A stretch of 34,590 nt of DNA from Planctomycetaceae bacterium (GTDB lineage: Bacteria; Planctomycetota; Planctomycetia; Planctomycetales; Planctomycetaceae). The translations under genes and the position numbers were made by a program. The notes under the pieces were generated by a model. It was not told the DNA's origin, did not search any database, and was given only the letters and a program-made list of their open reading frames with translations. Positions within the stretch are counted from its first letter, which is position 1. Each line of letters begins with the position of its first letter. The stretch spans positions 1 to 34,590 of the forward strand of contig WFTL01000066.1 of the NCBI GenBank assembly GCA_015485495.1, written 5' to 3'. Of the stretch, positions 1-34,590 are shown piece by piece.

Positions 1-29
1 TGGCATCCTGCGTGGTGGGCGGGGGAAGT

Positions 30-1094
30 TCAACAGATTCCGAACAGACGGGCCGTCTGAGAAAGATCGGTCATCAGCCGGTCCGGACGGGTTTTCGGGT
101 CTTTGAGGTGTTCCGAAGAAACTTCGAGTCCCGATTTTTCGGCCGCCAGCAGGGCCGTTTTCATGCCGACGGCTTTGGCCGGAATGAGGTCTGTTTTCAG
201 GCGGCAGCTGACATGCAGAATTTCTTCCGGCCGGTACCCTGCTGACTGCAGCCGATCGACGATCAGTTCGAAAAGCGACCGTGACGGTTTGCGGATTCCC
301 AGTTCATGTGACAGCAGCACGGCATCGGGACGAAACACTTCGCCCAGCGGAGGCAGTGTACCCTGCTCGCTCAATGCCCGCAATAACTGTGTGAACGTGA
401 AGATCTGTCCGTCGGCCAGAAGGCCCTGAACGACGTCGATCGCGTGCAGATCACGGATGGCCTGGACTGCTCCGGACCGTGCTTCCACGGCCTGCAGACT
501 GTTGTGGAAGAAGAACGCCACCTTCTCACTGAACTGGCGGCGGTTCCCGTAAAAATCCTCATCGTAGCTGTAGTCCTTGTCGAACAGGCGGGAAATGATG
601 GTTTCCCAGATGTCCACCAGGTCCGGTTCGACGAAATCGCCGGATCGCCGCGCAGCGACCATCGACAGACGTTCATGACAGTCCAGATACTGCTGAATCA
701 TCGATTTCCAGGGCGGTCCCGGTTTCCGGTACATGCTGTTCCACATGTTGAATTCGTGGATTGTCTTTTCCAGAGCCACCTCCAGCGGCGTCTGAGGTTC
801 GGGAGTCAGGCAGAATCGTCCGCCGGAAATCCGCAGCAGCGTGCCGTACACATCCCAAAGAACCACCCGAACTCCGTCCAGACGTTTCACCGAAGGCGTG
901 GCTCGCACCGGGACCGGTGGCGGGACCCGCGGCCAGAGCAGGTCGCGGTCGGAAAGAAATCGGGCATATTCTGCAAGAGATACGGCCATCGGGCGATCAC
1001 GGCAGTCGGTGAACGGGCAACCTTCACAGAATGCGGGCTGGTCGGTTCGTTCGCGGGCCGCTTCCGGGGGGCTCCCGGCGATCGGCCGCGGCAC
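30..1094 (-). CDS. HAD-superfamily hydrolase with N-terminal cysteine motif
   Basis: A 354-residue protein with the layout of a haloacid-dehalogenase-type hydrolase. The nucleophile motif I is DVYGTLL (Asp81), a basic motif III candidate is the RKPS stretch (Lys269), and an acidic motif IV candidate is the KTDLIPAK stretch (Asp302). The region between them is helical, as expected of a cap domain. Ahead of the HAD core is an unusual 80-residue extension carrying CEGCPFTDC (Cys23, Cys26, Cys31), which could bind a metal or a cluster. The longest frame opens with GTG at 1094 and has no obvious ribosome binding site. An in-frame ATG at 989 would drop the cysteine motif. The substrate cannot be told from sequence. 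The gene is divergent from the dihydroorotase gene, with about 167 bases between them. Family assignment is fairly safe; function and start are not. Confidence 0.8.
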
Positions 1095-1261
1095 GGAACA
1101 GCACTGGCAACGCGAACAGGATTACGGCCGGCCCGCGACGCTGCCACCGAAATCACGGCCGGTCGCCGGACTTTGCGGGGACCGGCCGCAGACGGTTTGT
1201 ATCGATCGGCCGGCGCGGTAGGCTGCGGCCCCGTTTTTCCTCACCGGCCTGCAGAGACGTC

Positions 1262-2572
1262 ATGTCCGTTACACTCATTTCCAATGCCCAGGTCGTGCGC
1301 CCTGACGGGATCGTTCAGGAAGATGTCCTGCTGGATGGAGACACCATTGCCGCGGTGGGGGACATGGCCCCGGACGTGCGGCCCGATGAAATCGTGGATG
1401 CATCCGGCCTGTATCTGATTCCCGGGGTCATCGATGATCAGGTGCACTTTCGCGATCCAGGACTCACTCACAAGGAAGACCTGCACACCGGCAGCGTGGC
1501 GTGCGCAGCCGGAGGCATCACCACGTTTCTGGAAATGCCCAACACCCGGCCGCCGACGATCACGGTGGCGGCCCTGCATGAAAAACTTCAGCGGGCTGCT
1601 GAACGGTGCGTGGTGAATTTCGGGTTCTATATCGGCGCCACCCCCGACAATCTGACCGAACTGCAGCAGGCGGAACGAACACCGGGCATCAAGATTTTCA
1701 TCGGCTCCAGCACGGGCAGTCTGCTGGTGGACGAACAGGAGGCTCTGGAGCGGATTTTCGCGGAAACCCGGCTGCCTGTCTGCGCTCACTGTGAAGATGA
1801 AGCCACTGTGCGGGCCAATGCTGCAAAACTGAACGGCGGAAGCTGCTACGCCGATCACAGCCGCATTCGGGATCACCGCGCCGCACTCATCGCCACCCGG
1901 CGGGCCGTGGATCTGGCCGAACGGCACGAACACCCGTTTCATGTGCTGCATGTGTCCACCGCGCAGGAAGCGGAATTTCTCAGATCCACGAGCGACCGGA
2001 TTTCTGCGGAAGCGTGCCCCCATCATCTGCTGTTCCACACGGGGGACTACGAACGGCTGGGATCGCTTGTGCAGATGAATCCGTCCGTCAAGACGCCCCA
2101 GGACTGTGCGGCTCTGTGGGACGCTTTGCGGGACGGCACGATCCAGGTCGTGGCCACGGACCACGCGCCTCATACGAAACAAGAAAAATCCCTGCCCTAT
2201 CCTCAGTCGCCGTCCGGTCTTCCTGCCGTGGAGAATTCCCTGGCTCTGATGCTGAATTCCGTTCATCAGGGACGCTGCACGCTGGAACAGGTGGTGTCCT
2301 GGATGTGCGAAGGCCCGGCCCGCGTGTGGCAGATCGCCCGCAAGGGACGCATCGAACCCGGCTACGACGCCGATGTGGTGCTGGTGGATCTGGAACAGGA
2401 ACGGACGGTTCGCAATGAACAGCAGCGGACGAAGTGCGGCTGGAGTCCCTGGCACGGAGAAACCCTGAAAGGCTGGCCGGTCCGCACCTGGGTTCTGGGC
2501 CGCACGGTTTTCGCCGACGGCCGGGTCGATGAAACTGTCCGCGGAAAGGAAGTACGGTTCCGGCAGTCCTGA
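1262..2572 (+). CDS. pyrC: Dihydroorotase-type amidohydrolase (Gln variant of the HxH metal motif)
   Basis: A 436-residue cyclic amidohydrolase, most likely dihydroorotase, which interconverts carbamoyl-aspartate and dihydroorotate in pyrimidine synthesis in the cytoplasm. Visible active-site elements are [10 protein letters not shown] (residues 58-67), a probable carboxylated lysine in GIKIF (Lys144), His176 in AHCEDE, His230 in HVLHVS and the catalytic Asp300 in ATDHAPH. In most family members the first motif reads HxH; here the first His is Gln60. From memory, the same DQVHF variant occurs in a subgroup found in Bacteroidetes, so it is probably a lineage feature and not damage. Length is normal for class I enzymes. 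The ATG at 1262 matches the usual start; the open frame extends further upstream but has no family-like sequence there. A hydantoinase or allantoinase role is possible but less likely. Confidence 0.88.
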
Positions 2573-2635
2573 TGTGTCTGTCATGAAACCGAACAGCGAA
2601 TTTCCGCCCATCTGGCTGGAAGGACACTTCGCCTG

Positions 2636-3277
2636 TCAGGACGGTGGGCTGGCAGAATCTTTGCGCTGCGACGTCAGAGCAGCACGTGCCTCCGAGGTTC
2701 CCCAGGTCCGTGCATTGTGATTCTGACTGGCGCCCGGGGCGATTGTCAGCCACTTCCATTCACCCTGGTGAACCATGCGGGCGATCATCAGAATCTGGCC
2801 CACGTGCCAGGCGATGTGGGTCAGGGAACGCAGCACGGCATCCGGAACCGTGTGCGGCTCCCCGCGAATCCGCACCGTCTGCGTCACTGCGGCGTCATCC
2901 AGGCTGCGAATGGCCGTTTCCAGACAGCGCCAGCCGGAATCGAAGGATTCCATCAGTCGAGTCCGATCCCGAACCGGCTCCTGAAATTCCTGGTCTCGAT
3001 GGCGATCCGGTTTTTCTCCGTCCGTGGTCAGGAAATCGGTCCAGCGGCTGCGCAGATTTCCCGCCAGGTGATTCAGGATGACAGCCACGGAGTTGACATG
3101 CGGGACCGGTCGTGTGAACACTTCTGTATCGGTCAGTTGTCGCAGTGCGTCGTCGATGAGGTGCCGATATCCCTGGACGGTTTTCAGCGCGGCGTCCGTC
3201 CACAGCCGACCGGGATCCGAATGCGGCGGCCGTGTGTCGGCAGACGTCTGTCGTTCGGGATCGTCGAAAGAAGTCAT
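2636..3277 (-). CDS. DinB-like / DUF1572 family protein
   Basis: A 213-residue cytoplasmic protein of the DinB/YfiT-like four-helix-bundle superfamily, closest by eye to the DUF1572 group. Support comes from the pattern of a central HLAGNLRSRW segment, the acidic helix after it, and the late histidine pair in HIAWHVGQI, which in this superfamily supplies metal ligands. The exact reaction is unknown; relatives include thiol-transferases and many uncharacterised proteins. The ATG at 3277 is chosen because the longer frame upstream is low in family-like sequence. The gene is divergent from the flavin monooxygenase and converges on the dihydroorotase gene. Confidence 0.78.
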   Translation of the reverse strand: MTSFDDPERQTSADTRPPHSDPGRLWTDAALKTVQGYRHLIDDALRQLTDTEVFTRPVPHVNSVAVILNHLAGNLRSRWTDFLTTDGEKPDRHRDQEFQEPVRDRTRLMESFDSGWRCLETAIRSLDDAAVTQTVRIRGEPHTVPDAVLRSLTHIAWHVGQILMIARMVHQGEWKWLTIAPGASQNHNARTWGTSEARAALTSQRKDSASPPS

Positions 3278-3437
3278 CAGATCGGAACCTGTCGCTGATC
3301 CGGTTGTGGTGCAGAGAGTCCTGTTCGGACCGTCAGGACATATCGGAACAGATTTGTCGATCGTAACGAACACTGTCTGTCCGGTCGAACGGAGATCCCG
3401 CGTGGACGGAACAGGCGGGGGCCGCACACCCGCATGA

Positions 3438-3444
3438 GAGAAGG
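3438..3444 (+). promoter_or_regulatory. Ribosome binding site deciding a TTG start
   Basis: The purine-rich run GAGAAGG lies nine bases before the TTG at 3454. No ATG or GTG in frame nearby gives a better start, so this site fixes the N-terminus of the monooxygenase. Confidence 0.6.
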
Positions 3445-3453
3445 TCGCTTTTC

Positions 3454-5031
3454 TTGCAGCCGCATCTGAAACAGAACGCGCGTTCCGAATCCGGGACGGC
3501 CGGTGATTCCGAAGCATCGTCTGTCCGGGATGTGCTGATCATCGGAGCGGGGTTTTCCGGAATCTGTGCCGGCATTCGGCTGCGGGAAGCAGGGATCACG
3601 GATTTTCTCATTGTCGACCGCAATGACGGCATCGGCGGAACGTGGTGGCAGAACACGTATCCCGGAGCCGCCTGCGATGTTCCGTCGCATCTGTACTGCT
3701 ATTCGTTCGAACCGAACCCCGACTGGTCACGCCTGTTTTCGCCTCAGCAGGAAATTCAGGCGTACATCGAACGATGCGCCGACCGCTATGGTGTCCGACC
3801 CCACATCCGCCTGAACACGTCCGTCCGTTCTCTGAAGTTTCTGGAAGAATCCGGACTGTGGGAAGCGGAACTGGACAGCGGCCGGCGGCAGCGGGCGCGG
3901 CATGTGATCAATGCGACCGGCGGGCTGCAGCAGCCGGCGATTCCCGACTTTGTCGGTCGAGACGTTTTCCGCGGAGCCGCCATGCACACGGCCGCCTGGG
4001 ACCACCGTGTGCCTCTGGAAGGCCGTCGCATCGTGGTGATCGGATCGGCCGCCAGTGCGATTCAGGTTGTGCCCCAGGTGGCAAAGGTGGCTCATCAGGT
4101 CACGGTGATGCAGCGGACGGCCAACTACATCGCACCGCGGAACGACTTCGCATATTCACCGTTTCGCCGCTGGCTGTTTCGCCACCTGCCGGGCTGGAAT
4201 CGTCTTTACCGGGCGCTCATTTTTCTGCGTCTGGAAACGGCCGTCTATCCGATCATCGTGAACAGACGGGTCCGCGAAAAGGCTGCCCGCCTCATTCGGG
4301 ATCACATGAAGGAAACAGTCCGACGCAGGGAACTGCACGATGTGCTGGATCCGCCATTCGAACTCGGCTGCAAGCGGATGCTGATTTCTGACGACTATTA
4401 CGAAGCGCTGAACCGCGACAACGTTCAGGTGGTCACTGATCCGATCGACCGGTTCACGGAATCCGGCGTTGTCACTGCGGACGGCACGGAACACCCGGCA
4501 GACGTGATCGTGTACGCCACGGGATTCGATATTCAGAAGCAGTTTTTTTTCATCGATATTCAGGGGCGTGGAGGACGGACGCTGCGGGACGCCTGGGCCG
4601 ATGCGGCGGAAGCGTACTGCGGCGTGATGATTCCCGGGTTCCCCAATTACTACATGACCACCGGTCCCAACACGGGTGTCGGCACGTTTTCCATCGTGTT
4701 CATCGCCGAAGCGACCGTTGCGTGGATTCTCCAGTGCATTCGGCGGGCCGGGCGTTCCCGTCTGCTGTCTCCATGTCCGGATGCGACACGGCGGTTCAAC
4801 GACGAACTGCAGGAAGCGCTGTCGAAAACCGTGTGGGCTTCCGGGTGTCAGAGCTGGTACCGGCGGGCCGACGGCCGCATCGAAACGCTGTATCCCTGGA
4901 ATGCCCGCACATTCGGCCGCCGCATGAAAACCGTGAACTTCGATGACCTGCTGGACGAACCGGTTCCGGGGGCGGAGGCAGAACCGTGGCCGCCGGGTTC
5001 GTCGGCAGGTTCGACTGCTGATCGGTCCTGA
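3454..5031 (+). CDS. Flavin-containing monooxygenase, Baeyer-Villiger type
   Basis: A 525-residue FAD/NADPH enzyme that would insert one oxygen atom into a ketone or similar substrate. Near the N-terminus is the FAD-binding GAGFSG (residues 31-36), followed by the GGTWWQNTYPG stretch (61-71) shared by Baeyer-Villiger enzymes. The fingerprint FxGxxxHTxxW is present as FRGAAMHTAAW from residue 172. The second Rossmann motif reads GSAASA (197-202). Length agrees with single-domain family members. The start codon is TTG, supported by a strong GAGAAGG ribosome binding site ending about nine bases before it. No ketone-degradation genes flank it, so the substrate is unknown. Its 3' end converges on the PQQ-propeller gene with 64 bases between. 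Confidence 0.9.
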   Translation: MQPHLKQNARSESGTAGDSEASSVRDVLIIGAGFSGICAGIRLREAGITDFLIVDRNDGIGGTWWQNTYPGAACDVPSHLYCYSFEPNPDWSRLFSPQQEIQAYIERCADRYGVRPHIRLNTSVRSLKFLEESGLWEAELDSGRRQRARHVINATGGLQQPAIPDFVGRDVFRGAAMHTAAWDHRVPLEGRRIVVIGSAASAIQVVPQVAKVAHQVTVMQRTANYIAPRNDFAYSPFRRWLFRHLPGWNRLYRALIFLRLETAVYPIIVNRRVREKAARLIRDHMKETVRRRELHDVLDPPFELGCKRMLISDDYYEALNRDNVQVVTDPIDRFTESGVVTADGTEHPADVIVYATGFDIQKQFFFIDIQGRGGRTLRDAWADAAEAYCGVMIPGFPNYYMTTGPNTGVGTFSIVFIAEATVAWILQCIRRAGRSRLLSPCPDATRRFNDELQEALSKTVWASGCQSWYRRADGRIETLYPWNARTFGRRMKTVNFDDLLDEPVPGAEAEPWPPGSSAGSTADRS

Positions 5032-5095
5032 GCGGCGCGCGGTCCAGGTCCACAGCGGCCGACAGACGGCGGGGCGGGAAGTCAGCGTTCCGAAG

Positions 5096-6349
5096 TCAGG
5101 GTTTCGCGGAGATGTCGTAGCAGCAGAGGATTTCCTGGTCGCGCAGGTACAGACGTCCGTGAGCAATCACGGGATGCGACCAGATGCGGCCGGAAGGCGA
5201 CCGCTGCTCCGACTGAGGTTCCAGAGTCAGACGCCCGCGTTCTTCCCAGCCGTCGGGCGTGGCCCGCACCAGAGCGCAGACGCCGGTGTCCTGTTCCAGA
5301 CAGTACAGCAGCCCGTCGGCGCAGCTGACGGCTCCTTTTCCCAGGGCCCGTTTTTCGTTCCACACCATTTCGCCGGTGCGAAAGTTCTGACAGACCCAGC
5401 CGGGACCGTCGCTGTAACCGTAGACGTAATCGCCCAGTCGAATCACCCCGCCGTGGTGATTTTTCATCACCTTGTTGTGGTAGCGAATCTGCGCATCGTT
5501 GTCGCCCACTTCCACCAGCATCGATCCGACACCGTACCCGGCGGCGGCGTATACCAGACCGTCGTGGTACAGCGGCGTCGGGATCACGGCGATGCGACCT
5601 GGCCAGGGGACTTCCCACAGCACCGTTCCGTCAGCAGCCCGGATGCCGAACAGCGATTCCGGCCCCAGTTTGATGTACTGCCGCTGTCCGTTGTGAACAG
5701 CAGCGATGATCGAGGAATAATGAGCGGGCTGCGTGACGTCGGACGTCTGCCACAACAGGTCCCCGGTTTCCAGATCGAAGGCGGCGACGGTTCCCTCTTC
5801 GTGACCGGGGCTGACGATGACGCGTCCTTCATCGACCAGAGGCGATTCCGAATAGCCCCAGTTCGGAATATGGCCGCCATAATCCTTCAGGCTCTGTGAC
5901 CACAGGACGGCTCCGTCGCTCAGAGACGCACAGATCAGGTCGCCCCGGGCTCCCAGAGCGACGACGCGGTCGTCGATGACGGTGGGGGTGCTGCGGGGGC
6001 CGTCGCCCCATTTGTTTTTGAGCTGTCGTCCGACGGGTGTCGCCCAGCGGATACGGCCCGTGGATGTGTCGACGGCCAGCAGCCGTTCTTCGTCCTGGTC
6101 GGCACCGAGCGTCAGCAGCGTGTCGCCCACGACGGCAAACGACGAGTACCCCAGGCCCATTTCGGTTGAGGTCCACAGTTTTTTCGGTCCGCCTTCGGGC
6201 CATTCGGTCAGCAGTCCGGTTTCGGTGGACACGTCATCCCGCAGAACGCCTCGCCAGCCCGGCCAGTCTCCACCGGTCCCGACGGGAAGCTGCATCAGAA
6301 GGGCACTCACAACAGTCAGACGGGACAGCATCTGCAGCAGAACTCTCAT
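5096..6349 (-). CDS. Secreted PQQ-like beta-propeller repeat protein
   Basis: A 417-residue exported protein. The first 25 or so residues form a signal peptide with a hydrophobic core (LTVVSALLMQL), followed directly by WPGWRG, a motif seen at the start of many planctomycete PQQ-like propellers. The rest consists of recurring blade repeats of the form LxAxDxxTGxxxW, for example LLAVDTSTGRIRW, VAAFDLETGDLLW and LFGIRAADGTVLWEV. Residues that would bind PQQ and calcium in true quinoprotein dehydrogenases are not evident, so this is probably a binding or scaffold propeller and not an enzyme. It ends head to head with the monooxygenase and starts divergently from tgt across a 328-base gap. Confidence 0.88.
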   Translation of the reverse strand: MRVLLQMLSRLTVVSALLMQLPVGTGGDWPGWRGVLRDDVSTETGLLTEWPEGGPKKLWTSTEMGLGYSSFAVVGDTLLTLGADQDEERLLAVDTSTGRIRWATPVGRQLKNKWGDGPRSTPTVIDDRVVALGARGDLICASLSDGAVLWSQSLKDYGGHIPNWGYSESPLVDEGRVIVSPGHEEGTVAAFDLETGDLLWQTSDVTQPAHYSSIIAAVHNGQRQYIKLGPESLFGIRAADGTVLWEVPWPGRIAVIPTPLYHDGLVYAAAGYGVGSMLVEVGDNDAQIRYHNKVMKNHHGGVIRLGDYVYGYSDGPGWVCQNFRTGEMVWNEKRALGKGAVSCADGLLYCLEQDTGVCALVRATPDGWEERGRLTLEPQSEQRSPSGRIWSHPVIAHGRLYLRDQEILCCYDISAKP

Positions 6350-6677
6350 GGAAACGCTCCGAAACGAGCTGTGGGGAGGACGCAGGTCGGCAGGGAAACG
6401 GGTGCCACCGGGCAGGCGGTTTCATGGACAGTCGGCAGGGCACCAGCCGGCAGCAGAATCATCTTAGAACCTGGGGATCCTGTCGGAAAGTCTCCCGATG
6501 ATTCTCAGCCTGGTCGACGCCATCGGGATCGTCGCCTATTCTCCGGCCCCGGCCGACTGTGCCCGGGACATCCATGATGTCGCGGGCACGGGAATCGTTC
6601 TGCAGGTCTGACGAATCGTGCTGTGCGGAACACGGGGGCGGCTGTTTGTCAGGGGTGTCGGAGGCTGCTGAAACCAC
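6350..6677. other. Intergenic gap between divergent PQQ-propeller and tgt genes
   Basis: This 328-base stretch must hold promoters in both directions. On the minus strand a TAAGAT hexamer (about 6463-6468) is a weak -10 candidate without a good -35 partner. No repeat, RNA gene or convincing small gene was seen. Confidence 0.4.
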
Positions 6678-7799
6678 ATGAGTTCGGGGTTTTCGTTCGA
6701 ACTGGAAGCGTGCGACGGACGGACAGCGGCGCGGGCCGGGCGCTGGAAGACGCCCCACGGGGGCGTCGACACGCCGGCATTCATGCCGGTCGGCACGCAG
6801 GGAACCGTCCGGGGGCTGCTGCCGGAACAGCTTCGTCAGGCCGGTGCACAGATGCTGCTGGCCAACACGTATCATCTGGCTCTGAGGCCCGGGGCCGAAG
6901 TGGTGCGGGACCTGGGGGGACTGCATCCACTGATGGACTGGGACGGTCCGATTCTGACCGACAGCGGCGGTTTCCAGGTCTTCAGCCTGGCGCGGCTGCG
7001 TCGGCTGGACGACGAAAAAGTGGTGTTTCGATCACACATCGACGGCAGTCTGCTGGAACTGTCTCCGGAACGGGCCATTCGGATTCAGGAAGATCTGGGC
7101 GCTGACTGCATCATGTGTCTGGACGAATGCCCGCCCGCTGATGACAGCCGCGAACGCATTCTGGCGGCCGTGGACCGGACGACTCGCTGGGCCCGCCGCT
7201 GTCGGGATGCTCAGCGGCGTTCCGACCAGGCGCTGTTCGGAATTGTTCAGGGCGGAATCGATGAAGAACTGAGAGAACGGTCGGTGCAGGGTCTGCTGCC
7301 TCTGGATTTTCCGGGGTACGCCGTGGGCGGACTGAGTGTCGGGGAGGCTCCGGCTGACATGTATCGGACTCTGGAATTCACGGTCCCTCAGCTTCCGGCC
7401 GACCGGCCGCGGTACCTGATGGGCGTGGGAACGCCGACGGACATCATCGAATCCGTCTGTCGGGGCATCGATCTGTTCGACTGCGTCATGCCGACCCGCA
7501 ACGGACGCAATGCCATGGCCTTCACCAGTTCCGGACCGGTTCGTCTGCGGAACGCCGTCCATGCCCGTGACGAGTCTCCTCTGGACCCCTGCTGCGAATG
7601 TCCGGCCTGTACACGGTTTTCGAGGGCTTATCTGCGGCATCTGTTCATGGCTCGGGAGATGCTGGGGCCGATCCTGCTGTCTCTGCACAACATCTGGTTT
7701 TACCAGAAACTGGTCCGGGACATCCGAATTGCAGTAAACAGCGGGACAGTCGAGGAGTTCCGGGCGAATCAGCTTGCCCGCTGGAACGGGCGGTCCTAA
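6678..7799 (+). CDS. tgt: Queuine tRNA-ribosyltransferase
   Basis: A 373-residue tRNA-guanine transglycosylase that swaps guanine 34 for the queuosine precursor preQ1 in tRNAs with GUN anticodons. The protein shows the full family signature: TDSGGFQ with the general acid/base Asp95, the GIVQGG loop, the nucleophile Asp268 in [11 protein letters not shown], and the zinc site CxCxxC (Cys306, Cys308, Cys311) with His337. Length is normal. The ATG at 6678 gives the expected N-terminus, although no strong ribosome binding site is visible. It heads the well-known tgt-yajC-secDF gene order. Assignment is very secure. Confidence 0.97.
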
Positions 7800-7879
7800 G
7801 ATCCTCGGTTTTCCGGAAGTCGGGGCGCTGCCCGGACATCCGGTCGTCTGCGCCGTTTTTCATCATCTGCTGTTTCGGG

Positions 7880-8299
7880 ATGTCCGCTGTGAGCTGGAAT
7901 CGATTGGTTGTCGGCCTGTCCGACCTGTGGATGCTGGCTCAGGCAGATGCCGGAGCGGGGGGCGATCCCGCCGCCGGCGGCGCTGCCGGACGGGGAACAG
8001 CCAGCCCGTGGCAGCAGTTCTTTCCTCTGATCGTCATCGGTGTTCTGTTTTACTTCATCGTTCTGCGTCCTCAGTTGAGAGCTCAGAAGGAAAAACAGCG
8101 AAAACATGACGAACTGATGGCCGGGCTGAAAAAGAACGACAAAGTCGTCACGATTGGCGGCATTATCGGAACCGTGGCTGAAGTGACGAGCGACCGGGTC
8201 ACTCTGAAAGTCGACGACGGCACCCGGATTCGTTTCACGCGCAGCAGCATTCAGGGGTTGTACGGCGACAGCAAGGACGGAAAAGACCAGGACACATGA
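7880..8299 (+). CDS. yajC: Preprotein translocase accessory subunit YajC
   Basis: A 139-residue single-span membrane protein that associates with SecDF at the Sec translocon. A Gly/Ala-rich N-terminal section precedes the transmembrane helix FFPLIVIGVLFYFIVLRPQ, followed by the conserved cytoplasmic part with RKHDELMAGLKKNDKVVTIGG and GIIGTVAEV, which are hallmarks of the family. The N-terminus (about 45 residues before the helix) is longer than in E. coli. The ATG at 7880 is chosen; an in-frame ATG at 7931 is also possible, as neither has a clear ribosome binding site. It lies 80 bases after tgt and 120 before secDF, as expected for this cluster. Confidence 0.92.
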   Translation: MSAVSWNRLVVGLSDLWMLAQADAGAGGDPAAGGAAGRGTASPWQQFFPLIVIGVLFYFIVLRPQLRAQKEKQRKHDELMAGLKKNDKVVTIGGIIGTVAEVTSDRVTLKVDDGTRIRFTRSSIQGLYGDSKDGKDQDT

Positions 8300-8419
8300 C
8301 CGCCCCGTACGGATCGCCCGTTTGTTGACAGAACTCCGCACTGAGGCCGCGGCGGATTCCGCCGACGGCTGCTCTTCCGACCCGTTCGTCCGTGTCGGTC
8401 CCAGCAGGAATCACAGTCC

Positions 8420-11400
8420 ATGTTGAACCTTCAGACTTCTCTGATCACTCTGGCTCAACAGACCGCCGATGCCGCTGCAGAAGCGGCATCCGGCGGACAG
8501 GAAGCTGCGCAGGAGGCGGCTGAGGCCGTTCAGGAAGCGGCCGAGGCGGCCGGCGGCGGCGAAACGCTGGTGCTGATCTGGCTGCTGATCAAAGTCCTTG
8601 CCATTCTCATTCTGCCTCTGGTGGCCGGCAGCTTTCTGGCCGGACTGCTGAAGGTGAAGGACTACGGCGGCCGCATCGGTGCCATCCTGCTGGCGCTGAC
8701 CCTGGCGCTGACGCCTCTGGTATCCGGTTATCTCAGCGGTGTCCCTCTGGAAGAGACTCTGCGGCTGGGCATCGATCTGGCCGGCGGCACGAACCTCGTG
8801 TTCGAAGTCGAATCGACTGCCGAAAAAGAAATCACGCCGGCTGTGATGGACAAAATGGTGGGAGCTGTCGCGCGGCGCATCAATCCGTCCGGACAGGAAG
8901 AAATCACGGTCCGGCAGGTCGGAGCCAATCGGATCGAAGTGATCATTCCGGGAGAAGACCCGCAGGCCGTCGATGAGATCAAGCGGCGGATCACGCGACT
9001 GGGCACTCTGGAATTCTTCATCACGGTCCATCCGCGGGAAGAGCCGTCCATCATGCAGCACGGACAGGCTCTGCCGCTGGATGTCAAAACCGTTCTGGAC
9101 GGCGCCGGCCAGGTGATCGCCCGCTGGGTGCCGGCCTGGGAAAATGAGGACGGACCTCAGTTTCTGCAGCGTGACGACGTGGTGCGCCGCCGGATTCAGC
9201 TTCTGCGTCAGAATGATGACGGTTCTGAAGAAACCTATGAAAGCGAAGAGTATCTCGTCCTGGTCGATCCGCCGGAACAGCGGGTCAGCGGCCGGTTTCT
9301 CACGAACGCCGGAGTCATCATGGATCCTGAGAAGGGAAGCCCGGTCGTGACATTCCGGTTCAATGCCGAAGGAGCCTGGCGATTCGGACAGCTCACCGGT
9401 CGTTTCCGGCCCCGCAGCGGACATCCCGATCGGGCTCTGGCGATCGTACTGGACGGAAAACTGTACAGCGCCCCGAACATTGAGGATCGGATCAGCAGCA
9501 GCGGCACGATTTCCGGCAACTTCACGATGGCGGAAGCCAATGAACTGGCATCGGTTCTGAATGCAGGGGCTCTGGAAGTTCCCATCAATCCCAAGCCACT
9601 TACCGAAGCCACCGTGGATCCGACGCTGGGAGAAGACGTGCGCAACAAAGGGGTGCGGGCGATTTTCATTGCGGCGGCGGCCGTGGTGGGATTCATGGTG
9701 CTGTACTACCGCACCGCCGGTCTGATCGCCGTGTTCTGCCTGCTGATGAACCTGGTTCTGGTGCTGTCCACCATGATGGTCATCGAAGCCACGTTCACAC
9801 TGCCGGGCCTGGCCGGTCTGGTTCTGACCATCGGGATGGCGGTGGACGCCAATGTGCTGATTTTTGAGCGGATTCGGGAAGAACAGCGGCGCGGAGCCAG
9901 CCTGCGGATGTCCATCCGCAACGGGTTTTCCAGAGCGCTGTCCACGATTGTCGATGCGAATCTGACCACACTGCTGACAGCCGTCATTTTGTTCATGATC
10001 GGCACGGACAATGTCCGCGGCTTCGCCGTGACGCTGTTCATCGGGATTGTGATGAGCATGTTTACGGCTCTGTTCGTGGGCCGCACGATTTTCGAAGTGG
10101 CTGAACAGAAACGGTGGATCAAAAAGCTGTCGATGTTCAGTCTGGTGGGGGAAACGAACTGGGATTTCGTCGGAAAACGGGCTCTGGCGGCCGTGCTGTC
10201 GGTGACGCTGATTGCCGGAGGCCTGTTCGTTTTCGCACAGCGTGCGGAAGACAACTACGACATCGACTTCACCGGCGGCACGATGGTCACGTTTCAACTG
10301 ACCGAACCGGCCGAAACCGATGCGGTCCGGAAGGTGCTGGCCACACAGTTCACCGATCACTTCACGGTCGAACGGCTGACTCTGGCCGGCGAAGACCCTC
10401 GGACCGGCGGCACCCATTTTCGTCTGCGGACTTCAGAAGCGGATACGGAAGAAAACCAGGATCTGGAACTGTCTGCCGAACAGCGTGTCAGTGCGAAAGT
10501 CAATGAAGCGTTCCAGAACGCCGAAGGCATGACACTGCGCAAAGTGACCATGTCGTTCAGTCCTCCGGTGCCCGTGGAGATTCCTGAAGACGATGAGTCG
10601 GTCCAGGCGACGCGGCTGAGACGATTCGACGGCGGCCACGCGGTCGACATCGAGTTTTCCGATGAGGTCGCTTTGGGGACGATTCTGGATCACCTGGCCG
10701 ATGCCTTCCGGCAGCTCGGTGACGGGGCGGAAGAACGGTATCAGGACTTCACGGCCCTGGTCGGCGTGGAAGGGCTGGAAGGCAGCGGCATGACAGCCGG
10801 GGAACGCAGCGTACGCAAGTACACGAAGATTCGTCTGCGTACGGTGGCTCAGGTCCCCCAGGAAGATCTGGAAGCGGCGTTGTCGGCCATGCAGGCGCGA
10901 CTGGCATCCAGCCCGCTGTTCGATGAAGTCAACACATTCGCCAGTGCAATTGCCACGGAAATGAAGCAGTCGGCTGTGATGGCCGTGGTGATCAGCCTGC
11001 TGGCCATCGTGGGATACATCTGGTTCCGGTTTCAGAGCATCACGTTTGGTGTGGCCGCTGTGGTCGCGCTGGCACACGACGTTCTCATTGTTCTGGGAAT
11101 GGTGTCGGCCGCTTCCCTGGCTGCTGACACGCCCATCGGCCAGGCCCTGCTGCTGACGGATTTCCGAATCAATCTGCCGATGGTGGCGGCGTTTCTGACA
11201 ATCGTGGGATATTCCCTGAACGACACGATCGTCGTGTTCGACCGCATCCGCGAAGTCCGCGGGAAAAATCCGGATCTGACCCCCGATATCGTCAACACGG
11301 CTCTCAACCAGACCCTGTCGCGTACCCTGCTGACGTCGCTGACCACGCTGCTGGTGGTCGTCATCCTGTATGTCATCGGCGGCGCCGGGATTCACGGATT

Positions 11401-11515
11401 CGCCTTCTGCCTGACACTCGGCGTGATCGTGGGAACCTACAGTTCGATCTATGTGGCCAGCCCGGTTCTCATCTGGTTCATGAATCGCGGCCGGAAGCAG
11501 GGCGAAGCGGCGTGA
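8420..11515 (+). CDS. secDF: Fused protein translocase subunit SecDF
   Basis: A 1031-residue fusion of SecD and SecF, the proton-driven subunits that pull exported proteins through the SecYEG channel. The SecD half (about residues 1-560) has the GIDLAGGTNLVFEVE motif, a periplasmic domain and a membrane block containing GMAVDANVLIFERIREE. The SecF half starts around residue 575 and has DFTGGTMVTF, a second periplasmic region and the block with GYSLNDTIVVFDRIRE. Each half should have six membrane helices. A 30-residue Ala/Glu/Gln-rich low-complexity segment sits near the N-terminus before a hydrophobic pair of helices, so the N-terminal part is longer than in E. coli SecD. The ATG at 8420 has AGGAA about nine bases upstream. 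Fusion of the two subunits is known in several phyla. Confidence 0.96.
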   Translation: MLNLQTSLITLAQQTADAAAEAASGGQEAAQEAAEAVQEAAEAAGGGETLVLIWLLIKVLAILILPLVAGSFLAGLLKVKDYGGRIGAILLALTLALTPLVSGYLSGVPLEETLRLGIDLAGGTNLVFEVESTAEKEITPAVMDKMVGAVARRINPSGQEEITVRQVGANRIEVIIPGEDPQAVDEIKRRITRLGTLEFFITVHPREEPSIMQHGQALPLDVKTVLDGAGQVIARWVPAWENEDGPQFLQRDDVVRRRIQLLRQNDDGSEETYESEEYLVLVDPPEQRVSGRFLTNAGVIMDPEKGSPVVTFRFNAEGAWRFGQLTGRFRPRSGHPDRALAIVLDGKLYSAPNIEDRISSSGTISGNFTMAEANELASVLNAGALEVPINPKPLTEATVDPTLGEDVRNKGVRAIFIAAAAVVGFMVLYYRTAGLIAVFCLLMNLVLVLSTMMVIEATFTLPGLAGLVLTIGMAVDANVLIFERIREEQRRGASLRMSIRNGFSRALSTIVDANLTTLLTAVILFMIGTDNVRGFAVTLFIGIVMSMFTALFVGRTIFEVAEQKRWIKKLSMFSLVGETNWDFVGKRALAAVLSVTLIAGGLFVFAQRAEDNYDIDFTGGTMVTFQLTEPAETDAVRKVLATQFTDHFTVERLTLAGEDPRTGGTHFRLRTSEADTEENQDLELSAEQRVSAKVNEAFQNAEGMTLRKVTMSFSPPVPVEIPEDDESVQATRLRRFDGGHAVDIEFSDEVALGTILDHLADAFRQLGDGAEERYQDFTALVGVEGLEGSGMTAGERSVRKYTKIRLRTVAQVPQEDLEAALSAMQARLASSPLFDEVNTFASAIATEMKQSAVMAVVISLLAIVGYIWFRFQSITFGVAAVVALAHDVLIVLGMVSAASLAADTPIGQALLLTDFRINLPMVAAFLTIVGYSLNDTIVVFDRIREVRGKNPDLTPDIVNTALNQTLSRTLLTSLTTLLVVVILYVIGGAGIHGFAFCLTLGVIVGTYSSIYVASPVLIWFMNRGRKQGEAA

Positions 11516-11712
11516 ACAGATGGACCGAGCGGACCGGCGGATGCCTGTCTGCAGGGAACGGATGCCTGGTACGCTGAACGGGCCGGGCACGCGCAGGCGG
11601 TTCCGGCCGAACGGCCACAACAGCCACTCTGGCCTGTTCGGCTTTCCCGGCGGCCGGACCGGATCGGGCTGACCGGGCTGAATGTGACCGGGACAATTCG
11701 GGGAACGACGTC

Positions 11713-12639
11713 ATGATGCCTGCCGGTGAACCGGCAGTCAGAACCGCTGACTGCGATCTGAAAGAATCCTGCTGCCTGGTTTCCATGCCGGTGGGCGGGC
11801 GGATCGCTCTGCACCGAATCCGGGCAGACGGCACGCAGTCTCAGCCGGTGATCGTGGCGCATGGAACCATTTCCAACGCCGCCACGGTCCGGCCGCTGGC
11901 AACGTTCCTGGCCCGCCACGGATTCGACTGCTGGATGCTGGAATGGGGCGGGCACGGAGACAGCCGGCATGTGAGTTCCCGACAAAACAGTGAATTCCCC
12001 GCGTTTCATGATCTGCCGGCGGCTGTTGACGAGGTGCTGACCCGAACCGGATCCGATCAGCTTTTCTGGGTCTCGCACAGCGGCGGAGGGCATCTGCCGC
12101 TGATGTATCTGGGCCGGCATCCGGAACACCAGGATCAGTTTGCCGGCCTGATCACTCTGGGAACACAGTCGACTCACATGGCCCGCGGTCTGCGGAACCG
12201 ACTGGGGCTTTGTGCTTTGGTCGGCATCACCACCGTGCTGGGCCGCACCCCCCGGGCCATTCTGCCTCTGGGAAACGAACCGGAACCGACCCGGCTTCTG
12301 GCTCAGTGGGCCCGATGGAACCTGAAAAGGAAATGGTACGGAACGGACGGTCTGGATTACCTGGCCGCTCTGGAACAGGTGTCCATTCCCGTCAAGATTG
12401 TTGCCGGAGCGCGCGACCAGGTGGCTCCGGCTGACGGCTGCCGCGCCATCTTCGATGCACTCGGCGGTCGCGACAAAACCTGGGTGCTTTGCGGGACGGA
12501 AGCAGGGTTCAGCCGCGACTTCGGCCATGGGGAGCTCATTCGCGGACAGGCGGCGCGGGAAGAACTGTTTCCGCGCATGGTCCGCTGGCTCCAGGAACGG
12601 GACAAAACCCGAACACCGCCGACTGCGGATCGGTCATGA
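11713..12639 (+). CDS. Alpha/beta hydrolase
   Basis: A 308-residue serine hydrolase fold protein. The oxyanion region is HGTISN (residue 50 onward), the nucleophile elbow is VSHSGGGH with Ser123 (the first Gly of the usual GxSxG is Ser), the acid is probably Asp235 in AGARDQVAP, and the base is His272 in FGHGEL. The WMLEWGGHGDS strand-turn and the general layout resemble lipases, esterases and polyester-related hydrolases, so an acyl ester substrate is likely but not shown. The start is one of two consecutive ATGs at 11713; no strong ribosome binding site is visible. The gene converges on the DUF4334 gene with only 46 bases between the stops, and may belong functionally with that lipid-like cluster. 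It does not look like OleB. Confidence 0.85.
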   Translation: MMPAGEPAVRTADCDLKESCCLVSMPVGGRIALHRIRADGTQSQPVIVAHGTISNAATVRPLATFLARHGFDCWMLEWGGHGDSRHVSSRQNSEFPAFHDLPAAVDEVLTRTGSDQLFWVSHSGGGHLPLMYLGRHPEHQDQFAGLITLGTQSTHMARGLRNRLGLCALVGITTVLGRTPRAILPLGNEPEPTRLLAQWARWNLKRKWYGTDGLDYLAALEQVSIPVKIVAGARDQVAPADGCRAIFDALGGRDKTWVLCGTEAGFSRDFGHGELIRGQAAREELFPRMVRWLQERDKTRTPPTADRS

Positions 12640-12640
12640 T

Positions 12641-12654
12641 CCGGCTGCAGCCGG
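12641..12654. repeat. 14-bp perfect palindrome between convergent genes
   Basis: CCGGCTGCAGCCGG sits between the stop codons of the alpha/beta hydrolase and the DUF4334 gene. It could form a short hairpin on either transcript, but no T-run follows on either strand, so intrinsic termination is doubtful. Confidence 0.4.
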
Positions 12655-12685
12655 CGGGCACCATCGTCGTTTGTGCGCCGTTTCA

Positions 12686-13291
12686 TCAGGGATCGGGCCG
12701 TTCCGGAACGGGAGAATGTTCCGGTGCGATTTTCTGCAGGAGAAAAGGGAACGGCATGCCGATTCCCTTCTGATCCATCAGTCCCAGCACCGTTTGATCA
12801 TTGACACGCCGAAAATGATCGTGAATCGGCAGGTGATCGTAGATCATGGTGGCCGTCACCACGCCTCGATATTCCATCATCCGCAGCCTTGCCTGACTGC
12901 GCCGCGTGCGCAGCAGGGATACGGTCATTCGGGTCAGCGGACGCAGCAGAGGGCTCTTCAGGACGGGCATCTGCAGACTCAGCCACACCAGCCAGGGACG
13001 GGGCCGCACACGAAACAGGCGGCCATGACGGTCTTCGTGCAGCAAAGGGTGCACAGAGTCCGGATTTTCGAATTCCTTGCCGTACCACCGGGCCGCTTCC
13101 AGAATGCCGTCCTGCGGATGTCCGGCCGTGATTTCGCGTCCCTTCCAGAGTCCGGTCATGAAGGGCAGATCGACCGGATCGAGGCGGTCGAACAGGCCGA
13201 TGACGTCTTCAGAGCGACAGCGTCCGGTCTGCAGAATGTCCGGCAGGTCGCTGACGGAACCGGCTGTCGTCTCAGTCGTCGGTTCGCTCAC
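12686..13291 (-). CDS. GXWXG / DUF4334 domain protein
   Basis: A 201-residue soluble protein with a GXWXG motif (GLWKG, residues 47-51) in its first half and a DUF4334-like second half containing the RGVVTATMIYDHLPIHDHF and MDQKGIG stretches. Proteins with this pair of domains are uncharacterised; the fold is thought to be small and beta-rich. The chosen start is GTG at 13291, which has GGAG eight bases before it and overlaps the end of the DUF3556 gene by 20 bases, a sign of translational coupling. The longer frame upstream reads through the other gene in another frame and is not protein-like. The coupling suggests that the two products act together, perhaps on a lipid. Confidence 0.8.
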   Translation of the reverse strand: MSEPTTETTAGSVSDLPDILQTGRCRSEDVIGLFDRLDPVDLPFMTGLWKGREITAGHPQDGILEAARWYGKEFENPDSVHPLLHEDRHGRLFRVRPRPWLVWLSLQMPVLKSPLLRPLTRMTVSLLRTRRSQARLRMMEYRGVVTATMIYDHLPIHDHFRRVNDQTVLGLMDQKGIGMPFPFLLQKIAPEHSPVPERPDP

Positions 13292-14972
13292 AGGTCCACT
13301 CCGAAGGATACGGCTGCCGGTCGACCAGATCCCGGACGAATGTGCGTCCGGAATGCAGCAGCCCGTCCTGGGCGTCCACGACGCGCCAGTCGAGAAACGG
13401 GCGGCCCAGAGGCTGAGGGTCGACGAAAACGACGCGCAGCTGACCGGGCTTCCAGCGGCAGCGCCGCTGCAGAGCCCGCAGCAGATGTTCATTGTGCAGA
13501 TGGCCGTCACCGAAATTCCATCCCGCGGTCACTCCACAGACCAGTTCGCCGTCACGCCACACGTACCGATCGATGTCGTCGACGGCCAGAGGCAGAACAT
13601 CGTGGAGAACCCGGCCGTGCAGATGCATGAGTCGAAAGGCGATCACGCGGCTCAGTACGGTGTGGACGGTTACAGGATCGTAGAACACGCGGAGCTGACG
13701 CGGCAGAATCGGAGAGACGGTCGTGACATGATGGGAAATTTTCTGTTCCGCATCGTCCTGAAACAGCCAGACACTGTACGCCCAGTTGCCCGCGTAGAAC
13801 CGCATGCCCAGCAGAAAGGATACCCAGGCCGGAAACAGGTTGCCGATCAGCGGGATGACCGCCAGCGCGATCGTCAGCAGAATCGGCAGCAGGCCCGATT
13901 CGAAAACGAAAGGTGAAACGGATTCGTGCCCTCCGAAAAGAGCGAACCCGCCGTACACCATCATGATGTTCCATTCCAGAGGGACGCCCATCGGAACACA
14001 CAGGGTGATGAACGAATGGAAGCCCAGCATGATCACCAGACCGGCCACCGTTACAGGTGACGGCAGACCGCCTGGTGCCCCGTCGGTCCACAGGAATCCG
14101 GACATCAGCAGCAGAGGAAACACGTATTCGGTGACAGTGCCGAAATGGGCCAGAAGGTCGGTGAAAGCCGTTGTCCGCAGGTCGCGCGGAGCATCCCGAA
14201 ACAGATGTCGGCGGAACAGGCGGGTTGGCAGCAGGCCGCTGTTGCTGAGCATCACGCTGATTACGGACGGAAAATGCCGATTCAGCTTGGACGTCGCTGC
14301 CCAGAACCAGATTCCGTACCACACCCACTTTTCGCCGGCGATGGCGTCCTGAGGAAACAGGAAACAGATCGTGGCGATCAGATAATGTTCCGGACGGGAC
14401 GACAGAAAAGCCGTCCGGTCCAGCAGTCCCAGCAGAGGCAGAATCGCGACGGTGGGCCAGAGAATCTCCGGAGTGACTTCGGGAGCGATGAGGACACGGA
14501 CAAGCTGCAGCACATGCAGCAGATACACGGCGCAGTCGAAAAGCCGCCTTCGATCGCCGCCCAGAACCGGTATGTTCGGCCACAGGGGAATCCGGATCGT
14601 CCCCGGGCGCAGGTAGTACAGGAAGCCGCCGAACGGCGGCAGGTAGCGGCCTGACAGAGGGCCGCTGCCGGATGCCAGTCCCAGACCTTCGAACAGCATG
14701 CTCCAGGCGATCGCTTTGACGATCGCCTGCGGGTGATTCCACCAGCGGCCGATGCTTTCGATGCCCCCCAGTGCTTCGGAAAAGGATGCGAACCAGATCC
14801 ACATTCCGGCGTAAAAGGCGGCTTTGACGATGTAGAAGGTGTAGACCAGCAGCGGCGTTCCGAATCCCTGTCGCGCCCAGTCGGCGCACAGCAGACGCGC
14901 CCGTTCGGGGAACGGCATCTGCTTCCACTTCTGGAAATCGAATGGGAAAGGTGAGGGAGTCAGGAGCGACAT
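13272..14972 (-). CDS. DUF3556 polytopic membrane protein
   Basis: A 566-residue integral membrane protein. The N-terminal pattern (FDFQKWKQMPFPERARLL, then WARQGFGTPLLVYTFYIVK) and many hydrophobic segments over residues 40-410 match, by recall, the DUF3556 family best known from mycobacteria and other actinobacteria. About ten membrane helices are visible (for example LLVYTFYIVKAAFYAGMWIW and LPILLTIALAVIPLIGNLF). The last 160 residues are soluble and include WNFGDGHLHNEHLL and a VVFVDPQPLG strand. Function is unknown; co-occurrence with lipid genes elsewhere is a recollection, not shown here. The ATG at 14972 fits the family start. The downstream DUF4334 gene overlaps it by 20 bases. Confidence 0.8.
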   Translation of the reverse strand: MSLLTPSPFPFDFQKWKQMPFPERARLLCADWARQGFGTPLLVYTFYIVKAAFYAGMWIWFASFSEALGGIESIGRWWNHPQAIVKAIAWSMLFEGLGLASGSGPLSGRYLPPFGGFLYYLRPGTIRIPLWPNIPVLGGDRRRLFDCAVYLLHVLQLVRVLIAPEVTPEILWPTVAILPLLGLLDRTAFLSSRPEHYLIATICFLFPQDAIAGEKWVWYGIWFWAATSKLNRHFPSVISVMLSNSGLLPTRLFRRHLFRDAPRDLRTTAFTDLLAHFGTVTEYVFPLLLMSGFLWTDGAPGGLPSPVTVAGLVIMLGFHSFITLCVPMGVPLEWNIMMVYGGFALFGGHESVSPFVFESGLLPILLTIALAVIPLIGNLFPAWVSFLLGMRFYAGNWAYSVWLFQDDAEQKISHHVTTVSPILPRQLRVFYDPVTVHTVLSRVIAFRLMHLHGRVLHDVLPLAVDDIDRYVWRDGELVCGVTAGWNFGDGHLHNEHLLRALQRRCRWKPGQLRVVFVDPQPLGRPFLDWRVVDAQDGLLHSGRTFVRDLVDRQPYPSEWTCERTDD

Positions 14973-15094
14973 GGGTCCGTTTTCACCGGCAGTGTTCCGG
15001 AATGTCCGGGCCGAACAGACGGACCGGACACACGTGGTCCGGTCCGGCAGGCGGTGACAGACGGCGGCCGTCCGGCTGCCGGACGGTCATCCGG

Positions 15095-15934
15095 TCAGGC
15101 CCACAGCCGCACGCGCCGGTACAGATGATCGGGCAGATGACGCTGCAGGGCTCTGCGGGCCGCCGCGGCCGCCGTTCGTGTACTCAGATGACTCAGGATA
15201 ATCAGTTCGTTGTGAAAACGTTCGGCGCGTTCCACGAAATCGTCCAGATGCATGTGGCCGAACTTGTGAACCTTTTCGCGGCGATGTTCCGGCCGAAAAA
15301 ATGTCATTTCCGTAATCAGAATCTGTGATTCGAACACGTCCTCGTGATCGTCCAGGCCTGCCGGTGCCGTGTCCCCCGTGAAGCAGACCAGCGGCGAGAG
15401 CACTTCCCGGGTGACTTCGGTTCCCGACAGCCGCAGATCACGAATCCGGTCTCCGGACAGGCCATGGTATTCGGGTTTCAGTTTCTTGCGGAGATCGTAA
15501 ACGATGTAGCCGACCGACGGCACCGTATGCCGTGTGGAAATCACGCGGACACGGTGCTCACGAGACAGCTCGATCATCTCGCCGGGTTCCACGCCGACCA
15601 GTTCACAGTGCATGCGGCCGCGATCCAGCCGCTGCCAGGCGCGGAGCATGCGGTGGACGTTATCCACCACCTGATTCGGCAGATAAATGACGGGGGGCGC
15701 CATTTTCATCATCCGCCGCCGGGCGACGTAGACGGGCAGAGCTGCCAGGTGATCCAGGTGCGTGTGGGAGACGAAAAACGTCTGTGTTCCCATGAACGAC
15801 CAGGGACTGCCGCCCAGTTCGAATCCCAGTTTCAGTTCGGGAATGCGCCAGTAACTCTGCACGGCCCCGCGCGAATAGCCTTCGATGGTCAGTGCCCTGT
15901 GGCGCAAGGATGTCAGAGGAAGATTGTCGATCAT
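15095..15934 (-). CDS. MBL-fold metallo-hydrolase (RNase Z-like)
   Basis: A 279-residue metallo-beta-lactamase fold protein with the dinuclear metal motif HTHLDH (His57, His59, Asp61, His62), a later FTGDTAP ligand segment, and the C-terminal HMHLDDF and LSHLSTR histidine motifs. The overall layout resembles RNase Z and related nucleases more than class B lactamases, though a canonical tRNase Z exosite arm was not recognised. Two starts are possible: ATG at 15934, used here because the preceding residues look poorly conserved in kind, or GTG at 16012, four bases after the bpt stop. In the latter case it would be tightly coupled to bpt. Same-strand spacing suggests one operon with the next two genes upstream. 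Confidence 0.82.
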
Positions 15935-16016
15935 CGAAACGTCGGAAGAAAGGCGGGGCGGAACCGGTGAACGGATGCACAGCAAAACGCCGATCCGGAC
16001 CGGATCGAACACGATG

Positions 16017-16817
16017 TCAGCCGACAGAAGACTCCGGATCGTCCGGCAGATTCCACTGCGGAACCTGTCCGTCCGGCACGAAAGCGTGCAGAAGTTCGTA
16101 CGGGCGAAAACGGTTCTTGTAGTTCATCGAACCGCACTCACGAATGTAGTAGCCCAGGTACAGAGAGTCCCGACCGGCAGCCCGGCCGGTCTCAATTTCG
16201 CTCAAAACGGAAAACGTCCCCGGGCTGCGGGAGCGCCACGACGGATCGCAGACAAAGTACACGCTCGACTGCACACGATCTGTCATGTCCACCAGGCCGA
16301 TTCCGACAAGGCGATCCTGTCGGAAGTACAGGAACTCGCGGGCGAATTCGAAACCCCCTTCCACAAACGTGCGGACGTATTCCGATTCTGTGATCTGCTG
16401 CAGCGGCCATCCGCGGCGTGCGTGCATGTCCTGATGGTAGCCGTTGTAAAGCTGCACATGACGGGGGCTGACAGACGGAGGCTGAATCCGGATGCGGATA
16501 TCGGCATTGCGCCGCAGACACCGACGCTGACTGCGGGAGGGAGTGAACTTCTGCAGACACACGCGCAGACCGAGGCATTCATGGCAGGTCCGACAGGCCG
16601 GGCGAAACAGCAGACGGCCGAAACGCCGCCAGCCACGCTCCAGCAGCTGCTCGTATTGCGCCGCCGACAGCGTTCCCACCAGGCGGTATTCGAAGCGCGC
16701 CCGGCGTCCGGGAAGATAGGCGCACGAAGTCGGCAGGCTGTAGAAGGAATCGTCGGCACCTGCGAGGATGTCATCGTTCATGTCCGCATCATCGTCCCCG
16801 CATTCGTCGGGTTCCAT
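16017..16817 (-). CDS. bpt: Aspartate/glutamate leucyltransferase (N-end rule)
   Basis: A 266-residue aminoacyl-tRNA protein transferase of the ATE/Bpt family. Such enzymes move leucine (or arginine) from tRNA to proteins beginning with Asp or Glu, marking them for ClpS/ClpAP degradation. Support includes the N-terminal [16 protein letters not shown] segment, the cysteine cluster CRTCHEC, the FVEGGFEF and GIGLVDMT strands, and the C-terminal [22 protein letters not shown] signature. Bacterial Bpt proteins are usually about 235-250 residues. The ATG at 16817 gives 266; an in-frame ATG at 16781 would give 254 and cannot be ruled out. The gene follows the secreted orphan by 34 bases and precedes the MBL-fold gene. 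Confidence 0.92.
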
Positions 16818-16851
16818 GGCAGCCGGGATGCGCCGGCGGTCCCCTGTCCGG

Positions 16852-18102
16852 TCAGCGGGAAGGGGACGGCTTCTCCGATTCTTCCCGCCGGCGCCATCCG
16901 GACGATTCCGGCGGACGCGATCGGGAGACGGTGCCGGAGCATGACACGGACGGGTCGACTGCTTCTTCGGCAGACGATTCCGCGGCCGCAGTCGCCATGG
17001 CGCGGGCCAGGTGCATGAGTTCCGCTTCGCGCTGCTGCCGTTCTGTGTCGTCCTTCGAATCCGATCGGGACGATGCGGCTTCTGTTTCGGCGGAAGGAAG
17101 AAAAACGGAATCCGGTCCGTCGTCGCCGAAATCGGACTGTTCATTCGGATCCGGCAGAGACCGTTCATGGATCACGATCGTGGACACCATGCGGGCGGCC
17201 CGGGAATCGCTCTCCGAATCCGGCTGCCGACGGACGGCCGCGGTGCGGTCGCGGCCGTCGTCGGCAGGCAGGGTCCGATTTCGAAGCTGCGTCAGGTCGG
17301 CCAGTTCCTGCCGCCGCCGGGGATCCACGCCATCGAGCCTCCAGGCGATCTGCCGCACCCATTCCGGATCGTGTGTGACGGCCTGAGACATCATGCGGGC
17401 GTACAGAGACACTTCGAAGGCATTGCGATCGATCATCATGTTGGTGATGGGCGAGGCCAGCACCGCCATGGCTCTCATCGCCGCTGACGGAAAGGACAGG
17501 AACACGTCGAGTTTCTGACGGACGAAGGTTTCTCCCTGATCGGTTTCCTGCAGGCGGTAACGCAGCCACAGCAGAGCGGACGCGGTGATGGGACGCGGCA
17601 GAAGCGGACTCCGGTACGTCCCGTCGCACAGCACCAGACACTGTTCCGCATCGCGGTACAGAATGACGGCCCGGCCGCCGGAGCCGTCCGGAGCGGTCGT
17701 TTCGAATTCCCGGGGACCCACCTGCCACAGATTCACCTGAGAAATCTGCATGGCTCGCCATGTGCTGACCGCCACGTCGGGATGGTTCACCAGGTAACGG
17801 TACGTGGCCGGGTCGACCGGATACCGGAATTCAGGCAGACGCCGATACTGGGCACATCGGTCGACGATTTTTCGCACCTGACGACGACTGTCCGCTGACA
17901 TCTGCTGCCAGGGAAACTGCCGGATGCTGGTGTCGCGCAGCCGTCGGCCGGACTGCCCTTCCGCCACGATCTGCAGACCCGCGCGGCGGGCCAGATCATG
18001 CAGCGGCTGCTGAGCGGACACGGGCGCGGCCAGAAGCACCCACAGCACTGCGAGAGTGCCGGATACCTGACGGCGCGCAGACCGACTCAACGGCGTCCGC
18101 AT
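16852..18102 (-). CDS. Secreted protein of unknown function
   Basis: A 416-residue exported protein that I do not recognise. The signal peptide is clear (VSGTLAVLWVLLAAPVSAQQ, cleavage probably after SAQ). Residues 30-275 form one well-structured domain with WQQMSADSRRQVRKIVDRC, a YLVNHPDVAVSTWRAM stretch and FLSFPSAAMRAMAVLASPI. Four cysteines are spread over the mature part. The final 140 residues are charged and low in complexity (Arg/Ser/Asp/Glu-rich), probably unstructured, with a run of Ala/Met in LMHLARAMATAAAESSAEE. It leads the leftward run that continues with bpt. I expect relatives mainly in Planctomycetota, but this is a guess. Confidence 0.75.
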   Translation of the reverse strand: MRTPLSRSARRQVSGTLAVLWVLLAAPVSAQQPLHDLARRAGLQIVAEGQSGRRLRDTSIRQFPWQQMSADSRRQVRKIVDRCAQYRRLPEFRYPVDPATYRYLVNHPDVAVSTWRAMQISQVNLWQVGPREFETTAPDGSGGRAVILYRDAEQCLVLCDGTYRSPLLPRPITASALLWLRYRLQETDQGETFVRQKLDVFLSFPSAAMRAMAVLASPITNMMIDRNAFEVSLYARMMSQAVTHDPEWVRQIAWRLDGVDPRRRQELADLTQLRNRTLPADDGRDRTAAVRRQPDSESDSRAARMVSTIVIHERSLPDPNEQSDFGDDGPDSVFLPSAETEAASSRSDSKDDTERQQREAELMHLARAMATAAAESSAEEAVDPSVSCSGTVSRSRPPESSGWRRREESEKPSPSR

Positions 18103-18494
18103 GTTGCTCCCCGGAATTCAGTTGTGAGCACACCGACGAAACACGGCAGCAGTGCCGCGGCGGTGCAGACATCGGCCGGCGAAATCGAAGCCCCCCTCCG
18201 ATTCGCACAACTGTCCGGAAGCTCCTTCCGCATTTCTGCCGGAGCTGTCCGCCAGCTACCGGTAATAGTTCGACCATTCCTGCAGTCAGACCGCAGACGA
18301 ATTGTACGGATTGTGGCGACTTTTCCGGGAACAGCGCCGCAGCCGACATGGCAGACCGACCGGATCTGCCGACTGTCCGTCCGGCCGGACGGCCCTGGTC
18401 GGAAGCAGCCGGACCGCTCGCCGCTGATTCAGACAGGCAGATTCTGCCACCGGTCGGGAAGCTCGAAGTGTCCTTCCCGGGGCCGTGGTCGAAA
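18103..18494. other. Intergenic gap upstream of the secreted orphan
   Basis: This 392-base stretch lies between two leftward genes. It should contain the promoter for the secreted orphan on the minus strand. No strong -35/-10 pair, repeat, terminator or RNA gene was found. Frames that stay open through it look like shadows. Confidence 0.4.
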
Positions 18495-19814
18495 TCAGTC
18501 GGCGATGGCCTGGTAGGTGAGCTGACGGAATTCGTCGCCCATCCGCGTGCGATGCGGCAGAATCTGGACCATGAAGATGCCGATGAGCTGCTCGCGCGGA
18601 TCGATCCAGAATTTCGTTCCCGCGGCGCCGCCCCAGTCGAACGTTCCTTCTGATCCCAGCCGGTCGGACTGCCCGAGATCCTGCAGAATGGCGAATCCCA
18701 GGCCGAAGGTGCGGCCTTTTTCGAAACCGTCGATGCCGTGCAGATGATCGGCCGTCATCAGTTCGACGGATTTGCGGGAAAGAATGCGGCGTCCTGCCAG
18801 ATGACCGCCGTTCAGAAGCATCTGACAGAAGTGCAGATAGTCCTGAGCGGTCGACACGAGCCCACCGCCGCCGGAAAAGAAGGTCGTGTCTTCGCCGAAG
18901 GACGCCAGTTCGCTGTGCCGAAGCGGTTCGATGAGCCGCGTTTTGGGCGGGGGCTGCAGGAAGGCATCGCGACCGGTCGGCTGCCCCAGTGGTTTGTACA
19001 GAACCGCAAAACGGGCCATGCGGTCTTCGGGCACATGGAAACCGGTGTCGTTCATCTGCAGCGGAAGAAAAATGCGTTCCTTCAGAAACTTATCGAACCG
19101 CATTCCGGAGACGACTTCCACCAGGCGGCCGGCCACGTCGACAGACACGCTGTAATGCCAGCGGGTTCCCGGTTCGAATCGCAGCGGAATCTTTGCCAGT
19201 TTGCCGCACATCTCCTCCAGATCACGGTCCTCCACCAGCACGCCCGCGTCGCGATAAGCCTGATCCACCTGGGTCCTGCCAAAGACGCCGTAGGTGAAAC
19301 CGGCCGTGTGCCGCAGCAGATCGCGGATCGTGACAGGCCGCCCGGCCGGACGCGTCGCGATGGTGATCTGTCCGGTTTCCGGATCTTCGGTTTCCGTCTG
19401 CACCTGCATGTCGGCGAATTCCGGAAGAAACCGCGACAGCGGATCGTCCAGAAAGAAATGGCCTTCTTCATGAAGCATCATGACGGCCACCGTCGTGATG
19501 GGTTTCGACATGGAATAGATGCGAAAGATGGTGTCTTCCGCCATCGGCACGCCGGCTTCCCGGTCCTGGTGGCCCCAGGTTTTCACCCAGGCCACTTTCC
19601 CCTGGCGGGCGATCAGACCAACAGCCCCGGCCGCTTCCTTCCGGTCGATGTAGCCCTGAATGTGCCGATCGATCCGTTCCAGACGCTGCGCCGAAAGCCC
19701 GACCGTTTCGGGGCGTGCCTGAGGAAGAAGCTGCCCGAAGGCACCGGATGGCAGGGCCGTCAGAACAGACAGCGAAACGGAAAGACACAGGGGGATTCCG
19801 GGCAGTCGACGCAT
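18495..19814 (-). CDS. Secreted serine hydrolase, beta-lactamase class C-like esterase
   Basis: A 439-residue exported protein of the beta-lactamase/penicillin-binding transpeptidase-like fold. A signal peptide covers about the first 27 residues (LCLSVSLSVLTALPSGAFG). The catalytic SxxK tetrad is SMSK in FRIYSMSKPITT. The second motif, where lactamases have YxN, reads YSV in WHYSVSVDVAG, the form seen in EstB-type esterases. The sequence between resembles family VIII carboxylesterases, and the GGGGLVSTAQDYLHF segment is typical of them. True beta-lactam hydrolysis is unlikely but not excluded. AGAAAGG lies about 12 bases ahead of the ATG at 19814. It is probably a lone gene. Confidence 0.88.
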   Translation of the reverse strand: MRRLPGIPLCLSVSLSVLTALPSGAFGQLLPQARPETVGLSAQRLERIDRHIQGYIDRKEAAGAVGLIARQGKVAWVKTWGHQDREAGVPMAEDTIFRIYSMSKPITTVAVMMLHEEGHFFLDDPLSRFLPEFADMQVQTETEDPETGQITIATRPAGRPVTIRDLLRHTAGFTYGVFGRTQVDQAYRDAGVLVEDRDLEEMCGKLAKIPLRFEPGTRWHYSVSVDVAGRLVEVVSGMRFDKFLKERIFLPLQMNDTGFHVPEDRMARFAVLYKPLGQPTGRDAFLQPPPKTRLIEPLRHSELASFGEDTTFFSGGGGLVSTAQDYLHFCQMLLNGGHLAGRRILSRKSVELMTADHLHGIDGFEKGRTFGLGFAILQDLGQSDRLGSEGTFDWGGAAGTKFWIDPREQLIGIFMVQILPHRTRMGDEFRQLTYQAIAD

Positions 19815-20476
19815 GGCGATTACAGACCTTTCTGTTCGGACGTCTGTTCCGATGAAAACGTATCAGACGAAAACGCGTCGCGTCCCTGTGCGATGCCTGT
19901 ATTGTCCGCATCTGTCTTCTGCGGAAGAAAAAGAAATCCACCGGGCCGTCAGGTGGACAGTCCTTTCAGTCACAGCCGGAAACGTCATTGTCCGTCGCGG
20001 AAAGGCCGTACGCAAGCGGCAGATTCCGAACGATTGTTTCCAGCCGCGGATGATCTGCTGACAGAACCTGTGACGGCAGATGCGTTTCTGATCAGACGGC
20101 GGAACGAACCTGTTCCTGCAGTTGAGAACAGGGCGGTCCGGTGAGTCGGTGTTCCGGAAACACCGGTTTTGTCCGCGTCTGCCGCGTGCTGTGCTGCCGG
20201 CGGCAGACGGATTTGTCCTGACGGCGTCCCCGCCGGCCGGGATTCACGAATTCCTCCTGGCGTCTTCACAGTCTCTGAACAGTCCGCCGCAGAATGCGGG
20301 CGTCCCCGGACGCGGGGACAGGCGTTTCCGGAACTGTGTCCGGGAACGCCGAACACGCAGAGGCTCCGGAGTTCCCGACACATCAGACAGACGAACAGGA
20401 CGATCTGCATGTCGTGTGAGATGCAGGCAATTCGAACCGAAAACTCAGAAACCTTCGACGACAAAAGGAAGCCATC
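19815..20476. other. Long intergenic gap between divergent esterase and DUF1559 genes
   Basis: A 662-base region separates these divergent genes. I see two GC-rich imperfect hairpins, at 20302-20319 (GTCCCC/GGGGAC arms) and 20323-20346 (GTTTCCGG/CCGGGAAC arms with one wobble), in the presumed 5' leader of the DUF1559 gene. No coding region or convincing sigma-70 promoter stands out. The length leaves room for a long leader RNA. Confidence 0.35.
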
Positions 20477-21757
20477 ATGAAACGTGTCCAGACTGTTCCG
20501 GTGAAACCGGCACGCACCGGTTTCACCCTTATCGAACTCCTGGTTGTCATCAGCATCATCGCCATACTCGCGGCGATCGTGCTGCCTGCAGTTCAGTCGG
20601 CTCGCGAGGCCGCTCGAAAGACTCAATGTAAGAACAATCTGCGGCAGATCGGCATTGCACTGTATTCGTGGAGCGATACGGATCCGCTTCGCCGCCTGTG
20701 TTCCGGTGCCTTCGACCTGAAGCGCGATGGCGACCCCGGTCTCTACAGCTGGGCTGCGAATGTCATTCAGGTCAAAGGCGGACTGCCGTCGGATATGCTG
20801 TGCCCGTCCAGCGAACTGAAGGGGCTGGAAAAACTCAACGACATGATCGGTGGTACGGCCACATCGGACGGATCCAATGCACCGGCGGACCGCGTGGGAA
20901 TCGGTCCGTTCAACACGGACTGGTCTGCTGCCGGTGCATCGGCCGTTTTCGACGGCAACACGTACACGGATCCGGTGAGTCTGACAGCGGCGGCGATCCG
21001 AAAAGGCCTGAACACCAATTATGCCACAAGCTGGCATATGGGCCGCGGCGGCCTGCTGACCGGTTACGATTCTGCTGCCGGAGTGATGGTGTACGATGGA
21101 AAGGACTGCAAGGATTTCGGACGCTCCATGGGGCCGCTGCGGCAGTCTCAGCTGAGCACGTCCGACATTCCCTCTTCGTCCATTCCTCTCATGGCCGACG
21201 CGGCTCCGGGTGATGCCAATGAAGCGATTCTGAGTGCGACGATTGATGTGGATCGCGGACTGGTGAGCGGTGTTCGACTGGCGGAAACTCAGAACGACGG
21301 GCCCGCCCGTGTGGTGAGTACGGCCGGCAACGACAGCATTGAGCTGATGGATGCGAACAACTTCGGCCTGCCGTATGACCCGGCGACGGGGACGGGCGGC
21401 ATTCCGGTGACCGATCTTGATCCCCGGGCGTTTCCCAAACGGGGCGAAGCGGTCACCACTGCCGTTGCCGCTTCACTGGCCGGCAGTTCGACTTTGGGCC
21501 TGGTGCTGCAGGACACTCGGGACTTTTACGCGGTGCACAACGGATCTGCCAATGTGCTGATGGCAGACGGCAGTGTCAAAGTTCTGCATGACCTCAATGG
21601 GGACGGATTCTTCAATCCGGGATTCCCCGTTGATCCGGCGAACGCGAATGCCGCGACTGACGGCTACACGGACAACATCTGTGAAGTGGATTCCTTCGAT
21701 GTGTATTTCGGAGTGTCGCTGCAGCGCAGAACGACAACGAAAGGCTCATTCGAATAG
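20477..21757 (+). CDS. DUF1559 prepilin-like secreted protein
   Basis: A 426-residue protein of the very large planctomycete DUF1559 family. It starts with a type IV prepilin leader: the cut site lies after Gly15, Phe16 becomes the first mature residue and Glu20 is the conserved +5 glutamate, followed by a long hydrophobic helix ([20 protein letters not shown]). The [18 protein letters not shown] stretch after it and the late [12 protein letters not shown] motif are family hallmarks. The product should be processed by prepilin peptidase and anchored in, or assembled at, the cell envelope. Its role is unknown. AAGGAAG lies upstream of the ATG at a normal distance. A strong terminator follows the stop, so it appears to be transcribed alone. 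Confidence 0.95.
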
Positions 21758-21791
21758 TCGCTTCGGACGCACATTCGTCTGACAGACCGAC

Positions 21792-21835
21792 ACCGATCGG
21801 CAGGCACACTGCGCGGCTGCCGATCGGTTCTTTTC
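21792..21835 (+). terminator. Intrinsic terminator after the DUF1559 gene
   Basis: Perfect 12-bp arms ACCGATCGGCAG (21792-21803) and CTGCCGATCGGT (21817-21828) enclose a 13-base loop and run straight into TCTTTTC. It lies 34 bases after the DUF1559 stop. The reverse side lacks an equally good T-run, so it mainly serves the plus strand. Confidence 0.85.
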
Positions 21836-21889
21836 TGTGCACGGTCTGCTGCCCGGTTTCGAAAGCTGAGCACGAACCGGGGGCGGCTG

Positions 21890-22351
21890 TCAGTCGTTCA
21901 GTTCGATGATCGCTTCGATTTCGACGGCGATGTTCCCGGGCAGAGATCCCATGCCCACAGCGCTGCGGGCGGCCCGTCCGTTTTCTCCCCAGATGTCCAC
22001 CATGAGATCACTGAAGCCGTTGATCACCTGCGGGTGATTTTGAAAATCGGGCGATGCATTGACCATGCCCAGCACTTTGACGATGCGGCGGACGCGGTCG
22101 AGGCTGCCAAGCTGTGCTCGCAGAGTGGCCAGCATCGTCAGCCCCACGGTGCGGGCGGCGGCGACACCCTGCTCTTCGGTCAGGTCGTCTCCCACACGTC
22201 CGGTGATCATCGAACCGTCCGGCAGCACGGGGCCATGGCCGGACACATAGGCCGTCGATCCGGTGATCAGCACCGGACTGTAGGTTCCTCCGGGGCCCGG
22301 AGGGTCGGGGAGCTGCAGTCCCAGTTCCGATACGCGTTCTTCGATACTCAT
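21890..22351 (-). CDS. RidA family protein
   Basis: A 153-residue RidA/YjgF-like protein. The family forms trimers; classical RidA hydrolyses reactive enamine/imine intermediates from amino-acid metabolism. Visible features are the YSPVLITGSTAYVSGHGPVLPDGS opening, GRVGDDLTEEQGVAAARTVGLTML, LDRVRRIVKVLGMVN and the final GSLPGNIAVEIEAIIEL. The arginine that binds the carboxylate in RidA proper is replaced: the GSLPGNIAVEIEAI segment lacks the usual C-terminal Arg-containing motif, which places it in a broader RidA subgroup. The ATG at 22351 fits the family start. It is divergent from floA across 413 bases. Confidence 0.87.
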   Translation of the reverse strand: MSIEERVSELGLQLPDPPGPGGTYSPVLITGSTAYVSGHGPVLPDGSMITGRVGDDLTEEQGVAAARTVGLTMLATLRAQLGSLDRVRRIVKVLGMVNASPDFQNHPQVINGFSDLMVDIWGENGRAARSAVGMGSLPGNIAVEIEAIIELND

Positions 22352-22764
22352 GGTCACGGCTTTCGCTGGATGTTTGAACAGATTCCCGGATGGTTCGTCT
22401 GTGCAGAATGTCGTCCGCACGTACAGATAACGACATCGGTGAAACAGTCGCTGCGGACGGCGGATTTCAGGATTCTTCTGATCCGCGGCGTTTCGGCGGC
22501 CGTTGTCGTGCAGCAGCGCCGCTGGCGGCCGGATCCTACCCGATCGCCACGAACGTTCAATTGACCGACGTGTCCGTCCGCGGCAGACGAGCCTGTCGGG
22601 CGATTGGCGGACGGGAGAATTGGTATCACACTGCGGGGTGGAAACCACTCACGCGATCGAATTCCGGAAAGAAAACAGGGACGCAGGCTTTGCACAGTCT
22701 GCCAACCGTCTTCTAAACTCGAAACTTCTGCCCGTTCAATCCGTCTGAACACCGGGATGGAACC
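22352..22764. other. Intergenic gap between divergent ridA-like and floA genes
   Basis: This 413-base divergent region should carry both promoters. A possible floA promoter is listed separately. No repeats, RNA genes or convincing small frames were seen. Confidence 0.4.
22690..22717 (+). promoter_or_regulatory. Weak candidate promoter for floA
   Basis: TTGCAC (22690-22695) and TCTAAA (22712-22717) are separated by 16 bases and end 47 bases before the floA start. The -35 match is poor and the -10 moderate, so this is tentative. Confidence 0.3.
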
Positions 22765-23748
22765 ATGCTGTCACTGAATCCGCTGCTGCTTTTGTCGGCC
22801 ATCGAACCGCTCCAGATACTGCTGTACGGCATCGTGGCGATCGTGGTGCTGGGCCTGCTGGTGTTTCTGGCCATGTTCGCCCCCGTGTTTCCTCTGTGGA
22901 TCCGCGCCCTGACATCGGGGGCTCTGATCGGGCCGCTGCAGCTTGTCGTGATGAAGCTGAAAAAGGTGCATCCCGGGGTGATCGTCGATTCCCGCATCAT
23001 GGCCGTGCAGGCGGGGCTGAAAGGGATTTCCACCAATGCCCTCGAATCGCATTATCTGGCCGGCGGCAACGTGCCGATCGTGGTGCGTGCCCTCGTGGCT
23101 GCTCAGAAAGCCGGCATCGATCTGGACTGGAACACGGCCGCTGCCATCGATCTGGCCGGACGGAATGTTCTGGAAGCGGTTCAGACCAGCGTGAAGACCA
23201 AGGTGATCGACTGTCCGGATCCGTCGCGACACGGGCGGCAGACGCTTGACGGTGTCGCCCGGGACGGCATTCAGCTGAAGGCCCGGGCCCGCGTGACCGT
23301 GCGGACGAATCTGAGCCAGCTCATTGGAGGGGCGACGGAAGAAACGATCATTGCCCGGGTGGGAGAAGGCATCGTCTCGGCGATCGGATCCTGTCAGACG
23401 CACAAGGAAGTGCTGGCCAACCCGGTGCTCATCGCAGAAGCCGTGCTGGCCAAGGGTCTGGACGCTCACACCGCCTACGAAATCGTTTCCATCGATATTG
23501 CCGATATCGATGTGGGAGACAACGTGGGGGCCCGGCTGCAGGCGGATCAGGCCGAAGCGGATGTCCGGATTGCCCGGGCCCGGGCCGAAGAGCGACGTGC
23601 TCGTGCGGTGGCCCAGGAACAGGAAATGCGCGCCCGCACTCAGGAACATCAGGCCGCCGTGGTCCTGGCCGAAGCGGAAATCCCCAAAGCGATGTCCGAA
23701 GCGTACCGTGCGGGAAATCTGAGGGCCATTGATCGGTCCCCGTCATAA
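22765..23748 (+). CDS. floA: Flotillin-like protein FloA
   Basis: A 327-residue membrane-associated scaffold protein of the FloA/YqfA family, which marks ordered lipid microdomains in bacteria. A hydrophobic N-terminal section (residues 15-55) is followed by the family core: [22 protein letters not shown], the [24 protein letters not shown] stretch, [15 protein letters not shown] and [21 protein letters not shown]. The C-terminal part (about 255-310) is a long charged Ala/Glu/Arg helix ([20 protein letters not shown]) expected to form a coiled coil. Length is typical. The start at 22765 gives the hydrophobic N-terminus of the family. NfeD, a frequent partner, is not adjacent. Confidence 0.95.
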
Positions 23749-24014
23749 ACACCATCGCGGGGGAGGGCAGCGGAGCTTCCGGAACATCTGTCTGGAGAAG
23801 TTTCCGGGTTGTCCGGCCTGCCCGCAGGCATCCGGGTTTCCGCAGTCGGCAGAACCCGACAGTGCGGGTCGGCAATCCGCGCGGGGGAGCCGTGTTCGGT
23901 GAGGGATCGCTTGCAGAAATCTGTTTCTGCGTCAGGATTCACCACGATTCATCGCGCAGCGAAAGCGTGTGGTGCGGTCCGGGCGCCGGATTCTGCCGTC
24001 AGGCGGGCTGCCTG

Positions 24015-24043
24015 TTGAGATCCCGCTGAGCGGTGCGTACACT
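24015..24043 (+). promoter_or_regulatory. Predicted sigma-70 promoter
   Basis: TTGAGA (24015-24020) and TACACT (24038-24043) are separated by exactly 17 bases: five of six and four of six matches to consensus with ideal spacing. Transcription would begin near 24050 and read into the gene run starting at 24203. Confidence 0.5.
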
Positions 24044-24070
24044 GGCCTGCAGGGGCGTCCGGCCGGCCAG

Positions 24071-24090
24071 ATGCCGTTCCGGAACGGCAT
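24071..24090. repeat. Perfect 20-bp palindrome, likely operator or leader hairpin
   Basis: The two halves ATGCCGTTCC and GGAACGGCAT are exact reverse complements without a spacer. The site lies about 20 bases after the predicted transcription start and 113 before the first gene. The position suits a dimeric repressor operator or a 5' UTR structure. Which protein would bind it is unknown. Confidence 0.5.
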
Positions 24091-24202
24091 TCAGACAGAA
24101 GCCGCACTCTGATGGATCCCGGGTCTGTCCGGTCCGTTGCGGTCTGTCCGATTTCTGCCGTCGCTGCGGCCTGTTTCACGACTCCTGCTCGGAACACCCG
24201 GG

Positions 24203-24412
24203 ATGAACGACACGGTGCACATCGATCTGACGGATCACGAACGCGATCTTCTGCTGCGGGGCCTGAGGTTCGTGCGGAGATCTGTCATGCTGGAAACCCG
24301 CGACCGGTCCGCTCCGGATGAACTGCGCCGCAGCGGTCTGCTGGAAGAAATCCAGGATCTGACTCAGCGTCTGGAAGCCAGCGGACAGTCCGTGGAAACG
24401 ATTTCCTTCTGA
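24203..24412 (+). CDS. Small hypothetical protein
   Basis: A 69-residue protein that I do not recognise. It is soluble and predicted to be almost all helical, with the charged segments LTDHERDLLLRGLRFVRRS and LLEEIQDLTQRLEASG. There are no cysteines, signal peptide or membrane segments. A CCCGGG run just before the ATG could act only weakly as a ribosome binding site. It is the first gene after the predicted promoter and palindrome, and the OleA-type gene follows 107 bases later, so it may be the first gene of that run. Its composition matches the neighbours, which favours a real gene. Confidence 0.6.
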   Translation: MNDTVHIDLTDHERDLLLRGLRFVRRSVMLETRDRSAPDELRRSGLLEEIQDLTQRLEASGQSVETISF

Positions 24413-24433
24413 TTTCTGATGGGAAGCGGTCGC

Positions 24434-24451
24434 CGACGGAATGGTCCGTCG
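24434..24451 (+). other. Short hairpin after the small orphan gene
   Basis: CGACGGA and TCCGTCG form a 7-bp stem around an ATGG loop, 22 bases after the stop codon. No T-run follows, so it may only stabilise or attenuate the transcript before the OleA-type gene. Confidence 0.3.
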
Positions 24452-24519
24452 AGAATGCGTCCGTTTCGTTCGTCTGACATGTTTCGCACCGTGTGCGACC
24501 GACCGCGCCGTTACGTTCC

Positions 24520-25590
24520 ATGCGATATCACCATGTGTGTGTTGAAGCGGTTGTGCATCACCCCGCACCGCATGTGGTGACTTCGTCTGCAATCGAAGAA
24601 CGACTGGAACCGGTTTACACGCGACTGGGCCTGCCGGCCGGTCGGCTGGAACTGATGACCGGGATTCGGGAACGGCGGTTTTACGATCCCGGAACCCGCC
24701 CCGGTCAGATCAGCGTGCAGACGGTCCGCCTGGCGGTGGAGCGATCAGGGATCGCGCCGGACACCTTCGGTGCTCTGATTCACGGATCGGTGTGCCGTGA
24801 TCAGATGGAACCGGCCACGGCGGCCGGAGTCCATGCGGAATCCGGTCTGCCGGACGACTGTCTGGTGCTGGACATCAGCAATGCCTGTCTGGGACTGCTG
24901 AACGGCATGCTGCACATCGCCGACATGATCGAGCTGGGGCGGATTCAGGCCGGAATCGTTGTGGGAACAGAGACCGGGCGAACTCTTGTGGAAGGCACCA
25001 TCGACAGTCTGCTGAAGGATCCGGATCTGACGCGGCAGTCGATCAAACCGGCCTTCGCATCATTGACTGTGGGATCCGGATCCGCCGCAGTGGTGCTTTG
25101 CCACCGATCGCTCAGCCGGTCCGGATACCGGCTGCTGGGCGGATCGTTTCTGTCCGATTCGAGTGCTCATCGGCTGTGTGCCGGCGGCATCGACAGCGGA
25201 CAGCATGGGGACAGCCGGCCTCGCATGGAAACCGATTCCGAAGCCCTGCTGCACGCGGGAATTGCTCTGGCAGAACGAAACTGGGCGCGCACCCAGGACA
25301 TTCTGGGCTGGGCCGGAAAGCCGCCGCACCGGGTCTTCACGCACCAGGTGGGCCGGCAGCACCGAACGATGCTCATGGAACGTCTGCAGCTCGATCCGGC
25401 GATCGATTATCCGACGGTGGAACGTTTCGGAAACACGGGTGCGGCGGCTTTGCCCATGGCCCTGGCCATGGGGCTGGAAGACACGCCGCCCGATCCCGGA
25501 ACCCGCCTGGCACTTCTGGGAATCGGCAGCGGCCTGAATTCCGTGATGCTGGGAATCGAATGCGAAAACGGTACAACGTCTGATGAATGA
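24520..25590 (+). CDS. oleA: OleA-type thiolase (3-oxoacyl-ACP synthase III superfamily)
   Basis: A 356-residue condensing enzyme. The Cys-His-Asn triad of the FabH superfamily is present: Cys123 in SNACLG, His275 in THQVG and Asn305 in FGNTG. In addition, Glu97 in RDQMEPATA matches the glutamate that sets OleA apart. The distances Glu97-Cys123 (26) and His275-Asn305 (30) equal those recalled for Xanthomonas OleA (Glu117, Cys143, His285, Asn315). The ending LLGIGSGLNS is also OleA-like. OleA joins two fatty acyl-CoAs head to head into a beta-keto acid, the first step to long-chain olefins or ketones. No oleB, oleC or oleD lies nearby, so the end product is unknown. The ATG at 24520 is used. 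Ftr follows 69 bases later. Confidence 0.85.
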   Translation: MRYHHVCVEAVVHHPAPHVVTSSAIEERLEPVYTRLGLPAGRLELMTGIRERRFYDPGTRPGQISVQTVRLAVERSGIAPDTFGALIHGSVCRDQMEPATAAGVHAESGLPDDCLVLDISNACLGLLNGMLHIADMIELGRIQAGIVVGTETGRTLVEGTIDSLLKDPDLTRQSIKPAFASLTVGSGSAAVVLCHRSLSRSGYRLLGGSFLSDSSAHRLCAGGIDSGQHGDSRPRMETDSEALLHAGIALAERNWARTQDILGWAGKPPHRVFTHQVGRQHRTMLMERLQLDPAIDYPTVERFGNTGAAALPMALAMGLEDTPPDPGTRLALLGIGSGLNSVMLGIECENGTTSDE

Positions 25591-25659
25591 CCGTGCCGGG
25601 CCGCGCAGGCGGCCGATCCGGCGGCCCGAAGCATTTCCAGAAGGTCGAAGCTGCCTCCC

Positions 25660-26574
25660 ATGACTGCGGCCGTTTCTCCATCAGCGGCGATCGACGATAC
25701 GTTCGCCGAGGCGTTTCCGATGGCGGCCACGCGGCTGATCATCACCGCGTGGGATCTCGACCTGGCGGCTCATGCCGCCATGGAATTCTGCGGAAACGCA
25801 TCCAGCGTGATCGGCTGCGATGCGGAGTGCGGCATCGAACAGTTTCTGACAGAATCGGACACTCCCGACGGGCGGCCGGGAATCGCCGTGCTGGCCTTCG
25901 CGTTCAGCCGTTCCGCTCTGGAAACGGCGGTCACGAACCGCGTGGGCCAGAATGTCCTGACCTGTCCCACAACGGCCTGTTATTCCGGACTGGCGGCCCG
26001 GGACCGGAAAGATCGGATCCGGGTGGGAGGTCGGCTGCGTTTTTTCGGCGACGGCTTTCAGAGTTCACGGATGATCGGGGCCACCCGGTACTGGCGGATT
26101 CCCGTCATGGACGGTGAATTTCTCTGCGAAGACGCGTTCGGGACCGTTCAGGGCGTCGGCGGCGGAAATCTGCTCATCTGCGGGCGATCTCAGTCCGAAG
26201 CCATTGCGGCTGCCCGTTGCGCCGTCCGGAACATCTCGGATCTTGAAGATGTCATCCTGCCGTTTCCGTCCGGCTTCGTACGCAGCGGATCGAAAGTCGG
26301 ATCGAAATACAGCCGGCTCAAAGCCAGTACAAGTCATCGCTGGTGTCCCACTCTGACGGCCCGCACCGACACGGCTCTGCAGGCAGGAGAAAACGCCGTT
26401 TATGAAATCGTCATCGATGGTCTGACGGAAACGGCCGTGGCCCGGGCCATGCGGGTCGGACGCGATGCGGCTGCGGGCTGTCCCGGCATTCTGCGGGTGT
26501 CCGCCGGGAACTACGGCGGACAGCTCGGACCGTATCACTTCCACCTGAAACGGCTGGAAGAACAGGAATCCTGA
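25660..26574 (+). CDS. ftr: Formylmethanofuran--tetrahydromethanopterin formyltransferase
   Basis: A 304-residue cytoplasmic enzyme that moves a formyl group between formyl-tetrahydromethanopterin and methanofuran. In methanogens it serves CO2 reduction; in methylotrophs and planctomycetes it serves formaldehyde oxidation, as part of the FhcABCD complex (subunit FhcD). The N-terminal IDDTFAEAFPMAATRLIITAWD, the CDAECGIE and TCPTTACYSG stretches and the C-terminal SAGNYGGQLGPYHFHL are strong family signatures, and length matches the usual 297-305. The ATG at 25660 places IDDTFAEAF where family members have it. Other H4MPT pathway genes (fae, mch, mtdB, fhcABC) are not in this window, so they must lie elsewhere if the pathway is complete. 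KdsB follows after 57 bases. Confidence 0.95.
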   Translation: MTAAVSPSAAIDDTFAEAFPMAATRLIITAWDLDLAAHAAMEFCGNASSVIGCDAECGIEQFLTESDTPDGRPGIAVLAFAFSRSALETAVTNRVGQNVLTCPTTACYSGLAARDRKDRIRVGGRLRFFGDGFQSSRMIGATRYWRIPVMDGEFLCEDAFGTVQGVGGGNLLICGRSQSEAIAAARCAVRNISDLEDVILPFPSGFVRSGSKVGSKYSRLKASTSHRWCPTLTARTDTALQAGENAVYEIVIDGLTETAVARAMRVGRDAAAGCPGILRVSAGNYGGQLGPYHFHLKRLEEQES

Positions 26575-26579
26575 AGTGT

Positions 26580-26591
26580 CGGATCGATCCG
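26580..26591. repeat. 12-bp palindrome between ftr and kdsB
   Basis: CGGATCGATCCG lies just after the ftr stop codon. It is short and could occur by chance; no T-run follows. Confidence 0.25.
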
Positions 26592-26631
26592 GAGCGGCTG
26601 TGGGCCGGACAAAGACAGATGGAGCAATCCT

Positions 26632-27393
26632 GTGGGAGACGTGATTGCCATGATCCCGGCCCGCTATGCATCGTCGCGGCTGCCGGGAAAACCTCTGGCC
26701 CCCATACTGGGTCGTCCCATGATTCAGCGTGTGTGGGAACAGACGCGGACGGCCGCGTCGGTGACCCGGGTTGTCGTGGCGACCGATGACGAACGGATTG
26801 CCGCGGCGGTGAAGGCCTTCGGAGGCGATTTTGTGATGACATCACCCGACTGTGCCAGCGGCACCGATCGACTGGCCCAGGCAGCCGAATGTCTCGGCAC
26901 CGCAGCAGACGACATCATCGTCAACGTTCAGGGGGATCAGCCGTTCATCGATCCGCGTATGATCGATGAAACCGTGCGGCCGCTGATCGACGACCGCAGT
27001 CTGCCGATGGCCACTCTGATCCATCCCATTCACCGCCCGGAAGATCTCCAGGATCCGGGCGTCGTCAAGGCGGTGATCGATCGACAGGGCAACGGTCTGT
27101 ACTTTTCCCGTTCCCTCATTCCGGCGCCCCACAACAGCGTGGAACACACGGTGTACGAACACGTGGGACTGTATGTATACCGCCGCGATTTTCTGACGAC
27201 GCTTGCGGGACTGCCGCCGACCATTCTGGAACAGGTCGAAGGTCTGGAACAGCTGCGGGTTCTGGAACATGGGTACCGTCTGCGGTGCGTGATCACGACC
27301 TGCCAGGACAGCGAACTGGCCGGTTTCAGCATCGACACGGCCGATGATCTGCAGCGAGGCGAAATGATGCTGAAACAGCGGGGCCGGACATAG
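26632..27393 (+). CDS. kdsB: 3-deoxy-manno-octulosonate cytidylyltransferase
   Basis: A 253-residue enzyme that activates Kdo with CTP to CMP-Kdo for lipopolysaccharide assembly. The nucleotidyltransferase loop is IPARYASSRLPGKPL (residues 8-22). The VVATDDERI, SGTDRLAQA, NVQGDQPFI and FSRSLIP segments and the EHVGLYVYRRDFL and LEQVEGLEQLRVLEHGYRL stretches are all family landmarks, and length is normal. The start is GTG at 26632 with GGAG eight bases upstream; no ATG in frame fits. It shows that the organism makes Kdo and therefore probably has an outer membrane with lipid A. It sits in a closely spaced run with ftr before it and an unknown gene 57 bases after. Confidence 0.96.
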   Translation: MGDVIAMIPARYASSRLPGKPLAPILGRPMIQRVWEQTRTAASVTRVVVATDDERIAAAVKAFGGDFVMTSPDCASGTDRLAQAAECLGTAADDIIVNVQGDQPFIDPRMIDETVRPLIDDRSLPMATLIHPIHRPEDLQDPGVVKAVIDRQGNGLYFSRSLIPAPHNSVEHTVYEHVGLYVYRRDFLTTLAGLPPTILEQVEGLEQLRVLEHGYRLRCVITTCQDSELAGFSIDTADDLQRGEMMLKQRGRT

Positions 27394-27450
27394 GCGGTCC
27401 CGCTGGTTCTTGCTGCGGTTTTTTCCCTGTTTGGCACGGAGCACTTTTCG

Positions 27451-28698
27451 ATGGGCACATTTTTCCCGATTCATGCCGATGTCATTGCCGACCTGGAACA
27501 GGCACTGTCGCAGGAAACCCGCGATCACCTGAAGCAGGCGGCCGATCGGATCGTCTCTGCCAAAGAAGCCGGCGGTCGGGTCGTGATTGTAACCGGCAGC
27601 GGTCCGAATCTGCACGAAGGCGTCACGACGCTCATTGCGGAACTCATCGACAAAGGCATTGTGGACGGTGTGACGACCAGTTCGGCCGTCGTGGCGCACG
27701 AGATGGCGGGGACTCTGGACCGCGTTCGCCGGGTCGACGGGACGCAATGCGGATTTTCCCCGGATGAACTGCCGCTGGGCGGTCATTTCGAACTGTCGCT
27801 GCTGGATGAACAGCAGATGGAAACTCTCGCCCGGGAAATGCCTCTGGATCGCCCGCTGCTGCAGCGTCTGCGGGAGACGGAAGGCGACGAAATCATCAAG
27901 GCGGCCGGGAACATGGCCTACCCGCTGGGTTACCGCACGGAACGGATTGCTGTGGAAGTGCTGCAGCGGGCGAAAGTTGAAGGGCGTCCGTTCGAAGAAG
28001 TGGCGGGACGGGGCGCCGATCCGCGGACGATGATCGGAGCCGGCTGGCGCGCCGGTGTTCCGGTTCTCGTCACGATTCCTCAGCTGGTCGGCGGTGGCGG
28101 CGTCGGACTGGCCATCGGCGACAGTCTGTCGATTACCGAACGCGCCGCCCGCATCGCCCGCATGATGGCAGAAGCCGATGTGATCGTGGAATCGGCCGTG
28201 GCTCTGACTCAGGAAATCCACGACGGGCCGTTCGAAACATTCACCGGACATGGCATCTGGGCGGCCCGCGATGGCCATCCCGTGTATTCGCTGCGCGACA
28301 AAACCCTCATTCGCTTCGATCTGGATCCCGGTCTGCAGCGTGTGTGGGAAATCGAACGCCGTTCGTCGACCGTTCAGGAAGCCATCAATCGAGGCCTACC
28401 GAAAACGAAGCTGCTGAAGGTTCCGTTTCGGATGGAAATGTCAGGATTTGCCCGGCTGCCGGGCAGTCTTCCGGTGGTGGGCGACATCGGCGTGCTGTGG
28501 CCGATTCTCGCAGCCGACGTGGCCCGGCGGCTGCAGATCGACCTGGAATTCCTTCCCTGTCCTCAGCAGACCGAAGCCGGCCGGCAGATGCGCGAATCCA
28601 TCGTCCGCAACGTCGGGTTTCTCTGCCGCGACACGATGCTGAATCTCTCTGATTCCCGGCGAGCACCGGACATTTCCTCCCCGGCAGCCTCCTGCTGA
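27451..28698 (+). CDS. Unrecognised protein with a deoxyhypusine-synthase-like segment
   Basis: A 415-residue cytoplasmic protein that I cannot assign. The N-terminal third begins with a Rossmann-like strand and turn, VVIVTGSGPN (residues 44-53), then LIAELIDKGIVDGVTTSSAV with VVAHEM, which resembles the segment of deoxyhypusine synthase where the NAD site starts (LI..LI..G.ID...TT.A..VHD). The catalytic lysine motif of that enzyme is not seen. The middle part is rich in Gly and Val (PQLVGGGGVGLAIGDSLSI, about 208-226), followed by ADVIVESAVALTQEIHDGPFETFTGHG. It has no signal peptide. It closes a rightward run with kdsB, and GGAG lies upstream of the ATG. It might be an NAD- or nucleotide-dependent enzyme; this is inference only. 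Confidence 0.8.
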   Translation: MGTFFPIHADVIADLEQALSQETRDHLKQAADRIVSAKEAGGRVVIVTGSGPNLHEGVTTLIAELIDKGIVDGVTTSSAVVAHEMAGTLDRVRRVDGTQCGFSPDELPLGGHFELSLLDEQQMETLAREMPLDRPLLQRLRETEGDEIIKAAGNMAYPLGYRTERIAVEVLQRAKVEGRPFEEVAGRGADPRTMIGAGWRAGVPVLVTIPQLVGGGGVGLAIGDSLSITERAARIARMMAEADVIVESAVALTQEIHDGPFETFTGHGIWAARDGHPVYSLRDKTLIRFDLDPGLQRVWEIERRSSTVQEAINRGLPKTKLLKVPFRMEMSGFARLPGSLPVVGDIGVLWPILAADVARRLQIDLEFLPCPQQTEAGRQMRESIVRNVGFLCRDTMLNLSDSRRAPDISSPAASC

Positions 28699-28890
28699 CC
28701 GAGAGCGAAGGGCGGTAGAAACCACATTTCGGCCGCTGGTGTGTCCGGTCGGGCCGGCCCGTGTGCGAAGATTTCCGGATATCCCTGCGATTCCATGAGT
28801 TGTCGGCAGGCGGAACAGGATGTCGCAGAAAGAAAAGGGAGATCCTGGTTCGGATGTGTTCGCAAACGATGGAACTTCTGCTGAAATCGT

Positions 28891-28901
28891 GGGGGGGGGG
28901 G
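28891..28901. repeat. Run of eleven G residues
   Basis: A (G)11 homopolymer lies 40 bases before the start of the secreted propeller gene. It may vary in length by slippage. A TGA at 28930 separates it from the coding frame, so any effect would be on transcription or leader structure. Confidence 0.7.
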
Positions 28902-28941
28902 ACTGTGCAGGTGTTGTCAGCAGGTTGAGTGAGGTGAGTGG

Positions 28942-30330
28942 ATGGTGGCAGGTGTCTTTCGAGGGCTGTTTGCCGTGGCAGTCGTGTTTCCGGCTTTTGT
29001 TGCGGGGGCAGGGCCGGAGGCGGCCGGTGGAAGGAAGCTGCCGCTCATTTTCTGGGACGGCCAGGATGTTGTGGAAACGGATGGCCGGATCCGTTTCGGG
29101 GCCGAACCGTTGCGGCGGGACGGTCGAGCTGTCGGGTATCCGGAAATGCACTACGCATGCGATGCTCCCGGTCCGGACGACGGGCGTTATGTGTACGGCT
29201 GGCGTTACACGAACTGGTCCGAACGGTCGAAGCGCGCTGTGGAAGTTGTCCGCTGTCAGACCCGCGACGGACGTCTGTTCACGGATGCGAAGACGATTTT
29301 CCGATGCGTGAATCGGGACTGGCAGGGGTTTTCGAACATTGTGCGCCGTCCGGCTGACGGGGCGCTGTTTCTGTTTTGCTGGGCGCCGTCGGCCCTGCAT
29401 GTGTTTCGCAGTGACGATGGCATTGACTGGCGGCTGCTGACAGACCGGGCTTATGGCGATCACGATGCGATGTGTGTCACCTGGCACCATCGTCTGAAGC
29501 TGTTCGTCAACTACCAGCACACACTGGAGCCATTCCCGAAACGCTTTCCGGACAACATCGGCAGCTTTCGGCGGGTCCTGTCGTTTCGTCGTTCCGTTGA
29601 TGCCGTGACGTGGACATCGTTTTCTCCGCCGTTTCTTCAGGGGCAGCGGCTGTGGCGTCCCGACGAGAAGGATCCGAAGGATCTGGAACTGTATCGATGT
29701 GCTGTGTTTCCCTGTCAGGGGCGGTATGCCATGCTGCTGCTGGACTATCTTCCGCATCCTCAGGAAGCCAATCCGCGACGTGCCACGACACGCCACAGTT
29801 CCCGCTACATGACCGAATGGGCGATCAGCCGGGATGGAGTGAACTGGCAGCGTCCGTTTCGCGAAACGGACGCTGTGGAAAAGACCATCTGGACACCCCT
29901 GCAGGGGCCTTTCGTCCACGACGGAGTGTTTCTGTTCTACAGCCGGCAGGGCGACATCGCGGCTCTGCCGGAAAACCGCATCTTCTATGCGGCCTGTCGG
30001 TCGAACGGTTTCTTCAGTACGCTGCCTTTCACCATGCCTTCAGCCGGACTGACTCTGAACGCTCAGGCACGTTATCGACCCGGCGAAGATCCGGGCCAGG
30101 CGGTGATCATGGTGGAAGTGCAGGATGCAGACGGCGAAACTGTGCCCGGTTATGAAATGTCCGGCTGTCTGATCGAAAATCAGGACGGTCGTTCATTGCC
30201 GTTGACGTGGAACGGAAACGACGGTCGGGAACTGGCGGGCCGCCGTGTGCGTCTGAGATTTTTTCTGCGCGACGCGAAGATCTACACAGTGGATGAACGG
30301 ATCCCGGATGATGATGGGGCCGGAGGGTGA
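28942..30330 (+). CDS. Secreted glycosidase-like beta-propeller protein
   Basis: A 462-residue exported protein. A signal peptide covers about the first 22 residues (GLFAVAVVFPAFVAGAG). The body has repeated blade-like stretches such as GFSNIVRRPADGALFLF, WAPSALHVFRSDDGIDWRLL, RSVDAVTWTSFSPPF and EWAISRDGVNWQRPF, which match the sequence habit of glycosidase and sialidase-like propellers (GH32/43/BNR-type) found in planctomycete exoproteomes. The C-terminal 100 residues form a separate beta-domain of the GYEMSGCLIENQDGRSLPLTW type. No catalytic acid trio could be assigned, so hydrolysis is not proven. The ATG at 28942 has GAGGTG five bases upstream. Confidence 0.78.
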   Translation: MVAGVFRGLFAVAVVFPAFVAGAGPEAAGGRKLPLIFWDGQDVVETDGRIRFGAEPLRRDGRAVGYPEMHYACDAPGPDDGRYVYGWRYTNWSERSKRAVEVVRCQTRDGRLFTDAKTIFRCVNRDWQGFSNIVRRPADGALFLFCWAPSALHVFRSDDGIDWRLLTDRAYGDHDAMCVTWHHRLKLFVNYQHTLEPFPKRFPDNIGSFRRVLSFRRSVDAVTWTSFSPPFLQGQRLWRPDEKDPKDLELYRCAVFPCQGRYAMLLLDYLPHPQEANPRRATTRHSSRYMTEWAISRDGVNWQRPFRETDAVEKTIWTPLQGPFVHDGVFLFYSRQGDIAALPENRIFYAACRSNGFFSTLPFTMPSAGLTLNAQARYRPGEDPGQAVIMVEVQDADGETVPGYEMSGCLIENQDGRSLPLTWNGNDGRELAGRRVRLRFFLRDAKIYTVDERIPDDDGAGG

Positions 30331-30507
30331 TGTCTGCCGGATGTCCGTTTCAGATCGTCACGACATGCCACGGCCGGTTTGTTCCGGCGGGGCAGGTGTT
30401 CTGCTGTGGTCCGGCTTCTGACGGTGGCTGTGTCCGTCTGTTTTGCAGGGAACGGGGCGATCTGAGACACTGCCCGACCGAATGCATCTGCGCCGTTCGT
30501 TCAAAAC

Positions 30508-30526
30508 CTGTCTGTCTGTCTGTCTG
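30508..30526. repeat. Tetranucleotide CTGT repeat
   Basis: Four full copies of CTGT plus CTG lie just before the ATG of the MFS transporter. Tetranucleotide runs can change length, which might alter leader spacing, but four copies is short. Confidence 0.5.
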
Positions 30527-30529
30527 CTG

Positions 30530-31987
30530 ATGTCTGATTCCGTTGTTGATTCTTCCGACAGCAGTTCGTCCGGGCACCGGGCCACTCTGCTGATCGTGTT
30601 CGTGGTTGTCTTCATCGATCTGCTGGGATTCGGGATTGTTCTGCCGCTGCTGCCGCGATACAGCCTGTATTTTCGGGCGTCGCATGCCACCATCGGTCTG
30701 CTCATGGCGTCCTTTTCAGCGATGCAGTTTCTGTTTGCACCGCTGTGGGGCAGTCTGTCCGATCGCATCGGCCGGCGGCCCGTTCTTCTGGTCGGACTGG
30801 CGGGATCGACCGTTTCCTATCTGCTGTTCGGATACGTGACGACGTTCGGACGGCACGACCTGCTGCTGGGGCTGGATGCGGTGACGTGGCTGTTCATCAG
30901 CCGGATCGCCGCCGGCATTGCCGGGGCGACCATCGCCACGGCCCAGGCTGTGATTGCAGACTGCACCGGAGCGGCCGGACGCGGTAAAGGCATGGCTCTG
31001 ATTGGTGCGGCTTTCGGAATCGGGTTCACGTTTGGTCCGCTGATCGGGGCCGTGTCGACCAGCGATGCGCCGACACTGGCGCTTTCCGATGACGAAATCG
31101 CCGCCATTGCGGCCTGGCCGGATTCCGACGAACCAGCCGATATGGCACTGGTGGAAGCGTACAAGGCGGATCTGACGTCGGCCGACCGCGCGGCTTTGCG
31201 GCGCTACCTGAACGTTCCACGCACTCGAACGGAGCTGCGGGAGGCTCTCCTGGAACCTCCATCGGCCGTTCCCGGATTTCTTGCTGCGGGGTTGTCCTTC
31301 GTGGCACTTCTTTTCGCAGTCGTCCGGCTGCCGGAATCACGGGCGCCGTCCGGAGCGGAACGTGCGGGAGCGGATGCTGAGGCCGGGCGGGGACTGCACG
31401 TGCGGAGAGTACTCAGTCACCTGCGGTCAGCTCGTTTTTCCGCCATTCTGCTGGCCATGTTCATCACGACGTTCGCGTTCGCTCAGTTCGAAAGCACTCT
31501 GGCACTGCTGACGCGGGAATTCGGCTATGGGGACACGAGCAATTTCATTTTCTTCGCGTACATCGGGTTCGTTCTGCTCATCGGTCAGGGCGTGCTGGTG
31601 CGCCGCCTGCTGCCTCGGGTGGGCGAATGGCGTATGGCGATGGCCGGAGTGATTCTGATGGCCGTCGGATTCGTGGTGACGGCCGTGACGGGCGAGCATC
31701 TGCTGCCGGCAGCGACCCTCTGGGGAGTGCTGCCCGTACTGACCATCGGCTATTCCGCCCTGACGCCGTCGCTTCAGTCGCTGCTGTCACTGGCTGCCGA
31801 TTCGGATGAACAGGGAGCCGTGCTGGGGACCGGACAGAGCCTCTCCTCACTGGCCCGCATCATCGGTCCTTATGTCGGATTCCGTCTTCTGGGACATTCC
31901 GCCGCGCTGCCGTACTGGCTGGCGGCCGGACTGATCGTACTGGGCGGCATTCGGATCGCCGGACTGCGGTCAGCCAGGAAGCAGTAA
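30530..31987 (+). CDS. MFS transporter
   Basis: A 485-residue inner-membrane transporter of the major facilitator superfamily. Motif A is clear as GSLSDRIGRRP (residues 74-84), and twelve hydrophobic helices can be traced. The helix-1 region LLIVFVVVFIDLLGFGIVLPLLP and the TetA-like arrangement suggest a drug/H+ antiporter type, though the substrate is unknown. Between the fifth and sixth helices is an acidic hydrophilic insert of about 70 residues (176-247), longer than usual and presumably periplasmic. The ATG at 30530 is chosen as the residue just before the first hydrophilic segment; no ribosome binding site is obvious there, and an upstream in-frame ATG lies at 30482. The gene is same-strand and 199 bases after the propeller gene. 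Confidence 0.9.
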   Translation: MSDSVVDSSDSSSSGHRATLLIVFVVVFIDLLGFGIVLPLLPRYSLYFRASHATIGLLMASFSAMQFLFAPLWGSLSDRIGRRPVLLVGLAGSTVSYLLFGYVTTFGRHDLLLGLDAVTWLFISRIAAGIAGATIATAQAVIADCTGAAGRGKGMALIGAAFGIGFTFGPLIGAVSTSDAPTLALSDDEIAAIAAWPDSDEPADMALVEAYKADLTSADRAALRRYLNVPRTRTELREALLEPPSAVPGFLAAGLSFVALLFAVVRLPESRAPSGAERAGADAEAGRGLHVRRVLSHLRSARFSAILLAMFITTFAFAQFESTLALLTREFGYGDTSNFIFFAYIGFVLLIGQGVLVRRLLPRVGEWRMAMAGVILMAVGFVVTAVTGEHLLPAATLWGVLPVLTIGYSALTPSLQSLLSLAADSDEQGAVLGTGQSLSSLARIIGPYVGFRLLGHSAALPYWLAAGLIVLGGIRIAGLRSARKQ

Positions 31988-32007
31988 TCGTTCGCCTGTA
32001 CGTCATC

Positions 32008-32029
32008 GCCGTCGACGGACACGCAGGCA
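32008..32029 (+). repeat. 22-bp direct repeat, copy 1
   Basis: This GCCGTCGACGG-ACACGCAGGCA sequence recurs at 34341-34362 with one mismatch (A for G at the twelfth base) in the same orientation. Both copies are intergenic and bracket the DUF1573 and cysteine-rich genes. Confidence 0.55.
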
Positions 32030-32073
32030 CACCTTTCCGAACGGCTCGGGGTCTGTCGGGACTCCGAAACTCC

Positions 32074-32220
32074 GCGTCTCAGCGCCTCCGTGAGAACCAG
32101 AACGTGAGAACCAGAACTCGTGCGGCCAAACGGAATGGATCATTCCCTCTTCGCCAGTTGAACAGAACGATTCGATGCCGAAAAGGGATTTCTCACGGAG
32201 CCGCAGAGCCACGGAGACGC
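32074..32220. repeat. Inverted-repeat intergenic element
   Basis: The left arm carries GCGTCTC (32074-32080) and CTCCGTGAGAA (32086-32096). The right arm carries the exact reverse complements TTCTCACGGAG (32190-32200) and GAGACGC (32214-32220). The spacers inside the two arms differ in length (5 and 13 bases). Arm wording of this kind (CTCCGTG, GTCTC) recalls intergenic repeats common in several environmental phyla, but this is from memory. No transposase is inside. Confidence 0.55.
32089..32116 (+). repeat. 14-bp tandem duplication
   Basis: CGTGAGAACCAGAA occurs twice back to back (32089-32102 and 32103-32116), overlapping the left arm of the inverted-repeat element. It looks like a recent slippage or duplication event. 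Confidence 0.7.
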
Positions 32221-32526
32221 CGCATCGGGCAGGCCGGATCCGGAACCACCGTCGCGAACCGACCGGTGGCGACGTCACGTGACGCCGGAACACCCGCTCC
32301 ATCACAGCACGCGGGTGACTTCGTTTTTCGAAAAATGCCAGACAGATTCGTACGGCAGGCGGGTCGCTCATCACGGACGTCTTTCACTGGCCGGCACCGG
32401 TGATTTTGGAAGTCAGAGACCACGATCACCGAAACCATGCCCGGCACCTGCATCATCGCCGGACGGCAACACAACAGAATGAAGGACAGATTCCCTGCAT
32501 GTCGGCCCGTCTGACGTGCGATTGCA

Positions 32527-33738
32527 TTGGTTTCCCTGAATACTGTTTGTCCGGGTGAACCTGTCGTGTACCGCGCTGCATTGCCGCTGCTCATTGCCGC
32601 ACTCATTCTCCTGAATATTTTCTTCGCGGACAGCGATCGCCAGATCGGTGTCGTGAACCGTTTTTCGCAGGAGAATCAGGGTTCCGCCGCAACCGCGGAG
32701 ATCGATGGCGCTCAGAAGGGCCCGGACCGCGATGTGCAGGCGTCAGGTGTACGGCGCGACGGCGCCCGGTACTGGTCCGATCTCGGCCTCGTGTACACGC
32801 TGGGCGATTCTCTCTGGATGGATGGCAGGAACATCTCCGATTCCGGCGTGATCCACACGTTTCCGATTCTGAATGACTCGCCGAAAGTCATCACGATCAC
32901 GGATGTCCGGACCAGTTGCGCCTGCGCGAAAGCATCGTTGTCCACGCTGGAGCTGCGCCCCGGGCAAGAGACACGTGTTTCGCTGTCCGTTTCTCATGAA
33001 AAGCTGTCCGGCGGGCCAAAGACATTCTGGGCATTTCTGACGACGGATTCCGATGAAGTGTGGAAGTGCGGAATCAGCGCTCACATCGAACGAGCCGTTC
33101 GCTGGCCGGCCGAAAGTGTTCTGTTCGGCGCGTTTCGCGGTCGTGAGAAGATGGAGCGGCAGATCGACCTTGTCCTCAGCCGGCCGCCCTTCATCGACGA
33201 CCTCACATTCGTCCGCTGCGACTCTTCCAGTCCGTATGTCACCGTCCGACCCGTTGCGACGGAACGTTCCGTTGTGGACCAGGGTGTGGAGCAAACCATC
33301 GTCACGTTCTCGGTTGCGGTGTCGCTGCCTGCGAAGCATCCGTGTCAGGTGTACGACGCATACCTCACGGCGGTTTATCAGTCGGGGCGAAACGAATATG
33401 AAAGCATGATGCGAGTGACTTTCGAGAAAACGACATCGTTTGAGGTCCGTCCTGGACGCATTCTTCTGTCGGGATCTCCGAGTGATGCCGAACCACTGAA
33501 CCTGACGGTGAAGCATCGTGACGGATCGACTTTCCGGATCCTCAGTGTCAGCAGTCCTGGCCGTGTTCGCATTTCGACGCCGACTCCGACCGATGCCGCT
33601 TCGGTCCATGACCTGGAACTGACGATTCTGCCCGCTGACAAAACGGATGCGGGCGTCGATGAACTGATCATCCACACGGATGTGCTGCATGAAGAGGAAC
33701 TGTCGATCCCGCTTGTTTCGCTTCCGGGCAGGCGGTGA
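32527..33738 (+). CDS. DUF1573 domain secreted or membrane-anchored protein
   Basis: A 403-residue protein with an N-terminal hydrophobic helix (ALPLLIAALILLNIFFA) acting as a signal anchor. The DUF1573 domain (about residues 100-180) shows the family core: FPILNDSPKVITITDVRTSCACAKASL, with the Cys-Ala-Cys pair, then LRPGQETRVSLSV. A second Ig-like beta region follows to the end (FEVRPGRILLSGSP). Proteins of this family lie in the periplasm or envelope and are thought to be structural or binding domains; the reaction, if any, is unknown. The start is uncertain: TTG at 32527 gives the longest frame, and GTG at 32566 is possible. The cysteine-rich gene follows 33 bases later, suggesting co-transcription. 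Confidence 0.82.
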   Translation: MVSLNTVCPGEPVVYRAALPLLIAALILLNIFFADSDRQIGVVNRFSQENQGSAATAEIDGAQKGPDRDVQASGVRRDGARYWSDLGLVYTLGDSLWMDGRNISDSGVIHTFPILNDSPKVITITDVRTSCACAKASLSTLELRPGQETRVSLSVSHEKLSGGPKTFWAFLTTDSDEVWKCGISAHIERAVRWPAESVLFGAFRGREKMERQIDLVLSRPPFIDDLTFVRCDSSSPYVTVRPVATERSVVDQGVEQTIVTFSVAVSLPAKHPCQVYDAYLTAVYQSGRNEYESMMRVTFEKTTSFEVRPGRILLSGSPSDAEPLNLTVKHRDGSTFRILSVSSPGRVRISTPTPTDAASVHDLELTILPADKTDAGVDELIIHTDVLHEEELSIPLVSLPGRR

Positions 33739-33771
33739 TCTTCTGTCAATGGGAGATACAGGAGAACCCTT

Positions 33772-34254
33772 ATGAAAATGTCTGACAGCATTCAGTTTCT
33801 GGCGGCGGTGGTGCTGGTCTGTTCGGGTGTGGCGGGGATCGTGGTCGCCGAATCCGGTCCGGTGGCGCCAGGATACCGGGACTGTGTCAGCCCTGGCACA
33901 ATCACGAAAAAGGATGACGAGCTGCACAGCAGTCCATCGGCAGGCGGTTATCGCTGCGCCGTCGACCGTACAGCAAATCATCGCTGTTCTGGAAATACTC
34001 GGCCAAAATGCGAGGTCGACTGCGACGATCACTGCGAGTCGTGTTTCAGTGCGCTTTCAGGCTGGGTGAAATGGGATGAGGGTCCCGGCTGCATTGGAAC
34101 ATGTGTGTACGATCTGAGCGTTGTCAGTGAGTGCCGCGACTGTCTTCCCGGAGACGAAAAGGTCTGTGCGGTCGGCAGAGAATACGATGCGGACGATTGT
34201 ATGCACGAGACGGGTACAATGGCCTGGGATACGGTGGGCGACAACTGCATTTGA
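33772..34254 (+). CDS. Small secreted cysteine-rich protein
   Basis: A 160-residue exported protein of a kind that I do not recognise. Residues 1-27 form a signal peptide (SIQFLAAVVLVCSGVAGIVVAE). The mature part holds 14 cysteines, an even number compatible with seven disulfides, in short-spaced groups such as KCEVDCDDHCESC, GCIGTC and CRDCLPGDEKVC, with the last one three residues from the end (DNCI). It is acidic and rich in Gly and Asp. A strong AGGAGA site precedes the ATG at 33772. It starts 33 bases after the DUF1573 stop and is followed by another signal-peptide gene. A structural, binding or toxin-like role would all fit. There is no close match to a named family by eye. Confidence 0.8.
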   Translation: MKMSDSIQFLAAVVLVCSGVAGIVVAESGPVAPGYRDCVSPGTITKKDDELHSSPSAGGYRCAVDRTANHRCSGNTRPKCEVDCDDHCESCFSALSGWVKWDEGPGCIGTCVYDLSVVSECRDCLPGDEKVCAVGREYDADDCMHETGTMAWDTVGDNCI

Positions 34255-34340
34255 GTGACCGTCCTGCTTCGCAGAGAAAGTCCGCAGTGTGTCGTCCGTT
34301 TGTTGGTGGTTCGTGGTGTTCGACTTCGGATGCTGTCTGT

Positions 34341-34362
34341 GCCGTCGACGGGCACGCAGGCA
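34341..34362 (+). repeat. 22-bp direct repeat, copy 2
   Basis: Second copy of the repeat at 32008-32029, differing only at the twelfth base. It lies between the cysteine-rich gene and the truncated gene, 25 bases before the start of the latter. Confidence 0.55.
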
Positions 34363-34387
34363 TCTGGTGACTGCGGGAGTCTGAAGA

Positions 34388-34590
34388 ATGATGAGGACCG
34401 GACTTGCGGCCGCGATCGCCGTGATGGGGTGTGCGCGGGCGGTGGCCGATGATGCGGATGCGCCGGATCCCCGGCTGCTGGCGGAACAGTACGCGTGGCT
34501 GCTGGAACAGCACCGGGATCTGGTGTGCCGGTACGTGTTTACGCTCTATGAAGCGAGCCGCGTGGACACGATGCCTCCTGCCCGGGACAA
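34388..34590 (+). CDS. Secreted protein, N-terminal fragment (cut by window edge)
   Basis: The frame starts with two ATGs at 34388 and stays open to the last base of the window, giving 67 residues. They start with a signal peptide (LAAAIAVMGCARAVAD) and continue with a helical stretch, PRLLAEQYAWLLEQHRDLVC, then RYVFTLYEASRVD. A GGGAG site lies about eight bases upstream. A Cys in the MGC context could be a lipobox-like lipidation site, but the flanking residues do not fit well. The gene follows the cysteine-rich gene by 133 bases on the same strand. The family cannot be told from the fragment. Confidence 0.6.
   Translation, partial: MMRTGLAAAIAVMGCARAVADDADAPDPRLLAEQYAWLLEQHRDLVCRYVFTLYEASRVDTMPPARD

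Follow-up and report, generated by a model that had tools for sequence, protein, structure and literature searches.

Ole genes are already known from planctomycetes. The phylum is listed among those that carry them (PMC7158056, in the part available), and oleC has been recorded in planctomycete MAGs, as excerpted from PMC10176705. According to the accessible text of PMC3098273, ole genes are often linked to FAS/PKS clusters and can reside elsewhere in the genome. A survey of olefin genes dropped OleA hits that had no oleBCD within 5 kb, and gives the pattern EPxx[AS]x(14,18)DxxNACL for OleA, in the sections of it at hand (PMC7158056). In the enzyme, Glu117, with a proline next to it, is described as a base supplied across the dimer (PMC7064751, available portion).

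The window, by which we mean the whole stretch of DNA analysed here (34,590 bases), is contig C66 of a planctomycete genome of 4.67 Mb that is 98% complete and comprises 180 contigs. It encodes, at 24520..25590 on the forward strand, a protein of 356 residues that is very probably the OleA of an oleABCD olefin pathway whose genes are all present but scattered. With a mechanical GTG start the open reading frame covers 24493-25590; the ATG at 24520, already chosen in an earlier reading of the letters alone (hereafter the sequence-only reading), agrees with the starts of relatives. The protein scores 386.9 bits against the equivalog NCBIfam model PRK09258, which we take to cover OleA, about 100 bits over its cut-off of 285. 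FabH-type NCBIfam models reach at most 81 bits, and the FabH model TIGR00747 gives 69.8 bits against a cut-off of 292.1. The best PDB chains are 3s21 and 3row (E 2e-59, about 205 bits), labelled 3-oxoacyl-[ACP] synthase III in the PDB table and presumably the OleA of Xanthomonas campestris; in the same search the top FabH and the PQS enzyme score 50 and 38 bits. In a tree of 46 chosen rows, with an unsettled bootstrap, 43 OleA rows separate from three FabH-type rows at 100/100 (PqsD is absent from this tree), and the window protein falls outside FabH, within an 11-row clade of its family (100/100). Model scores, PDB scores and the tree together rule out FabH proper, the placement that the sequence-only reading had named as a refutation, and agree with the OleA-type identity put forward there. 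The protein can thus be classed, by its sequence, as an OleA-type enzyme of an ordinary kind, and it is the single OleA above cut-off in its genome. Among the best 80 of 534 relatives, the closest named OleAs come from planctomycete MAGs and include a record labelled Candidatus Kuenenia (L112, 75%), one of Fuerstiella sp. (L116, 74%) and Planctomycetaceae bacteria.

Aligned to the solved OleA chain, the protein retains Glu97 (codon 24808..24810), the equivalent of OleA Glu117, together with the predicted catalytic nucleophile Cys123 (24886..24888) and the predicted catalytic His275 (25342..25344) and Asn305 (25432..25434), all on the forward strand. A proline follows the glutamate (E97-P98), and the published pattern is matched by EPATA, 16 residues and DISNACL. 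All four residues are invariant in the 17 aligned OleAs, drawn from two planctomycete lineages, so that the Cys-His-Asn triad and the OleA-specific glutamate recognized earlier are borne out. The spacings had also been held to equal those of the Xanthomonas enzyme. This stands for Glu-Cys (26) and His-Asn (30), but Cys-His, at 152, is 10 longer than in the solved chain, owing to insertions of 1 and 9 residues.

None of the window's open reading frames belongs to the oleB, oleC or oleD families, as the sequence-only reading had noted; the genome's strong matches, one for each gene, lie on three other contigs. The oleC candidate (C29:24129-25799) scores 675 bits against PRK09274 (cut-off 478), followed among the NCBIfam models by olefin beta-lactone synthetases (589 and 513 bits). 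The oleD candidate (C65:39203-40186, E 2.3e-155) scores best, at 385 and 375 bits, against OleD-type 2-alkyl-3-oxoalkanoate reductases. Neither protein reaches the strict cut-off that NCBIfam sets for its olefin-specific models (OleC 589 of 900 bits, OleD 385 of 580). The oleB candidate (C130:94241-95086) matches a profile of nine cluster-encoded OleBs at E 6.8e-93, and its Asp101 and His261, which we take to be the catalytic residues, are invariant in 34 of 34 rows. A PDB search with this OleC at E 1e-30 returned no chain; the best chains for OleB are alpha/beta hydrolases and haloalkane dehalogenases, and the best for OleD is a sterol-4-alpha-carboxylate 3-dehydrogenase, and the PDB therefore neither backs nor opposes the naming of the three proteins. 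With oleB, oleC and oleD in the same genome, an orphan OleA is ruled out. Two alternatives had been raised from the sequence, that the partners lie elsewhere or that the enzyme serves a different pathway, and the first is the better one, given the matches on C130, C29 and C65 and the history that they share with this type of OleA.

The OleB candidate matched no OleB-specific NCBIfam model, and its top NCBIfam matches, under their cut-offs, are named haloalkane dehalogenase. Clusters of oleACD without oleB make beta-lactones, according to the part of PMC7064751 available, and it could be argued that oleA, oleC and oleD do so here as well, the OleB homologue being an unrelated hydrolase of the haloalkane dehalogenase type. 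We regard this as very improbable. The name is non-discriminating, because a cluster-encoded OleB (L081) matches the same models. Moreover, the OleB tree has two clades, each at 100/99, and the candidate shares its clade, with the other scattered OleBs, with those of three Nitrospinota/Nitrospirota oleABCD clusters, where oleB lies between the oleA and oleC genes. It also co-occurs with OleA, OleC and OleD.

Across 59 planctomycete genomes, the window's own included, all four ole genes are present in 49, none in 5, and a partial or divergent set in 5. This tally was made by eye and hand at thresholds of E 1e-40 (OleA), 1e-50 (OleB), 1e-60 (OleC) and 1e-85 (OleD), at which the five genomes without any ole gene (G014, G041, G045, G048 and G052) have weaker paralogues only. 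For the co-occurrence of OleA and OleC a Fisher test without correction for relatedness gives p 2.4e-5, a statistic that overstates independence because the genomes are related. At the same thresholds G023 is without OleA only, G022 without OleB only, G021 without OleC only, and G016 without both OleA and OleD, while G044 is divergent. Genomes with OleA and one partner not found (G021, G022) or with partners and no OleA (G016, G023) would suit an enzyme that acts alone or with other proteins and delivers a beta-keto acid or ketone to a different pathway, the oleB, oleC and oleD homologues doing other things; the lack of oleBCD adjoining oleA would suit it too. However, the genomes with a partial set are draft assemblies in 90 to 1190 contigs, 49 of the 59 genomes have all four genes and 5 have none, and the same two lineages recur in the four proteins. 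No support was found for this proposal of the sequence-only reading, which we consider quite improbable.

The descent of the four proteins points to a shared history. Besides the OleA tree, trees were made from 34 OleB, 32 OleC and 23 OleD rows, likewise chosen, those of OleC and OleD being quick ones without bootstrap. The four trees split broadly alike, into a PUFA-synthase-linked (pfa-type) lineage and the mostly scattered lineage of the window. Families f2 and f3 belong to the former, as do some members of the window's own family. For OleA the pfa type is grouped at 100/93 and the scattered planctomycete rows at 73/92, and the Xanthomonas protein, on a long branch, falls among Nitrospinota/Nitrospirota rows. 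In the trees of OleC and OleD the pfa-type rows fall together (81 and 99), and the scattered rows fall with the same three Nitrospinota/Nitrospirota clusters as in the OleB tree (93 and 99). The scattered rows form no single clean clade there, G039 joining a Nitrospirota cluster (84 and 86), and the OleC of G044 lies outside both groups. Three members of the window's family (G003, G034 and G035) have a pfa-type OleA and an unlinked oleB, yet their OleB is of the pfa type, which argues that the match between OleA and OleB follows lineage and not linkage. Because the four trees split alike and the B, C and D proteins group with those of clustered oleABCD genes, the scattered genes most likely represent one co-inherited olefin pathway.

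The reactions of this putative pathway are modelled on those described for known Ole pathways. OleA would join two activated fatty acyl groups head to head into a 2-alkyl-3-ketoacid in a non-decarboxylative Claisen reaction, which the OleD on C65 would reduce to a beta-hydroxy acid. The OleC on C29 would close this to a beta-lactone, and the OleB on C130 would decarboxylate the lactone to a long-chain olefin that may end in the membrane. What the analysis shows is that the proteins belong to the Ole families, that the active-site residues of OleA are intact and key residues of OleB conserved, that the four genes co-occur and have broadly congruent descent, and that no PfaA-type PUFA synthase was found. 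At E 1e-100, a PfaA-type PUFA synthase has no match in the window's genome (G000) or in the other scattered-OleA family genomes among the 59, and one is matched in all five pfa-type family members. Since no such synthase was found in the genome, ordinary fatty acids are the likely substrates, and the products are likely to be mono-olefins of about C27-C33 made from them, not a C31:9 polyene.

The four genes do not form one cluster in the window's genome, where each lies on its own contig. This scattering is not merely an assembly artefact, because oleA and oleC are far apart, by at least 0.58 Mb, in four single-contig relatives (G006, G009, G015 and G020), in three of which oleD adjoins oleC. 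Nor is it universal in the lineage: oleA, oleD and oleC lie within 11 kb in G040, of family f5, and oleD follows oleA in locus L149. As a separate observation, two f5 loci (L069:4942-15733 and L094) contain oleC and oleD together with a ketoacyl synthase, an ACP, an enoyl-ACP-reductase-type SDR and two FAD amine-oxidase-type genes (Pfam assignments for L069). In L069 oleA is close by, and the f5 set is possibly a lipid cluster of its own.

Upstream of oleA lies a conserved neighbour, floA, which encodes a flotillin-like protein (22765..23748, forward strand; PF12127, 429 bits). Of the 122 family genomes that could be evaluated, at least 75 have it upstream of oleA, on the same strand and within 1.5 kb; this order is seen in 30 of the 49 genera with scattered OleA, and the link is real as gene order. 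In the other 47 genomes floA is elsewhere on the same contig (five) or on another contig (the rest); many of these 47 are drafts, in which a contig break is possible. The count was compiled by hand from coordinates: 136 genomes with a scattered-type OleA were entered from 170 family genomes searched, and 14 without a floA row were set aside. The figure of 75 is a lower bound, because only the best floA match was used, G142 was entered with one of its two OleAs, and G024 was scored as unlinked even though floA adjoins the N-terminal piece of its OleA, which is broken across two contigs. On the far side of floA in the window, a RidA/YjgF-type gene (21890-22648, opposite strand; Pfam on the window copy only) adjoins it, and a gene of the same BLAST family (L045:8867-9337) stands next to the unlinked oleC on C29.

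Directly 5' of oleA is a small conserved gene (24203..24412, forward strand) encoding 69 residues, recognized by a profile. Its family is of about 67 residues with the motif LLRGLRyVRSS, and AlphaFold2 predicts a two-helix hairpin (mean pLDDT 82, pTM 0.65). Searches with the profile gave nothing in the PDB at E 1 or in NCBIfam, and in Pfam single matches at chance level only (E 0.06-0.07). The gene is present in 28 of 30 floA-linked loci, a set in which two genomes are counted twice, and in 40 of 109 loci scanned, always 9-567 bases 5' of oleA. The 109-locus scan did not find it in L056, L057 and L146, nor in four loci (L112, L113, L114 and L151) that encode OleAs sharing 71-75% identity with that of the window. 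Weak remnants only, with internal stops, occur in L056 and L057 (E 5.5e-4 and 3.6e-4), where the gap between floA and oleA is shortened. Within the 59-genome set the small protein occurs in 33 of 37 family genomes (two of them weak remnants) and in none of the 22 outside. Among the 29 family genomes with a scattered OleA, by a tally made by eye, the gene is directly 5' of oleA in 22; of the other seven, a weak remnant is there in G001 and G002, the gene is beside floA and not oleA in G008 and G019, it lies elsewhere in G033, and it was not found in G018 and G021. It is also present away from oleA in five pfa-type genomes (G003, G026, G027, G034 and G035) and in G014, where the search for OleA gave nothing better than 1e-8. 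The small protein thus appears to be family-wide and not a dedicated OleA subunit; the role of a dedicated OleA partner is weakened by these same genomes.

One tentative interpretation is that the olefin pathway is wired to the flotillin system through a conserved unit of floA, the gene of the small hairpin protein and oleA, with head-to-head hydrocarbons made at, or serving as the structural lipid of, flotillin-organised membrane microdomains, and with genes at other places in the genome providing the remaining three enzymes. We consider this unlikely as it stands: a strict partnership is opposed by the small protein occurring away from oleA in six relatives and by the 47 of 122 genomes without floA-oleA adjacency. 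In the literature searched, no paper on a flotillin-planctomycete or OleA-flotillin-olefin link was found by title or abstract start. The conserved order of floA, small protein and oleA offers a way to test for a connection between flotillins and hydrocarbon lipids in bacteria.

Downstream, the sequence-only reading had placed ftr and kdsB beside oleA, and both are there: ftr (25660..26574), for a formylmethanofuran-tetrahydromethanopterin formyltransferase (TIGR03119, 389.9 bits), and kdsB (26632..27393), for a 3-deoxy-manno-octulosonate cytidylyltransferase (TIGR00466, 218.5 bits), for which no evidence of a link emerged. The three genes share the forward strand with short gaps, and with mechanical starts ftr overlaps the stop of oleA by 4 bp in L056 and by 1 bp in L057. 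This might suggest a functional tie of oleA to C1 transfer and KDO, which we find scarcely credible, as ftr adjoins oleA in only 3 of 16 family loci read (the window, L056 and L057), all of the window's genus. A link between ftr and oleA beyond this genus-level neighbourhood is therefore disfavoured, and the company of ftr and kdsB is uninformative for the same reason; floA and the small protein are the widely conserved neighbours instead. The gene 3' of kdsB (27451-28698, 415 residues) has a weak NCBIfam match only (GSU2086 family, 27 bits against a cut-off of 250) and no Pfam match.

The arrangement described here is mildly new. Neither family-wide scattering of ole genes nor the floA link was found in the literature searched, a body that does not include the main 2010 ole survey (Sukovich et al.). 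Under a 5-kb rule a scattered pathway would be missed or misread as an orphan OleA, so that surveys demanding oleBCD near OleA would miss the scattered type in this planctomycete family, and olefin potential there may be undercounted.

Set against known systems, the putative pathway would share with the Actinobacteria oleACD beta-lactone clusters (PMC7064751, in the part available) the chemistry of OleA, OleC and OleD; those clusters are without oleB, whereas the OleB encoded in the window's genome belongs to the cluster-associated clade. Compared with X. campestris OleA (3s21, 3row), the window protein belongs to the same family, aligns over its full length and has the same Glu/Cys/His/Asn set, but the Cys-His spacing is 10 shorter in the Xanthomonas enzyme, a long branch separates the two, and the window oleA, unlike its counterpart, lies away from oleBCD. 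The pfa-type oleABCD genes of other planctomycetes (L070-L081 and L083) encode the same four enzymes in the same class and partly in the same family. They form a separate lineage, contiguous in 10 of 13 loci and with an adjoining PUFA-synthase-type gene in 9 of 13, and their OleAs are 38-44% identical to that of the window (six aligned). The Nitrospinota/Nitrospirota clusters (L161, L167 and L181) have OleAs of about 50% identity, and the scattered-type OleB, OleC and OleD group with theirs; in those clusters the four ole genes are contiguous, whereas in the window's genome they are spread over four contigs.
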